Part shown: piece by piece, positions 1 through 64,000 of the stretch
Layout: every line of letters starts with the position of its first letter
Numbering within the stretch: the stretch's first letter is position 1
Notes under the pieces: model-generated
The model's database searches: none
The model's input: only the letters and a program-made list of their open reading frames with translations
What the model was told of the DNA's origin: nothing
Made by a program: the position numbers and the translations under genes
NCBI RefSeq assembly: GCF_034044635.1
Contig: NZ_JAXCLX010000001.1
Coordinates: 1,240,001-1,304,000 of the forward strand
DNA: 64,000 bases
Reading direction: 5' to 3'
DNA from: Dongia rigui
GTDB lineage: Bacteria; Pseudomonadota; Alphaproteobacteria; Dongiales; Dongiaceae

Positions 1-84
1 CGCAACTGGGCATTGGCCGGCGCCCTGGTCCTGTTCGTGGTACTGGTTTTCGTCGTCTCCATCGTGAAGATGGGTGGTGCGTGA
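1..84 (+). CDS. CoxF-like small membrane protein, 3' end only
   Basis: The window opens inside a reading frame whose last 27 residues are visible. They form one hydrophobic segment rich in Leu and Val, followed by a short tail ending in KMGGA. A small single-span protein of this kind (often called CoxF) sits between ctaB and ctaG in many alphaproteobacterial oxidase clusters and is thought to help oxidase assembly. The stop codon overlaps the ctaG start (TGATG), which indicates translational coupling. The 5' part lies outside the window. The call rests on the membrane segment and position, not on a catalytic motif. Confidence 0.6.
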   Translation, partial: RNWALAGALVLFVVLVFVVSIVKMGGA

Positions 85-701
85 TGGCCAAGCCAACCTT
101 AAGCCAGCGCAATCGCAACACCATGATGATGCTGGTCGGCGTCGTTGCCGGCATGATCGGCCTCGCCTACGCCTCGGTCCCGCTTTACGACCTCTTCTGC
201 AAGGCGACCGGCTTTGGTGGCACACCGCAGCGCGCGGCCGAGAACAAGAGCATGGTCGGCACCCGCGACATGACGGTGAGCTTCAGCACGGATCTGGGGC
301 AAGGCATGCCGTGGCATTTCCAGCCCGAAGTCCGCAAGATGGAAGTGCGCACCGGCGTCACCTACAAGGCGCTGTTCATCGCCGAGAACCCGACCGACCG
401 GACGATCACTGGATCGGCCACCTTCAACGTGTCGCCGGATATCTTCGGCCAGTATTTCGTCAAGGTGCAGTGCTTCTGCTTCGACAAGCAGGTGCTGAAA
501 CCCGGCGAGCGGGTGGAAATGCCCGTCGTCTTCTTCCTCGACCCCAAGCTCGAGGAAGACCCCTATCTCACCAAGCTGCGCGACGTGACATTGGCCTACA
601 CCTTCTTCCAGGTGCCCAATGACCCGGATGTGGCGGCGGGCGAGAGCGTTACGAAGACTGAGATCAAGCCGGCGGAAGCTGGCCAAGGTAGCGGCAGTTA
701 A
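84..701 (+). CDS. ctaG: Cytochrome c oxidase assembly protein CtaG (Cox11 family)
   Basis: CtaG/Cox11 delivers copper to the CuB site of subunit I of aa3-type oxidase and is anchored in the inner membrane with a periplasmic copper-binding domain. The 205-residue product has one N-terminal membrane helix (about 12-35), then the conserved LFCKATGFGGT stretch and a beta-rich domain carrying the copper motif QCFCF with Cys130 and Cys132. Length and motif order match the family. I chose ATG 84, which overlaps the upstream stop; a GTG one codon earlier is possible. The neighbours coxF, ctaE, DUF983 and surf1 are the usual oxidase assembly partners. Confidence 0.96.
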   Translation: MAKPTLSQRNRNTMMMLVGVVAGMIGLAYASVPLYDLFCKATGFGGTPQRAAENKSMVGTRDMTVSFSTDLGQGMPWHFQPEVRKMEVRTGVTYKALFIAENPTDRTITGSATFNVSPDIFGQYFVKVQCFCFDKQVLKPGERVEMPVVFFLDPKLEEDPYLTKLRDVTLAYTFFQVPNDPDVAAGESVTKTEIKPAEAGQGSGS

Positions 702-781
702 GTAGATTATCGCGGAAATCCGGTCGATCAGGGGAAAGTTGCCCGGGGTGATCGGTCGTTTTGAAAGAGAGAGTAGAAGCC

Positions 782-1594
782 ATGAGCGACGCGGCCCATA
801 AGCCAAACCATCCCTATCATCTCGTCAACCCGAGCCCCTGGCCGCTGGTCGGCAGCCTTGCCGGCGGCGTGTTCTTCATGGGCATGGTGCTCTATATGCA
901 CGACAAACTGCCCCTCTGGGCCATTGCCCCGGGCCTGGTGATGATCCTTGGCACGATGTATGGCTGGTGGCGCGACGTGGTGCGCGAGGCGCAGATCGAC
1001 AAGGCGCATAACCCGGTCGTGCAGATTGGCCTGCGCTATGGCATGGCCCTCTTCATCGCCTCGGAAGTGATGTTCTTCGTCGCCTTCTTCTGGGCGTTCT
1101 TCGATTCCTCGCTCTTCCCCAAGGAAGCGATCGGCGGCGTCTGGCCGCCCAAGGGCGTCCAGGTCCTTGACCCGCTGGAAATCCCGCTGCTCAACACCCT
1201 CATCCTGCTGCTCTCGGGCTGCACGGTGACCTGGGCGCATCACGCCCTGCGCGAAGGCAACCGCGCGGATTTCATCAAGGGCCTGACCATCACCGTCATC
1301 CTCGGCCTCATCTTCACCAGCCTGCAGGCTTTCGAGTACATGCATGCCCCGTTTGCCTTCAAGGACGGCATCTATTCGTCGACCTTCTACATGGCGACCG
1401 GCTTCCACGGCTTCCATGTCATCGTCGGCACCCTGTTCCTGCTGGTCTGCCTCATTCGCGGTATCAAGGGCGACTTCACACCAGACCATCACTTCGGCTT
1501 CGAAGCTGCCGCCTGGTACTGGCACTTCGTCGACGTGGTTTGGCTGTTCCTGTTCACCTTCGTCTATATCTGGGGCTCCGGCTCCAACTATTGA
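782..1594 (+). CDS. ctaE: Cytochrome c oxidase subunit III
   Basis: This is the 270-residue integral membrane subunit III of aa3-type oxidase, which stabilises the catalytic core and its proton uptake. About seven hydrophobic helices are visible. Family signatures include the SEVMFFVAFFWAFF stretch and, near the C-terminus, the WYWHFVDVVWLFLF block. ATG 782 was chosen over an in-frame TTG at 761 because an AG-rich ribosome-binding stretch lies directly before it and the protein then starts with the usual soluble MSDAAHKPNHPYH leader. It lies 80 bases after ctaG in the same operon. Confidence 0.97.
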   Translation: MSDAAHKPNHPYHLVNPSPWPLVGSLAGGVFFMGMVLYMHDKLPLWAIAPGLVMILGTMYGWWRDVVREAQIDKAHNPVVQIGLRYGMALFIASEVMFFVAFFWAFFDSSLFPKEAIGGVWPPKGVQVLDPLEIPLLNTLILLLSGCTVTWAHHALREGNRADFIKGLTITVILGLIFTSLQAFEYMHAPFAFKDGIYSSTFYMATGFHGFHVIVGTLFLLVCLIRGIKGDFTPDHHFGFEAAAWYWHFVDVVWLFLFTFVYIWGSGSNY

Positions 1595-1629
1595 TGAACG
1601 AAGCTGTCGTGTTTGGGTGAGGGGTGCCG

Positions 1630-1983
1630 ATGCTTCCCTCACCCGTCCTGACCGGACTAGCCTGCCGTTGCCCGCGCTGTGGGCAAGGCAGGCTTTTTCG
1701 TGGCGTACTGTCACTCAACGAGACCTGCCCGCAATGCGGCGCCGACCTCAAGAGCGCCGATAGCGGCGACGGGCCGGCCGTTTTCATCATCATGATCTTG
1801 GGTGCCATTGTCGCACCGCTGGCGATTTGGCTGGAATTCGCGCTCGAGCCACCCATCTGGGTCCATATCTTGCTGTGGCCGGTCGTCGTCCTGGGTGGCG
1901 CCATCGGCCTGCTGCGGCCGATGAAGGGCGTGCTGATCGCCCTTCAATTCCATCACCAGGCCGCCGAACATCGTAACGAATAG
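1630..1983 (+). CDS. DUF983 membrane protein with zinc-ribbon-like start
   Basis: This 117-residue protein has an N-terminal double CxxC motif (CRCPRCG and CPQCG) that looks like a small zinc ribbon, then two hydrophobic helices (about residues 45-65 and 72-92). That is the DUF983 pattern. DUF983 genes are commonly found between the oxidase subunit III gene and surf1 in alphaproteobacteria, as here, and are presumed to help oxidase biogenesis; no activity is established. A GAGGGG ribosome-binding site sits five bases before ATG 1630. GTG 1624 is an alternative start but overlaps that site. Confidence 0.85.
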   Translation: MLPSPVLTGLACRCPRCGQGRLFRGVLSLNETCPQCGADLKSADSGDGPAVFIIMILGAIVAPLAIWLEFALEPPIWVHILLWPVVVLGGAIGLLRPMKGVLIALQFHHQAAEHRNE

Positions 1984-1993
1984 ATTGCCTCAT

Positions 1994-2725
1994 ATGACAC
2001 GCTCCTTCCGACCCGGCACGTTCAAACCAGGCCTATGGCCGACCCTTTTCACCGTCCCCGCCGTGCTGTTCATGGTGGCGCTCTGCGTCTGGCAGGTGCA
2101 GCGCCTCTATTGGAAGGAAGGATTGATCAACGAGCGGGTCGAGCGCACGACAGCCGCCCCCATTGCACTGCCGCCGGTGGGCAGCACGCTGGATGAAGTC
2201 GAGTTCCGCCGCGTGGCCTTGAGCGGCCAGTTCGACCATGCCCACGAATTTCTGATGCCGGCGCGCTCGCAGAACGGCAATGTCGGCTTCTGGATCGTGA
2301 CGCCGTTCCATCAGGAAGGCGGTGGCGATGTGCTGGTCAATCGCGGCTGGGTGCCGGACGGATTCCAGGATCCGGCGCAGCGCATGGGCGGGCAGCTTGC
2401 CGGGCCTGTATCCTTCGACGGCATCTTGCGCCTGCCGCAGGTCAAAGCCTGGTTCCAGCCGGACAATGAACCGGACAAGAACCGCTGGTTCTATCTGGCG
2501 CCGGCCGAAATGGCGAAAGCAAGCGGCCTGCCGTTCCGCACCGATCTTTATCTCGACGCGGTGAAGACGGAGATTCCGGGGAACTATCCGCTGGGCGGGC
2601 AGACCCGCATCCAGTTGCCCAATGATCATCTGCAATATGCCATTACCTGGGGCGCCCTCGCCTTGGCGCTCGCCGTGATCTATGGCATTCATGGCTTCAA
2701 GGCAGCAACCGCGCCGAAGGAGTGA
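1994..2725 (+). CDS. surf1: SURF1 family cytochrome oxidase biogenesis protein
   Basis: SURF1 helps insert heme a into subunit I of cytochrome oxidase. The 243-residue product shows the family architecture: an N-terminal membrane helix (about 14-34, followed by WQVQRLYWKEGLI), a periplasmic domain with the VLVNRGWVP signature, and a C-terminal helix (about 210-235) after the NDHLQYAITW motif. ATG 1994 lies 10 bases after the DUF983 stop. The stop overlaps the region of the following peptidase start, so it is probably the last oxidase gene of a longer transcript. Confidence 0.95.
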   Translation: MTRSFRPGTFKPGLWPTLFTVPAVLFMVALCVWQVQRLYWKEGLINERVERTTAAPIALPPVGSTLDEVEFRRVALSGQFDHAHEFLMPARSQNGNVGFWIVTPFHQEGGGDVLVNRGWVPDGFQDPAQRMGGQLAGPVSFDGILRLPQVKAWFQPDNEPDKNRWFYLAPAEMAKASGLPFRTDLYLDAVKTEIPGNYPLGGQTRIQLPNDHLQYAITWGALALALAVIYGIHGFKAATAPKE

Positions 2726-2730
2726 ACGCC

Positions 2731-4227
2731 ATGACCAGCAACGCCTATGCCCGGTTGGAGAAACGCTTCCACCGCATGGGAACCTTGAGCGAAGCGGCCG
2801 GCATGCTGCATTGGGACATGGCGGCGGTCATGCCCGAAGGCGGGCATGAATCGCGCGCCGAACAGCTGGCGACGCTCAATGTCATCAGCCACGAATTGCT
2901 GACAGCGGCGGAGACGGCGGACCTCCTGGCCGAGGCGCAGGATCATGGCCTCGATGACTGGCAGCGGGCCAATCTCAAGGAGATGCGCCGGGTGCATGGC
3001 CATGCCACGGCCCTCACCCCCGATTTCGTCGAAGCCAGCACCAAGGCGCGTGCCGCCTGCGAAAAGACCTGGCGCGAGGCGCGCCCCAAGGGCGATTTCA
3101 AGCTGGTTCTCCCCCAGTTGCAGACGGTCCTGGACCTCACCCGAGAGGCGGCGGCCGCAAAGTCAGCAAAGCTCGGCCTCTCGCCCTATGACGCGCTCAT
3201 GGACGAGTTTGAGCCCGGCGCCCGCGCTGCCGACATCACGCCGATCTTCGACGATTACGCGGCCTTCCTGCCGGAATTCCTGGGGCGCGTGCTGGAGCAT
3301 CAGAAGCGCCAGCCGGCGATCGTCGAGCCTAAAGGGCCCTTCAGCATCGAAACGCAGAAAAAGCTCGGCGAGAAGCTGATGGGCGTCATCGGCTTCGACT
3401 TCAACCATGGGCGGCTCGATACCTCCCTCCATCCCTTCTGCGGCGGTACGCCGGACGATGTGCGCATCACCACGCGCTATAACGAGGCGCAGTTCGCCGA
3501 CGCCATGATGGGCGTTGTGCATGAAACCGGCCATGCCATGTATGAGCGCGGCCTGCCCGCTTCGTGGCGGCGCCAGCCCGTCGGCCAGGCGCGCGGCATG
3601 GCATTGCATGAAAGCCAGTCGCTGATCATCGAGATGCAGGCGGCGCGCAGCCCCGCCTTCTGCCGCTTCCTGTCGCCGCTGCTGAATGCCACCTATGCCG
3701 GCAACGAGGCCGCCTTCACGCCGGAAAACCTCGCCCGCTTCTATACAAGGGTCGAGCCCGGCTTCATCCGCGTCTCGGCCGATGAGGTGACCTATCCCGC
3801 CCATGTCATCCTGCGCTATCGCCTGGAACAGGCGCTGATTGGTGGCGACCTCAAGCTCGTCGATCTGCCGGGCGCCTGGAACGAGGGGATGCAGCAGCTC
3901 CTGGGCCTGACCGTCACCAACGACCGCGAGGGATGCCTGCAGGATATCCATTGGTTCGATGGGGCCTTTGGCTATTTCCCCTGCTATAGCCTGGGGGCCA
4001 TGACGGCGGCCCAGTTCTTTGCGGCGGCGACCGCCGCCGAGCCCGGCATCCCGGCGGCGATCGAGCAGGGCGATTTCCGGCCCCTCATCGGTTGGCTGCG
4101 GACCCATGTCCATGCCCGCGCCTCGAGTCTCAGTTCCCCGGACATCATCAAGGCCGCGACCGGCCGCCCCCTCGATGCCGGCATTTTCCGCCAGCATTTG
4201 GCGCGGCGATATCTCGGAACCGCCTAA
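2731..4227 (+). CDS. M32 family metallocarboxypeptidase
   Basis: This 498-residue cytoplasmic zinc peptidase removes C-terminal residues from peptides. It has the full M32 motif set in order: LHPFCGG, DVRITTRY, the zinc site HETGH (His264, Glu265, His268), the downstream HESQS helix carrying the third ligand, and the ADEVTYPAHVILRY and GCLQDIHW blocks. Length matches the family (about 500). ATG 2731 lies 5 bases after the surf1 stop behind GAAGGAG, so it may be co-transcribed with the oxidase genes, although no functional link is known. GTG 2722 is less likely because it lies before that site. Confidence 0.95.
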   Translation: MTSNAYARLEKRFHRMGTLSEAAGMLHWDMAAVMPEGGHESRAEQLATLNVISHELLTAAETADLLAEAQDHGLDDWQRANLKEMRRVHGHATALTPDFVEASTKARAACEKTWREARPKGDFKLVLPQLQTVLDLTREAAAAKSAKLGLSPYDALMDEFEPGARAADITPIFDDYAAFLPEFLGRVLEHQKRQPAIVEPKGPFSIETQKKLGEKLMGVIGFDFNHGRLDTSLHPFCGGTPDDVRITTRYNEAQFADAMMGVVHETGHAMYERGLPASWRRQPVGQARGMALHESQSLIIEMQAARSPAFCRFLSPLLNATYAGNEAAFTPENLARFYTRVEPGFIRVSADEVTYPAHVILRYRLEQALIGGDLKLVDLPGAWNEGMQQLLGLTVTNDREGCLQDIHWFDGAFGYFPCYSLGAMTAAQFFAAATAAEPGIPAAIEQGDFRPLIGWLRTHVHARASSLSSPDIIKAATGRPLDAGIFRQHLARRYLGTA

Positions 4228-4341
4228 AATCGGGCCGATTGGTAAAGGGGCGCACACCTACATCTGTAAGGTGTTCCGGAAATCACTTAATCGCTTGAGT
4301 GAGTCGTCCCGCCTTGGCAGCATGGCAGCCGGACGGGATGA

Positions 4342-6429
4342 ATGAAGAAAAGCGGCGGCAGATCTTGGCAAACGATTGAACCGGCACGGCGCCCTTATGT
4401 GGCGCTGCTGGCGCTGATCAGTGTCGCCTTCGCCTATCGCACCGCCTACAACATCGCCGATTGCTGGCCAGGCATCGCGCCGGTCCTGTGGGGGGCGCCG
4501 GCCTTCCTGCTGGCGCCGCTGCTGCTCTTTGGTCGACGCAGCGCCCCATTTCTGCTGGGAACAGCCATCTTGGCGCAATATCTGCTGCAGCAAGATTGGC
4601 GTCTCGCCATCGTGGCCGGGTGCGCCGATCTTGCCGGTGCAGCACTGGTCAGCGTCGCTCTCACCCGCTGGTCGCCGATCGATCTCAGACTGCGTCGCCA
4701 GCGCGATTTGTGGCAGTTCCTGCTCTTTGCGGCCCTGGTGGTGCCGGTCGGCATCGCGGTGGCGACAGCCTTTCTGGCACCGCTGTTCGAGGTCGAACTC
4801 GACCCCGTCTCCGGCTCGCTGCTGCTGCTCGCCACCAATGCCGTGGCCCTGCTGTCGGCAGCCCCCTTCATGCTGATCTGGACGACGCAGGTGCAGTCGC
4901 GCCCACCCTACCCCGCCGAATATGGCTGGGCGCTCCTCGCCATTGGCCTGTTCGTCTGGCTGACCCTGTGGCCACCCCTCCCCGTCATCGGGGAACTGGT
5001 CTTCTTCTGCGCCATCGGCCTGCCCGCCGTCTTCTATGTGCTGACCCGCTATGGCCGGCGCGGGGCGAGCCTTGCTGCCCTGGCTTTTGCCCTGGTGCTG
5101 GCAACCGGCGCCAATCAGGGCGCGGTGCTGTTCCATCATGTCACCGCCACCTATGAGCATGCCGCATTGGTGATGTTTCTACTTAGCTGCGAACTGGGCC
5201 TCATCGCCGTTGCCGTGGCGCGGTCCGAGCACGACCGCCAGCAAGACCGCATCGCCGAGAATGAATCGCGCCTCAAGATCCTGATCGACAACAACAAAGT
5301 CTCGCCCTATGCGATGCCGGGACCGGAATTCATCACCTACAGTTTCATCAGCGACCGCATCGAGGCGATGACCGGCTATTCGGTCACAGAATGGCACCGG
5401 CCCAAGGCCTGGTTCGGCTTCATGGCGCCGGAAGACCGCACGCGCATGGAAGTCATCACCGGGCGGGACCTCAAGCCCGACCAGGACTACGAATGGGAAT
5501 ACCGCCTGATTCATCGCGACGGCTCGACGGTGTGGATCCGCGATCTCTTCCGCATCGACCGCAAGGTCGACGGTTCGCTGGAGCTGCGCGGCATGATGAC
5601 CGACGTCACGGTCCTGAAAAGCCGCGAACTGGCCCTGGCCCAGCGCGAGCATGAATTGCAGGAAGCGCGCCGCCATGCCGAGCAGGCCAACCGCGCCAAA
5701 TCGAGTTTCCTTGCGTCGATGAGCCACGAACTGCGTACGCCGATGAACTCGATCATCGGCTTTGCCGAGGTCCTGAGCGCCGAGGCCTTCGGCTCGCTGA
5801 CGCCCAAGCAACGCGAATATATCGAGGACATTGCCGAATCCGGCCAGCACCTCCTCACCCTTATCAACGACATCCTCGACATGTCGAAGATCGAGGCCGG
5901 GCGCTTCGAACTCAACGAGGAGCTGGGCGAGTTGGTGCCGCTGATCTCTGGCTCCGTGCGCCTCAACGAGCGCCAGGCGGCCAAGCGCGGTGTGACCATC
6001 GAGATCGACAATCCGGTGCGGGGTCTTGGCGTCTTTGCCGACCAGCGCAGCATCCGCCAGATCCTCATCAACCTCATTTCCAATGCCGTCAAATTCAGCC
6101 ATCCCGGCGGCGTGGTCAGCGTCAGCGTCCACCGGCCGCCGGAAGGGGCAGGCGATGGCCTTGCGATCGCAGTCAGGGATCGCGGCATCGGCATGGCGCC
6201 GGAGACCCTGGCCCGCATCTTCGAGCCTTTCTTCCAGGGTTCCGACGCCGATTTCCGCCACAAGCGAGAGGGAACCGGCCTCGGCCTCGCCATCTCGCAG
6301 AAGCTCGCTGAAATGCATGGCGGTCGGATCAGCATCGCAAGTGGCCTTGGCGAAGGGACGACGGTGACCCTCACCCTGCCCGAAGTGCGCCTGCACCAGC
6401 TGGAAACCGCCCTGCAGGCAACGAGTTAG
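4342..6429 (+). CDS. MASE1-like membrane sensor histidine kinase with PAS domain
   Basis: This 695-residue hybrid-free sensor kinase has an N-terminal block of about eight hydrophobic helices (residues 15-290, MASE1-like), then a PAS domain of the PAS_3 type (about 305-430). A dimerisation domain with the phospho-acceptor motif SHELRTP (His462) and a HATPase domain with the N box (LISNAVKF), DRGIGM and GTGLGL glycine boxes follow. No receiver domain and no adjacent response regulator are present, so it is an orphan. The signal is unknown; MASE1 and PAS modules sense small ligands or redox state. A terminator follows the gene. Confidence 0.88.
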   Translation: MKKSGGRSWQTIEPARRPYVALLALISVAFAYRTAYNIADCWPGIAPVLWGAPAFLLAPLLLFGRRSAPFLLGTAILAQYLLQQDWRLAIVAGCADLAGAALVSVALTRWSPIDLRLRRQRDLWQFLLFAALVVPVGIAVATAFLAPLFEVELDPVSGSLLLLATNAVALLSAAPFMLIWTTQVQSRPPYPAEYGWALLAIGLFVWLTLWPPLPVIGELVFFCAIGLPAVFYVLTRYGRRGASLAALAFALVLATGANQGAVLFHHVTATYEHAALVMFLLSCELGLIAVAVARSEHDRQQDRIAENESRLKILIDNNKVSPYAMPGPEFITYSFISDRIEAMTGYSVTEWHRPKAWFGFMAPEDRTRMEVITGRDLKPDQDYEWEYRLIHRDGSTVWIRDLFRIDRKVDGSLELRGMMTDVTVLKSRELALAQREHELQEARRHAEQANRAKSSFLASMSHELRTPMNSIIGFAEVLSAEAFGSLTPKQREYIEDIAESGQHLLTLINDILDMSKIEAGRFELNEELGELVPLISGSVRLNERQAAKRGVTIEIDNPVRGLGVFADQRSIRQILINLISNAVKFSHPGGVVSVSVHRPPEGAGDGLAIAVRDRGIGMAPETLARIFEPFFQGSDADFRHKREGTGLGLAISQKLAEMHGGRISIASGLGEGTTVTLTLPEVRLHQLETALQATS

Positions 6430-6470
6430 CCGCATTTGCCATCGCGGATTGGCCCGCATGACAATTTCGC

Positions 6471-6510
6471 AAGGCCCCAGCCCGCAGGAACGTGCGGGCT
6501 TTGCTTGTCA
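6471..6510 (+). terminator. Terminator-like hairpin after the MASE1 kinase gene
   Basis: A perfect 8-bp stem (AGCCCGCA pairing with TGCGGGCT, 6-base loop, 6479-6500) is followed by TTGCTTGT. It lies between the kinase stop and thrC, so it probably ends the upstream transcript. The T tract is interrupted. Confidence 0.55.
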
Positions 6511-6573
6511 GGCGTCCCTCACCCTCCTAATTTGAGGCCGATTTAGCCCGCATTTCCTTCTAACGAGGTTCCC

Positions 6574-7989
6574 TTGCGTTACATCAGCACCCGCGGCCAG
6601 GCGCCCAAGCTCAATTTCGAGGCCGCTCTGCTCACGGGTCTTGCCCGCGATGGCGGGCTCTATGTGCCCGAGACCTGGCCGCAGTGGAGCGCCGGGCAGT
6701 TCCGCAAACTGGCCGGCAAGCCCTATGAGCAAGTGGCCGCCGCGGTGACCAAGCCCTTCATCGGCAGCAGCCTCAAAACCGCGCAGTTGGACAAGGCCAT
6801 TGCAGCCGCCTATGGCACCTTCCGCCACCAGGCCGTCGCACCCCTGGTGCAGGTCGATGAAAGCCTGTGGCTGATGGAGCTGTTCCACGGCCCGACACTG
6901 GCCTTCAAGGATGTGGCGTTGCAGCTCCTCGGCCAGCTCTATGACATCGTGCTCAAAGAGCGCGGCGAGCGCATCACCGTGGTGGGTGCCACATCGGGCG
7001 ACACAGGCTCGGCAGCGCTTGAGGCCTGCAAGAACCGCCAGTCGATCGACATCTTCATCCTGCACCCCAAGGGCCGCGTTTCCGACGTGCAGCGCCGGCA
7101 GATGACGACGATCGAAGCCGACAACATCCACAACATCGCCATCGACGGGTCGTTCGACGATTGCCAGGACATGGTCAAGGCCATGTTCAATGACCCGAAA
7201 TTCCGCGACCGCGTCAACATGTCGGCGGTGAATTCGATCAACTGGGCGCGCGTGATGGCGCAGATCGTCTATTACGTGACCGGTGCTTTGGCATTGGGCG
7301 CCCCGGACCGCGCCGTCAATTTTGCCGTGCCATCGGGCAATTTCGGCAATGTCTTTGCAGGCTACGCCGCCCGTGCGATGGGCCTGCCGATCGACCAGTT
7401 GATCGTGGGGTCGAACCGCAATGACATCCTGACCCGCTTCTTCAATTCAGGAGCGATGAAGATGAGCAAGGTCGCCCCCTCGCTCTCGCCCTCGATGGAT
7501 ATCCAGGTTTCCAGCAATCTCGAACGCCTGCTGTTCGACCTCTTCGACCGCCAGGGCAAGAAGCTCGGCCAAGCCATGACCGATTTCCGCGAGACCGGCA
7601 GCTTTGCGGCACCCAAGAGGGGCTGGGCCGCCACTGCCAAGCTCTTCAAGGCGTATAAGCTCGACGACCGCGAGACGCTGGCCGCCATGCGCGATGTCCA
7701 CAAGCGCACCGGCATGCTGGTCGACCCGCATTCGGCGATCGGCCTCGCCGCGGCCCTGGAAGCACGCATATCCGGTAAAGGCAGCGCCACGCCGACCATC
7801 GCCCTGGCGACGGCGCATCCGGCCAAGTTCCCCGACGCCGTCGAGAAGGCCACTGGCATTCGCCCTGCTTTGCCGGCACACCTTGCGGACCTCCTTTCGC
7901 GCAAGGAACGGCTTTCGGAGCTACCCAATGACCTCGGGAAGGTGCAAGACTACGTCCTTGCCCATACTCGGCTCGGCCATAACCGCTAG
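6574..7989 (+). CDS. thrC: Threonine synthase
   Basis: ThrC converts O-phosphohomoserine to threonine with pyridoxal phosphate. The 471-residue product starts with the family N-terminus YISTRG and has the PLP lysine in HGPTLAFKD (Lys112), the phosphate/PLP loop GATSGDTGSAA, and the SSNLERLLFD stretch typical of the long ThrC class. The start is TTG 6574, placed by AACGAGG nine bases upstream and by homology of the first residues; no nearby ATG would keep them. It precedes the M16 peptidase by 18 bases, an arrangement common in alphaproteobacteria. ThrB, the preceding pathway enzyme, lies elsewhere in the window (17283-18242). Confidence 0.96.
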   Translation: MRYISTRGQAPKLNFEAALLTGLARDGGLYVPETWPQWSAGQFRKLAGKPYEQVAAAVTKPFIGSSLKTAQLDKAIAAAYGTFRHQAVAPLVQVDESLWLMELFHGPTLAFKDVALQLLGQLYDIVLKERGERITVVGATSGDTGSAALEACKNRQSIDIFILHPKGRVSDVQRRQMTTIEADNIHNIAIDGSFDDCQDMVKAMFNDPKFRDRVNMSAVNSINWARVMAQIVYYVTGALALGAPDRAVNFAVPSGNFGNVFAGYAARAMGLPIDQLIVGSNRNDILTRFFNSGAMKMSKVAPSLSPSMDIQVSSNLERLLFDLFDRQGKKLGQAMTDFRETGSFAAPKRGWAATAKLFKAYKLDDRETLAAMRDVHKRTGMLVDPHSAIGLAAALEARISGKGSATPTIALATAHPAKFPDAVEKATGIRPALPAHLADLLSRKERLSELPNDLGKVQDYVLAHTRLGHNR

Positions 7990-8007
7990 GACCCACACGC
8001 ATTGGAC

Positions 8008-9288
8008 ATGATCACCAACAAGGCGGATGCCAGCGTCGAGATCACCACGCTCGACAACGGCTTCCGCATCGCCAGCGACCGCATGGCATCGGTCGAGACC
8101 GTCTCTCTGGGCGTCTGGGTGGGCATCGGCACCCGCCACGAAGATGCGGCTGAAAATGGCGTCTCGCATCTTTTGGAACACATGGCCTTCAAGGGCACCA
8201 AGCGCCGCTCCGCCCGCGATATCGCCGTCGAGATCGAGAATGTGGGCGGTGTCCTCAACGCCTATACCGGGCGCGAACAGACCGCCTATTACGCCAAGGT
8301 GCTCGCCGAAGACCTGCCGCTTGCCGTAGATATCATCGCCGACATCCTGCAACACTCGACCTATGACGCGACCGAATTGGAGCGCGAGCGTGGCGTCATC
8401 CTGCAGGAGATCGGCCAGGCCGAGGACACGCCGGACGACATCGTCTTCGACTATTTCCAGGAAGCGGCCTTTCCGGGACAGAGCATGGGCCGGCCGGTGC
8501 TGGGTCGCGCCGACATCATCGAACGCTTGAGCGCCGAAGAAATCGCCGCCTATCAAAGCAGCCGCTATCGCCCCGGCAATATGGTGCTCTCGGCCGCCGG
8601 CAATCTGGAGCATGCGCGGCTGGTCGACCTCGCCCTCAAAGCCTTCGACAACCTGCCGCGTGGCAATAGCGGGGTGCCGGAAGCCGCCCGCTATCAGGGC
8701 GGTGAATCGCGCTTCGATCGCGATCTCGAACAGGCCCATATCCTGCTGGGCTTCGACGGCATCGGCATTCACGACCCGGACTATTACACCAGCGCCGTGC
8801 TGTCGCAGCTGTTCGGCGGCGGCATGTCATCGCGCCTCTTTCAGGAAGTGCGTGAGAAGCGCGGCCTGGTTTACGGCATCCACAGCTTTGCCAGCGCCTG
8901 GAACGATGCCGGCCTCTTTGGCATCTATGCCGGCACGGGCGAGAAGGAAGCCGGCGAATTGCTGCCCATCGTCTGCGATGAGCTGTTGAAGCTGCCGGAC
9001 GATATCTCGGAAGAGGAACTCCGCCGCGCCGCCGCCCAGCTCAAGGCCGGGATCCTGATGGCGCGGGAAAAGACCAGTGCGCGCTGCGAACATCTGGCGG
9101 CACAGATCCTGATCCATGACCGGGTCATGACCCCGGCCGAGATCGTCGCCAAGGTCGACGCCGTCGGCATCGAGGACCTCGCCCGCGTCGCCCGGCGCCT
9201 CATTGCCAGCACACCGACCCTGACCGCCATGGGGCCTGTCGGCCAGGTCATGGACCTTGCATCTTTGCGCGGCCGCCTGCAGGCTTGA
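8008..9288 (+). CDS. M16 family zinc metallopeptidase (processing-peptidase-like)
   Basis: This single-copy M16B peptidase of 426 residues resembles the mitochondrial processing peptidase beta subunit. It carries the inverted zinc motif HLLEH (His54, Glu57, His58), a third-ligand Glu in the ERERGVILQEI segment, and the C-terminal SSRLFQEVREKRGLVY signature with the Arg/Tyr pair used for substrate binding. No signal peptide is visible, so a cytoplasmic location is likely. ATG 8008 is my choice; TTG 8002 in the same frame is possible and neither has a strong ribosome-binding site. It follows thrC and overlaps the upstream end of the acetyltransferase frame. Confidence 0.93.
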   Translation: MITNKADASVEITTLDNGFRIASDRMASVETVSLGVWVGIGTRHEDAAENGVSHLLEHMAFKGTKRRSARDIAVEIENVGGVLNAYTGREQTAYYAKVLAEDLPLAVDIIADILQHSTYDATELERERGVILQEIGQAEDTPDDIVFDYFQEAAFPGQSMGRPVLGRADIIERLSAEEIAAYQSSRYRPGNMVLSAAGNLEHARLVDLALKAFDNLPRGNSGVPEAARYQGGESRFDRDLEQAHILLGFDGIGIHDPDYYTSAVLSQLFGGGMSSRLFQEVREKRGLVYGIHSFASAWNDAGLFGIYAGTGEKEAGELLPIVCDELLKLPDDISEEELRRAAAQLKAGILMAREKTSARCEHLAAQILIHDRVMTPAEIVAKVDAVGIEDLARVARRLIASTPTLTAMGPVGQVMDLASLRGRLQA

Positions 9289-9362
9289 CCCCCGGGGAGC
9301 CGCTATCGCCATCGCCACTGCGCCATGGCATGACGGTCGGGAGCGTTGGTCAAGGATTGTGC

Positions 9363-10025
9363 ATGTTCCTGTTTGAGCCGGTCTATCGGCCGCAACCGCC
9401 GGTGCTGGCCGGAGACAGTATCTACTTGCGACCACCTTTGCTGGCCGATTATCGCGCCTGGTCGACCTTGCGCGAAATGAGCCGCGCCTTCCTTGAACCC
9501 TGGGAGCCGCTCTGGGGCGACAATGCCCTCTCGCGCGGCAGTTTCCGCGGCCGCATCAGCCGCGTGGTGCGCGAATGGAACGGCGATCTCGGCTATTCCT
9601 TCCACATCTTTGCGACCGGCCGCGACAACCTGCCCCGCGACACGCTGCTCGGCGGCGTCAATCTCAACAACGTCCGGCGCCTCTCGGCACAAAGCTGCAA
9701 TCTCGGCTATTGGATGGGCGAACCTTATGCGGGCCTCGGTCTGATGCGCGCGGCACTTGAATTGCTGCTGCCCTTTGCCTTTGCCACGCCCGATGACGAC
9801 CGCCCCGGTCTGGGGCTGCACCGCATCGACGCCGCCTGCATTCCGGGCAATGACCGCAGCCGCCGCCTGTTGCGCCGTTGCGGCTTCCATGAAATTGGCC
9901 TCGCGCCCTCTTATCTGAAGATCAACGGCACCTGGCGCGACCACATCTGCCACCAGTTGCTGGCTGAGGACTTTGCAAGGTTCGGGACTCCAGAAAATAG
10001 CTCTGTCACCCGATGGCACGGGTGA
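9363..10025 (+). CDS. GNAT acetyltransferase, RimJ-like
   Basis: This 220-residue GNAT protein has the pattern of the RimJ/RimL N-terminal acetyltransferases: IYLRPPLLADY at the start, then LGYWMGEPYAGLGLMRAAL (the acetyl-CoA loop) and the C-terminal LHRIDAACIPGNDRSRRLLRRCGF helix-turn. Members acetylate N-termini of ribosomal proteins or other amines. ATG 9363 is preferred because AAGGA lies seven bases upstream; in-frame starts at 9285 and 9330 would add residues unlike the family. It follows the M16 gene by 74 bases, as often seen in alphaproteobacteria. The specific substrate cannot be read from sequence. Confidence 0.88.
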   Translation: MFLFEPVYRPQPPVLAGDSIYLRPPLLADYRAWSTLREMSRAFLEPWEPLWGDNALSRGSFRGRISRVVREWNGDLGYSFHIFATGRDNLPRDTLLGGVNLNNVRRLSAQSCNLGYWMGEPYAGLGLMRAALELLLPFAFATPDDDRPGLGLHRIDAACIPGNDRSRRLLRRCGFHEIGLAPSYLKINGTWRDHICHQLLAEDFARFGTPENSSVTRWHG

Positions 10026-10041
10026 GATCAGGGATAGTCGC

Positions 10042-10959
10042 ATGCAAGCTGGCGCTCTGTTTACCGAGAGCGAGATAAACGCTGGCCCGCTAGGTGGGGT
10101 TTTGGTTGCCGTCCCCGACGCGGCAGCCAGGCCGATCGCATTGATCCTCCCGGGATCGGGGCCGACGGACCGGGACGGCAACAATCCCTTAGGCATACAG
10201 GCGGCACCCTATCGCCTCCTTGCTCATGCACTCGGCAACCGCGGCATTTCTTCGGTTCGGATCGACAAGCGCGGCCTGTTCTCCAGCGCTGGAGCAACGG
10301 CCGATGCCAATGCGGTGACCATTGCGGACTACGTCGACGATGCCGGCGTATGGCTGAACCGCATTGGGCAGGTGACCGACGCCAAGGACATTTGGCTTAT
10401 CGGTCACAGCGAGGGCGGATTGATTGCTCTTGCCACGGCACTGGCATGTCGCCGCATCACCGGCCTGATATTGTTGGCCACGCCGGGGCGAAGACTTGGC
10501 GCCATCCTCCGATCCCAATTGATGGCCAACCCGGCCAACGCCGCGTTGCTCGATCAGGCCATGCAGGCGATTGATGCATTAGAGCGCGGCGTCCACGTTG
10601 ACGATACAACACTGCATCCGGCTTTGATGCCGCTCTTCAGAGGAGAAGTGCAATCGTTTTTGATTGATGCACTGTCCTATGATCCGATCGACCTCTTGCG
10701 TCGTGTGGCGGTGCCCGTTCTCGTGCTTCAAGGTGACAAGGATCTCCAGGTCGATACTGAGGACGCCTGCCTTCTTGCCGCGGCACGCCCGGGCGTCGAC
10801 GTTCTTATTCCGCCTGGCGTCAACCATGTCTTGAAGACAGTAACTACGGATGACCGGGCGGCGAATTTGGCCGCGTACGGCGATCCAAATCTACCACTAA
10901 GCCCGGCAATTGCGGACGCCATATCCGATTACATCAACAACCGGAGACAGCCGCAATGA
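10042..10959 (+). CDS. Alpha/beta hydrolase
   Basis: This 305-residue alpha/beta hydrolase has an oxyanion region LPGSGPTDRDG, the nucleophile elbow GHSEGG (Ser123), the acid in QGDKD (Asp232) and the histidine in GVNHVLK (His262). No signal peptide is visible. An AGGGA site lies upstream of ATG 10042, 16 bases after the acetyltransferase stop. Its codons look less GC-biased than those of its neighbours (several ATT, TTG and TTT codons), which hints at later acquisition, but I did not compute this. It converges with yqgE with only three bases between the stops. Esterase or peptidase-like activity is likely; the substrate is unknown. Confidence 0.85.
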   Translation: MQAGALFTESEINAGPLGGVLVAVPDAAARPIALILPGSGPTDRDGNNPLGIQAAPYRLLAHALGNRGISSVRIDKRGLFSSAGATADANAVTIADYVDDAGVWLNRIGQVTDAKDIWLIGHSEGGLIALATALACRRITGLILLATPGRRLGAILRSQLMANPANAALLDQAMQAIDALERGVHVDDTTLHPALMPLFRGEVQSFLIDALSYDPIDLLRRVAVPVLVLQGDKDLQVDTEDACLLAAARPGVDVLIPPGVNHVLKTVTTDDRAANLAAYGDPNLPLSPAIADAISDYINNRRQPQ

Positions 10960-10962
10960 TGG

Positions 10963-11538
10963 CTACGCGTGGCCGATGTCGCCCGACAAAGCCGTGATGC
11001 TGGCGCCGAGTTTGCCGATGGAGCGTTCCCATTTGTCGTTGAGATCGTCGTCGAAGATGAGCGCTTCGTCGGCGGGTACGTTGAGCCAGGCATTGGCCTG
11101 CATTTCGGCATCGAGCTGACCCGGTCCCCAGCCGGCATATCCCAGTGCCAGTACGGAACGACGCGGACCGTTGCCGGCGGCGATGTCGCGCAAGATATCG
11201 AGCGTCGCGGTGAGGCCGATGTCGGAACCGACCTTCAGCGTGGCGTCTTCGGTGTAGTCCGATGAATGCAGCACGAAGCCGCGCCCGGTTTCCACCGGCC
11301 CGCCGGAACGGATGCGGATATGTTCGGCATTCTGCACCGAGTCGATGCCGAGCTGGCTGAGGAGGTCCGGAAAACTGAGCGCGCCGACCAGGCGGTTGAG
11401 GATCAGCCCCATGGCACCGTCGCTGGTATGGGCACAAAGATAGATCACCGTGCGCGTGAAGCGGGCATCGCGCATCTGCGGCATCGCGACGAGCAATTGC
11501 CCGGTCATAAAGCCTTGATGTAAAAGACCTTTATGCAT
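10963..11538 (-). CDS. yqgE: YqgE/AlgH family protein
   Basis: This 191-residue YqgE/AlgH (UPF0301) protein is recognised by TGQLLVAMPQMRDARF, the HTSDGAMGLILNRL motif and the C-terminal GYAGWGPGQLDAE block. The family is widespread in Proteobacteria; its biochemical role is not established. The open frame extends much further upstream, but that part runs across the divergent dsbD-like start and does not resemble the family, so I start at ATG 11538. ATG 11508, with a better ribosome-binding stretch, is an alternative that removes ten residues. Confidence 0.9.
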   Translation of the reverse strand: MHKGLLHQGFMTGQLLVAMPQMRDARFTRTVIYLCAHTSDGAMGLILNRLVGALSFPDLLSQLGIDSVQNAEHIRIRSGGPVETGRGFVLHSSDYTEDATLKVGSDIGLTATLDILRDIAAGNGPRRSVLALGYAGWGPGQLDAEMQANAWLNVPADEALIFDDDLNDKWERSIGKLGASITALSGDIGHA

Positions 11539-11596
11539 GGCGACCCATTCGTTGGTGGCGGCAAAATGACGCGCCGCCGATGAAACAAGCCAAGTG

Positions 11597-11631
11597 CGCC
11601 ATTCGTAGTACCTTAAGGGTATAATTGCGCC
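11597..11631 (+). promoter_or_regulatory. Possible promoter of the dsbD-like gene
   Basis: A perfect TATAAT hexamer at 11620-11625 lies 22 bases before the GTG start. The -35 region at 17-bp spacing does not match consensus. The position between two divergent genes is right for a promoter, but the resulting leader would be only about 16 bases long. Confidence 0.35.
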
Positions 11632-11647
11632 GGAAAGTTGGCAAATA

Positions 11648-13600
11648 GTGAATCCCTTGGCTGAGATCAATCCTTCGCGACCCGGTTGGCACATCATGGT
11701 GTTGAGCGCGCTGGCGCTCTGCACGTTCCTCCAGCCAGCCATGGCCGGGGATTCGGCGCGGACCGAGCAGACCGATGTGCGGCTGATGTCGGCCGTCACC
11801 GCAACGGGCGATCTCAAGAATGTACCGCTCGGTGTCTCCATCGCCATGAAGCCGGGCTGGAAGACCTATTGGCGCAGCCCCGGCGATGCGGGCTTTGCCC
11901 CCAGCATCGACATTTCGGGATCGACGAATGTGGCGGCCCTCGGCATCGCCTATCCCGTGCCGCACCGCTTCGAACTCTTTGGCCTGCAGACCTTCGGCTA
12001 TGGCGAAGAGGTTGTCTTCCCCTTGACGCTGACGGTGGCGAACCCGGGCGCGCCGGTGAGCCTCCATGCCAGGCTGCGCTATCTGGTCTGCGAGCAGGTC
12101 TGCATCCCTTATGAGCATGATCTCTCCCTCGACCTGCCGGCTGGTCCCGCGCAGGTGAGCAATGACGCCGCCCTCATCAGCCGTTTCCAGGCGCTGGTGC
12201 CGGATGCCGGCGCACGCGCACGCTTCGCCTTGACCGGCCTCACCGTTGCTGGCGAAACACTCTCCGTCACGCTCCGCTCCGATGGATTGCCGTTCGCCAA
12301 ACCCGACGCCGTTGTCGAGGCGCCAAGCGGGCTCTATTTCGACAAGCCGAAGGTCGAGTTGCTGGGCGATGGCCACGAGGCCAGGCTGTCGCTGCCCATC
12401 CAGCGCGATCCCGGCGGGCCGGATCCGGCAAGCACGGCACTGACCCTCACCGTCTTCGACGGCATGCGCGCGCTGGAGCAGAAGATCGTGCCGGCGTTGT
12501 TCGCGGCACCAGCCGGCGGCGTTCAGGCAACCCAGCCTGCCACCAATTTAGGGCCGATGCTGCTGGTGGCCTTGCTCGGCGGCCTCATCCTCAACGTCAT
12601 GCCCTGCGTTCTGCCGGTGTTGCTGCTGAAGCTCAGCCATGTGCTGGAATCCGCCGGTGCCGCGCGCAATCACTTGCGCGCCAGCTTCGTTGCCAGTGCC
12701 GCCGGCATCGTCACGGCCTTTGGCGTGCTGGCCGGCATTCTCATCGCCATCAAGGCCGGTGGCGCCACGATCGGCTGGGGCATCCAGTTCCAGCAACCGC
12801 TATTCCTTGGCGCGCTTGCCCTGCTGTGCCTCGTTCTTGCCGCCAACACCTGGGGCTGGTTCCAGATTCAGGTGCCGGCCATTGCCGGTGCGCTTGGCAA
12901 TCTCACGGACCGGGCAGAGCCCAGGCGGCCGTTGTTGGCGAGTTTCCTTTCCGGCGTGCTGGCGACGATCCTTGCCACGCCTTGCTCGGCGCCCTTCGTC
13001 GGCACGGCCGTCGGTTTTGCGCTGGCGCGGGGACCGCAGGAGATCGCGCTGATCTTCATCGCCCTGGGAACCGGCCTTGCCCTTCCCTATCTCGCCATTG
13101 CCGCCATGCCGGGCCTGGTTGCCTGGCTGCCGCGCCCAGGTGCCTGGATGCTGTGGCTGAAGCGGGCACTCGGCCTCTCTCTCGCCGCAACCGGCCTGTG
13201 GCTCGGCTTCATCCTGGCGCAGCAGACCGGCTTGCTTGCCGCGACGCAACGGGCCGACGGCATCGCCTGGACCAAGTTCGATGCCGCCGCCATTCCCGGC
13301 CTCGTCGCCGAGGGCAAGGTCGTCTTCGTCGATGTCACCGCGGAATGGTGCCTGACCTGCAAGGCCAACAAGGAATTCGTGCTCACCAAGGCGCCGGTTG
13401 CGGGTGCCTTGGGTGAAACCATGCCGATGCTCGCCGACTGGACCAGGCCGAATCCGGCCATCAGCGCCTATCTGGCCGAATTCGGCCGCTTCGGCATTCC
13501 CATGAATGTTGTCTATGGCCCCAAGGCACCGCAGGGCATTCTGCTGCCCGAATTGCTGTCCAGTGACGATGTCATGACGGCCCTCAAACAGGCCAAATAA
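11648..13600 (+). CDS. DsbD/ScsB-like protein-disulfide reductase
   Basis: This 650-residue transmembrane thiol transporter moves reducing power from cytoplasmic thioredoxin to periplasmic proteins. It has a signal-like helix (about 15-33), an N-terminal periplasmic domain with the YLVCEQVCIP pair (Cys148, Cys152), a membrane domain of about eight helices (300-545) with NVMPCVLP (Cys320) and TPCSAPF (Cys446), and a C-terminal thioredoxin domain with EWCLTCK (Cys568, Cys571). The layout fits ScsB or DsbD-2 types better than classical DsbD. The start is GTG 11648; ATG 11696 is possible. The peroxiredoxin downstream is a plausible redox partner by proximity only. Confidence 0.88.
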   Translation: MNPLAEINPSRPGWHIMVLSALALCTFLQPAMAGDSARTEQTDVRLMSAVTATGDLKNVPLGVSIAMKPGWKTYWRSPGDAGFAPSIDISGSTNVAALGIAYPVPHRFELFGLQTFGYGEEVVFPLTLTVANPGAPVSLHARLRYLVCEQVCIPYEHDLSLDLPAGPAQVSNDAALISRFQALVPDAGARARFALTGLTVAGETLSVTLRSDGLPFAKPDAVVEAPSGLYFDKPKVELLGDGHEARLSLPIQRDPGGPDPASTALTLTVFDGMRALEQKIVPALFAAPAGGVQATQPATNLGPMLLVALLGGLILNVMPCVLPVLLLKLSHVLESAGAARNHLRASFVASAAGIVTAFGVLAGILIAIKAGGATIGWGIQFQQPLFLGALALLCLVLAANTWGWFQIQVPAIAGALGNLTDRAEPRRPLLASFLSGVLATILATPCSAPFVGTAVGFALARGPQEIALIFIALGTGLALPYLAIAAMPGLVAWLPRPGAWMLWLKRALGLSLAATGLWLGFILAQQTGLLAATQRADGIAWTKFDAAAIPGLVAEGKVVFVDVTAEWCLTCKANKEFVLTKAPVAGALGETMPMLADWTRPNPAISAYLAEFGRFGIPMNVVYGPKAPQGILLPELLSSDDVMTALKQAK

Positions 13601-13736
13601 CCGCAACTTTCGGCTTGGCTTTGCGTGCTTGGCAATGGGCGCCCGGCAGGCCTATATCTAGACGCGTATCGGCCTGCGCCGGCTATTGCCATGACGATGG
13701 TCACGCAGGCTTGGAAATCTGGGAAAGGACGCACTC

Positions 13737-14219
13737 ATGACGATCAAGATTGGCGACAAGATCCCCGCGGTCTCGCTGAAGACCATGGACAAGGACGGCA
13801 TGCAGACGCTTTCCACCGACGACATCTTCAAGGGGAAGAAAGTCGTCTTGTTCGCGCTGCCCGGCGCCTTCACGCCGACCTGCTCGGCCAAGCATCTGCC
13901 GGGCTTCATCACCAATGCCGGCGCCATCAAAGGCAAGGGCGTCGACACCATCGCCTGCCTGTCGGTCAACGATGCCTTCGTCATGGACGCCTGGGGCAAG
14001 GCGCAGAATGCCGGCGAAAACGTGCTGATGCTGGCCGACGGCAATGCCGACTTTTCCAAGGCGGTCGGCCTCACCATGGACGGGACGGGTTACGGCATGG
14101 GCATTCGCGCCAGCCGCTATGCCATGGTGGTCGATGACGGCGTGGTGAAGGCGCTGAATGTCGAAGCGCCCGGCGCCTTCGAAGTCTCCAGTGCCGAATC
14201 GATCATGAAGGCGCTCTAA
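13737..14219 (+). CDS. Peroxiredoxin, Prx5/hybrid type
   Basis: This 160-residue thiol peroxidase of the Prx5 subfamily reduces peroxides using a peroxidatic cysteine in the motif PGAFTPTCS (Cys49). The redoxin fold signatures VVLFALPGAFTPTC and VDTIACLSVNDAFVMDAW are intact. A second cysteine at about residue 75 lies where atypical two-cysteine family members can have one, though its role is not shown here. A GGGAAAGGA ribosome-binding site lies before ATG 13737. It follows the dsbD-like gene by 136 bases and ends in a strong intrinsic terminator. Confidence 0.95.
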   Translation: MTIKIGDKIPAVSLKTMDKDGMQTLSTDDIFKGKKVVLFALPGAFTPTCSAKHLPGFITNAGAIKGKGVDTIACLSVNDAFVMDAWGKAQNAGENVLMLADGNADFSKAVGLTMDGTGYGMGIRASRYAMVVDDGVVKALNVEAPGAFEVSSAESIMKAL

Positions 14220-14245
14220 AGCCTTTAATCGCTTGCTCGACGACA

Positions 14246-14279
14246 GGGCGGTAGCGCAAGCTGCCGCCCTTCTCTTTTG
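14246..14279 (+). terminator. Intrinsic terminator after the peroxiredoxin gene
   Basis: A 10-bp stem with one G-U pair (14246-14255 with 14260-14269) is closed by a GCAA tetraloop and followed by TTCTCTTTT. It ends the peroxiredoxin transcript just before recQ. Confidence 0.85.
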
Positions 14280-14291
14280 CTCACGGGTTCC

Positions 14292-16151
<1,860 letters not shown>

Positions 16152-16272
16152 CCCCTCTCCCCCACCCTCCCCCACGTTGGGGGGAGGGAGTCCCATCGAG
16201 TTCGCAGCGACAGCGACGATAAGCTGGCTCAAATTCCCTCCCCCCACGTGGGGGAGGGTTAGGGAGAGGGGG
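16152..16272. repeat. Composite palindromic intergenic repeat, copy A
   Basis: This 121-base element consists of two GC-rich inverted repeats of the form CCCTCCCCCACGT/ACGTGGGGGAGGG, separated by about 48 bases. It lies directly after the recQ stop, between recQ and the convergent isochorismatase gene. Its reverse complement aligns over nearly the whole length, spacer included, with the element at 59694-59818. Both arms can fold into strong hairpins, so it may also act as a bidirectional terminator. Confidence 0.85.
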
Positions 16273-16274
16273 CG

Positions 16275-16832
16275 TCAGAACGCGATCTCGGCCGCCTTCT
16301 TGACACTGACCGCCTTCGGCCCGGCGTCGAAGCCATCGAGCAACATGTTGTGATGAGCGATGATCTGGTCGTAGGTGAGAGCACCCCTGTCACCCGTCAT
16401 ATGCCCATCGCTGATCAGCGTCACGTCATAGCCCATAGTCACGGCACGCCGCGTCGTGGTGTCGACGCAATACTGCGTCATGCAGCCACCCACCACCAGA
16501 TGCGTGATGCCGCGCTTTTGCAGTTCGTCCTGCAGACTGGTTTCATAGAATGAATCGCAGGCTGTCTTGTGGACCAGCGCCTCGCCCGGCAACGGCGCAA
16601 TCTCCGGTCGCAGCTCCCAGCCCGGCAGGCCTTTGGCGAGGCGATGATCGCCCTGGTCATTGTGCTGCACGACGACGACGGGCACGCCTGCTTTACGCGC
16701 CTTCTCCTGCAGATCATGGAGGCGGCCCACGACGACATCGAGCGCCCGGTCGAGAACGGGCTGGCGGTCCGGCGCTCCGGCGCCGGCGAGGATCGCCTTC
16801 TGCACGTCGATAATCAGCAAGGCGGTCGTCAT
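16275..16832 (-). CDS. Isochorismatase-family cysteine hydrolase
   Basis: This 185-residue cysteine hydrolase has the family triad: Asp in LLIIDVQ near the start, Lys in VHKTACDSF and Cys in GGCMTQYCVDTTTR. Such enzymes cleave isochorismate, nicotinamide or related amides; the exact substrate is not predictable. The MTQYCVDTTTRRA motif resembles the general amidohydrolase-like branch more than EntB. A GGAG site lies seven bases before ATG 16832. It is the last gene of the ispH-thrB-rnhA run, 16 bases after rnhA. Confidence 0.87.
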   Translation of the reverse strand: MTTALLIIDVQKAILAGAGAPDRQPVLDRALDVVVGRLHDLQEKARKAGVPVVVVQHNDQGDHRLAKGLPGWELRPEIAPLPGEALVHKTACDSFYETSLQDELQKRGITHLVVGGCMTQYCVDTTTRRAVTMGYDVTLISDGHMTGDRGALTYDQIIAHHNMLLDGFDAGPKAVSVKKAAEIAF

Positions 16833-16848
16833 CGGCAGCTCCTATCTC

Positions 16849-17286
16849 TCAGCGCGGAATGGCACCACGCGCGAGCGCATCGGCGCGCTCATTTTCGTCA
16901 TGGCCGGCATGGCCCTTGACCCAGATCCATTCGATTTTATGACCTTTCAGCGCCGCGTCCAGACGCTGCCACAGATCGACATTCTTCACGGGTTTTTTGT
17001 CGGCCGTCTTCCAGCCGTTCTTCTTCCAGCCATGGATCCAGGCGGTGATGCCGTTCTTCACATATTGGCTGTCGGTATGGATGCGCACATTGACGGCACT
17101 TTTCAGTGCCTCGAGCGCCGCGATGGCCGCCATCAATTCCATGCGGTTGTTGGTCGTGGCCGGCTCGCCGCCCGAAAGTTCCTTCTCGGTCGTACCATAG
17201 CGCAGGATGGCCCCCCAGCCGCCCGGGCCGGGATTGCCGCTGCAGGCACCGTCGGTGAAGACATCAACCGTCTTGAGATCGGTCAT
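16849..17286 (-). CDS. rnhA: Ribonuclease HI
   Basis: RNase HI cleaves the RNA strand of RNA-DNA hybrids. The 145-residue product has the four acidic residues in place: [25 protein letters not shown] and ERADALA. Its length is typical. ATG 17286 overlaps the thrB stop by four bases (ATGA), so the two are translationally coupled; the open frame extends upstream inside thrB but that part is not real. The thrB-rnhA pairing is a known alphaproteobacterial arrangement. Confidence 0.97.
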
Positions 17287-18242
17287 AGGCCGTAGGCGGC
17301 GACGCTTTTCGCCTGCTGATGGAAGCGGAGCTTCTTCAAATATTCGAGCGGATCCTTGGGACTGACGAAGGCGCCCGGGGGGTGATTGAGCCAATCATAG
17401 AGGCGTGTCAGCAGGAAGCGCAGGGCGCCGCCGCGCGCCAATACCGGCATCGCCGCCAGCTCGGCCTCCGGCAGAGGCCGCAACTTGGCATAGCTCTCGA
17501 TCATCAGCTTCGCCTTCGTGACATTGAACTCACCCTTCTGCTCGAAGCACCAGGCATTGAGGCAGATGGCGACGTCGTAGACGAGGAAGTCGGTGCAGGC
17601 GAAATAGAAATCGATGAGGCCCGAGAGCCGGTCGCCAAGGAAGAAGACATTGTCGGGGAAGAGATCGGCATGGATGACGCCGACCTCGAGATCCTGCGGC
17701 CAGTTCTTCTCCAAGAACGCCAACTCGTCCTGGATGGTGTCGGCCAGACCCGGCGAAACTTCGTCAGCCCGGTCCTTGGTGTTGGCAACCAAGGTGCGCC
17801 AGCCGGCGAGCGACAGGTTGTTCGGCCGCTTCAGGGCGAAATCGCGGCCCTTGATGTGGAGATCGGCCATGGCGCCGCCGAGCAATTGGCAATGGCGCTC
17901 GGTCGGACGGCGCGGCCACATGCCCTCAAGAAACGAGATGATCGCCGCCGGCCGGCCGCACAGCTCGCGTAAGGCTTCCCCATCCCTGGCCTTGATCGGC
18001 GTCGGGCAGCTCAACCCCTTGGCGGCCAGATGCTCCATCAACCCCAGGAAGAACGGCAGATCAGAGCGGTTCACTCGCTTCTCATAAAGGGTCAGGATGT
18101 AGCTGCCCTTGGTCGTGCGCATGAGGAAGTTCGAATTCTCGACGCCCTCGGCAATCCCCTTGCAGGAAACAACCTCACCGATGTCATAGGCTTTGACGAA
18201 GGCTGCAAGCTCCCCATCCGGCACTTCGGTATAAACAGCCAT
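17283..18242 (-). CDS. thrB: Homoserine kinase, aminoglycoside-phosphotransferase type
   Basis: This 319-residue ThrB phosphorylates homoserine to O-phosphohomoserine, the substrate of ThrC. It belongs to the APH-fold form (not the GHMP form of enterobacteria), shown by the Brenner-type motif [14 protein letters not shown], the following [18 protein letters not shown] magnesium-binding segment, and the N-terminal [14 protein letters not shown]. It lies between ispH (18 bases upstream) and rnhA (4-base overlap). The thrC gene is about 10 kb away on the other strand. Confidence 0.95.
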
Positions 18243-18260
18243 GGTGATGTTCCGGATTGG

Positions 18261-19205
18261 TTAGGCGGTGAGAGCGCGGGGCAGCTTGAAATGCGTCGTC
18301 TCGGTCGTGACCGAAACCTCGTCGGTGTCGATGTCATAGCGGTCGCGCAGGGCACCGATCACTTCCTGCACCAGAATCTCCGGCGCCGAGGCGCCTGCCG
18401 TGATGCCGACCGTCTTGACGCCATCGAACCAGGACCAGTCGATCTCGGCGGCCTTCTGCACCAGATGGGCCTCCGGGCAGCCGGCGACACGCGCCACCTC
18501 GACCAGACGGCGGGAATTCGACGAGTTCGGCGCACCGATCACCAGCATCAAATCGCATTTCTCGGCGATGGCTTTGACGGCCTGCTGGCGGTTGGTGGTG
18601 GCGTAGCAGATGTCTTCCTTGCGCGGTCCGTGGATGTCCGGGAAACGGCGCTTCAGCACGGCGATGATGCCGATCGTATCGTCGATCGACAGCGTGGTCT
18701 GCGTGATGAAGGCAAGATTACGCGGGTCCTTCACCTCGATCTTTTCAGCGTCTTCGGCTGTCTCGACCAGCGACACCGCGCCCTCGGGCAATTGGCCGAT
18801 GGTACCGATCACTTCCGGATGGCCGGCATGGCCGATGAGGATGATGTGCTGGCCGGTGGCATAATGCCCTTCCGCCTCGCGGTGCACCTTGGAGACCAGC
18901 GGGCAAGTGGCATCGAGATACATGAGCTCGCGCCGCTCGGCATCTTCCGGCACGGATTTCGGGACGCCATGGGCCGAGAACACGACCGGGAACTTGCCCG
19001 GAATTTCGTCCAGCTCCTCGACGAAGACGGCGCCCTTCTTTTCCAGCGCCTCGACCACATGACGATTGTGGACGATTTCGTGGCGCACATAGACCGGGGC
19101 GCCATAGCGCTCCAAAGCCCGCTCGACGATCTGGATGGCACGGTCCACGCCCGCACAGAAGCCACGGGGGGCGGCCAGATAGACGGTCAGCTTGCTTTTG
19201 CTCAT
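18261..19205 (-). CDS. ispH: 4-hydroxy-3-methylbut-2-enyl diphosphate reductase
   Basis: IspH performs the last step of the non-mevalonate isoprenoid pathway, making IPP and DMAPP with a 4Fe-4S cluster. The 314-residue protein has the three conserved cysteines in [19 protein letters not shown] and [10 protein letters not shown], plus the VFSAHGVP and [11 protein letters not shown] motifs. Its length is normal. ATG 19205 gives the usual short leader before [12 protein letters not shown]. It is the first gene of the ispH-thrB-rnhA-isochorismatase operon, with a 233-base upstream region that also serves the divergent CDGSH gene and in which I see no clear motif. Confidence 0.97.
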
Positions 19206-19438
19206 CGACAGGCCCAGTAGCGGGTGGGTTTGGCTGGTGAATGTGCCTGGAATATAGGGTTTTCGGTTTGCCGTGCAATGCCAAAGGGCGGAATGAAGCC
19301 ATCGAATTCCCGCACGCCACAGCCGGGTCGCCGTCTTGTCGAAGGCCGGCCGCTCATTTAAAGTCGTCCAACAGGGTTAATTTGGTCGAGATATGGCGCG
19401 CCGTCACGGAGCGACCGGTTTGGACCGCTTGAGGGGAA

Positions 19439-19687
19439 ATGGCCAAGATGACGGATCCGCAGATCGCGCAGAAAGCGCCGTTCAAGATCGATGTCGAAGC
19501 TGGCAAATCCTATTTCTGGTGCGCCTGTGGGCGCAGCCAAAAGCAGCCTTTTTGCGACGGCTCGCATAAAGGCACCGGCCTCAGCCCCATCAAATTCGAC
19601 GCCACTGCAGCCAAGGCCGTGTTTTTCTGCGGCTGCAAGCATTCCCAGAAAGCACCGCTTTGCGACGGCACGCACGCGAATCTCTGA
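19439..19687 (+). CDS. Tandem CDGSH iron-sulfur protein
   Basis: This 82-residue protein contains two complete CDGSH domains: Cys28, Cys30, Cys39 and His43, then Cys64, Cys66, Cys75 and His79 (the second with CDGTH). Each should bind a 2Fe-2S cluster through three Cys and one His, as in mitoNEET-type proteins. The tandem arrangement resembles the soluble CISD3/Miner2-like class. No membrane segment is visible. GAGGGGAA lies before ATG 19439. The biological role in bacteria is not settled; iron-sulfur or redox handling is inferred. Confidence 0.92.
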   Translation: MAKMTDPQIAQKAPFKIDVEAGKSYFWCACGRSQKQPFCDGSHKGTGLSPIKFDATAAKAVFFCGCKHSQKAPLCDGTHANL

Positions 19688-19719
19688 ACAGCGGCACCGG
19701 TCGCACGGAAAGGATGACG

Positions 19720-20274
19720 ATGAACTCGATGAGCACATTGGGGCGCAATCTTCTTGGCCTCATGGGCGCCGGCTTGTTGCTGAGCGCCTGTGTGGACCCG
19801 ATTGCACAACAATCGCGCCCCTGCCCGATGGTCAAGGTGATCCAGGACGCGGCCTATCTCACCCGCTTTGCCGGCGAGGCCGAGGATCTCGCTGAGACGT
19901 CGTTCGAGGCGCGCATCGGGCGATCGAAGTCCTTTTGCACTTATGTGATCAACACGGACACCGGCGAGACGACGATCCGCAGCGAACTCAGCATCGAATT
20001 CGCAGCCTCGCGCGGGCCTAAGAATCCGGACAGTGCCGCCAAGTTCAACTACTGGGTTCGCGTGGTGGGGCCTGGCAACAGCCAGCTTTCCAGTCAGACT
20101 TTGGATGTCGAAATCCCATTCACCGCGGCCAAGGTGCAGGCGACGGCGCAGGACCAGGTCAATATCCTGACCCCCCTCAAGAAGGGTGAGACCGGCGATT
20201 TTTATCGCATCTATATCGGCCTCGCGGTCAACGAGAAAGAGCTCGACTACAACCGGCGCAATCCCCAGTTCTGA
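19720..20274 (+). CDS. Conserved lipoprotein of unknown function
   Basis: This 184-residue protein begins with a lipoprotein signal: a positively charged start, a hydrophobic core and the lipobox LLSAC with Cys24 as the lipidation site. The rest is a mixed alpha/beta region with no motif I recognise. Two cysteines at about residues 35 and 71 could form a disulfide. GGAAAGG six bases before ATG 19720 decides the start over ATG 19714, which lies too close to it. It follows the CDGSH gene by 32 bases and precedes the glycine riboswitch region. Confidence 0.8.
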   Translation: MNSMSTLGRNLLGLMGAGLLLSACVDPIAQQSRPCPMVKVIQDAAYLTRFAGEAEDLAETSFEARIGRSKSFCTYVINTDTGETTIRSELSIEFAASRGPKNPDSAAKFNYWVRVVGPGNSQLSSQTLDVEIPFTAAKVQATAQDQVNILTPLKKGETGDFYRIYIGLAVNEKELDYNRRNPQF

Positions 20275-20333
20275 CGCTCCAGGCCCGGCCGCGTAGCGAC
20301 TCGGTATGCCGCATCTGCACATAAAAATGCCGC

Positions 20334-20364
20334 TTGACGGATAGTCGCGCACAGGCCCATGTTG
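20334..20364 (+). promoter_or_regulatory. Possible promoter of the gcv operon
   Basis: TTGACG at 20334-20339 is followed 18 bases later by CATGTT. This would start transcription about 10-15 bases before the riboswitch. The -10 match is weak, so this is a suggestion based on spacing and position. Confidence 0.35.
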
Positions 20365-20381
20365 CGCGCGGCAAAACCCGT

Positions 20382-20614
20382 CGTCGGGAGAGACCTCGCC
20401 CCAGCCAGAGTGACTGGGGTCAGGCGCCGAAGGAGCAACCGCCCCCGGAAACTCTCAGGCAAAAGGACCGACACGGGGAAAAACTCTGGAAAGCGGATGG
20501 CCCCACACCTGGGCTTCATCCCACCGAAGGAGTAAACCGCCAGCCTTGATCGGCGCGCCTCGTCGCGCGCCAGGGCCGACGGCCAATCTCTCAGGTCCCG
20601 AAGACAGAGGGGGG
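20382..20614 (+). ncRNA. Tandem glycine riboswitch
   Basis: Two glycine aptamers lie in the 400-base gap between the lipoprotein gene and gcvT. Aptamer I begins with the GTCGGGAGAGACC stem and contains the conserved cores GCGCCGAAGGAGCAA and AACTCTCAGGCAAAAGGA, then closes with CCGACACGG. A short GGAAAAACTCTGGAAAG linker leads to aptamer II, with CACCGAAGGAGTAAACCG and AATCTCTCAGGTCCCGAAGACAGAG. The order and core sequences match the known class. Glycine binding should switch expression of gcvT-H-PA-PB on. No T-rich terminator is obvious before gcvT, so control may be at translation initiation. Confidence 0.95.
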
Positions 20615-20674
20615 TCGCGCGGGTAACGGAAACGTTGCCCGGTCGCGGTCGCCATTCGTCGGAGGGTTCATCTC

Positions 20675-21817
20675 TTGAGTTCCGGTTCCGGGGTCGACGC
20701 ACCCCTTCTCGTCACTGCCCTGCATGATCTTCACATCGCCTTGGGCGCCAAAATGGTGCCCTTTGCCGGATACGACATGCCCGTGCAGTACCCGGCCGGG
20801 ATCCTGGCCGAGCATCTCCACACCCGCGCTGGCGCAGGCCTGTTCGACGTTTCGCATATGGGCCAGATCCGCATCCGTGCCGAGAGTTTTGCGGCAGCGG
20901 CCGCAGCGGTCGAGCGCCTGTGTCCAGCGGACTTCCAGGCCCTGAAGCCCGGCCAGCAGCGCTACAGCTTCTTCACCGATAACAGCGGCGGCATCCTCGA
21001 CGACCTCATGGTCACGCGCCTGGGCGCCGGCGACGACCGCGATCACTTGTTCATGGTCGTGAATGCCGGCTGCAAGGATTCCGACATCGCGCATCTCAAG
21101 GCCAATCTCGGCGCGCGCTGCGAGATTGAGGTGCTTGCCGACCGCTCCCTCGTCGCGCTGCAAGGACCGCTGGCGGCGGCCGTCTTCGCGCGGCTTGCAC
21201 CGGACAGCGCCAAGCTGAAATTCATGAACGGTGCGGCGCTGAAGGCTGCAGGATTTGACGTCATCGCCACGCGCTCCGGCTATACCGGCGAAGATGGTTT
21301 CGAGATCTCGGTCGCCAATGCCGATATCGCGGCCTTTGCCAAGAAACTGCTGGATGAGCCGGAAGTAAATCCGATCGGTCTTGGTGCGCGCGATTCGCTG
21401 CGGCTTGAAGCCGGGCTCTGCCTTTACGGCAACGACATCACGGAAAAAACCAACCCAGTCGAGGCCGGCCTTGTCTGGGCGATGCAGAAGCGCCGCCGCG
21501 AGGAAGGCGGCTTCCCCGGCGCCGGCATCATCCAGCGCCAGCTCGCCGAAGGCCCGTCGCGCTTGCGTGTCGGCATCCTGCCGGAAGGGAAAGCCCCGGC
21601 CCGCGCCCATACCGAGATCACCGATGCGGGCGGCCGCGTCATTGGCGAGATCACCTCGGGCGGCTTCGGTCCGTCGCTGGGGGCGCCGCTTGCCATGGGC
21701 TATGTCGAAAAGGCCCATGCCACGATCGGCACGAGCGTCAATCTGATGGTCCGCGGCAAGGCATTGCCGGCGAAAATCGCCGCCATGCCTTTCGTCGCCC
21801 ATCGTTATCAGCGCTGA
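20675..21817 (+). CDS. gcvT: Glycine cleavage system T protein (aminomethyltransferase)
   Basis: GcvT transfers the methylene group from the lipoyl arm of GcvH to tetrahydrofolate and releases ammonia. The 380-residue protein has [12 protein letters not shown] near the start, LFDVSHMGQ, the [11 protein letters not shown] folate-site motif, [17 protein letters not shown] and the C-terminal [11 protein letters not shown] block. The start is TTG 20675 behind GGAGGG with eight-base spacing; no better ATG exists near the conserved N-terminus. It is the first gene after the glycine riboswitch. Confidence 0.96.
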
Positions 21818-21892
21818 CCCGTCGTGGTCAGCTTCACCGGAGAGAGGCGCGACGATCCGTCGAAGCGCCGCAACAAAAACGAGGAGAGTTTC

Positions 21893-22270
21893 ATGAGCGG
21901 CATTCGCTTTTCGAAGGATCATGAATGGGTGAAGGTCGACGGTGATGTCGCCACCATCGGCATCAGCCCCTATGCCCAGGAACAGCTGGGTGATGTCGTT
22001 TTCGTCGACCTGCCGGCCATCGGCAAGAAGGTCGAGAAGGGCAAGGAACTGGCCGTGGTCGAATCCGTGAAGGCGGCCAGCGAAGTCTACGCCCCGGTTT
22101 CCGGCGAAGTGGTCGAAGTGAACGATGCATTGGGCGATGCACCCGGCACCGTCAATGAAGACGCGCTCGGCAAAGGCTGGTTCGCCAAGGTGAAGATGTC
22201 GAACAAGGCCGAGCTCGACGGCTTGATGGACGACGCCGCCTACAAGACCTTCTGTGCCAATTCACATTAA
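21893..22270 (+). CDS. gcvH: Glycine cleavage system H protein
   Basis: GcvH is the lipoylated carrier that shuttles the aminomethyl group between the P, T and L proteins. The 125-residue product has the lipoylation lysine in [11 protein letters not shown] (Lys60) and the usual start [19 protein letters not shown] lies before ATG 21893; the frame is open upstream but only the 125-residue form matches the family. It lies 75 bases after gcvT. The lipoyl-ligase-like gene at 29051 is unlikely to be needed for it. Confidence 0.97.
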
Positions 22271-22287
22271 CTGGGGACTGCACTGAC

Positions 22288-23634
22288 ATGCGCTATTTGC
22301 CGATGACCGAGGTCGATCGCCAGGCGATGCTGGCGAAGATCGGCGTTCCCTCGGTCGAAAGTCTTTATGCCGACGTGCCGAATGGCGCGCTGCAGAAGGC
22401 GCCCATCGCCGGCCTCTCCAACCACATGGCGGAAATGGAGGTCGAACGCTTCATCGGCGCCATGGCCAGGAAGAATGTCGGCACCAATGATGTACCGAGC
22501 TTCCTCGGCGCCGGCGCCTATCGCCATCATGTCCCAGCCTCGGTCGACCATCTGATCCAGCGCGGGGAATTTCTCACCTCCTATACGCCCTACCAGCCGG
22601 AAGTGGCTCAAGGGACGCTGCAATACCTGTTCGAGTTCCAGACGCAGGTAGCCCTCCTTACCGGCATGGATGTCGCCAACGCCTCGATGTATGACGGCGC
22701 CACCTCGACCACCGAGGCCGTCGCCATGGCGAACCGCGTCACACGCCGGAAAAAGGCGATCCTCTCCGGCGGGCTGCACCCGCATTACCGCGAAGTCGTC
22801 GAAACCCATGGCCGCCACACCGGCTTCGAGACCGTCTCGGCGCCGCTCGATGCAACGGGCAAGGAAGACCTCGGGCAACTGCTCGGCCCAGACGTCTCCT
22901 GCGTCGTCGTGCAGAATCCAAGCTTCTTCGGCCATGTCCACGACCTCAAGGCCCTCGCCGATGCCGTCCATGCGGCTGGCGCGCTCCTCATCGTCGTGGT
23001 GACCGAAATTGTCTCGCTGGGCCTCATCACCCCGCCCGGCGAAATGGGCGCCGATATCGTGACCGCGGAAGGCCAGTCGATCGGCAATCCGCTGGGCTTC
23101 GGTGGTCCCTATGTCGGCCTCTTCGCGGCACGTGAAAAATTCCTGCGCCAGATGCCGGGCCGCCTTGCCGGTCAGACCGTCGATGTCGACGGGCGACGCG
23201 GTTGGGTGCTGACGCTCTCCACCCGCGAACAGCATATCCGGCGCGAGAAGGCCACCAGCAATATCTGCACCAATTCCGGCCTTTGCGCCTTGGCCTTCAC
23301 CATTCACATGTCGCTGCTCGGTGAAACGGGGCTCAACCATCTGGCGCGCCTCAACCACGCCTATGCCAGTGTGCTGGCCGACCGCCTTGCCGCCATTCCC
23401 GGCGTGAAGCTCATCAATGATAGCTTCTTCAACGAGTTCACATTGCAATTGCCCAAGCCGGCGATCTCCGTTGTCGAGGCCTTGGCGCAGCGCCGCATCC
23501 TCGGCGGCGTCCCGGTGGCGCGCCTCGTCAACGACAAGGCGGCGGAGAATCTGCTGCTCGTCGCCGCAACCGAGCTCACCACCGAGGCCGAAATGGATGC
23601 CCTCGAGGCCGGCCTGAAAGAGGTCCTGAAATGA
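22288..23634 (+). CDS. gcvPA: Glycine dehydrogenase (decarboxylating) subunit 1
   Basis: This is the N-terminal half of the split P protein, 448 residues, which works with GcvPB as an alpha2beta2 enzyme to decarboxylate glycine and load GcvH. Family features include [15 protein letters not shown] at the start, [43 protein letters not shown] and [13 protein letters not shown]. It lies 17 bases after gcvH. Its stop overlaps the gcvPB start by four bases (ATGA), consistent with equal production of the two halves. Confidence 0.97.
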
Positions 23635-25148
23635 CCACACCCAATCCCCTCACCAACACCATCTCCGGCAATCGCGGTCTGCAGATCGAAGAGCCGTTGA
23701 TCTTCGAGATGGACGCCCCGGGTCGTTCCGGCGTCGATCTGCCGGCGATCCCCACGCATAAGGAACGCTTAGGGGGAATGAAGCGCAAAGGCGAGGTCGG
23801 CCTGCCGGGCTTGGGCGAAAGCCAGGTCGTGCGCCACTACACCAAGCTCAGCCAGAAGAACTATGCGATCGACATGTCGGTCTATCCGCTGGGCTCGTGC
23901 ACGATGAAGCACAACCCGCGCCTTAATGAGAAGATCGCGCGACTTCCCGGTATTGCCGATCTCCACCCGATGCAGCCGGTCTCCACCGTGCAGGGCGCCT
24001 TGGAGATCATCGATACGCTGGCGCATTGGCTGAAAACGCTGACCGGGATGCCGGCCGTCGCCATGTCGCCCGCGGCCGGCGCTCATGGCGAACTCTGCGG
24101 TATGCTGACCATCCGCGCCGCGCATCTGGCGAAGGGTGATGCCAGAAAGCGCATCCTGGTACCGGAATCGGCCCATGGGACCAACCCCGCGACGGCAGCA
24201 TCGATCGGCTATGACGTCGATCCGGTGCCGGCCGATGACCGTGGCCGCGTCGATCTTGCGGCCTTCAAGGCCAAGCTGGGTCCCGATGTCGCCGGCACCA
24301 TGATCACCAACCCCAACACCTGCGGCCTGTTCGAGAACGACATCATCGACATCGCCGATGCGATCCACGGGGCCGGTGGCTACTTCTATTGCGACGGCGC
24401 CAATTTCAACGCCATCGTCGGCCGCGTGCGACCGGGTGATCTCGGCGTCGATGCGATGCATATCAATCTGCACAAGACCTTCTCGACGCCCCATGGCGGC
24501 GGCGGTCCGGGTGCGGGGCCCGTCGTCCTCTCGGAAGCCCTCGCCCCTTACGCGCCGATCCCATACGTGACGCATGGCAAGAACGGCTTCGACCTCGTGG
24601 AGCATGACGCCAGCGGTACGTCTTTCGGGCGCCTGAAAGGCTTCCACGGCCAGATGGGCATGTTCACCCGCGCCCTCTCCTACATCCTCAGCCATGGCGC
24701 CGATGGCTTGCGCCAGGTCTCAGGGGATGCGGTCTTGAACGCCAATTACCTGCAGGCCACTTTGCGCAGCGACCTCACCGCCGCCTTCCCCGGCACCTGC
24801 ATGCATGAGGCGCTGTTCAATGACGACTTCCTGGAAGGGACCGGTGTCACCACGCTCGATTTTGCCAAGGCGATGATCGACGAGGGCTATCACCCGATGA
24901 CCATGTATTTCCCGCTGGTCGTTCATGGCGCGCTGCTGATGGAGCCCACCGAGACCGAGAGCAAGATCGGCCTCGATCGTTATATCGAGGTGGTGCAGGG
25001 TCTGGCACGCCGGGCCAAGGGTGGCGACGCCGCCTATTTCCAGGGCGCTCCCTACCACACGCCGCGCCGGCGCCTCGACGAAACCCTGGCCGCCCGCCAG
25101 CCGATCCTGCGCTGGAAGCCGGAACAGGCGAAGAAAGCGGCAGAGTAA
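23631..25148 (+). CDS. gcvPB: Glycine dehydrogenase (decarboxylating) subunit 2
   Basis: This 505-residue C-terminal half of the split P protein carries the PLP-binding lysine in [18 protein letters not shown] (Lys282). Other family blocks are [36 protein letters not shown] and [10 protein letters not shown]. The ATGA overlap with gcvPA marks coupling. It ends the riboswitch-controlled operon and is followed by a bidirectional terminator shared with the convergent AraC-type gene. Confidence 0.97.
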
Positions 25149-25165
25149 TCTTGTCTGTCGCTGAG

Positions 25166-25204
25166 AACGCCTTCCCTTGCCGAGGTGAGGGGAGGCGTTT
25201 TAGT
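25166..25204. terminator. Bidirectional terminator between gcvPB and the AraC gene
   Basis: A 12-bp stem with one G-U pair (25166-25177 with 25188-25199) has a 10-base loop and is followed by TTTTAGTTT on the plus strand. It sits exactly between the two convergent stops; the AraC stop overlaps its 3' edge. Confidence 0.8.
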
Positions 25205-26147
25205 TTGCGGTCTTGCGGAACTGCCGCGGCGACACGCCGAACATGTCGCGGAAGCTGCGGCTGAAATGGGCCGCGTCGCTGAAGCCGTGGGCAAAGGCGA
25301 TTTCCGATATGCGCGCGGTTGGCCGCGCCAGCAGGTCGTCGCGGCAGCGTTGCAAACGCTGCTGCCAGATCCAGCGTTCGACGGTGTGTCCGCCCGACTG
25401 GAACAGCCGGTGCAGCTGCCGCTCCGAAATCCCAGCAGCCCGGGCGATATCGTCTGGCCGCAGATCCGGATCGGCCAGATTTTGCAGGATGAAATCCTGA
25501 ATGCGCCGCCGCATGGCGCGGTGATAGCCGCCATCGGCATCGTCTTCGACCGCGCTCAGCGAGGTGGCAAGGAGGTCGAGCGTCGCACGGAGGATCGGCG
25601 CAGTGCCGCTCAAGGGTAAGGCAGCACCCTCGCGCGCCAGCGCACGCAGATGCGTTGCAAACAACGCCCCTGGACCGCGTCGCCCGCTGACCGGGCGCAA
25701 CACGAGATCCTCCGCCTGTGGCAGGCGTTCGGCCACCAGTTCGTGGGGCAGCAGCAGCGTGATCTTTTCCAGATCCTGCGGCAGGCCAAAGGCAATCGGC
25801 CGGGTGCTGTCCCACAGGGTGAAGGAACCCTGCTCCAGCATGATTTCGCGACCGCCCTGGGTCAGTTTCTCACGGCCCTTGAGGACATAGAGGATGCCAA
25901 AGAGCGGCTGCTGCAGTTGCGCGATCTCCGCCTTGCCGCGACGCCCCTCGCACGGGTCGCAGGCACAATGCACGATCTGCGCCTGGCCGATCGCCTGCTG
26001 GCGAAAGCGCGCCCGATAATCTCCCTCCAGGCGACGCGGCAGATCCCAGGGTAGATGCGTGGCGCTGACCGCATCGCGCCACCAATCATATTGGCGAGCA
26101 CCCGGCAGATGATCGCTGGAGTGAATGGTGGTGGCGTCTAGCTGCAT
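25200..26147 (-). CDS. AraC-family transcriptional regulator
   Basis: This 315-residue regulator has an N-terminal cupin-like AraC ligand domain of the AraC_binding_2 type (FGILYVLKGREKLTQGGRE) and a C-terminal double helix-turn-helix (about 215-312) ending in ISEIAFAHGFSDAAHFSRSFRDMFGVSPRQFR, a full AraC signature. It is divergent from the cupin-dehydrogenase operon across about 145 bases, which suggests it activates that operon in response to a pathway compound; this is inference. I chose ATG 26147; GTG 26171 in the same frame is an alternative and neither has a clear ribosome-binding site. Confidence 0.88.
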   Translation of the reverse strand: MQLDATTIHSSDHLPGARQYDWWRDAVSATHLPWDLPRRLEGDYRARFRQQAIGQAQIVHCACDPCEGRRGKAEIAQLQQPLFGILYVLKGREKLTQGGREIMLEQGSFTLWDSTRPIAFGLPQDLEKITLLLPHELVAERLPQAEDLVLRPVSGRRGPGALFATHLRALAREGAALPLSGTAPILRATLDLLATSLSAVEDDADGGYHRAMRRRIQDFILQNLADPDLRPDDIARAAGISERQLHRLFQSGGHTVERWIWQQRLQRCRDDLLARPTARISEIAFAHGFSDAAHFSRSFRDMFGVSPRQFRKTAN

Positions 26148-26227
26148 CGCGGTCACACATCTGGCTGGCACGGTGAAGCAAGTAATTGGGCAGGGTCGGG
26201 CAAGATGGCGGCGACCGACCGTCGCAT

Positions 26228-26253
26228 ACTGTCCCTTAGAATCCGGGACCAGT
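26228..26253. promoter_or_regulatory. Dyad in the AraC/cupin divergent region
   Basis: ACTG-TCCC (26228-26235) faces GGGAC-CAGT (26245-26253) with a 9-base centre and one unpaired base. It lies 40 bases before the cupin start. It could be a regulator site or a leader hairpin. Confidence 0.3.
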
Positions 26254-26292
26254 CAATTCAACGAGTATCCGGAGCTTCAGGAGGAGACGAAA

Positions 26293-26739
26293 ATGGCCGG
26301 TAGCCAATCGGGTACCCATGCGCCCGCCGATAGCAATCCCGCCGACATCATGTGCCAGACCGAGAAGATGGCATGGATCCCGTTCACGGATGCCATTTCC
26401 TACAAGGTGCTGCGGACCAGCGCGGAAACAGGCACCTGGACGGTTCTGTTCAAATGCGACAAGGGCTCCAGCTTCGCGCCACATTTTCACTATGGTGCCG
26501 GCGAATATCTGATGCTGAAGGGTGTCATGGATTACCGCGCCGGCATCGCGCGCGCCGGCGACTATGGTTATGAACCCCTCGGCGTCTATCACGAACGCAC
26601 CGAATTCGTCGAAGACACGGTGCTGTGGTTCTCGAATCACGGGCCGGTCGCGTTCGTTAATCCCGACAAGTCGATCCTGATGATGCTCGACTGGAAGTTC
26701 TTCGCCGACGCTCAGGCCAAGCAGGCGCTGGCCGCCTGA
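26293..26739 (+). CDS. Cupin protein resembling acetylacetone/dihydroxyacetophenone dioxygenases
   Basis: This 148-residue single cupin has a metal motif GSSFAPHFHYGAGEYLMLKG (two His and a Glu) and a second motif PLGVYHERTEF providing the last His. That is the pattern of mononuclear iron dioxygenases that cleave diketones or hydroxyketones (Dke1 or DAD type) and of ChrR-like cupins. An excellent AGGAGGAGA site precedes ATG 26293. It is the first gene before a TPP-dependent dehydrogenase set, so it may supply a 2-oxo or alpha-ketoaldehyde product to those enzymes. The activity assignment is tentative; a non-catalytic cupin is possible. Confidence 0.7.
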   Translation: MAGSQSGTHAPADSNPADIMCQTEKMAWIPFTDAISYKVLRTSAETGTWTVLFKCDKGSSFAPHFHYGAGEYLMLKGVMDYRAGIARAGDYGYEPLGVYHERTEFVEDTVLWFSNHGPVAFVNPDKSILMMLDWKFFADAQAKQALAA

Positions 26740-26778
26740 CACCAGCCGATCATCACAATCGCGGGGGAGACCGTCATT

Positions 26779-27762
26779 ATGCCGACACGGCAGCAATGGC
26801 TGTGGATGTATGAGACCATGGTCAAATCGCGCGCCTTCGAGGAGCGCATCGCCACTGCCTATTTCGAGGGAAAATCGCCGGTCTTCAACATGGCCAACGG
26901 GCCGATCCCCGGCGAGATGCATCTCTCCAACGGCCAGGAGCCCTGCGCAGTGGGTGTTTGTGCGCATCTCACCGCCGCCGATTTCGTGACCGCGACACAC
27001 CGGCCGCATCACATCGCCATCGCCAAGGGCGTCGATCTCGACGCCATGGCGGCGGAGATCTTCGGCAAGAAGACCGGCCTCTCCGGCGGCCGCGGCGGGC
27101 ACATGCATATCTTTGATGCCCGGGTCAATTTCGCCTGTTCCGGCATCATTGCGCAGGGAATGGGCCCGGCGGTGGGGGCTGCCACCGCCTTCAAATTGCG
27201 GCATGAGACGCGCGTCGCGGTCGCGTTCATCGGCGAAGGTGCCGCCAATCAGGGCGCCTTCCATGAATCCTTGAACCTCGCCGCCGTATGGCAGGCGCCG
27301 GTCGTCTTCGTGATCGAGGACAATGGTTGGGGCATTTCGGTGGCCAAGGCGCAATCGACCGCCATCGCCCATAATGACAGCCGCGCCGCGGCCTATGGCA
27401 TGCCGGGGCGTCGTGTGGCCGGGAACGACCCGGCCGCCATCTTCGCCGTGGCTGGCGAGGCCATTGCCCGCGCGCGCGCCGGCGCTGGCCCCAGCCTCAT
27501 CGAGATCGAGACATCGCGCCTTGCCGGTCACTTCATCGGCGATGCCGAGGGCTACCGTCCAGCGGGCGAAAAAGACGCACTCTTCGCCCGCGACCCCATC
27601 GTGGTTCTGCGTGAGAAATTGCTGGCCGAGCAGATCATGAGCGAGGCCGATGACTTGGCTGCCGTGAAGCGGGCCGAAAGCGCCGTCGAGCAGGCGATTG
27701 CCAAGGCACGTGCCGCACCCTTCCCCGCTGCTGCGGAAGCCTTCGACCATGTCTTTGCCTGA
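26779..27762 (+). CDS. TPP-dependent dehydrogenase E1 component, alpha subunit
   Basis: This 327-residue protein matches the alpha subunit of heterotetrameric E1 enzymes of the pyruvate/acetoin dehydrogenase type. The TPP motif runs from IGEGAANQGAFHESLNLA to VIEDNGWGIS, and the GKKTGLSGGRGGHMHIFD loop is present. The start resembles acetoin dehydrogenase AcoA more than PdhA. It lies 39 bases after the cupin gene and 15 before E1 beta. The substrate is not certain: acetoin, a 2-oxoacid or an alpha-diketone are all compatible. Confidence 0.9.
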   Translation: MPTRQQWLWMYETMVKSRAFEERIATAYFEGKSPVFNMANGPIPGEMHLSNGQEPCAVGVCAHLTAADFVTATHRPHHIAIAKGVDLDAMAAEIFGKKTGLSGGRGGHMHIFDARVNFACSGIIAQGMGPAVGAATAFKLRHETRVAVAFIGEGAANQGAFHESLNLAAVWQAPVVFVIEDNGWGISVAKAQSTAIAHNDSRAAAYGMPGRRVAGNDPAAIFAVAGEAIARARAGAGPSLIEIETSRLAGHFIGDAEGYRPAGEKDALFARDPIVVLREKLLAEQIMSEADDLAAVKRAESAVEQAIAKARAAPFPAAAEAFDHVFA

Positions 27763-27777
27763 TCCGGAGTGCACCAC

Positions 27778-28827
27778 ATGACCGCCACTGCGACAGCCAC
27801 GATTCTCCCCAACCGCGCCAAGCGCAATCTCACCATCGCCAAGGCGATGGCCGAGGCCCTCGCCCAGGAAATGCGGCGCGATTCCTCCGTGCTGGTGATG
27901 GGCGAGGATATCGGGCAGCTGGGTGGCGTCTTTGGGAATACCCGCGGTCTCTTGGAGGAGTTCGGGCCAGCGCGCGTCCGCGACACGCCCATCTCCGAGA
28001 CCGGCTTCATCGGTGCCGCCGTCGGCATGGCGGCGGTCGGCATGCGGCCGGTGGTCGAACTGATGTTCGTCGATTTCTTCGGCGTCTGCATGGATGCGAT
28101 CTATAACCTCGCTGCCAAGAACTGTTATTTCTCCGGTGGCCAGGCCGGGGTGCCGATGGTGCTGATGACATCGGTCGGTGGCGGCTATGGCGATGCCGGC
28201 CAGCACAGCCAATGCCTTTACGGTACCTTTGCCCACCTGCCGGGCATGAAAGTGATGGTGCCCAGCAATGCCTATGACGCCAAGGGGCTGATGCTCGCCG
28301 CCATTCGCGACGACAATCCCGTGATCTTCATGTTCCACAAGGCCCTGCAGGGCATGGGTTGGCTGGGTACCGTCCAGGGCAGCATCAATGACGTGCCGGA
28401 AGACGATTACACCGTACCCTTCGGCCAGGCCGCCATCGCCCGCGTGGGCAAGGATGTCACCATCGTCGGCCTTGGCGCCACGGTGCATCTCGCCCTCGAC
28501 GCAGCGCAGGAACTGATCGCGGCAGGCATCGATGCGGAAGTGGTCGATCTGCGCTCTCTGGTGCCGCTGGATCGCGTCACGGTCAATGCCTCGGTCGCCA
28601 AGACGGGCCGGCTGCTGGTGGTGGACGAGGATTATTTGAGCTACGGCGTCTCGGGCGAGATCATCGCCTCGGTGGTCGAGGCCGGGACCAGCCTCAAAAC
28701 GCCGCCACGGCGCATCGCCTTTCCGGACATTCCCATTCCCTTCAGCCCGGCGCTGGAACGCCCAGCCTTGCCCAGCGCCGAGAAGATCGTGGCGGCGGCC
28801 ACCGCCATGATGCGGGGCGGCCGATGA
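27778..28827 (+). CDS. TPP-dependent dehydrogenase E1 component, beta subunit
   Basis: The 349-residue beta subunit partners the preceding E1 alpha. It shows VLVMGEDIGQLGGVFGNTRGL, the DTPISETGFIGAAVGMAAVGMRP region and the C-terminal transketolase fold with VVDLRSLVPLD and RRIAFPDIPIPFSP. The last motif resembles acetoin dehydrogenase beta. ATG 27778 has GGAG upstream; GTG 27769 lies earlier in frame. Its end overlaps the lipoyl gene by four bases (ATGA), which points to a fixed ratio of E1 and carrier. Confidence 0.92.
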   Translation: MTATATATILPNRAKRNLTIAKAMAEALAQEMRRDSSVLVMGEDIGQLGGVFGNTRGLLEEFGPARVRDTPISETGFIGAAVGMAAVGMRPVVELMFVDFFGVCMDAIYNLAAKNCYFSGGQAGVPMVLMTSVGGGYGDAGQHSQCLYGTFAHLPGMKVMVPSNAYDAKGLMLAAIRDDNPVIFMFHKALQGMGWLGTVQGSINDVPEDDYTVPFGQAAIARVGKDVTIVGLGATVHLALDAAQELIAAGIDAEVVDLRSLVPLDRVTVNASVAKTGRLLVVDEDYLSYGVSGEIIASVVEAGTSLKTPPRRIAFPDIPIPFSPALERPALPSAEKIVAAATAMMRGGR

Positions 28828-29054
28828 TTCCGGTGGTCATTCCGCCCGACCTCTGGGAAGGGGAGATCGAAGGCGCTGTCTCTGCCTGGCTGTTCGCCGA
28901 TGGCGATCCTGTGCGCACCGGCGACCTCATCGCCGAGGTGATGGTCGAGAAAACCAGTTATGACGTGACCGCCCCTGCCGATGGTATGCTGCAGATCCGC
29001 ATTCCGGCGGAAAAACCCTTCAAGCGCGGCGCCATCATTGCCGCGATCGGCTGA
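28824..29054 (+). CDS. Free-standing lipoyl (biotinyl-like) carrier domain
   Basis: This 76-residue protein is a single lipoyl domain and nothing else. The modified lysine is in EVMVEKTSYDV (Lys43), followed by the TAPADGMLQ turn. It starts with IPPDLWEG, as in the first domain of E2 proteins, but no E2 catalytic or peripheral-subunit-binding domain follows. It overlaps E1 beta (ATGA) and the following lipoate-ligase-like frame (CTGA). It is inferred to act as the acyl acceptor of this E1 enzyme. Biotinylation is less likely because the AMKM-type motif is absent. Confidence 0.85.
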   Translation: MIPVVIPPDLWEGEIEGAVSAWLFADGDPVRTGDLIAEVMVEKTSYDVTAPADGMLQIRIPAEKPFKRGAIIAAIG

Positions 29055-29779
29055 GGACGGCGCTTATCTGGCAGTTTGAGACGATTTCCGACGGCGATAT
29101 CGACGGCGATGTACGGCTTCTCGATCAATTGAGTGTCGGCACGCCGGCTTTGGCGCGCCTGTGGCAGACGACGCCTTGCCTCGCCGTGCCGTCGCGCGTC
29201 GCGTCCTTGCCGGGCTTCACCGAAGCTGCCGCAGCGGCCGAGGCACGGGGCTGGCCGGTGCATGTCCGTGCGACCGGCGGCGCGCCGGTGCCGCAGTTTC
29301 CGGGCATGCTCAATCTCGCGTTGGCCTACCGGCTGGATGCCGACCGGCCCTGGTCGCTGGACGATGGCTATCGGCATCTGGCCCATGTGCTGACAACCTC
29401 CCTGGGGCAACTTGGCCTTGCCGCGGAAACCGGCGAGATCGCCGACGCCTTCTGCCCCGGCCGCTACGACCTCAGCCTGGGCGGGCGCAAGATTGCCGGT
29501 CTCGCTCAGCGCCGGCGCCGCACTGCCGATGGCGGCCAGGCGGTCCTCGCCCATGCCTGCCTGCTGGTCGATGGTGATCTGTCGGTTCCCTTCGCGGCGC
29601 TGGCTGCATTCGAAGACGCTTTCATGCCGGCGCGCAAATGGCGCATCAATGCCGCGACGACAATCGCGGCACACCGGTCCGCTCAAGACAATATTGCCGA
29701 CGTGACACGCGCCATCGGCGACAGCTTGCGCCGCGACGAATCCCCCGCTTACATCGTGGCAACGCCAACCAAAGCATGA
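29051..29779 (+). CDS. Lipoate-protein ligase A-like protein
   Basis: About 242 residues with the look of an LplA/BirA-fold ligase: RLLDQLSVGTPALARLW at the start, VRATGGAPVPQFPGMLNLALAY (in place of the usual RRxSGGG-H motif) and YDLSLGGRKIAGLAQRRRR (the GRKIAG binding loop). The frame has no ATG, GTG or TTG before TTG 29129, yet the family-like N-terminus begins further upstream. CTG 29051 overlaps the lipoyl stop as CTGA and restores it. It may lipoylate the preceding carrier. The start is uncertain, and an unusual start or a sequence error should be considered. Confidence 0.7.
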   Translation: MRTALIWQFETISDGDIDGDVRLLDQLSVGTPALARLWQTTPCLAVPSRVASLPGFTEAAAAAEARGWPVHVRATGGAPVPQFPGMLNLALAYRLDADRPWSLDDGYRHLAHVLTTSLGQLGLAAETGEIADAFCPGRYDLSLGGRKIAGLAQRRRRTADGGQAVLAHACLLVDGDLSVPFAALAAFEDAFMPARKWRINAATTIAAHRSAQDNIADVTRAIGDSLRRDESPAYIVATPTKA

Positions 29780-29788
29780 GCCGCTGAT

Positions 29789-30151
29789 ATGTCGACCGCG
29801 CCTGAGCCCATCGCCGCCGAGATCACCTATGACGATTTCCGCAAGGTCGACATCCGGGTCGGCACGATCGTGGCGGCGGAGCCCTACCCAGAAGCGCGGC
29901 GGCCGGCCTATAAGCTCACGATCGATTTCGGGCCCGAGCTCGGGCAGAAGCGATCCTCCGCCCAGATCACCAAGCGCTATACCTTGGATGAACTGGTTGG
30001 GCGCCAGGTCGCGGCCGTCGCCAATTTCCCCAAGAAGCAGATCGGCAAATTCATGTCCGAGGTACTGGTGCTTGGCTTCCCGGACGAACATGGCGAAGTC
30101 GTGCTCATCAGCCCGACCCTGGGCATCCCCAATGGCGGCCGCCTTTACTGA
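29789..30151 (+). CDS. csaA: CsaA-like tRNA-binding domain protein
   Basis: This 120-residue protein is a stand-alone tRNA-binding (EMAP-II/Arc1p-like OB-fold) domain, recognised by YDDFRKVDIRVGTIVAAEPYP, RSSAQITKRY and LGFPDEHGEVVLISP. CsaA proteins bind tRNA and have been reported to have chaperone activity. It follows the ligase-like gene by nine bases, so it may share the transcript, but its family is widespread and its job here is probably independent. AT-rich sequence after the stop (30152-30180) may hold the promoter of the next gene. Confidence 0.92.
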   Translation: MSTAPEPIAAEITYDDFRKVDIRVGTIVAAEPYPEARRPAYKLTIDFGPELGQKRSSAQITKRYTLDELVGRQVAAVANFPKKQIGKFMSEVLVLGFPDEHGEVVLISPTLGIPNGGRLY

Positions 30152-30216
30152 CTTTAACAAGTATTTACTTTTCTAATTTCCAGCGGGACCATGGCCCTCT
30201 TTAAGGAGGCATGGCG

Positions 30217-31794
30217 ATGGCGTGGATCGATGTGGCGGCGGCCGATGAACTGGCGGCCGCGAAGAAGCTGGTGGTCCGGCATGAGGGCCGCCAGATCCTG
30301 CTGCTGGAGACCGCGGCCGGGCTCTTCGCCTGCGTCAATCGCTGCCCGCATGAAGGCTATCCGTTACGCGAAGGGAGCCTCAGTGGTGACGCCGGAACCT
30401 GCGTCCTCACCTGCAACTGGCATAATTGGAAATTCGATCTGATGAGCGGCGAAACCTTGGTCGGCGGCGACAAGCTGCGCCGGTTTCCCATCCGCCGAAC
30501 CGACACGCGCATCGAAATCGACATCACCGCCGATGACGCCACCGCCAGGCGCGCCACCATCCTCGCCGGGATCGAGAAAGCTCTTTACGACGACGACGCA
30601 CAGCGCCAGAGCCGCGAGATCGCGCGCCTGATGCGCTTGAAGCTCGATCCGCTCGATGCCGTCCGCCAGGCGCTCATCTGGGCCAGCGACCGTTTGGAAT
30701 TCGGCACCACCCATGCCATCGGCGCGGCACCCGACTGGCTGACGCTGGCGCGAGACGTACCCGCCGAAGACTGCCTCGTCGCCCTGGGCGAAATCCTGGC
30801 GCATCTCTCCGACGATGCGCGCGATCGGACGCGCTACCCCTTCGCCGCGGGCACCGCGGATTGGGACGAAGCCAAATTCGCCGCCGCTGTCGAGGCCCAG
30901 GACGAAGCCGTGGCCCTGCGCCTGATGCGCGGTGGCCTTGCCCGCCCGCTTTCCACGGACATCTGGCGCCGCGTGCTGACGAAAATCGCCCTCGCCCATT
31001 ACGCCGATTTCGGACACGCGCTGATCTATGCCGTGAAATCGATGGACCTTGTCGACTTGCTGGGGCCGGCAGTGGCGGAACCGCTGCTCAGCCCCTATGT
31101 CCGTGCGCTCTGCTACAGCACGCGCGAAGACCTACTGCCGGAATTCCGCAGCTATGCGGCCGAACTCGCCCGCTGGGGCCAAGCGGATTCAGGACCGGCA
31201 TCGATCGGCATCGACATGTTGCGGCGTGGCTCCGCCAAATCGGCGATGGCGCTTGTTCGCGGCTGGTCGGCCACTGCGGGGCGGCAGGTGATCTGGCCGG
31301 CTTTGCTTGAAACCGCCGCCTGGCAATTGCTCCATGCTGACGAAGCCCGATTCTGGAGCGTTGACCAGCGTCTCTCGGAAAACGCCAATTGGCTGGATCT
31401 CACCCATACGCTGACCTTTGCCGATGCCGGCTGGCAGGCGGCCACCCTTTCACCAGAACTTTGGCCGGCGATCCAGCTGCAGCTTGCCTGCTTCGTCGGC
31501 CGCAACACGGCCTTCGTCGATCCCGAATGTGACGTGGCGCACTATCGTGTTGAGGACCCTGGCCTTTTCTGGCGCGAGGCGCGGTTGGGCTTGCTTGACC
31601 ATGGGCGTGGCCGCTTCATTATTTCGGCACATCTCACCAAGACCTTAATGGCCGCAGAACGCCTGGCGTCGGGCCAACCCCATCTGGCGCCCTTGCTGGC
31701 CAGCGCACTCAACCGCTTCCTGAAAGCGCCGATCAAAGAACGTCATACCCGCCGCACCGCACGCCAGATGCTGGACCTGGTGGCGCAGGAATAG
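30217..31794 (+). CDS. Rieske 2Fe-2S domain fused to a large helical domain
   Basis: The 525-residue protein has an N-terminal Rieske domain with ligands Cys43 and His45 in CPH and Cys66 and His69 in CNWH, the WKFDL fold ending, and a further Cys62. Residues about 100-525 form a predicted all-helical region with repeated His-containing helices (ALAHYADFGHALIYAVK, DLTHTLTFADAGW, FIISAHLTKTL). No ring-hydroxylase iron triad is visible. The helix pattern vaguely recalls questin-oxidase-like proteins, but that is a guess. AAGGAGG seven bases before ATG 30217 decides the start over ATG 30211. Function unknown; electron-transfer oxidation is plausible. Confidence 0.75.
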   Translation: MAWIDVAAADELAAAKKLVVRHEGRQILLLETAAGLFACVNRCPHEGYPLREGSLSGDAGTCVLTCNWHNWKFDLMSGETLVGGDKLRRFPIRRTDTRIEIDITADDATARRATILAGIEKALYDDDAQRQSREIARLMRLKLDPLDAVRQALIWASDRLEFGTTHAIGAAPDWLTLARDVPAEDCLVALGEILAHLSDDARDRTRYPFAAGTADWDEAKFAAAVEAQDEAVALRLMRGGLARPLSTDIWRRVLTKIALAHYADFGHALIYAVKSMDLVDLLGPAVAEPLLSPYVRALCYSTREDLLPEFRSYAAELARWGQADSGPASIGIDMLRRGSAKSAMALVRGWSATAGRQVIWPALLETAAWQLLHADEARFWSVDQRLSENANWLDLTHTLTFADAGWQAATLSPELWPAIQLQLACFVGRNTAFVDPECDVAHYRVEDPGLFWREARLGLLDHGRGRFIISAHLTKTLMAAERLASGQPHLAPLLASALNRFLKAPIKERHTRRTARQMLDLVAQE

Positions 31795-31915
31795 GCGCCG
31801 ACAAGGCACCCAGGAAAAGGTTCATGACATAATCGGTGGCGCGTGATGGCGCGCACTGGACGGTCCCCCGGCCCCCGCCTATCTTTTCGGGCAGGGACAA
31901 CATCGTTCATTCATC

Positions 31916-32419
31916 ATGATCATCGATCCATCACTCCTTGCCTTATTGGCGGGACCGATTGCCATATCGATCGCCAGCCGCGACGCCGGCCTGCGCCCCA
32001 GTGTGGTGCACGCCTATGGCTGTCGTGTCGTCGGCGACGGTCAACGGCTGCGCCTCTTCGTCCTGCGCGATGAGGCACGCCAGCTGCTTGCCGATATCGC
32101 CGCGAATGGCGAGGTGGCAACCGTCTACAGCGACGTGCGGTCGTTCCGCTCATTGCAGATCAAGGGCAGCGACGCCGTGATCGAACCATTCGATGCCGAG
32201 GATGCTGCAGCCCATGTGAAGCATCATCGCATCACCGCGGCGGAACTGGTGGCGCTGGGTTATGCGGCGCCCCTGGCACATGGCTATTTCAGCGCGCCGA
32301 ACAAATCGGATCTGGTGGCCGTTGCCTTTACGCCACATGACATTTTCCAGCAAACACCTGGGCCTGGCGCCGGCGACCGATTGACGGCCGCCAAGAATAC
32401 CGATGGAGGCCGCAGATGA
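31916..32419 (+). CDS. PNPOx-like split-barrel flavin-type protein
   Basis: This 167-residue protein has a beta-barrel pattern of the pyridoxamine 5'-phosphate oxidase-like superfamily: ATVYSDVRSFRSLQIKGSDAVIE and the C-terminal FQQTPGPGAG motif typical of a small family often labelled pyridoxamine phosphate oxidase-like. FMN or heme binding is possible; true PNPOx activity is unlikely because the substrate residues are not evident. It overlaps the next gene by four bases (ATGA), so the two are probably made together and may form a complex. Confidence 0.7.
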   Translation: MIIDPSLLALLAGPIAISIASRDAGLRPSVVHAYGCRVVGDGQRLRLFVLRDEARQLLADIAANGEVATVYSDVRSFRSLQIKGSDAVIEPFDAEDAAAHVKHHRITAAELVALGYAAPLAHGYFSAPNKSDLVAVAFTPHDIFQQTPGPGAGDRLTAAKNTDGGRR

Positions 32420-33756
32420 CCCGCGTCGCCCTGGCCGATCTGCGCGCCGCACTCGAAGGCGCCATTCCATCCGAAATCGCCACCTGCGATGCCGGCGGCA
32501 TTCCCAATGTCAGCGTCATTTCCGACGTTCACTATGTCGACGCCCAGCACGTTGCGATTTCCTATCAATTCTTCAGCAAGACCCGCGCCAATATCCTCAT
32601 CAACCCGCATGCCACGGTCCTGCTGAAGCATCCCGCCACCTGTGCGCAGTACCGGCTGCATCTTGCCTATCTGCGCACCGAGATGGAGGGACCGCTGTTC
32701 GAAACCATGCGCGCCAAGCTCGCCGGCATTGCGTCGCATGAAGGCATGTCCGGCATATTCAAACTATTGGGTGCTGACATCTATCACGTCGAAGAGGCTG
32801 AAATCGTGCGCGCCGACATGCTGCCATTGCCGCCGCCGCACGCACCGCTGCTGGCCGCCTTGCGCCAGACCCTGCCGCGCCTGCGCGCGGCGCGCGATCT
32901 CGACAGCCTGGTCGCGACCTTGCTGTCATCTTTGCGCAGCGACTTCCGACTGCCCCATGTCATGCTGCTGATGGCCGACATGGCATGTGGTCGCCTCTAT
33001 ACGGTGGCGAGCCAGGGCTATGAGGAATCCGGTGTTGGCGCCGAGATATTGCCCGGCCAGGGCGTCATCGGCGTGGCGGCGCGCGAGCAGACGCCGATCC
33101 GCATCGCCCATGCGACGCGCGAATATCTTTACGGCCGCGCCATTCGCGATGCCTTGCGCGCCAGTCCCATGGCGGCGCGATTGGAGACGGAAATTCCGCT
33201 CCCTGGTCTGGCCGACAGCGGCAGCCAACTGGCCGTGCCGATCCTGAACGGCACCGAGTTGATGGGGGTTATCTATGCCGAGAGTCCGGAGCCTGGCCGC
33301 TTCGGCTATGACGAGGAGGATGCCTTGATGATCCTTGCCAGCGCCGCCGGCATCGCCATCCAGGGCTTGCAGGGTGATGCCGACGACAGCGTCGCCCCGA
33401 GCGAGGGCGACGTCACGACGGGTAGCGGCACGCCGCTCGTCATCCGCCACTATGCCGCCGATGACAGCGTCTTCATCGACGACGAATATGTGATCAAAGG
33501 TGTCGCCGGTGCCATTCTGTGGTTTCTGCTCGGCGAGTACGCCCGCACCGGCCGGATCGAGTTCACCAACAAGGAATTGCGTCTGGCGCCGCAGATTCGT
33601 CTGCCGGAATTCTCGGAGAACTTGGAAGCGCGCCTCATCCTGCTGCGCCGCCGTCTTGCCGAACGCAGCCAGCACCTGACCCTCGACAAGGCCGGGCGCG
33701 GCCGCCTCCGCCTGGCCCTTGCGCGCCCGGTGCAACTGGTCGAAGCCGAAGGCTGA
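32416..33756 (+). CDS. PNPOx-like barrel, GAF and C-terminal helical domain fusion
   Basis: A 446-residue three-part protein. Residues 1-130 form a split-barrel flavin-type domain (VSVISDVHYVDAQHVAISYQF, PHATVLLKHP). Residues about 145-310 are a GAF domain (LPGQGVIGVAAREQTPIRIA, LAVPILNGTELMGVIYAES). Residues 350-446 carry a conserved-looking segment (DDEYVIKGVAGAILWFLLGEY, EFTNKELRL, LEARLILLRRRL) with the look of a winged-helix output domain. This suggests a cytoplasmic redox or ligand sensor coupled to a regulatory output. It overlaps the preceding gene (ATGA). Domain boundaries are estimated by eye. Confidence 0.72.
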   Translation: MTRVALADLRAALEGAIPSEIATCDAGGIPNVSVISDVHYVDAQHVAISYQFFSKTRANILINPHATVLLKHPATCAQYRLHLAYLRTEMEGPLFETMRAKLAGIASHEGMSGIFKLLGADIYHVEEAEIVRADMLPLPPPHAPLLAALRQTLPRLRAARDLDSLVATLLSSLRSDFRLPHVMLLMADMACGRLYTVASQGYEESGVGAEILPGQGVIGVAAREQTPIRIAHATREYLYGRAIRDALRASPMAARLETEIPLPGLADSGSQLAVPILNGTELMGVIYAESPEPGRFGYDEEDALMILASAAGIAIQGLQGDADDSVAPSEGDVTTGSGTPLVIRHYAADDSVFIDDEYVIKGVAGAILWFLLGEYARTGRIEFTNKELRLAPQIRLPEFSENLEARLILLRRRLAERSQHLTLDKAGRGRLRLALARPVQLVEAEG

Positions 33757-33786
33757 CGGCTGCGGGCACGCGGTGCCCGCAGCACC
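33757..33786. terminator. Hairpin between convergent genes
   Basis: A perfect 10-bp stem (33760-33769 with 33773-33782) with a GCG loop sits between the convergent stops of the GAF fusion gene and the hemerythrin-like gene. No T tract follows, so termination strength is uncertain. Confidence 0.5.
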
Positions 33787-34572
33787 CTAAGCGAGATCGA
33801 CGACGAGGGCCGCCCGCTCGAACGCGCTCAAATGCGGCTTCACCATGTCGAGCACGCCGGCAAAGAGTTCGGGCGGCATGCCGGCCTGCATGCCGCGCAT
33901 CATGGCGGCGCGCTGCTGGCGTGTCACATTGGGGAGAATCCAGCGCAGCCAGGTCATCATGCGCTCCGGCTTGATATGGGCGTGGATCTGGTGCTCGATC
34001 GCCAGGAGTTCGGCATCCGAATAATGCTGCCACAGCAGTTCGGTATTGGCGCTCTCCTCGATCTCCATATGCGCGAAGTTCTCGGCGACGAAGGTCGCCA
34101 ACAGCCGATAGAGCACCTTGAAGGCGCGCTCGCGCCCCAGTGGGTCAGCCGCCGCTGCCTCGTCCAGGCGCGACGTCAACGCGTCAATCGCCTTGACGTG
34201 ATGCCTGTGGTCGTCGGCACAGGTGCAAGATGAACCCGGCACGACCCTTTCCATCGCCGTGTGGAGGAAATTGTTCTCGTGCTCGAGATGCTCGCGGCAG
34301 AGCTGCAGCAGATCGGCAATGGCAGCCAGCGTCTCGGCACGATGGGTAATGCTGTCGAGATCGACGCGGCCCAGCCGGACCACGGCATCACTCATCGCCG
34401 CGCGCAGGCCCTTGTGGACGGCATGGTAGATCTCGTGCCGCTTGGGCGCCGCCGCCGCGTCATTGGCGGCCATGCGGGCGATGAAGTCGGGCGAGGATGC
34501 GGCCGGGACGGCCGGGCGCGGCTGGTATCCCGGAACCAGCGGAAAGGCTTCAACCTGAGTACGAGCGTTCAT
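33787..34572 (-). CDS. Hemerythrin-like domain protein
   Basis: This 261-residue cytoplasmic protein has a hemerythrin-type four-helix pattern with His and Glu residues: KRHEIYHAVHKGLR, CREHLEHENNFLHTAME, DDHRHHVKAIDAL and FAHMEIEESANTELLW. A second helical part follows (residues 190-261). Such domains bind a di-iron centre and sense or carry oxygen, NO or iron. It faces the Rieske/flavin/GAF genes convergently. Its 5' region continues into a 157-base gap before the EnvZ stop, in which a short dyad is the only structure I see. Confidence 0.82.
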   Translation of the reverse strand: MNARTQVEAFPLVPGYQPRPAVPAASSPDFIARMAANDAAAAPKRHEIYHAVHKGLRAAMSDAVVRLGRVDLDSITHRAETLAAIADLLQLCREHLEHENNFLHTAMERVVPGSSCTCADDHRHHVKAIDALTSRLDEAAAADPLGRERAFKVLYRLLATFVAENFAHMEIEESANTELLWQHYSDAELLAIEHQIHAHIKPERMMTWLRWILPNVTRQQRAAMMRGMQAGMPPELFAGVLDMVKPHLSAFERAALVVDLA

Positions 34573-34706
34573 GTCGGTATCCTTGGGTTGGGAGCCGGCA
34601 GACCTGAGGCGCCGGCGACGCGCCCATAAGTGCGCCCGGCACCCGGCCGACGCATGCTAATTTCCCCCTCAGGAACCGTAAGTTTTCGCTAAGACAGCGC
34701 AATCAG

Positions 34707-34722
34707 CGTGACGACCGTCACG
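34707..34722. terminator. Short dyad after the EnvZ-like gene
   Basis: CGTGACG at 34707 faces CGTCACG across two bases. It lies 10 bases beyond the EnvZ-like stop on the minus strand, where a terminator would be expected, but no T-rich tail is seen. It could also be a protein-binding dyad. Confidence 0.3.
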
Positions 34723-34731
34723 TCCACGCGG

Positions 34732-36087
34732 TTAAAGCGGCAGGCGCAGGACCGCGCGCAGGCCACCGCCCGGTGCCTCGGAAAGGACCAGATCGCCGCC
34801 ATGGCCGCGGATGATGTCGCGGGCGATGGTGAGGCCAAGGCCGGTGCCGCCGGTTTCCTGGTTGCGCGATTGCTCCAGGCGGAAGAAGGGCTTGAAGACA
34901 TCTTCGCGCGCTTCTGCCGGAATGCCCGGCCCGTCGTCGTCGACCATCACTTCGACATGCCTGGGCTTCAACGCCATGGTGACGCCGATGGCACCGGCAT
35001 AGCGATGGGCGTTGCCGATGACGTTGTCGAGCGCGCGGCGAAAGGCATCACGGCGCAGCGGCACCACGACACGCCGTTCCGGCAGCTTCAAATCGATCTT
35101 GGCACCTTGACGCCGCGCATCGCCGGCGACATCGGCCACGACCTCGGCGAGGTCGGTGGGCGCCGGCTGCTCCATGCCTTCGCCGCGGGCAAAGGCAAGG
35201 TAGGCGCCGATCATGCGCTCCATATCCGCCACATCCTTCTTGAGATCGGCGATCTCGGGATGGTCGCCCATCATGGCCAGCTGCAGCTTCATGCGCGTGA
35301 GGGGCGTGCGCAAATCGTGGCTGACGCCTGCCAGCATCTCGGTGCGCTGGCCGATTTGGCGGCGAATGCGGTTGCGCATCTGATTGAAGGCCTGGCCGGC
35401 CAGGACCACTTCGGTGGCGCCGTCGGTGCGGAAATCCTGCACCTCGCGACCTTTACCGAAATCGTCGGCGGCCTGTGCCAGGCGCTTGATCGGCTTCACC
35501 TGGTTGCGCATGAACAAGGTCGCCACGGCGAGGAGCGCCAGCGAGGTGCCGACCATCCACAGCAGGAAGACATAGGTGGTGGAACTGAACAGGCGTCGGC
35601 GCAACACCACCACATGCAGCACGCCATCGGCCAGCTGCACGTGGATCTCGATGTACTTTTCAAGACTGCGGCTGTCGATGATGAAGGGGCGCTGCACCAG
35701 ATCCTCCAGCGCCTTGGCAAGCTGCCGGTCGACCAGGTTCTGCCGCATGATGGTGGGATCGTTGGGCAGGATCTCGCCCGGCTTGAATTCGAGCTGCAGG
35801 CCCATGTCGTTCCGCGCGGTCTGGAACAGGGACTGGATCGCGACCTGGTTGTCGTCAGGCGCGTCGCCCATGCGCGGCATCAGCCGTGTGACGGCAGCGA
35901 TCTCGCCGGCAACCGATTGCGCCAGGCGCTTGGTGACCGTGTTCCAATGGCTGTCATAGAAGACCCAGGCGGAAATCACCTGCAGCAGGACAATGGGCGT
36001 CACGATGATGAGGATGGAACGCCCCAGCAGCGAGCGCGGCAGCACCCGCTCGATCCCCACCAGCCAATCCTGCAAAAGCGCGTTCAT
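34732..36087 (-). CDS. EnvZ-like sensor histidine kinase
   Basis: The 451-residue kinase has two membrane helices (about 22-43 and 172-195) flanking a periplasmic domain, then HAMP, a dimerisation domain with SHDLRTPLTR (His257) and a HATPase domain ending in GGTGLGLTIARDI. The layout and the HDLRTPLTRMKLQL sequence match EnvZ. It lies seven bases after the OmpR-like gene, its cognate regulator. EnvZ/OmpR respond to osmotic or acid stress in enterobacteria; in alphaproteobacteria the signal is less clear. Confidence 0.92.
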   Translation of the reverse strand: MNALLQDWLVGIERVLPRSLLGRSILIIVTPIVLLQVISAWVFYDSHWNTVTKRLAQSVAGEIAAVTRLMPRMGDAPDDNQVAIQSLFQTARNDMGLQLEFKPGEILPNDPTIMRQNLVDRQLAKALEDLVQRPFIIDSRSLEKYIEIHVQLADGVLHVVVLRRRLFSSTTYVFLLWMVGTSLALLAVATLFMRNQVKPIKRLAQAADDFGKGREVQDFRTDGATEVVLAGQAFNQMRNRIRRQIGQRTEMLAGVSHDLRTPLTRMKLQLAMMGDHPEIADLKKDVADMERMIGAYLAFARGEGMEQPAPTDLAEVVADVAGDARRQGAKIDLKLPERRVVVPLRRDAFRRALDNVIGNAHRYAGAIGVTMALKPRHVEVMVDDDGPGIPAEAREDVFKPFFRLEQSRNQETGGTGLGLTIARDIIRGHGGDLVLSEAPGGGLRAVLRLPL

Positions 36088-36093
36088 GGGCGC

Positions 36094-36834
36094 TCAATCC
36101 GGCCGCAGCACATAGCCGATGCCGCGCACGGTCTGCAGATAGCGCGGGAAACGCGGGTCGTCTTCGATCTTGCGACGAAGCCGCGTGACCTGCACGTCGA
36201 TGAGGCGCGAGGCGCCGACCTCGACCACATTGCCGTCGGGCGCTTCGGCACCGAACTCGTCCCCTTCCCCCACGCCCCTTGTCTGCAATTCGTCGCGGCT
36301 CACCGGCTGGCCGGCACGGCGCGCCAGGGTGGTGAGGAGCTCGCTCTCGCCCTCGGTTAGATGCACGATGTCGCCGCCCTTGTAGAGGCGGCGGCGCTCG
36401 AGTTCGAAGGCGAAGGCACCGAATTTGACCGTGCCGGCCGCAACCGGCGGCGGCGCCACGCGCGGCTGCGCGCGCTTGAGGATCGCATTGATGCGCAGGA
36501 CCAGTTCCTTCGGCTCGAACGGCTTGCCGAGATAATCGTCGGCTCCCGTCTCCAGCCCGTTGATGCGGTCCTGCACTTCGCCCATGGCGGTGAGGAGCAG
36601 AATGGGCACGCTGCTCTCCAGGCGTAGCGCGCGGGTGAGGTCGAGGCCGCTTTCCCCCGGCATCATGATGTCGAGGACGAGGAGATCGAAGGAAATGCTC
36701 TTGAGCTTGGCGCGCGCATCCGCCGCGTCGATCGCCACGGTGACGCGAAAACCCTGTTCGCCCAGATAGCGCGCGATGAGGTCGCGCAGGCGCTTGTCGT
36801 CATCGACGACCAGGATATGGGCGTGGGCGCTCAT
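36094..36834 (-). CDS. OmpR-family response regulator
   Basis: This 246-residue regulator has a receiver domain with VVDDDKRLRDLI, the phospho-acceptor Asp in LLVLDIMMPGESGLD and the conserved Lys in GKPFEPKELVLRI, then a winged-helix DNA-binding domain (about 140-244) ending in DPRFPRYLQTVRGIGYVLRP. Within the wing region an insert of about 12 residues (GVGEGDEFGAEAP) is present relative to many family members. It lies between the MarR gene (three bases away) and the EnvZ-like kinase, forming one operon. Confidence 0.94.
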   Translation of the reverse strand: MSAHAHILVVDDDKRLRDLIARYLGEQGFRVTVAIDAADARAKLKSISFDLLVLDIMMPGESGLDLTRALRLESSVPILLLTAMGEVQDRINGLETGADDYLGKPFEPKELVLRINAILKRAQPRVAPPPVAAGTVKFGAFAFELERRRLYKGGDIVHLTEGESELLTTLARRAGQPVSRDELQTRGVGEGDEFGAEAPDGNVVEVGASRLIDVQVTRLRRKIEDDPRFPRYLQTVRGIGYVLRPD

Positions 36835-36837
36835 GGC

Positions 36838-37389
36838 TCACCGCGATCCGCCAGGACCCGTCCCACCCGTGCCGCCGCCGGGCACCGTTCCCCCAGGCCC
36901 CGCTGGACTCTGCATGCGGAAGCGGCTGCGATCCTCCTCGTTGATGAGGCCGAGCAACACCTTCTTGAAGCCTTCCACCGCCTCGGCGCCGGCGGCCTTA
37001 TAGGCGCGGGCAACCAGGGCCCGCTGGTCCTCGGTCAGGCGCCGTTCCAGTTCCGCGCCTTTGTCGGTCAGGCTCAACAGCCGCTGCCGCCGATCCGTGG
37101 TCCCAGGGCGCTGGACGATGAAGCCCTCCCGCACCAATTGGGAGAGAACGCGGCTGAGGCTCTGCTTGGTGATTTTCAGGATGTCGAGGAGGTCCGAGAC
37201 GGTCATCCCGGGATTGCGGCCGACGAAATAGATGACGCGGTGATGGGCGCGGCCAAAATCATAGGCGGCCAGGGTCTGGTCGGCGCGGGCGGTAAAATCG
37301 CGATAGCCGAAAAACAGCAGCTCGATTCCCTGCCGCAATTCATCGTCCCGCAGGAACAAGGGGTTAGGTACTGATTTCAAATCAGGCAT
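36838..37389 (-). CDS. MarR-family transcriptional regulator
   Basis: This 183-residue protein has the winged-helix MarR domain (TVSDLLDILKITKQSLSRVLSQLVREGFIVQRPG and the DRRQRLLSLTDKG wing), followed by a helical end and a Gly/Pro-rich C-terminal tail. Most MarR proteins repress their own operon and respond to small ligands. It is first in a MarR-OmpR-EnvZ operon and divergent from ilvE; an inverted repeat lies immediately upstream. No clear ribosome-binding site precedes ATG 37389, so a start further inside cannot be excluded. Confidence 0.9.
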   Translation of the reverse strand: MPDLKSVPNPLFLRDDELRQGIELLFFGYRDFTARADQTLAAYDFGRAHHRVIYFVGRNPGMTVSDLLDILKITKQSLSRVLSQLVREGFIVQRPGTTDRRQRLLSLTDKGAELERRLTEDQRALVARAYKAAGAEAVEGFKKVLLGLINEEDRSRFRMQSPAGPGGTVPGGGTGGTGPGGSR

Positions 37390-37396
37390 TTTTTAT

Positions 37397-37411
37397 GTCA
37401 GCCATGTTGAC
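37397..37411. promoter_or_regulatory. Inverted repeat before the MarR gene, possible operator
   Basis: GTCAGCCATGTTGAC is an imperfect inverted repeat (GTCA-C-G-TGAC symmetry) lying 8-22 bases before the MarR start and 78 bases before ilvE, in an AT-rich stretch that is unlike the surrounding sequence. A MarR autoregulatory site is plausible. Confidence 0.4.
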
Positions 37412-37488
37412 TTATCTAACCAAATATTTTAAAACGAGCTCATTCCGGGTTCCTTTATAACCCGATGTGAAGCCCTGTGGAGGAATTC

Positions 37489-38364
37489 ATGAGTTTAGTG
37501 CCTTTCGACGACCGTGACGGTGAGCTCTGGATGGACGGCAAATTCGTGCCCTGGCGCGAAGCGAAGCTGCACGTCCTCTCCCATGGCCTCCATTATGCCT
37601 CAGCCGTGTTCGAAGGCGAACGCTCCTATAACGGCAAGGTGTTCAAGTCCCGGCAGCACACCGAGCGCCTGCACCGCTCGGCCGAGATCGTCGGCTACCA
37701 GATCCCCTTTTCAGTCGATGAGCTGGAAAAGGCCAAGACCGAGCTGGTGCGCCGCACCGGCTTCAAGAACTGCTATGTCCGGGCGATCGCCTGGCGCGGC
37801 AGCGAAATGATGGGGGTTTCGGCCCAGAACAACACCATCCACGTGGCCATTGCCGCCTGGGAATGGCCGTCCTATTTCTCGCCCAACCTGCTGGCGAACG
37901 GCATCCGCCTGAAATGGGCCAAGTACCGCCGCCCGGCCCCGGACACGGCGCCGACCGCCGCCAAGGCCTCCGGCCTCTACCAGATCTGCACGATCTCGAA
38001 GCATGAGGCCGAGCGCGATGGTTTCCAGGACGCCATGATGCTGGATTACCGCGGCCTTCTGGCCGAGGCGACCGGCGCCAATGTGTTTCTGGTCCAGAAC
38101 GGTGAATTGCACACGCCGACGCCGGATTGCTTTTTGAATGGCCTCACCCGCCAGACCGTGATCGAGCTCGCCCAGCGCCGCCAGATCAAGGTCGTCGAGC
38201 GTGCCATTCAGCCGGAAGAACTGGGGAAGACCGACGAAGTCTTCCTCGTGGGTTCGGCGGCCGAAGTGACGCCCGTCGGCCAGATCGGCGACTACAAATT
38301 CACGCCCGGCCCGATGACCAAGCTGATGCGCGAAGACTATCTGAAGGAAGTGGGCGCGGCCTGA
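37489..38364 (+). CDS. ilvE: Branched-chain amino acid aminotransferase
   Basis: This 291-residue class IV PLP aminotransferase interconverts valine, leucine and isoleucine with their 2-oxo acids. It has the start DGELWMDGKFVPWREAKLHVLSHGLHY, VRAIAWRG, the PLP lysine in AAKASGLYQ and the EATGANVFLV segment. GGAGG seven bases before ATG 37489 fixes the start; an upstream in-frame GTG is not needed. Its promoter region is shared with the divergent MarR-OmpR-EnvZ operon, a linkage seen in related alphaproteobacteria. Confidence 0.94.
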   Translation: MSLVPFDDRDGELWMDGKFVPWREAKLHVLSHGLHYASAVFEGERSYNGKVFKSRQHTERLHRSAEIVGYQIPFSVDELEKAKTELVRRTGFKNCYVRAIAWRGSEMMGVSAQNNTIHVAIAAWEWPSYFSPNLLANGIRLKWAKYRRPAPDTAPTAAKASGLYQICTISKHEAERDGFQDAMMLDYRGLLAEATGANVFLVQNGELHTPTPDCFLNGLTRQTVIELAQRRQIKVVERAIQPEELGKTDEVFLVGSAAEVTPVGQIGDYKFTPGPMTKLMREDYLKEVGAA

Positions 38365-38388
38365 ACCTCGCCTTCGCCTGAGAAACCG

Positions 38389-38420
38389 ACGCGGGAGAGA
38401 AATCTCCCGCGTTTTTCTTT
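38389..38420 (+). terminator. Intrinsic terminator after ilvE
   Basis: A perfect 10-bp stem (38389-38398 with 38403-38412) closed by a GAAA tetraloop is followed by a T-rich tail (TTTTCTTTT). It ends the ilvE transcript and could also serve the convergent DCC gene. Confidence 0.9.
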
Positions 38421-38430
38421 TGCGGAAGAC

Positions 38431-38799
38431 CTACCAGCGGCCGTGCCGTTTGTTCCAGGCAAAGAGCTGATCGGCAAAGCGGTCGTAAAGCCAGCGGCTG
38501 ACCGGGCGCAGCGGGCGCCACATCATCAGCCGCCCCAGCCACGCCTGCCCCGGCGTTTCCAGCATCAGCCGCGCGATGGCATCGGCGCCCACAAAAACCG
38601 TCCCCGTGTCATCCCGTACATGCAGGCTGTGGCGAACCGTGTCGAGATCGGCGCCGATCTCGCAGACCAGGTTGCTGTCGGCGGCGATATCCTTCCAAGC
38701 GGCGTCGGATTGCTGGCGCGCCATGCGGTCGCGCTGGTTCTCGATGCCGGCTCTGCAGACCGGACAGGCGCTGTTGTAATAAACCTCGAGCTTGGCCAA
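38431..38799 (-). CDS. DCC family (DUF393) thiol-disulfide protein
   Basis: This 122-residue protein matches the DUF393/DCC family, with YYNSACPVCRAGI near the start (Cys12 and Cys15, a thioredoxin-like CxxC) and the C-terminal MWRPLRPVSRWLYDRFADQLF block. The family is predicted to have a thioredoxin-like fold; its function is unknown. The start is TTG 38799, supported by GGAG seven bases upstream and by the fact that the N-terminus must begin just before LEVYYNSAC. It converges with ilvE. Confidence 0.85.
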   Translation of the reverse strand: MAKLEVYYNSACPVCRAGIENQRDRMARQQSDAAWKDIAADSNLVCEIGADLDTVRHSLHVRDDTGTVFVGADAIARLMLETPGQAWLGRLMMWRPLRPVSRWLYDRFADQLFAWNKRHGRW

Positions 38800-38830
38800 A
38801 TCGCTTCTCCGCGGGTGTGGCCGCAGCCTA

Positions 38831-38868
38831 GCACAAAGAAAGACGGGGTGCCGCAAGCGGCACCCCGG
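38831..38868 (-). terminator. Minus-strand terminator downstream of degP
   Basis: A perfect 10-bp stem (38845-38854 with 38857-38866, AA between the arms) is followed on the minus strand by GTCTTTCTTTGTG. It lies 190 bases beyond the degP stop and probably ends the degP transcript. Confidence 0.7.
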
Positions 38869-38911
38869 TTCAGTCGGAGGAACAACAGGGAAGTCTTAAG
38901 GTGAAAGGGGT

Positions 38912-39011
38912 GGCCGACGTCGGTGGGGGATGGGGTACCAACGTCGGCCTGACCGGGCGCCGCTGCAGGAGGCAGTTCCTGCGGGGACAGGGGCGGTGAC
39001 GGCGCCCGGCC
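38912..39011 (-). other. Structured region in the degP 3' untranslated region
   Basis: Two perfect 9-bp hairpins lie side by side: 38912-38920 with 38941-38949, and 38953-38961 with 39001-39009. The second encloses an inner 6-bp hairpin (38965-38970 with 38977-38982). They are located between the degP stop and its terminator. A processed 3' RNA or an mRNA-stabilising structure is possible; there is no proof of either. Confidence 0.4.
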
Positions 39012-39053
39012 TTTAGTGCTTCGGTTCCGAATTCGTCAGAACCGTGTCTCTTG

Positions 39054-40613
39054 TTACGCCTTCAAATTGACGGCGATGAAGTGATCGCGGCCGTCGCGGT
39101 TGACCAGCATGACCAGGACCGGCTTGTCGCTTTTCTTCGCCGCCTCAGCGAGGCGCGTGATTTCGGCTGGTTCCGTCACGTCGCTGTTGCCGATGCGCTC
39201 GATGACATCGCCGGGCTTCAAGCCCTGATCGACCAGCGGCGAATCCTCGGTCAAGTCGACGATGACGACACCCTTGGTCTTGTCATCCAGGTTGAACGCC
39301 TGGCGTGCCTCTGGTGTCAGGGCCGCGAGCTTGGCACCCAACACGGCGCTTTCCGAACCGTCGCCGGCATTGCCGCTGTCATCGCCATTGTCATTGGCGG
39401 CGACCTTCTCCGGCTTCAGCTTGCCGATCTCGACCGAAATCTCCTTCTCATGGCCATCGCGCAGGATGTCGAGCGTCGCCTTCGACCCCGGATCGGCATT
39501 GGCGACAAGACGCGGCAGATCGCGCATTTCCATGACCTTGCTGCCGTTGAAGGCCAGCACCACGTCGCCGGGTTTGAGATCGGCTTTGGCCGCCGGCGAG
39601 CTGGGATCGATATTGGCGACCAGCGCACCCTTGGGTTCATCAAGGCCGATCCCTTGCGCCAGGTCCGGCGTCACCTGCTGGATCTCGACGCCGAGCCAGC
39701 CACGTTCGATCGATCCCTTTTCGCGCAATTCGGCCACCACGGTCTTGGCAAGGTTGCTGGGGATAGCAAAACCGATGCCGACCGAACCGCCCGAGGGCGA
39801 GACGATCGCCGTGTTGATGCCGACCACATGGCCGCTCATATCGAAGGTCGGGCCGCCGGAATTACCCTGGTTGATGGCGGCGTCGATCTGCAGGAAGTCG
39901 TCGAACGGCCCTTCATGAATGTCGCGGCTGCGGGCCGAGACGATGCCGGTCGTGACCGAACCGCCGAGGCCGAACGGGTTGCCGACGGCCATCACCCAAT
40001 CGCCCACACGAGCCTTGTCCGAATCGCCCCAGGGAACCGAGGGCAGCGGCTTCTTGGCTTCGACCTTGAGCAGTGCCAGATCGGTCTTCGGATCGGTGCC
40101 GATCAGCTTGGCCGGATATTCGGTCCCGTCCGGCAATGTCGCCGTGATGTCGGTCGAATCCTCGATCACATGGTTGTTGGTGACGATGTAGCCGGCCGGA
40201 TCGATAATGAAGCCCGACCCCAGCGACATCGCCTTATGCATCTGCTTGTGGCCGCCGCCCTGCTGTTCCTCGAACTGCTTGAACAGGTCTTCGAAGGGCG
40301 AGCCCTTGGGGAAGTTGAACGGCATCTCGGCGCCATCGCTCTCGGCGACTTTGCGCGAGGACGAGATGTTGACCACCGCCGGCGTCACCTTGGCGGCAAG
40401 ATCGGCAAAGCTCGCCGGGCGTGTCTGGTCGGCAACGCCCGAATTGGTCAGATTCTGATCGGCCTTCGCTTCGGCCACATGGGCAAGGCTCAGGGCGGGC
40501 GGCACGAAGGCCAGCGCCCCCATGAACAGGGCCGCGCGGCCGACCGTCACGAATAACCGGCTGCGGCTGCTTTCGGGCGCGGGGGACGCGCTCACGGAAA
40601 CTCTCTCGGTCAT
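39054..40613 (-). CDS. degP: DegP/HtrA-family periplasmic serine protease
   Basis: This 519-residue Do-like protease degrades misfolded envelope proteins. It has a signal-like N-terminal helix (about 20-45), a trypsin-like domain with the triad His148 (TNNHVIED), an Asp in KTDLALLKV and Ser252 (GNSGGP), then two PDZ domains (about 300-390 and 420-515). ATG 40613 has GGAG six bases upstream; ATG 40625 lies before that site. It is divergent from a response regulator/kinase pair, a layout like the Cpx system, which in enterobacteria controls degP. Confidence 0.95.
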   Translation of the reverse strand: MTERVSVSASPAPESSRSRLFVTVGRAALFMGALAFVPPALSLAHVAEAKADQNLTNSGVADQTRPASFADLAAKVTPAVVNISSSRKVAESDGAEMPFNFPKGSPFEDLFKQFEEQQGGGHKQMHKAMSLGSGFIIDPAGYIVTNNHVIEDSTDITATLPDGTEYPAKLIGTDPKTDLALLKVEAKKPLPSVPWGDSDKARVGDWVMAVGNPFGLGGSVTTGIVSARSRDIHEGPFDDFLQIDAAINQGNSGGPTFDMSGHVVGINTAIVSPSGGSVGIGFAIPSNLAKTVVAELREKGSIERGWLGVEIQQVTPDLAQGIGLDEPKGALVANIDPSSPAAKADLKPGDVVLAFNGSKVMEMRDLPRLVANADPGSKATLDILRDGHEKEISVEIGKLKPEKVAANDNGDDSGNAGDGSESAVLGAKLAALTPEARQAFNLDDKTKGVVIVDLTEDSPLVDQGLKPGDVIERIGNSDVTEPAEITRLAEAAKKSDKPVLVMLVNRDGRDHFIAVNLKA

Positions 40614-40737
40614 TTCTATCTCCATTCTCGGGCCCCCGATGGTGTTTCTGGGGAAGGCCGCGTTGGAGAGGATATTGTTCTTGCCCTGTCACAGCGCCAT
40701 GTCGGCCGGCATGCTATTTGGCAACGCTTTGCGACCA

Positions 40738-40780
40738 GGGCGCCAGTTGTTACAAGATGTTACCAAATAGGCTGGCGCCC
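40738..40780. promoter_or_regulatory. CpxR-like direct repeat framed by an inverted repeat
   Basis: In the degP/response-regulator divergent region, GTTAC-N5-GTTAC (40749-40763; GTAAC-N5-GTAAC on the other strand) closely matches the known CpxR box GTAAA-N5-GTAAA. It is flanked by a perfect 9-bp inverted repeat (40738-40746 with 40772-40780). It lies 45 bases before the regulator start. Binding by the neighbouring regulator is inferred. Confidence 0.55.
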
Positions 40781-40807
40781 GCCGGAATCCGCGGATAAAT
40801 CTCATCC

Positions 40808-41554
40808 ATGAGCGAAAAAACGCCTCACATCCTCATTACGGACGACGACCGCGAAATCCGCGATCTGCTGTCGCGCTTTCTGGAAAAGCATGGCTTCCGC
40901 TGCAGCCAGGCCGCCGATGGGCGCGACATGCGCCGGGTCCTCGCGGATGCCAAGATCGACCTGCTGGTGCTCGATGTCATGATGCCCGGCGAAACCGGGC
41001 TGCAGCTCTGTGCCCAGCTTCGCGCCGACCGCAACACGGCGCTGTCACGCCTGCCCGTCATCATGCTGACCGCCGCCGGCGAGGAGACCGACCGCATCAT
41101 CGGCCTGGAAATGGGCGCCGACGATTACCTGCCCAAGCCCTTCTCCCCGCGCGAATTGCTGGCCCGCATCCGCGCCGTGCTGCGGCGTGGTGGGTATGAG
41201 GCACCGGCGGGCGAAGGTGAGCCGGTGCAACTCCTGGTCTTTGAGGATTGGCGCATCGATCTTTCCGGCCGTCGCGTCAATGGCCCCGCCGGCGAAGTCG
41301 AGCTGTCGACCGGTGAATTCGATCTGTTGGTGGCGCTCGCCGAACGGCCGCAACGCGTCCTCTCACGCGATCAACTCCTGGACCTCACCAAGGGTCGCAC
41401 GGCCCAGCCTTTCGACCGCAGCATCGACGTGCAGGTCGGGCGCTTGCGGCGCAAGATCGAAAGCGACCCGACGCAACCCCGCTTTATCACCACCGTGCGC
41501 GGTGGCGGCTACATGTTCGCTGCCAAGGTCACGCGCGAAACCGGCAGGCCATGA
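40808..41554 (+). CDS. OmpR/CpxR-type response regulator
   Basis: A 248-residue regulator with a receiver domain ([12 protein letters not shown], phospho-acceptor Asp in [14 protein letters not shown], Lys in [13 protein letters not shown]) and a winged-helix effector domain (about 140-240) ending in [15 protein letters not shown]. It overlaps the following kinase by four bases (ATGA). Its divergent partner is degP, so an envelope-stress role like CpxR is likely but not proven. It could also be of the general OmpR class with other targets. Confidence 0.92.
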
Positions 41555-42906
41555 GCCGCCGCCTCATCCCCGACAGCATCCTCGCCTGGCTGCTGCTGAT
41601 CCTCTTCACCGGCGTGCTGGCGAGCCAGGCCGTCACGGTTCTGCTCCACAACCTCAACCGCAACGAGGTTCTGCTCCGTCTCGAAGACCAGCGCGCGGCC
41701 GAGCGCATCGCCGCCTTGGCCGTGTTCCTTGATCACACATCGCCACCCTTGCGGCACGGCGTCGCCGAGGCGATGAGCGGTCCGTCGCTCGATGTGCGCA
41801 TGTCCAATCGTCCGCTGGTGGCTACCACCGAGGCGCCGCGCGAACTGGCACCGCTCGCCGCCGCCATCGCCGATCGCCTCAAAGGCGTCAATTGGCGCGA
41901 GATCCGCGTCGGCACCGGCCAGCCCGGCGAGAAGGAACGGGCCAATGACCTGGTTCCCATGCGGGTGGCCATCGGCCTTTTCGATGGCTCGTGGCTCAAT
42001 TTCGAATTCCTGATGGTGGCGAGCCTCCCATGGGCGTCGCCCCAGTTCCTGGGCCTTACCGCGGGATCGGTCGTCGCCGTCCTGGGTCTTTGCCTCTATG
42101 CGCTGCTACGCCTGATGCGGCCATTGGAGCGGCTCACCCGCGCTGCCGAATCGCTCGGTCGATCGGGTACCACGCAGCCGCTGCCGGAATCCGGCGTCGG
42201 CGAGGTGCGCCGCGCCGCCAGCGCCTTCAACAAGATGCAGGCCCGCATCAGCCGCCTCATCGAAGACCGGCTGCAGATGATTGCCGCGATCTCGCACGAT
42301 CTTAAAACACCCATCACGCGGCTGCGCTTGCGCGCCGAGCTGATGGATGACGAGGAGATGCGGGGCAAGCTCCTCAAAGACCTCGACGAGATGGAGGCGA
42401 TGATCGGCTCCACCCTCGCTTTCGCCCGCGAAGAGGGAAACCCCGAGCCTGCCCGCAGCATCGATCTGCGCGCGCTTGTGAAGGAGGCCGGCGAACATCA
42501 GCCGGCCATGCGCCTGGGCATCGCCGGCACCGGCCCCTGGGAGGTCGTGGCACAACCCTTGGCCCTGAAACGGGCGGTCGCCAATCTCATCGATAACGCC
42601 GTCAAATACGGCAGCGACGCCACAGTGAACCTTGCACGTGGGCAGGATGCCGACGGCCACCCCCGGTTCGAAATCCGCATCGATGATCGCGGCCCCGGCA
42701 TTCCTGCGGCTGAGATGGACCGGGTCTTCCGTCCCTTCTATCGCATCGAAGGGTCCCGCAACCGCGATTCCGGCGGCACGGGTCTGGGTCTTGCCATTGC
42801 CCGCAGCGCCGTCCTCGCCCAAGGCGGGGAGATCGACTTACACAATCGTATGGCGCCCGACGGCACCATTGCCGGCCTGACCGCCCGCGTTTTGTTACCA
42901 GCTTGA
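41551..42906 (+). CDS. Sensor histidine kinase paired with the CpxR-like regulator
   Basis: This 451-residue kinase has an N-terminal membrane helix (about 10-32), a periplasmic part, a second helix (about 165-187), HAMP, a dimerisation domain with SHDLKTPITRLRLRAEL (note Lys in place of the more common Arg) and a HATPase domain with DNAVKYG, DDRGPGIP and GGTGLGLAIARS. It is co-translated with the response regulator. A 241-base gap follows, containing a CGTGTT/AACACG hairpin at 42911-42926 without a T tract and no recognisable gene. Confidence 0.92.
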   Translation: MSRRLIPDSILAWLLLILFTGVLASQAVTVLLHNLNRNEVLLRLEDQRAAERIAALAVFLDHTSPPLRHGVAEAMSGPSLDVRMSNRPLVATTEAPRELAPLAAAIADRLKGVNWREIRVGTGQPGEKERANDLVPMRVAIGLFDGSWLNFEFLMVASLPWASPQFLGLTAGSVVAVLGLCLYALLRLMRPLERLTRAAESLGRSGTTQPLPESGVGEVRRAASAFNKMQARISRLIEDRLQMIAAISHDLKTPITRLRLRAELMDDEEMRGKLLKDLDEMEAMIGSTLAFAREEGNPEPARSIDLRALVKEAGEHQPAMRLGIAGTGPWEVVAQPLALKRAVANLIDNAVKYGSDATVNLARGQDADGHPRFEIRIDDRGPGIPAAEMDRVFRPFYRIEGSRNRDSGGTGLGLAIARSAVLAQGGEIDLHNRMAPDGTIAGLTARVLLPA

Positions 42907-43147
42907 TATCCGTGTTCGTTAACACGAAAAACGTGTGATTTATGATTTATTCACCATTCAGCAAGCTTGTTGATTGGGGCGACTTGCTTTAGTGAGTTCT
43001 GCAACCAGAGAATAGCGAGACAGATGCGGGATTAGCTAACAAACCCCGCGTGATGTTGAAGCTGTCACAAGACCAGAACCGTCAAAAATAAAGAATGTTC
43101 AACCGGTGCAGGCTCCAGACTGGGGCTGGCGGCGGCGTGACAGCGTA

Positions 43148-44464
43148 ATGGGGCGGCAGGGCATGGCGTCGAGTACCGAGCTCATCGAGCTGATGGCGGA
43201 ACGCAGGCAGGAAGAAACGCTGAAGGACGCCGAACAGCGCATCCTGCGGGCGATCGTTGAAGACGTGCCCCTGTGCGATATCCTGGACCTCGCCTGCCGT
43301 GCGCTGGAAAGTGTGCTGAGCGAGGCACTCTGTTCTGTCCTGCTGCTTTCACCCGACGGCAAACATCTGGTCCATGGCGCGGCCCCGCATCTGCCCACGG
43401 AATATTCGGCGGCGATCGACGGCGCCCCCATCGGGCCCGCCGTCGGCTCCTGCGGGACCGCGGCCTATACCGGCGAGATGGTGGTGGTCGAAGATATCGA
43501 GACCGACCCACTCTGGGCTGATTACAAGCAGATTGCGATGCCGCATGGCCTGCGCGCCTGCTGGTCGATCCCGCTGAAGTCGAAAGGCGGCGCGGTCCTT
43601 GGCACCTTTGCCACCTATCACCGCACAACCTATCGCCCGAGCCAGCGCGAACTCGACATCGCCTGGCGCCTCGCCGCCTCCGCCGCCATCGCCATCCAGC
43701 GCAAGCTGCTCGACGAAGCCTTGATCGCCGAAAAGGAAAAGGCCGAAGCGGGAAGCCGGGCGAAGTCGGAATTCCTGGCCAATATGAGCCATGAGCTGCG
43801 CACGCCGTTGAATGCCATCTTGGGCTTTTCCGAAGCAATCGATCGCCTGCTGCTGGATCCGGAAAAGACGCGCGAATATGCCCGCGACATTCATCGCAGC
43901 GGGCGACAGCTGCTGGAACTGATCAACGATCTGCTCGATGTCGGCCGCATCGAGTCTGGGACCGCCAAGCTCAACCGCCAGCGTTTCCATCTCGGCAGCA
44001 ATCTGGCCGAGCAGATCGATCTGGTGCGCCACGCCTTTCCCGACGCGGCCCCGATCTATATCAACATCGGGCCGGAATGCCCCGACCTGCTGGTCGACAC
44101 GCGCAGCTTCCGCCAGGTCATCCTCAACATCGTCGGCAATGCGGCAAAGTTCACACCGGCCGATGGCCGCATCGATATTGCCGCCGATTGCACAGGCCCG
44201 GGTCTGCGTCTCACCGTCACCGATACCGGCCCCGGCATCCCGCCGGAAATCATGCGCGATCTCGGCCAACCCTTCCGCTCGGGCGAAGCCGCTTATAGCC
44301 GCAAATATGGCGGCAGCGGCCTGGGGCTCTATATCAGCCGCAAGCTGATCCAGGGCCACAATGGTTCGCTGGATGTGACAAGCGAAGTGGGCCAGGGCAC
44401 GCGCATCACCATCAGCCTGCCGGAGAATGCCGTGCTGCGCGCCGGGGCGCACAGCCCCGGTTGA
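43148..44464 (+). CDS. Cytoplasmic GAF-domain histidine kinase
   Basis: This orphan kinase of about 438 residues has a GAF domain (about 45-205; HGAAPHLPTEYSAAIDGAPIGPAVGSCGTAAY, WSIPLKSKGGAVLGTFATYH), then SHELRTPLNAILGFSEAIDRLL (phospho-acceptor His) and a HATPase domain ending in GGSGLGLYISRKLI. No membrane helices are present, so it senses an internal signal. No response regulator is adjacent. The start is uncertain: ATG 43148 is used; ATG 43163 and GTG 43106 share the frame and none has a strong ribosome-binding site. It converges with the cyclopropane synthase gene. Confidence 0.88.
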   Translation: MGRQGMASSTELIELMAERRQEETLKDAEQRILRAIVEDVPLCDILDLACRALESVLSEALCSVLLLSPDGKHLVHGAAPHLPTEYSAAIDGAPIGPAVGSCGTAAYTGEMVVVEDIETDPLWADYKQIAMPHGLRACWSIPLKSKGGAVLGTFATYHRTTYRPSQRELDIAWRLAASAAIAIQRKLLDEALIAEKEKAEAGSRAKSEFLANMSHELRTPLNAILGFSEAIDRLLLDPEKTREYARDIHRSGRQLLELINDLLDVGRIESGTAKLNRQRFHLGSNLAEQIDLVRHAFPDAAPIYINIGPECPDLLVDTRSFRQVILNIVGNAAKFTPADGRIDIAADCTGPGLRLTVTDTGPGIPPEIMRDLGQPFRSGEAAYSRKYGGSGLGLYISRKLIQGHNGSLDVTSEVGQGTRITISLPENAVLRAGAHSPG

Positions 44465-44467
44465 CGC

Positions 44468-45718
44468 TCACTCGGCGGCCTGGCCGTTGCTCCAGATCAT
44501 CTTGGTCTTCGGCCGTGCCGCTTCGGCGCGCTCCCAGTCGAACATGTAGTCGCGCGTGATCGGCACCGCCGCGATGCCGCGCGACAGCTGCATCTGGAAC
44601 ACCATGTTGTAATCGTGGCGGAACGACAATTCGCTGCCCACCAGATAGAACTCCCACATGCGGCAGAAACGCTCGTCGTAAAGCGCTTGGATGGCAGCTC
44701 GGTTCTGTTCGAAATTCGCCCGCCAATGCTTCAGCGTCTCGGCATAATGGAGGCGCAGGATCTCGATATCGGTCACCCACAGCCCCGTCTCCTCGACCAC
44801 CGGCAGGACTTCAGATAGCGCCGGCGAATACCCCCCTGGGAAAATATACTTTCTCAACCAGGGGTTTGTATGACCCGGCCCATCGCGCCGGCCGATCGCG
44901 TGTAAAAGGGCGACACCGCCCGGCACCAGCAATTCCTCAATCTTGGCGAAGAATTCCGGGAAGTGCTTGAGACCCACATGCTCGAACATGCCGACCGAGA
45001 CGATGCGGTCGAACCGCCCCGGTTCCAGTCGATAGTCCTGCAGTTTGAAGTCGACCTGGCCCTCGAGGCCGGCGGCCTTCACACGGGCGCAGGCGATTTC
45101 ATGTTGCTCCTTCGAGAGTGTCACACCCGTCACATGGACGCCGGCCGTCTTGGCAAGATAGATGCCAAGCCCGCCCCAGCCACAGCCGATATCGAGCAGC
45201 TTTTGGCCCGGCTGCAGGATCAATTTCGACGCGATGTGGCGCATCTTGGCCTGCTGTGCTTCCGCCAATGTCAGCGTTGGCGTGGCAAAATAGGCGCAGG
45301 AATACTGCATGCTGTCGTCAAGGAAGAGCTCGAACAGCTTGCGGCTGAGATCATAATGATGGGCAACATGCTGCTGTGCCGCACCGACTGGATTGCGCTG
45401 ATGCCACCAGCGTAAGCAGCGATTGATGACCTTGAACACCTTCTGCGACTGCAGGCTGCTCAGCCCCTCGGTGTTGCGCATGGCGATGTCGATGAAGTCG
45501 TAGAGCGACCCATCCTCGATCGTCAGGCGGCCGTCCATGTAAGCTTCGCCGACCTTGAGCCACGGGCTGAGGCCCAGGCTCCAGTTCAAGGCCGGATCGT
45601 GCAGACGCAAGGTGACGGAGGGCGCACCGCTGCCGAAATCCTGGCGCCTGCCCTGATGATCGATGACCGCGATATGTCCCTGTCGGATCCCGGCCTGCAA
45701 GAGTCTGGCAAAAAGCAT
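44468..45718 (-). CDS. Cyclopropane-fatty-acyl-phospholipid synthase family protein
   Basis: This 416-residue SAM-dependent enzyme adds a methylene group to unsaturated acyl chains of membrane phospholipids. Signatures are AHHYDLSRKLFELFLDDSMQYSCAYF, the SAM loop LLDIGCGWGGLGIYLA, VSVGMFEHVG and the C-terminal WRANFEQNRAAIQALYDERFCRMWEFYL. The N-terminal lipid-binding part is complete. It lies 180 bases downstream of queG on the same strand with no clear link. Other related enzymes methylate different lipid positions, so the exact product is not certain. Confidence 0.93.
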   Translation of the reverse strand: MLFARLLQAGIRQGHIAVIDHQGRRQDFGSGAPSVTLRLHDPALNWSLGLSPWLKVGEAYMDGRLTIEDGSLYDFIDIAMRNTEGLSSLQSQKVFKVINRCLRWWHQRNPVGAAQQHVAHHYDLSRKLFELFLDDSMQYSCAYFATPTLTLAEAQQAKMRHIASKLILQPGQKLLDIGCGWGGLGIYLAKTAGVHVTGVTLSKEQHEIACARVKAAGLEGQVDFKLQDYRLEPGRFDRIVSVGMFEHVGLKHFPEFFAKIEELLVPGGVALLHAIGRRDGPGHTNPWLRKYIFPGGYSPALSEVLPVVEETGLWVTDIEILRLHYAETLKHWRANFEQNRAAIQALYDERFCRMWEFYLVGSELSFRHDYNMVFQMQLSRGIAAVPITRDYMFDWERAEAARPKTKMIWSNGQAAE

Positions 45719-45898
45719 CGCCCACCCCCTTGGTTATGCCGGTACCCATCCCGCGACCGGCACTGTCATCTTGGTTAAGAATAGGTAAGGTTTCTCTGGG
45801 CCGTCAATTGCAGCGCGCGCATACCAGCTTCCTAATTGGACAACGCTGGCCGCGAATGATTGCGCTGCAACAAAAGGATCGGCGGTATCCTGGAAAAA

Positions 45899-47032
45899 CT
45901 ACAATGTAGAAATGGGTATCCCGGCGGTCCATTCTGACCGCACGTCAGGATGGAATTCTTCGCGCAAGGCAAGTATTTGACGGGCCGCGAAATTGCCCGG
46001 GTCGAGACGCGAGAGCGCCCAGACCGCGGCCCCGCGGACGATGGGCGCCGGATCTGACAGCAGAACCTCAATGGCTGGCAAAAGTTCCGCAGCAGCGCTG
46101 TTGCCGATGGCGATGAGGACGTTGCGCAGGAAGCGGTCGCGGCCGATCCGCTTCACCGGCGAGCCGGAGAACAAGGCGCGAAAGGCAGCATCGTCCAACG
46201 CTGCAAGGGCCGCAAGGCGTGGTGCCGTCAGATCCTCGCGGGCGACGAGCGGCGCGTGCGGCGTTGCCTGCGCGAACTTGTTCCACGGACAGACGCTGAG
46301 GCAATCGTCGCAGCCATAAATGCGGTTTCCCATCAGCGGCCGAAACTCAAGCGGGATCGGCCCCGCATGCTCGATGGTGAGATAGGAAATGCAGCGCCGC
46401 GCGTCGAGCTGATACGGCGCCGGGAAGGCCGCGGTCGGACAGACATCGAGACAGCGCTGGCACGCCCCGCAATGATCCACTTCCGCCGCATCTGGCTCAA
46501 CATCGAGCGCCAGATAGATTTCGCCGAGGAACAGCCACGAGCCGAAAGCGCGAGAAACCAGATTGGTATGCTTCCCCTGCCAGCCGATGCCACCTTGCGC
46601 GGCGAGAGGTTTCTCCATCACCGGCGCCGTATCGACAAAGACCTTGATCTCGCAGCCATAGGTCGCGGCAATCCAGCGCCCCAATTGTTTCAGGCGCTTC
46701 TTCACCACGTCATGGTAATCGCGATGGCGCGCATAGACCGAGATCGCCGCCCGGTCGCGTGCCGCGAGGATGCTGAGCGGATCCTGATCGGGCCCATAAT
46801 TGAGGCCGAGGACGACAACGCTCCGCGCCGCCGGCCACAGGGTCTGCGGATCACCGCGGCGATCGGCCTTCTCCACCATCCAGCCCATGTCGCCATGGCG
46901 GCCGGCGTTCAGAAATTCCTGCAGTCGCCCCTTGGCCTCGGGTGCAAGCTGCGCCGGCGCAAAACCAACGGCATCGAATCCCGCCGCCAACGCCTGCGCG
47001 CGAATGGCGGCTTTGATGTCCGCCGCATTCAT
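45899..47032 (-). CDS. queG: Epoxyqueuosine reductase QueG
   Basis: QueG carries out the final step of queuosine synthesis, reducing epoxyqueuosine to queuosine in tRNA with cobalamin and two 4Fe-4S clusters. The 377-residue protein has the cluster motifs [12 protein letters not shown] and [35 protein letters not shown], and a C-terminal HEAT-like end ([12 protein letters not shown]). ATG 47032 is four bases from the queF stop. It is the last gene of the queA-tgt-queF-queG run. Confidence 0.95.
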
Positions 47033-47035
47033 CTC

Positions 47036-47503
47036 TTATCCACGGCCCCGGTATGGCGGCACGGCCTGGTCGGGGATGACGAAATCCTTGGGGCGCTTGC
47101 CGTGTTCGAAGAAGACGTCGATGGGAATGCCACCCCGCGGATACCAATAGCCGCCGATGCGCAGCCATTTGGGCTTGGCGACACGGATGAACTTCTTGGC
47201 GATATCGATGGTGGTGCCTTCGTGGAAACCGCCGTGGTTGCGGAACGCGGTCAGATAGAGCTTCAGCGATTTCGATTCAACCAGCCACTTGTCCGGCACA
47301 TAGTCGATGACGAGATGCGCAAAATCCGGCTGGCCGGTCACGGGGCAGAGGCAGGTGAATTCCGGCGCCGTATAGCGCGCGACATAGATGGTGCCCGGAT
47401 GCGGATTGGGCACCCGCTCCAGCACCGCGAGCTCGGGCGAGGCCGCCGTCTCGACCTTGGCGCCGAGCTGCGTCAAATCGGCATAAGCTGCTTTCTTGGC
47501 CAT
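47036..47503 (-). CDS. queF: NADPH-dependent preQ0 reductase QueF
   Basis: QueF reduces preQ0 to preQ1. This 155-residue form is the short YkvM-like type. The catalytic Cys53 lies in [14 protein letters not shown] with the general acid Asp60, and the substrate motif [20 protein letters not shown] is present. It lies 14 bases after the tgt stop and three before queG. Its presence shows that this organism handles preQ0, either made by QueC/D/E elsewhere or imported. Confidence 0.96.
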
Positions 47504-47517
47504 CTTGAAGGCCTCCT

Positions 47518-48635
<1,118 letters not shown>

Positions 48636-48639
<4 letters not shown>

Positions 48640-49676
48640 GATGCGCGCTCCAGCAATGAGGCATCGCCATAGGAGAAGAACCGATAGCCGCTGCCAATCG
48701 CATGTTCATAGGCGGCCTTCATGCGCGCCTCGCCTGCGAAGGCACAGACCAGCATGAACAAGGTCGATTTCGGCAGGTGGAAATTGGTCATGAGCATGTC
48801 GGCGATCTGGAACCTGAATCCGGGCGTGATGAAGATATCCGTGGAGGCGGCAAAGGGCAAAAGCCGGCCGTCTTGCGCAGCACTTTCGAGGAGCCGCAAG
48901 GATGTGGTGCCGATGGCAATGACGCGACGCCCCTCGGCCTTGGCGCGGTTGATGGCAGCCGCCGTCTCAGGCACGATCTCGCCATATTCGGCATGCATCT
49001 TGTGCTGGGATACATCGTCGACCTTGACCGGCAGGAAGGTCCCGGCCCCGACATGGAGCGTCACCCGCTGCTGCTCGACCCCCTTGGCCTTGAGCCGCGC
49101 CAGCAGGTCGGGGGTGAAATGGAGGCCCGCCGTCGGCGCCGCGACGGCCCCTTCGCGTGTGGCGAAGATGGTCTGATAATCGGTGTCATCCCGCCGCTCG
49201 ACGGCGCGGGATTTGCGGATATAGGGGGGCAGCGGCATCCAGCCATGGCGGGCCAGGCCGGCGCGGAAGGTCGGCTCATCCATGCCGAAATCGAGGCGGA
49301 TTTGGCCGTCATCGGCCTTTTCCCGCACAGTCGCTGCAAAATCGGGCGCGAATTCGACGCGCTCACCCAGCCGCAATTTCTTGCCCGGCCGGGCGAAGGC
49401 CCACCAGTTAACCGTGTTTTCTCCCGGAATTTGGGTGAGCAAGGTCACCTCGATCCGCGCTTCGCCGCGCCTGCCCTCCAGCTGAGCCGGGATGACCTTG
49501 GTGTCGTTCGAGACCAAAACGTCACCTTCCCTAAGCAGATCGGGGAGATCGCGCACGATCCTGTCGGAAAACCCGCCCTCTTGGACATGAAGCAACCGCG
49601 CCGCCTCGCGCGGCTCCAGGGGATGGAGGGCGATGCGGTCAGGGGGCAGGTCGAAGTCGAAATCGGAGAGGCGCAT
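48636..49676 (-). CDS. queA: S-adenosylmethionine:tRNA ribosyltransferase-isomerase
   Basis: QueA transfers the ribosyl part of SAM to preQ1 in tRNA to make epoxyqueuosine. The 346-residue protein shows [19 protein letters not shown] at the start, [31 protein letters not shown] and [15 protein letters not shown]. The frame is open far upstream, but ATG 49676 gives the normal family length. It starts the queA-tgt-queF-queG operon, divergent from the transporter gene by 114 bases. Confidence 0.96.
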
Positions 49677-49790
49677 GGGCCGGTTTTTAGCCAGCGAGCG
49701 CCCCGCCCGCCACCAAAATCGCCGCTTGGCCCTGGGGCCAGCCGGCGCTATAACCCCGGAAAATCCAGCCTTTTTTGAAAGACCCGCGTG

Positions 49791-50492
49791 ATGACCGCAA
49801 CCGCGCCCGGCGCGCTCTCCAACCGCCACTCGACCCTGTTCGTCGTCGTGGTCGCCCTGTTCGTGACCGACCTCATCATCTCGAATGTGATCGCCGTGAA
49901 GGCGATCAATATCGCCGGCTATTCGCTGCAGGCGGCAGACCTCATCTTCCCCATCACCTATATCCTCGGTGACGTACTGACCGAGGTCTATGGCTATGCC
50001 CGGGCGCGCCGCGCGATCTGGGTCGGCTTTGGCTGCAACCTCTTTGCCGTGGCCGCCATCACGCTTGGCCAGGCGCTCCCCGCCGATCCCAGCTGGACCG
50101 ACCAATCGGCCTATGACGCGATCCTGGGGTCACAGTCACGCATCCTCGCCGCCTCCTTCGCCGCCTATCTGGTGGGCGAGTTCGTCAACTCCTACATCCT
50201 TGCCAAGATGAAGGTCTGGACCAAGGGTCGCTTCCTCTGGGCCCGCACCATCGGCTCGACGCTCTTCGGGCAAGGGTGCGACACGGCGATCTTCCTCACC
50301 ATCGCCTTCTATGGCGATTGGCCGAGCGAATTGCTCTATGCCGTCATCCTCAACCAGTGGCTCTTCAAGGTCGGCTACGAGACGCTGGCCACACCCTTCA
50401 CCTATCTCATCGTGGGGAAGCTGAAGCGCGCCGAGGGCATCGACGTCTACGACACCCAAACCCGCTTCTCTCCATTCGCCGTCCGCGACTGA
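49791..50492 (+). CDS. Queuosine precursor transporter (YhhQ family)
   Basis: This 233-residue membrane protein has about six hydrophobic helices and the YhhQ/QPTR signatures: ALFVTDLIISNVIAVKAI, IFPITYILGDVLTEVYGY, RTIGSTLFGQGCDTAIF and LKVGYETLATPFTY-like ends. YhhQ proteins import queuosine precursors such as preQ0 or preQ1. The divergent position next to queA-tgt-queF-queG supports salvage. ATG 49791 is preferred over GTG 49788. Confidence 0.92.
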   Translation: MTATAPGALSNRHSTLFVVVVALFVTDLIISNVIAVKAINIAGYSLQAADLIFPITYILGDVLTEVYGYARARRAIWVGFGCNLFAVAAITLGQALPADPSWTDQSAYDAILGSQSRILAASFAAYLVGEFVNSYILAKMKVWTKGRFLWARTIGSTLFGQGCDTAIFLTIAFYGDWPSELLYAVILNQWLFKVGYETLATPFTYLIVGKLKRAEGIDVYDTQTRFSPFAVRD

Positions 50493-50510
50493 TCTTGCGC
50501 GACGCATCGC

Positions 50511-51440
50511 TCAGGGTGCGTATTCGATATTGATCAGCGCATCGAGTTCGGCCAGCGTGCCGACCTGGCCAAGATTGGTACCTTCCAAGGTGACACTGCT
50601 GCCGGGGAAGGTGATGACGACGAAGCCGTCCTGGTCGGTGTGAACCAGCGCGTCCTGCCAATCGTCGGGGCCGCTCACGCCGACGAGACGCAAGATGTCC
50701 TCCGCCGGATTGAAATCGGTGATGATGTCGAGACCGTCGAGGGCATCGCCGTGGAATACGAAGGTGTCAGCGCCGCCACCGCCGCTCATTTCATCGAACC
50801 CGGCGCCGCCGATGATGAGGTCGGCGCCGTCATTGCCATAGATCCTATCGTCGCCGGCGCCGCCATAGAGCGTGTCGTCACCGCTGCCGCCGCGCATGGT
50901 GTCGGCCCCATCACCGCCCCATAGCGTGTCGTTGCCGGCATCGCCCTGCAACGTGTCATCGTCGGCGCCGCCATCGAGATAATCGTCCCCGCTGCGGCCA
51001 TAGATGGTGTCGTGACCGTCGCCACCCTGGATATAGTTGCCGAGCCCGTCACCCATCAGCCAGTCGTGATGGGCCGAGCCGACGATGTTCTCGACCTCCC
51101 AGATGGTGTCGCCCTCGGCCTCGCCCCCGGCCCCGCTATGCCCTTGCAGATCGATGGAGACGGCCTCATCCGAACCCGCATAGACGATCGTGTCGCTGCC
51201 TGAACCGCCATGGAGGAGATCGGCGCCATCGCCACCGATCAATGTATCGTTGCCGCCGTTGCCGGTGATGCCATCGTCGCCGGCGCCGCCATAAAGCCAG
51301 TCATTGGTGCGATTGCCGCCGACCAGCAGATCATCACCACCCTCGCCCCAGTCGATGACACCGGCAGCAAACGTCGTCGTGCCGCCAATATCCAGATCGT
51401 ACATCGTCTGCTTGATCAGCTTCCGCGAACCTGCCGCCAT
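50511..51440 (-). CDS. RTX calcium-binding repeat protein
   Basis: This 309-residue protein has two blocks of GGxGxDxL nonapeptides, about 13 repeats in all (residues 50-90 and 140-225; for example GGAGDDRIYGNDGADLI), with GADTFVF ending the second block. Such repeats bind calcium outside the cell and are usually secreted by type I systems; no such transporter is in this window. No Sec signal is visible, and the C-terminal 70 residues may hold the secretion signal. GGAGG before ATG 51440 sets the start. The specific role is unknown; there is no enzymatic domain. Confidence 0.88.
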   Translation of the reverse strand: MAAGSRKLIKQTMYDLDIGGTTTFAAGVIDWGEGGDDLLVGGNRTNDWLYGGAGDDGITGNGGNDTLIGGDGADLLHGGSGSDTIVYAGSDEAVSIDLQGHSGAGGEAEGDTIWEVENIVGSAHHDWLMGDGLGNYIQGGDGHDTIYGRSGDDYLDGGADDDTLQGDAGNDTLWGGDGADTMRGGSGDDTLYGGAGDDRIYGNDGADLIIGGAGFDEMSGGGGADTFVFHGDALDGLDIITDFNPAEDILRLVGVSGPDDWQDALVHTDQDGFVVITFPGSSVTLEGTNLGQVGTLAELDALINIEYAP

Positions 51441-51573
51441 GATCGCCTCCTGCGAAAGAGAATGCGGCATCCAGGGATGCCCACTTCTCTGTCGCCACCT
51501 GGAGCACCAGGACATGTGATGGCCATCACAACGCGGTCCGTGTCAGTCACTGTTGAAACCGGATGCGGCGCCC

Positions 51574-52140
51574 TCAGGGCGCGCTTGGCAGCCTTGCCTG
51601 CTCCGCCGCGGTCAGCGCCGTCATTGTGGGGTCGCTGCTGCAGGTCTCCGCGGCTTTTTTAAGGAGTTTCTCGGCAAAGCGGGCCTCGCCATCACTGGCA
51701 GCGAAGGCGCCGGCAAAGAAGGAGAGTTCGCAAATCCGCTGTGTCTTCTCCGCGATCGGCACGCCCGAAATGCGGATGCCATCTGCCACCTGCTGCAACT
51801 TCCGCTCGCCCAACAGATAACTGATGACGGGCCGCGGCCAGGCATTGCTCTGATGTGCCGCCATTGCGGCACCCATCAGGCTGCGCCCGTCCCCGCCCAT
51901 ATAGGTGGCGATGAGGCCCTGCAGCAAGGCGAGGCGCATGAAGGTGTCGTTGTCAGCCAGGGCAATCGCGGCGCGAATCTTCTCATCGGCGGCGCCGAAT
52001 TCGCCGGCGATCACGGCGTCGGTCGCCTGCTTTTCCAGCGTCGCGATCGAGGGCGCGTCATCGGCCCACACCGTGGCGGTGCCAAGCCACAGCGCGGTGG
52101 CGGCCAGTAGCAGGCGACCACCGGTCAGCGATATCTCCAT
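51574..52140 (-). CDS. Exported protein of unknown function
   Basis: The 188-residue product begins with a signal peptide (hydrophobic 8-22, cleavage likely after VWA-DD) and continues as a mostly helical protein. There are two cysteines (CELSFFAGAF and AETCSSDP) that might form a disulfide. Helices such as TLEKQATDAVIAGEFGAADEKIRAAIAL have a tetratricopeptide-like look, but I recognise no family. It lies between the RTX gene and the DMT transporter on the minus strand; co-regulation is unknown. Confidence 0.72.
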   Translation of the reverse strand: MEISLTGGRLLLAATALWLGTATVWADDAPSIATLEKQATDAVIAGEFGAADEKIRAAIALADNDTFMRLALLQGLIATYMGGDGRSLMGAAMAAHQSNAWPRPVISYLLGERKLQQVADGIRISGVPIAEKTQRICELSFFAGAFAASDGEARFAEKLLKKAAETCSSDPTMTALTAAEQARLPSAP

Positions 52141-52193
52141 GCCCCTCCCCCAACTCGTGCCAACTGCGACGCGGTCGGTTCAGGCTGGGTGGT

Positions 52194-53111
52194 TCAGGCG
52201 GGGCGGTTCTTCCGCGCCTGCCGCCCGCTGACCCAGCCCAACCCGGCAATCGCCAACAGGATAAGCCCCATCCCCACCCCTTCGACAAGCCCCGGCCTCT
52301 CACCCAGTTGCAGGGTCGAGAGAAGAAGCCCAAGGAGCGGGGTGAGCAGGATGCCGAGCGAGGCCAGCCCCGCATCCAGGCGATTGAGCAGCGTGAACCA
52401 GATGACATAGGCGAGCGGTGTCGCCGGCCCGATGTTATAGAGTAGCGCCGTGATGAAGCCCGGCGACCAGTCGATCGGCCCTTCCGGCACGATCAGCGCC
52501 ACGGCGCACATGGCAATGGCGCCCGCCAGCATCTGCCAGGCGGTAAGCGCCAGCGGATCCATGGGGGCGACGCGCATCGCCCGCTTGGTGACGACGACGC
52601 CAAGACCCCAGGTGAGCCCGGCCCCCAGTGCCAGCATGACGGCCGGGAGCGAGCCGGACTTGCCGCCGGCGATCGAGATCAACACGATGCCGACAAGAGC
52701 CAAGGCCGCCGCTCCCCATTGCGCGCCCGGCACCTTTTCCTTCAGCAGCAGCACCGAGAAGACCAGCACCCAAAGCGGCATGGTGTAATTGAGCACAGCG
52801 CTGCGCCCCGCGGTCCCCGTCGACAGCGCCCAGGTGATCAGGCCAAAGCAGAAGGCCGTCTGCAGCAGGCCGATCAACGTGATGACGCGCCAGCGGGGGG
52901 CCAGCTCGCGAAAGCGCAGCGAGCGACCCATCAGCTTCAAGGTCGCCATCAGCACGACGGCGCCACCCAGGAAGCGCAAGGCGGCAAAGGCAAAGGGTGG
53001 CGCATAGGTCACCGCCACCTTCATCATCACCCAGTTATAACCCCAGATGAGCGAGAGGGCAGCGATAAGGGCCAGCGCTTGCCAGCGGGGGAGAGGGGCG
53101 GATTGCGTCAT
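52194..53111 (-). CDS. EamA/DMT-family membrane transporter
   Basis: This 305-residue inner-membrane protein has ten hydrophobic helices in two EamA repeats (first with SLIWGYNWVMMKVAV, second with GLTWGLGVVVTKRAM). Drug/metabolite transporters of this kind export amino acids, metabolites or drugs; the substrate cannot be told from sequence. ATG 53111 begins the first helix after a short basic stretch; the frame is open ten codons further. It is 53 bases from the exported protein gene downstream and may be co-transcribed with it. Confidence 0.9.
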   Translation of the reverse strand: MTQSAPLPRWQALALIAALSLIWGYNWVMMKVAVTYAPPFAFAALRFLGGAVVLMATLKLMGRSLRFRELAPRWRVITLIGLLQTAFCFGLITWALSTGTAGRSAVLNYTMPLWVLVFSVLLLKEKVPGAQWGAAALALVGIVLISIAGGKSGSLPAVMLALGAGLTWGLGVVVTKRAMRVAPMDPLALTAWQMLAGAIAMCAVALIVPEGPIDWSPGFITALLYNIGPATPLAYVIWFTLLNRLDAGLASLGILLTPLLGLLLSTLQLGERPGLVEGVGMGLILLAIAGLGWVSGRQARKNRPA

Positions 53112-53199
53112 GCGCCGCAGACTAACGGCTTCGCCCACCGCTGGCGCCGAAAAATTTCACGCGCGGGCCTTGCGTGGAATGCATCGCTTACGAGGAAGG

Positions 53200-53305
53200 C
53201 CCCTCACCCCGACCCTCTCCCCGCAAGCGGGGCGAGGGAGTTCCTAATGAGTTCTGGCAATAAGCCCCTCTCCCCGCTTGCGGGGAGAGGGGTTGGGGTG
53301 AGGGG
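53200..53305. repeat. Composite palindromic intergenic repeat, element C
   Basis: Two inverted repeats (CCCCTCACCCCGACC... facing GGTTGGGGTGAGGGG) enclose two CTCCCCGC/GCGGGGAG hairpins and a spacer. The architecture resembles the elements at 16152 and 59694, but the spacer and arm sequences differ. It lies in the 201-base gap between the DMT transporter start and the flavin oxidoreductase stop, and may act as a terminator. Confidence 0.7.
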
Positions 53306-53312
53306 TCTTATC

Positions 53313-54713
53313 TCAGTCGCCCGTGACCAGCCGCTCGACCAGCTGCTTCACGGTCGGCACGAAGCCGTTCGCATAGAAGGGATCGTCGCGGAAGCGATAG
53401 GCGTTGTGGCCGGCGAACATCAACTGGTCCTCGAACTTGTCGGAATGGCTGATTTCCTGCAGCGTCTTCTGGATGCAGAAGCTCCTGGGATCGGCCTTGT
53501 GGCCCGTCGTCCCGGCCTCGTTCTGGGCCCAGTTCGAGAAATTGCAGGCGGAGAGACACCCCATGCAATCGATCTGGTCCTTCAAGATCTCGTCGGCTTT
53601 TTCCCGTGTCACGAAAATGAGGGTCGATTCCGGGGTGCGCAAGGCCTCGCTGAAGCCGGCGCGAATCCATTCCTCGGCACGGAGCTTGTCGGCCGCCGTC
53701 ACAAACACCTCGCGGCCGCGGGCACCGATGGCCAGCGGCCAGTCATGCTCGCCCACCTTGTGCTGCGAATAGGCGATCTGGTGTTCCGAACGCTGCCGCA
53801 GTTCCTGGATGAAGTCGTTATTGACCGCCGACGAATAGAAACCGGTGGGGCTGAAACGATTGAGGAACACATCGCCCTTTTTCAGCGTCACCAGGCGCTT
53901 CTTCCAGGCATCCGATATCGGGCTTTCCTGGGTGAGCAAAGGCCGCGTGCCGAACTGGAAGGCAATCGGCCCCAATTCCGGGTTCTCCAACCAGTCTTCC
54001 CATTCGCGCAAGCACCAGACGCCGCCCGCCATGATGATCGGCGTCTCGGCAAGGCCGCATTCGTCGCGCATGGTCTGGCGGAGCTCGCGCACGCGCTCAT
54101 AGGGCGGCTGCGGCTTGGTCGGGTCCTCGACATTCGACAGACCGTTATGGCCGCCGGCCAGCCACGGGTCTTCATAGACCACACCACCCAGCAGATGGCT
54201 GAACTTGTGATAGGCGCGCTTCCACAGGGCCCGGAAGGCACGGGCCGAGGAGACGATCGGGTAATAATGGACATTGTACTGCGCGCAGATCTCGGCGATG
54301 CGATAGGGCATACCGGCGCCGCAGGTGACACCGTGGATCAGCCCCTTGGCGCCTTCGAGCACGCCGTGCAGCACGCGTTCGGCACCGCCCATCTCCCACA
54401 GCACATTGATGTGCAGGCGACCGTTGCCGCCCATGCAGTCATGCGCGATCCGGGCCTGGGCGATGCCGCCCTTGATCGCGTAATTGAGGAGTTCCTCATG
54501 GCGCTCGCGCCGGGTCTTGCCGTGATAAAGCTGCGGGATGGGCTTGCCGTTCTCGTCATAGGAATCGGCATTTACGCCGGAAAAAGTACCGACACCGCCA
54601 GCGAGCGCCCAGGCGCCCGACGATTGACCGTTCGACACGGAGATGCCCTTGCCGCCTTCAATGAGCGGCAGGACTTCGCGTCCCGAAATCAGCAGCGGCT
54701 TCAGTGCTTTCAC
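53313..54713 (-). CDS. FMN-dependent oxidoreductase, nitronate monooxygenase-like, with Cys cluster
   Basis: This 466-residue protein has a TIM-barrel FMN oxidoreductase pattern (GGVGTFSGVNAD at the start, GGIAQARIAHDCMGGNGRLHINV, PIIMAGGVWCL, GPIAFQFGTRPLL) like 2-nitropropane dioxygenase/nitronate monooxygenase relatives. Near the C-terminus CMGCLSAC plus a later Cys (SFCIQ) gives C-x2-C-x3-C...C, resembling the 4Fe-4S site of 2,4-dienoyl-CoA reductase-type enzymes. The combination suggests an iron-sulfur flavoenzyme rather than a simple monooxygenase. Substrate unknown. It stands alone between repeat C and the phosphodiesterase gene. Confidence 0.78.
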   Translation of the reverse strand: MKALKPLLISGREVLPLIEGGKGISVSNGQSSGAWALAGGVGTFSGVNADSYDENGKPIPQLYHGKTRRERHEELLNYAIKGGIAQARIAHDCMGGNGRLHINVLWEMGGAERVLHGVLEGAKGLIHGVTCGAGMPYRIAEICAQYNVHYYPIVSSARAFRALWKRAYHKFSHLLGGVVYEDPWLAGGHNGLSNVEDPTKPQPPYERVRELRQTMRDECGLAETPIIMAGGVWCLREWEDWLENPELGPIAFQFGTRPLLTQESPISDAWKKRLVTLKKGDVFLNRFSPTGFYSSAVNNDFIQELRQRSEHQIAYSQHKVGEHDWPLAIGARGREVFVTAADKLRAEEWIRAGFSEALRTPESTLIFVTREKADEILKDQIDCMGCLSACNFSNWAQNEAGTTGHKADPRSFCIQKTLQEISHSDKFEDQLMFAGHNAYRFRDDPFYANGFVPTVKQLVERLVTGD

Positions 54714-54769
54714 CCAACCCTCCCAATATCCGCGAGGTCCGACCCGCGGCGATACCCTGATTTATATAA

Positions 54770-55519
54770 TTATTGGCCGACCGCCGCCAAGATGCGGGCC
54801 GGCGCGTCGGTGAAAACGCCGTCGACGCCCCAACCGATCAATTGCTTGGCGCGGGCGGCGTCGTTAACGGTGTAGACCAGCAGGCCATAGCCTTCCGCCT
54901 TGATCTCCGCCACCCATTCCGCTGTCGCCGTCTGATCCCAGATATTCACCGTATCGGCCTTGAGGTTCTGCGCCAGATCCAGCCAATTGGCCGCGTGATC
55001 CTCCAGCAGCAGGCCACGCGGGAGTTCCGGCGCCGTGTCGCGGGCGATCTCCAGGCATTCGAGCACGAAGCTCGAAATCAGCGGCTTGGGCTTGCCCGCC
55101 GGCCACAGATGCGCCAGTTCTTCAAGAATGAGCTTGGCTGTTTCGCGGGCACGACCGGGGCAGGGTTTCAATTCCAGATTGAACTGGATGTCTTCCTGCG
55201 CAAACAGCGACAGCGCTTCGGCGAGCAGCGGCATCTTCTCGCCGGCAAAGCGCGCATTCTTCCAGCTGCCGGCATCGAGCAGGCGAATCTCGTCATAGGA
55301 GAGGGCGCGTGCTGGGCCCGCCGCATTGCTGGTGCGGTCGATGTTGTCGTCATGGAGCAGGAAGGCGCGGTTGTCGGCCGACAGCTTGGCGTCGAACTCG
55401 ACCCAGGTCGCACCCTGGCGCTTGGCTTCGCGGAAGCCTGCCAATGTGTTCTCGGGCGCCGCCTCGGCAGCACCGCGATGGCCGATCACCTTTGGCAGGG
55501 AAAGTGCGCGTATTGGCAT
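54770..55519 (-). CDS. ugpQ: Glycerophosphodiester phosphodiesterase
   Basis: This 249-residue cytoplasmic enzyme hydrolyses glycerophosphodiesters to glycerol-3-phosphate. It has the GDPD motif IGHRGAAEAAPENTLAGF, the metal-site EFDAKLSADNRAFLLHDDNIDRTSNA, and the catalytic/metal ELKP and WGVDGVFTDAP ends. The missing signal peptide makes it UgpQ-like rather than GlpQ. It follows pnp by 64 bases (which hold the pnp terminator-like hairpin). Confidence 0.93.
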   Translation of the reverse strand: MPIRALSLPKVIGHRGAAEAAPENTLAGFREAKRQGATWVEFDAKLSADNRAFLLHDDNIDRTSNAAGPARALSYDEIRLLDAGSWKNARFAGEKMPLLAEALSLFAQEDIQFNLELKPCPGRARETAKLILEELAHLWPAGKPKPLISSFVLECLEIARDTAPELPRGLLLEDHAANWLDLAQNLKADTVNIWDQTATAEWVAEIKAEGYGLLVYTVNDAARAKQLIGWGVDGVFTDAPARILAAVGQ

Positions 55520-55546
55520 CGGGCTAGTCTATCAGAAACGCAGGCG

Positions 55547-55576
55547 GGGGACGGCGTTGAAAAAACCGCCGTCCCC
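55547..55576 (-). terminator. Terminator-like hairpin after pnp
   Basis: A perfect 10-bp stem (55547-55556 with 55567-55576) has a T-rich loop on the minus strand but only a short T run after it. It lies eight bases beyond the pnp stop. Confidence 0.5.
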
Positions 55577-55583
55577 TTCAGCC

Positions 55584-57767
55584 TTACGAATCGGCGCGCT
55601 CGGAGCGCGGGCCGCGCTCGGCATCGCGCTGGGCGCGGCGCTCGGCATCGGCCTTGGCGATGTCCTCCGAGATGTCGGCGCCGGTCGCTTGATCGACGAC
55701 GCGCATCGACAGCTTCACCTTGCCGCGATCGTCCATGCCCAGCACCTTCACCTTCACCGCCTGGCCGACCTCGACGACGTCCGAGACCTGCTTGACGCGG
55801 TGCGCGGCAAGTTCGCTGATATGGACGAGGCCGTCCTTGCTGCCCAGGAAGTTCACGAAGGCACCGAAATCCATCAGCTTGACGACCTTGCCGTCATAGA
55901 TGACACCGGCTTCCGGCTCGGCAACGATGCCGCGGATCCAGTTGATGGCGGCTTCGCCGGCCTTGGAATCGACCGCCGCAACCTTGATCGTGCCGTCGTC
56001 TTCGATGTCGACCTTGGCGCCGGTCACTTCGCAGATTTCGCGGATGACCTTGCCGCCCTGGCCGATGACTTCGCGGATCTTGTCCTTCGGGATGTTGATC
56101 ACGGTGATGCGCGGGGCGTTCTCGTTGACGCCTTCGCGGGCGCCGGTCAGGCCCTTGGCCATCTCGCCGAGGATGTGGAGACGACCGTCCTTCGCCTGGG
56201 CGAGGGCGATCTTCATGATCTCGGCCGTGATCGAGGTGATCTTGATGTCCATCTGCAGGGCGGTGATGCCCTCGCTGGTACCAGCCACCTTGAAATCCAT
56301 GTCGCCGAGGTGATCTTCGTCGCCCAGGATGTCGGAGAGAACGGCATAGCCGTCCTTTTCCTTGATCAGGCCCATGGCGATGCCGGCGATCGGACGGCTG
56401 AGCGGCACGCCCGCATCCATCATCGCCAGCGACGAACCGCAAACGGTCGCCATCGACGACGAGCCGTTCGATTCCGTGATCTCGGAAACGACGCGGATCG
56501 TGTAGGGGAAGGCTTCCTTGGCCGGGAGCAGCGGATGCACCGCGCGCCAGGCGAGCTTGCCATGGCCGATTTCGCGGCGGCCCGGCGAACCCATGCGGCC
56601 GGCTTCACCGGTCGAATAGGGGGGGAAGTTGTAATGCAGCATGAAGGTTTCGCGGTATTCGCCGTCCAGCGCGTCGATGATCTGTTCGTCATCGCCGGTG
56701 CCGAGCGTGGTGACCACGAGGGCCTGGGTCTCACCGCGGGTGAACAGCGCCGAGCCGTGGGCGCGCGGCAGGACGCCGACTTCCGCCGTGATCGGGCGGA
56801 CGGTCTTGGTGTCGCGGCCGTCGATGCGCAGGCCGGTCTTCAGGATGTTGCCGCGAACGATGTCCTTTTCCAGTTCCTTGAACTGCTTGCCGACCAGCTC
56901 GACCTTCTTGTCGTCGGTGCCCAGCGTCTTCTTGGCTTCGTCCTTCACGGCGGCGACCTTGTCGGTGCGCGCCTGCTTGGCGGTCTCGCGATAGGCTTCA
57001 GCGAGCTTGTCGCTGAACTGCGCCTTCAGCGCGCCGAAGATCTCGACGGCGGCGGCATCCGGGGCGGTGAGCTCGCGCGGGTCCTTGGCGCATTGCTCGG
57101 CCAGTTCGATGATCGCGTTGATCACCGGCTGGAATTCCTTGAAGCCGAAATTGACGGCACCGAGCATGACGTCTTCCGAAAGCTCCTGGGCTTCCGATTC
57201 CACCATCAGCACGCCTTCCGAGGTGCCGGCGAGGACGAGGTCGAGCTTCGAGTTCGGCAGATCCGAACGCTTCGGGTTGAGCACATATTCGCCGTTGATG
57301 TAGCCGACGCGCGCCGCACCGATCGGCCCCAGGAACGGGATGCCGGAGATGGTGAGGGCGGCCGAGGCGCCGATCAAGGCGACGATGTCGGGATCGTTCT
57401 CGAGATCATGGGACAAGGTCGTGCAGACGACCTGGGTCTCGTTGCGATAGGTTTCATGGAACAGCGGACGGATCGGGCGATCGATCAGGCGGCTGGTCAG
57501 CACTTCCTTCTCGGTCGGACGGCCCTCGCGCTTGAAGAAGCCGCCCGGGATCTTGCCGGCAGCGAACGTCTTTTCCTGGTAGTTGACGGTCAGCGGGAAG
57601 AAGTCGACGCCGGGCTTGGGCGACTTGGCGCCGACGGCGGTGCACAGCACGACGGTTTCGCCATAGGTGGCGAGCACGGCGCCGTCAGCCTGGCGCGCGA
57701 TGCGGCCGGTCTCGAGGGTCAACTTGCGGCCGCCCCACATCAGTTCTTTGCGATAGATCTTAAACAT
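55584..57767 (-). CDS. pnp: Polynucleotide phosphorylase
   Basis: PNPase degrades RNA 3' to 5' by phosphorolysis and is a degradosome component. The 727-residue protein has two RNase PH domains ([13 protein letters not shown], then the catalytic [19 protein letters not shown] and [33 protein letters not shown]), a KH domain ([10 protein letters not shown]) and an S1 domain ([30 protein letters not shown]), ending in an acidic/basic tail. AAAGGA lies before ATG 57767; the upstream open frame is not real. Its 264-base leader contains strong hairpins; PNPase autoregulates through its leader in E. coli. Confidence 0.98.
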
Positions 57768-57844
57768 TTGAATGGTCCTTTCTGGCCGCCACATTCTATT
57801 GGGCTGCCACACATCTTCGACCGATGGGATGCCGGACCCGCGAA

Positions 57845-57875
57845 AGCAACGTGATCATGGAACGATGACGTTGCT
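57845..57875 (-). promoter_or_regulatory. Leader hairpin close to the pnp start
   Basis: AGCAACGT (57845-57852) pairs perfectly with ACGTTGCT (57868-57875) across a 15-base loop, about 78 bases before the pnp start. It could be the RNase III-type site for PNPase autoregulation, as known in E. coli; this is inferred. Confidence 0.35.
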
Positions 57876-57958
57876 TGCGTCGGCCCGGCGCGTTGCGGCT
57901 GATGGCGTGGTGGTCGATGAACCGCGCCGGCCGTTGGGATGAATGGGGATGGCGTATC

Positions 57959-58020
57959 GGGATTGTCACATGAACCCCAATACGACAATCCCGCCCCGGG
58001 CATTCTGCCCTGGGCGGGAT
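57959..58020 (-). other. Overlapping hairpins between rpsO and pnp
   Basis: Two alternative stems share five bases: 57988-57996 with 58012-58020 (9 bp, with an inner 4-bp stem), and 57959-57967 with 57984-57992 (9 bp). They cannot form at the same time. They begin 12 bases after the rpsO stop and sit in the rpsO-pnp spacer, so they may act as terminator/anti-terminator or processing structures. Confidence 0.5.
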
Positions 58021-58031
58021 CCCCGGTGGGG

Positions 58032-58301
58032 TTAGCGGCGCAGACCCAGCTTTGACACGATGTCCAGGTAGCGCTTGTTGTTCTTCTTCTTCAAGTAGTC
58101 GAGCAGTCGGCGGCGCTGGCCGACCATGACCAGCAGACCACGACGCGAATGGAAATCCTTGTCATGGCTCTGCAGATGCTCGGTCAGATTCTTGATCCGC
58201 TCGGTGAGGAGCGCGACCTGTACCTCGGGCGAGCCGGTGTCGTTGGCGGCCTGGGCGAATTCCTTCAGAACTTCCTGCTTACGATCGGCAGTGATCGACA
58301 T
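58032..58301 (-). CDS. rpsO: Ribosomal protein S15
   Basis: This 89-residue small-subunit protein binds 16S rRNA helix 22 and the central domain. All family features are visible: [50 protein letters not shown] and the C-terminal [12 protein letters not shown]. It lies 20 bases after truB and 264 before pnp, the conserved order. Confidence 0.98.
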
Positions 58302-58321
58302 CGACCTTCTCCTTTATGGTC

Positions 58322-59248
58322 CTAATGGTTGATGACGCGCACCGGGACGAGTTCTCCTGCCTCATAACGGGTGAGAGCCAGGAGCTTGCCTTCCGACATG
58401 GCGCAAACCATGCCGCCGGGAGTGAACTCCCGAAATCGATCGCGGTCTTGGCGGTGGAGTAATCCAACCGGTTGTCCGGACCGAAGGCGTATCGCCTCGG
58501 TGGCCGATAAGGCCAGGGCCGGGATGTCGTCCAGCGCGGTCTCTATCGGCAGTAAATGCTCAAAAGCGGCCGGAATATGCCCCAGTGCCTTGAGGGCGTC
58601 CAGCGAAATCGCCTGTTTTTCCGTGAAACCCCCAACAGATAGACGCCGCAGGGCCGAAATATGGCCCTGGGACCCAAGATGTTGAGCCAGATCACGTCCC
58701 AGGCTCCGCATATAGGCGCCCTTGCCAGAGCGAACCTCGAAAACCGCCTCGTCCGCGCTGAGGATCTCGGTCAGCCGGAAGTCCTCGACCCGGATGATCC
58801 GGGGGGCGAGATCGACTTTTTCGCCGTCGCGGGCAAGATCATAGGCCCGCTCGCCGGCGACCTTGATGGCTGAGAATTGGGGCGGGATCTGGCTGATCTC
58901 GCCGATGAAGCTGGGCAGCGCCGCTTCGATCTCGGCGGCACTCGGGCGCTTCTCCGACCGGGCAATGACCTCGCCCTCGGCATCGTCGGTCGAGCGCGCC
59001 TCGCCAAATTTCAGCGTGAAGCGATAGGTCTTGGTGCCGTCCATGACATAGGGGACCGTCTTGGTCGCCTCGCCCAAGGCAATCGGCAGGATGCCGGTCG
59101 CCAGCGGATCGAGCGTGCCGCCATGCCCTGCCTTCTGCGCGTCGAACAGGCGCCGCACCACGTTCACGGCTTGCGTCGAGGTGATACCCAGCGGTTTGTC
59201 GAGGATCAGCCAGCCGTCGACCTTCTGGCCCTTCTTGCGCCGGCTCAT
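58322..59248 (-). CDS. truB: tRNA pseudouridine(55) synthase
   Basis: TruB makes pseudouridine 55 in the T-loop of tRNAs. The 308-residue protein has the catalytic Asp in GHGGTLDPLATGILPIALGEATK, the KTYRFTLKFG loop, IPPQFSAIKVAGERAY and the C-terminal part with GGMVCAMSEGKLLALTRYE. It overlaps rbfA by four bases (ATGA) and precedes rpsO. Confidence 0.97.
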   Translation of the reverse strand: MSRRKKGQKVDGWLILDKPLGITSTQAVNVVRRLFDAQKAGHGGTLDPLATGILPIALGEATKTVPYVMDGTKTYRFTLKFGEARSTDDAEGEVIARSEKRPSAAEIEAALPSFIGEISQIPPQFSAIKVAGERAYDLARDGEKVDLAPRIIRVEDFRLTEILSADEAVFEVRSGKGAYMRSLGRDLAQHLGSQGHISALRRLSVGGFTEKQAISLDALKALGHIPAAFEHLLPIETALDDIPALALSATEAIRLRSGQPVGLLHRQDRDRFREFTPGGMVCAMSEGKLLALTRYEAGELVPVRVINH

Positions 59249-59676
59249 TCGTCGGATTCGGATTCCGGGGCTTCGGGTTCCGGCTTCTTGGCGATGTCCG
59301 CCCGCACGACCGGGTCGTGCAGCAGGCTTTCGATGCGGCTCGCCTCGTCGAAGCTGTCGTCGATCTTGAAGCGGAGCTGCGGGCTGACCCGCATGTCGAC
59401 CGCGCGGGCGATTTCGCCGCGGAAATAGCCAGCGGCGCGGTTGAGCGCGCGCACGACCGTTTCGGCATCGCCACCGCCAAAGGGCAGGATGAAGATCGTG
59501 GCGTTGCGCAGATCCGGGCTGATCCTGACCGACGTCACCGTGACCATCCGCCCGGCAAGGTCGGGGTCAGAGAGGTTGTTGTCGGCAATGATCTCGGCCA
59601 GCGCATGGCGAAGTTCCTCGCCAATGCGCAATTGCCGCTGACCGGCCTTAGGCGTGATGGTTTTCTTGCGTGGCAT
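59245..59676 (-). CDS. rbfA: Ribosome-binding factor A
   Basis: RbfA helps late maturation of the 30S subunit. The 143-residue KH-like protein has RQLRIGEELRHALAEII, VTVTSVRISPDLRNATIFILPFG and LRFKIDDSFDEASRIESLL. An acidic tail (PEPEAPESESDE) follows. ATG 59676 is preferred; TTG 59691 is possible. No clear ribosome-binding site is present because repeat element B lies directly upstream. Confidence 0.95.
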   Translation of the reverse strand: MPRKKTITPKAGQRQLRIGEELRHALAEIIADNNLSDPDLAGRMVTVTSVRISPDLRNATIFILPFGGGDAETVVRALNRAAGYFRGEIARAVDMRVSPQLRFKIDDSFDEASRIESLLHDPVVRADIAKKPEPEAPESESDE

Positions 59677-59693
59677 GATGCGATTGTCCAATG

Positions 59694-59818
59694 CCCCCCT
59701 CTCCCTAACCCTCTCCCACGTAGGGGAGAGGGGATTTGAGCCAGCCTGAACGCAATTGCCTCAGCGAACTCTATCGGACTCCCTCCCCCCAACGTGGGGG
59801 AGGGTTGGGGAGAGGGGG
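59694..59818. repeat. Composite palindromic intergenic repeat, copy B
   Basis: This 125-base element matches the reverse complement of the element at 16152-16272 almost end to end. Both flanking GC-rich inverted repeats and parts of the spacer (ATTTGAGCCAGC and the GCGAACT region) are conserved. It sits inside the nusA operon, filling most of the infB-rbfA gap. Two strong hairpins are possible. Confidence 0.85.
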
Positions 59819-59840
59819 ATGTTGGTATACGAAGCGTCGC

Positions 59841-62432
59841 TTACGCCAATTCGCGGGCGACTTCTTCCATCTCGAAGCACTCGATGACGTCGCCCTTCTC
59901 GATGTTGTCGTAATTCTCGAAGGCCATGCCGCATTCGAAGCCTTCCTTCACTTCGCGGACTTCGTCCTTGAAGCGGCGGAGGGTTTTGAGCGTGCCCTCG
60001 TGGATCACCACGTTGTCGCGCAGCAGGCGAACCTTGCCACCGCGCTTGACCATGCCTTCCGTGACCATGCAACCGGCGACCTTGCCGGTCTTGGTGATAT
60101 TGAAGATCTCGCGGATCTCGGCATTGCCCAGGAACTTTTCGCGCAAGGTCGGCGCCAGCATGCCCGACATCGCCGCCTTAATGTCGTCGACCACGTTGTA
60201 GATGATCGAATAGTAGCGGATGTCGACATGGTCGCGCCGCGCCATCTCGCGCGCCTGCGGGTTGGCACGGACGTTGAAGCCGATGATCATGCCGCCCGAG
60301 GCCCGGGCCAGCGTGATGTCGCTTTCGTTGATGCCGCCCACGGCCGCATGCAGGATGCGGACCTTGACCTCTTCGTTGCCGAGCTGACGGAGGCTGCCGG
60401 AAATGGCTTCCACCGAACCCTGCACGTCGGCCTTAATGACCACGGGCACTTCCTTGGCTTCGCCGGCCTGGATCTTCGAGAACATCTGCTCCAGCGTCGA
60501 GCGGCCGGCGGCAGCCGCCAGCTTTTCGCGCTGACGATGCAGGCGGAACTCGGTGATCTCGCGGGCGCGGGCTTCACTGTCGACGACGACAAAGACGTCA
60601 CCGGCCAGCGGCGTTCCTTGGAGACCCAGCACTTCGACCGGGGTTGCCGGACCCGCACTTTCGATGTTGCGGCCGCGGTCGTCGAGGAGCGCGCGGACGC
60701 GGCCCCATTCGGCGCCGGCCACGAAGATGTCGCCGACCTTGAGCGTGCCTTTTTGCACCAGCAGCGTCGCCACCGTGCCGCGGCCACGCTCGACCTTGGC
60801 TTCGACGACGGCACCGGCCGCCTGACGCTCCGGATTGGCCTTCAAATCGAGGATTTCGGCCTGCAGGAGCAGCGTTTCCTCGAGCTTGTCGAGATTGGTC
60901 TTGGCCTTGGCCGAGACTTCGACGGCGAGGATGTCGCCGCCCAGATCTTCGGTCACGAGCTCGTGGTTGAGGAGCTCGCGGCGCACGCGCTGCGAATCCG
61001 CACCCGGCTTGTCCATCTTGTTGATGGCAACGATGATCGGCACCTTGGCCGCCTTGGCGTGATGGATGGCTTCGATCGTCTGCGGCATGATGCCGTCATC
61101 CGCCGCCACCACCAGCACGACGATATCGGTCACGTTGGCACCGCGCGCGCGCATCTCGGTGAAGGCGGCGTGGCCCGGCGTGTCGATGAAGGTGATCTTC
61201 TTGCCCGTGGGCAGGGTCACCTGATAGGCGCCGATGTGCTGCGTGATGCCGCCGGCTTCGTGCGCGGCGACATCGGTCTGGCGCAGCGCATCGAGGAGCG
61301 ACGTCTTGCCGTGATCGACATGGCCCATGATGGTGACGACCGGCGGGCGCGACAGCAAGGTCTCGTCCGCATCGCTATCGCCTTCCAGGCCCACTTCGAC
61401 GTCCGCCGCCGACACACGGCGCACGGTGTGGCCGAATTCGCCGATGATCAGTTCGGCGGTATCCGCATCGATGGTCTGGTTGATGGTCGCCATGACGCCC
61501 ATCTTCATCAGCGCCTTGATGACGTCGGCGCCGCGTTCGGCCATGCGGCTGGCGAGTTCTTGGACGGTGATCGCTTCTGGCAATGTTACTTCGCGCAAGA
61601 CCTTGGCCTGTGATTGAGCGCTGCCCATCATGGCGCGCTTTTCTTTTTCTGTCCGGCGGCGGAATGCCGCCACGGAACGCTGGCGTTCGCTGCTCTCGGA
61701 ATCGAGCGCCTGCGTCACCGACATCTTGCCACCGCCGCGGCGCTGGTCGCCGCGACCACGGGTCGTGGCGGGCTTGGGCGCCGGGGGACGATGCCCGGTC
61801 GTGGCACGACGGCGGTTCTCTTCTTCTTCCGCCTCGACGGTCGTCGCCTTGGAGAGATGCATGCGGCCGGTATGCGGCACGGCAGCAGTCGTCCCGGCCT
61901 CGGCGGCCTTGGGCGCTTCTGGCTGGGCCTTGGGTGCCGCTTCCGGCGTCTCGCGCGCCTTCTTGGCGGCTTCTTCGGCAGCCTTGCGTTCTTCTTCCTC
62001 GCGCCGGCGGCGATCCAGCTCGGCTTTCTCGCGCTCAGAGCGCTCGGTGGCGAGACGGGCTTCCTCGGCGGCAGAGATCTTGCGGACGTCCTCGTCCTTC
62101 TTGGCCTGCTCCAGCACCTTGAGGCGGTTCTGCCGTTCCTGGTCGGTCAGCGTGTGATGGGTCGAGCGCGGCTCCTCGACCTCCACCACCGGGGGCGGCG
62201 GGGCGGGGGTGTGGACCTTGGTCTCCACCTCGGGCACGGCCTCGGCCAGCTTGCCGGTGGCACCGGTGGTATAGGTGCGCTTCTTCTTCACCTCGACCGC
62301 CACCGTCTTCGAACGGCCATGCGGGAAGCTCTGGCGCACCTGGCCGCCATCCACCGTCTTCTTCAGCTCGAGCTTGCCGGGCGAAGAAAGCTTCAGCGGT
62401 TTGCGGGTCGGTGTATCGGTATCACTGGACAT
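59841..62432 (-). CDS. infB: Translation initiation factor IF-2
   Basis: IF-2 is the GTPase that brings initiator tRNA to the 30S subunit. The 863-residue protein has a long basic/acidic and Ala-rich N-terminal region (1-330, with [25 protein letters not shown]), then the G domain: [26 protein letters not shown], and C-terminal beta-barrel and IF2-C domains ending in GYECGMAF-type sequence. The start ATG 62432 lies 36 bases after ylxR. Internal in-frame starts for shorter isoforms were not assessed. Confidence 0.98.
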
Positions 62433-62468
62433 GCTGCGCGTGTTTCCGTTCGTAAAATCGTCGTCTGT

Positions 62469-63164
62469 CTATAGCTTTTGGCCGCTTTGGGCAATTCCGG
62501 CCCCGGCAAAGCCAGCCAAGCGCCGCAAAGTGATGCTGAGGCGATTGGCCATGCCGCCGGGTTTCACTGCCACATGGACCGCATGCTGCCGGCCAAGGGC
62601 CGGCGCCAGCGCCTCCGAAGGCAGCGGGGCCCATATCTCTACTCCAGGACCGGCCAGTCTGGCCAGCTTCCCCCGGCCGTCAGCCGTCCCATCGCTGGCT
62701 TCGAGCAGGAATTTCACCTGTCCCGCCCGCAAGGCCGCCTCGACCTTGTCGAAACCGGCCACCAGCTGGCCCGATTTCTTGGCCAGGCCCAGCTGGTCGA
62801 GGAACTGCCGTTCCAGCAGCCCCGCCACCCGGTCAGTCAGTCCCGCATCGGCCTTGGCCTTGCCCTTCGTGACCTTGGTGAAGGCGTGTCGTCTGATCGC
62901 CTCGTCCAAAATCCCGCGCTCGGCCGTCACCCACAGGCCCCGCCCCGGCAGATCGCCCTTCAAATCCGGGACGATCGTGCCATCGGGCGCCGCCACGAAG
63001 CGGATCATCCGCTCCTTGGCGCGGATCTGCCTTGTGACAATGCAGGTCCGCTCGGGCGCCTTCGTGCCCGCCAAGGCGTCTTCTGGCAGTGCGTCTTCAG
63101 CCGCCATCGGATCGATATCGTCCGAAGCTGCCATCACGCTGTCCTGCCGTCCCGCGAGATCCAT
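62469..63164 (-). CDS. ylxR: YlxR-family nucleic-acid-binding protein
   Basis: This 231-residue protein has an N-terminal YlxR (DUF448) domain (ERTCIVTRQIRAKERMIRFV, GDLPGRGLWVTA) and a C-terminal L7Ae-like part (LGLAKKSGQLVAGFDKVEAAL). YlxR is found between nusA and infB in most bacteria and binds RNA or DNA. ATG 63164 is preceded by GAGGCGG and lies 11 bases after the nusA stop; the frame is open further upstream but that part overlaps nusA. Confidence 0.93.
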   Translation of the reverse strand: MDLAGRQDSVMAASDDIDPMAAEDALPEDALAGTKAPERTCIVTRQIRAKERMIRFVAAPDGTIVPDLKGDLPGRGLWVTAERGILDEAIRRHAFTKVTKGKAKADAGLTDRVAGLLERQFLDQLGLAKKSGQLVAGFDKVEAALRAGQVKFLLEASDGTADGRGKLARLAGPGVEIWAPLPSEALAPALGRQHAVHVAVKPGGMANRLSITLRRLAGFAGAGIAQSGQKL

Positions 63165-63174
63165 GCCGCCTCGT

Positions 63175-64000
63175 TTATTTCCCGTCCTCGAACCAATGGG
63201 CGCGCGCCGCCATGATGATGGCGTTGGCGTCATCGGCCGTGAGGTCGAATTCCTTCAAGATGCCGTCCTTCGGGTCGACCAGCTCGTCGGCGGCGAGGTC
63301 GGCGAGGTCGTCGAGGGTCTTGACGCCCTTTTCGCCCAAAGCCACCAGCATCGGCGGGGTCAGCTTGTCGATGGCGGCCACTTCGTCGGTGACACCCATT
63401 TCCTTGCGCTTGGCGGTCGAACGCTCCGATTCCGCCTCGATCCAGGCCTGGGCACGGGCTTTCAGCTCTTCCGCCACGTCGGCATCGAACCCTTCGATCC
63501 CGGCGAGGTCCTCGGTCGGCACGAAGGCCACTTCCTCGACCGAGGCAAAACCCTCGGTCACCAGCAGATGGGCGATGACGTCGTCGACGTCGAGCGCATC
63601 CATGAAGGTCTGCGAGCGCGACTTGAACTCTTCCTGGCGACGCTCGGATTCCTGCGCGTCGGTCAAGATGTCGATGTCGAAGCCAGTCAGCTGGGACGCC
63701 AAACGCACGTTCTGGCCGCGGCGGCCGATCGCCAGGCTTAATTGGTCATCCGGCACCACGACTTCAATACGGCCGGTGTCTTCGTCGATGACGACCTTGG
63801 AGACTTCGGCCGGCGCCAGCGCGTTCACCACGAAGGTCGCCTGGTCCTGGCTCCAGGGAATGATGTCGATCTTTTCACCCTGCAATTCCTGGACGACCGC
63901 CTGGACGCGGCTGCCGCGCATACCGACGCAGGCACCGACGGGATCGATGCCGCTGTCATTGGACATGACGGCGATCTTGGCGCGGCTGCCGGGGTCACGG
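63175..64000 (-). CDS. nusA: Transcription elongation factor NusA, C-terminal part
   Basis: NusA controls pausing and termination by RNA polymerase. The visible part (275 residues) has the end of the S1/KH region: SNDSGIDPVGACVGMRGSRVQ and the second KH motif VVVPDDQLSLAIGRRGQNVRLA, then two helix-hairpin-helix acidic repeats (residues about 135-275, VTEGFASVEEVAFVPTEDL) ending in ARAHWFEDGK. The gene runs off the window edge, so the N-terminal half is absent. It starts the nusA-ylxR-infB-rbfA-truB-rpsO-pnp operon. Confidence 0.98.
   Translation of the reverse strand, partial: RDPGSRAKIAVMSNDSGIDPVGACVGMRGSRVQAVVQELQGEKIDIIPWSQDQATFVVNALAPAEVSKVVIDEDTGRIEVVVPDDQLSLAIGRRGQNVRLASQLTGFDIDILTDAQESERRQEEFKSRSQTFMDALDVDDVIAHLLVTEGFASVEEVAFVPTEDLAGIEGFDADVAEELKARAQAWIEAESERSTAKRKEMGVTDEVAAIDKLTPPMLVALGEKGVKTLDDLADLAADELVDPKDGILKEFDLTADDANAIIMAARAHWFEDGK

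Follow-up and report, generated by a model that had tools for sequence, protein, structure and literature searches.

We identified a regulator-operator-target unit on a 64-kb stretch of DNA from Dongia (Alphaproteobacteria) (the window, meaning the whole stretch that was analysed), which consists of the adjoining genes p2 and p3, a direct repeat and the hemerythrin-like gene p4 (Table 1). The family of the regulator is apparently undescribed, and a search of the open-access literature returned no relevant paper on the p2-p3 architecture. In the reading that we consider probable from comparative sequence analysis, p2-p3 is a one-component, heteromeric, redox- or gas-responsive transcription factor that has p4 as its target via the repeat. 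An earlier note had described four genes, p1 to p4, as a candidate redox- or gas-sensing module with its own output. The four open reading frames are real and lie where it had placed them, including the ATGA overlap of p2 and p3 (32416-32419), and its Rieske, split-barrel, GAF and hemerythrin assignments were upheld by Pfam and by homolog and family profiles, those of the barrels and p4 having been weak initially. The evidence supports a redox- or gas-type detector with an output of its own in the case of p2-p3-p4, because these genes are linked in distant genomes, p3 combines a sensor with a probable DNA-binding domain and an operator-like repeat lies 5' of p4; p1 is not a member.

Table 1. 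Features of the p2-p3-p4 unit and its upstream neighbour in the window.
Feature	Position	Strand	Basis or remark
p1, Rieske and helical protein	30211-31794	+	Not a module member; independent conserved family upstream of p2-p3
p2, 167-aa split-barrel (PNPOx/HupZ-like) protein, partner of p3	31916-32419	+	Pfam PNPOx_N, family alignment, PDB profile match
p3, proposed transcription factor subunit	32416-33756	+	Pfam GAF, AF2 model, PDB fold match
p4, hemerythrin-like di-iron protein, proposed regulated target	33787-34572	-	Invariant ligands, co-occurrence; convergent with p3
Operator-like site upstream of p4	34653-34698	+	Best match in the window with the matrix; Dongia footprint

The p2-p3 pair and its hemerythrin-like neighbour

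Full-length p3 homologs were found in at least 20 genomes, among them members of Azospirillum, Rhizobium, Sinorhizobium, Pelagibacterium, Cupriavidus, Pseudomonas and Tistrella. In nearly all p3 loci p2 lies immediately 5' of p3, in most of them with a stop/start overlap of the ATGA/GTGA type; judged by gene order, the two genes are translationally coupled throughout Proteobacteria. The PNPOx_N match of p2 is weak (5e-4 in the window, under the Pfam cut-off), and its family profile matched HupZ/2htd in the PDB profile comparison (2e-3). The layout of p3 comprises a split barrel (residues ~1-132), a GAF domain (~145-320; Pfam 7e-13) and a C-terminal winged-helix-like domain (~340-446). Its N-terminus is of the PNPOx type (Pfam 5e-5) and matched the FMN protein 3in6 by profile (2e-5) and in the PDB fold search (TMt 0.71), so that the assignment of p2 and p3 to the PNPOx-type split-barrel family is weak yet consistent across Pfam, profile and fold. 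The single-chain AF2 model of p3, built with 22 sequences, has a pLDDT of 83.6 and a pTM of 0.81, and its top PDB fold match is the GAF domain of PtsP. By sequence and fold the p3 GAF domain is nearest to those of PtsP and NifA, which differ from p3 in input and output domains. Likewise, p2 and the p3 N-terminus share their fold and a weak profile match with PNPOx FMN split barrels and HupZ/HutZ heme proteins (3in6, 5esc, 3tgv), but are two different, coupled chains, one of them fused to a GAF and an output domain, and p2 ends in a C-terminal QTPGPxAG-type signature that is invariant in the family alignment. A [SNA]KT..N segment is typical of the flavin phosphate site in PNPOx-type folds; it is conserved in the p3 N-terminal barrel (K55, T56, N59) and absent from p2 in the family alignment, a suggestive hint of flavin binding by p3.

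The C-terminal domain of p3 has OmpR/PhoB-type topology in the AF2 model (residues 341-444), with three strands, a helix and a further, short strand, followed by two helices and then a hairpin, in the order b-b-b-a-b-a-a-b-b and a local pLDDT mostly of 81-91, with one stretch at ~70. Pfam and PDB sequence searches with this domain gave no match, Trans_reg_C (PF00486) was not detected by Pfam in 17 p3 members, and the 16 PF00486 matches of its own genome do not include p3. Comparison with an OmpR-type DNA-binding profile yielded an hhalign score of 16.7, against up to 17.0 for the shuffled null, and none of the 50 PDB fold matches listed covered the C-terminal part. The winged helix proposed earlier thus agrees with the AF2 topology and found no counterpart in Pfam, PDB sequence or profile comparison; we regard it as probable from that topology and the repeat. 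Since sequence comparison gave no homology signal, the likeness to OmpR/PhoB is rated as an analogy, drawn from predicted topology and operator geometry. OmpR/PhoB-type winged helices bind direct repeats about one helical turn long. For the PhoP operator, for example, 7-bp motifs with a 4-bp spacer are described (PMC4832192). p3 resembles this class (PhoB, PhoP, KdpE) in predicted strand-helix order and in an operator of direct repeats with an 11-bp period, but it differs in lacking a receiver domain (PF00072, Pfam), a phosphorylation partner and detectable sequence similarity, and in its split-barrel and GAF input.

The Pfam hemerythrin match of p4 is sub-threshold in the window (0.0068) and reaches 1.8e-7 in a homolog, and the p4 family profile matched the hemerythrin domain of FBXL5 (5e-5) with the di-iron ligand columns aligned, given what we take to be the FBXL5 ligands. 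The invariant residues H53, H95, E99, H122, H168 and E172 correspond to the predicted His/carboxylate di-iron ligand pattern on four helices (Hemerythrin HHE), which p4 has kept like FBXL5 and bacterial hemerythrin-domain proteins; H98, H104, H125 and E173 are invariant as well. The p4 subfamily differs from FBXL5 and other hemerythrins in being largely restricted to genomes with p3 and in a conserved C-terminal extension. Among 289 alphaproteobacterial genomes, 11 had a strong p4 match, ten had full-length p3 and nine had both (P = 1.6e-14 by genome and 5e-9 by genus, with shared ancestry ignored). In the shared genomes p4 and p3 are neighbours, except in the Dongia genome G005, where they are ~6 kb apart. 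Adjacency of p4 to p2-p3 extends over about eight families, being found in Dongia, Rhizobiaceae, a probable Tistrella and other alphaproteobacterial families as well as outside the class (G034, G228), and orientation is convergent or divergent, with a same-strand p4-p2-p3 run at L159. Judged by co-occurrence and linkage, p4 belongs with the p2-p3 pair.

Neighbours of p2-p3 otherwise change from locus to locus. Loci without p4 often carry instead a cytochrome c gene (L160-L164, L104), an FMO-like gene (L073, L076, L103, L104), a cupin and an arylamine N-acetyltransferase gene (L074, L077) or a gene for a small COX1/DUF2871-like membrane protein (L011, L101). G583 and G666 encode the p3 barrel as a gene of its own and have the GAF domain in one protein with a class III nucleotide cyclase; G583 also has a p2 homolog. 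Such a fusion of the split-barrel/GAF input fits the expectation for a sensor module, and the simplest reading of these arrangements is a sensor module with interchangeable outputs. The input joined to a class III cyclase was seen at L165:8468-11442, where an HD domain is also present, and at L123.

A phased direct repeat in promoters of module genes

The repeat, which was first recognised in divergent promoters of p3 loci, is composed of T[CG]CTAA-type units with an 11-bp period, arranged as 2+2 or as four in tandem upstream of module genes. The exact double unit T[CG]CTAA-N5-T[CG]CTAA had 21 matches in 726 kb of p3 loci, each within or adjoining the module, and none in 333 kb of control loci. 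These matches lie in p2, p4, FMO, cupin or cytochrome c promoters and, at L078, directly after a split p3 gene. Genome-wide, 14 of the 20 matches in 23 genomes were at the module, and in eight of these genomes all were. Several genomes that do not belong to the class have three or four phased units 5' of cytochrome c genes, and G034 has them 5' of p4. A four-unit matrix, trained on part of the scored loci and behaving the same on held-out loci, placed the best site of a p3 locus beside the expected target, except in Azospirillum, G002 and the cyclase loci, and gave background scores in control loci and at p4 genes without p3. The site is lacking at p4 of genomes without p3 (L186, L187) and at the cyclase-output locus L165, and the matrix found none in the Azospirillum loci or G002. 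The Azospirillum pairs L071 and L072 have no recognisable operator and adjoin neither p4 nor cytochrome c. An unlinked four-unit site lies 5' of a second cytochrome c gene of the same family in G700, a case in trans; G047, with an unlinked cytochrome c site that is weak (17.4 bits) and in reversed orientation, may be a weaker case of this kind. The exact TGCTAA double repeat also occurs in the Dongia genomes G002 and G006 (L209:3301, L210:3267), in the divergent promoter of genes for a secreted protein and a CHASE2-like membrane protein, which are possibly a further target.

When the training set of the matrix was restricted to loci outside Dongia, the site upstream of p4 scored 20.7 bits, the highest value of the window on both strands; the null had a mean of 9.7 (sd 2.4) and reached at most 19.5 in 60 simulations. 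The four units (TGCTAA at 34655, CCCTCA at 34666, CCGTAA at 34676, CGCTAA at 34687; spacing 11-10-11) lie in the p4 promoter, within the 159 bp that separate p4 from the upstream histidine kinase gene. Across five Dongia genomes the footprint of the site is conserved and its flanks diverge, almost all invariant intergenic columns falling inside the site. The exact repeat has no match in the window's own genome, where the p4-promoter copy is degenerate, and no operator was found in the window's own p2 promoter. In G005 the site still stands beside the displaced p4, and in G007 it has outlasted p4, p2 and the N-terminal part of p3. There, an intact four-unit operator-like site (L107:10652-10690) is flanked by the truncated p3 on one side and the gene for the histidine kinase on the other and is, by its position, a fossil promoter after p4 loss. 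Separately, an AT-rich stretch, ATGGTGAATAAATC.TAAA...GTGTTAACGAA, is conserved in two Dongia genomes (window 42956, minus strand; L106:874, plus strand); its relation to the operator is not obvious.

The Rieske protein p1

Homologs of p1 begin at the second ATG (30217), the start also used in the earlier note. A Rieske domain (PF00355, 7e-13) at residues 5-81 is followed by ~420 helical residues, and the AF2 model (mean pLDDT 89.7) contains a Rieske ferredoxin domain and a helical domain that resembles no known family. The helical part had neither a Pfam nor a PDB match; a questin oxidase (PF14027) was considered for it and dropped, as a profile match was absent. The full-length family is present in ~26 of 289 alphaproteobacterial genomes. 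Its invariant residues H168, H263, H269, H399, H464, H474 and K477 could form a candidate metal site supplied by the protein's own Rieske centre.

Proposed mechanism and alternatives

We propose that the p2 split barrel pairs with the N-terminal split barrel of p3 to create a cofactor site, most likely for FMN and possibly for heme or F420, which would read a redox or gas signal. Through the GAF domain of p3 this signal would reach the C-terminal winged-helix-like domain, predicted to bind the 11-bp-period repeats in the p4 promoter, and p3 bound there would exert control, of either sign, over the hemerythrin gene. Elsewhere, this regulator-operator pair would act on a gene for a cytochrome c, a flavin monooxygenase, a cupin or a COX1/DUF2871-like membrane protein in place of p4. 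Genome comparison lends good support to the proposed action of p2-p3 on p4 via the repeat.

The repeat might instead serve a classical OmpR-type response regulator, with p2-p3 as an enzyme or cofactor carrier co-inherited with p4. An OmpR-type response regulator (36094-36834) and histidine kinase pair is encoded directly upstream of p4 in the window, 11-bp direct repeats are typical of the OmpR class and the p3 C-terminus has no sequence match to OmpR-type domains. We nevertheless consider this unlikely, as the site accompanies p3 at loci without a nearby response regulator, occurs where cytochrome c, FMO or COX1-like genes stand in for p4 and is absent at p4 without p3, and p3 carries its own C-terminal domain with the predicted order of a winged helix (AF2). 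That p2-p3 is a redox enzyme complex which contacts p4 or cytochrome c and exchanges electrons or a ligand with it would suit the redox or O2/NO-type character of every partner and the frequency of flavoenzymes among PNPOx-type barrels. However, the partners have unrelated folds and probably reside in separate compartments, the cytochromes c beginning with a signal-peptide-like stretch; their one common feature is the upstream DNA repeat, and in homologs the output domain is exchanged for a cyclase, which makes such a complex quite improbable.

A single redox-sensing module of all four genes, including the Rieske protein, appears very improbable. The four are adjacent in Dongia (the window and G003, and G005 except for p4), but p1 is independent of p2-p3-p4 in every other genome and also within Dongia. 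The four-gene set is unsupported because p1 homologs lie away from p2-p3 outside Dongia, with p2, p3 and p4 found at none of 20 loci inspected there, and because p1 presence is uncoupled within the genus: G007 kept p1 but no longer has p2, p4 or the N-terminal part of p3, and G002 kept p2-p3 and has no p1. The neighbourhood comparison, which the earlier note had suggested as a check on whether the genes stay together in distant genomes, therefore refutes the four-gene module, as the neighbours of p1 vary freely, and upholds p2-p3-p4; by gene context p1 is an ordinary bystander.

Returning to p2-p3 as a transcription factor, we tentatively extend the proposal: a heteromeric split-barrel site spread across two genes may represent a new class of sensory input, coupled through GAF to a winged helix or a class III cyclase in a role like that of PAS/LOV, with a dedicated multi-repeat operator and a small di-iron/heme regulon of the O2/NO type. 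Hemerythrins are frequent in bacteria and, to our knowledge, neither the regulation nor the function of most of them is established. With an apparently undescribed factor family defined together with its operator and targets, a bacterial hemerythrin gains a named, testable regulator, and if this regulator does read a flavin- or heme-type cofactor, it would reveal the signal that calls for hemerythrins.
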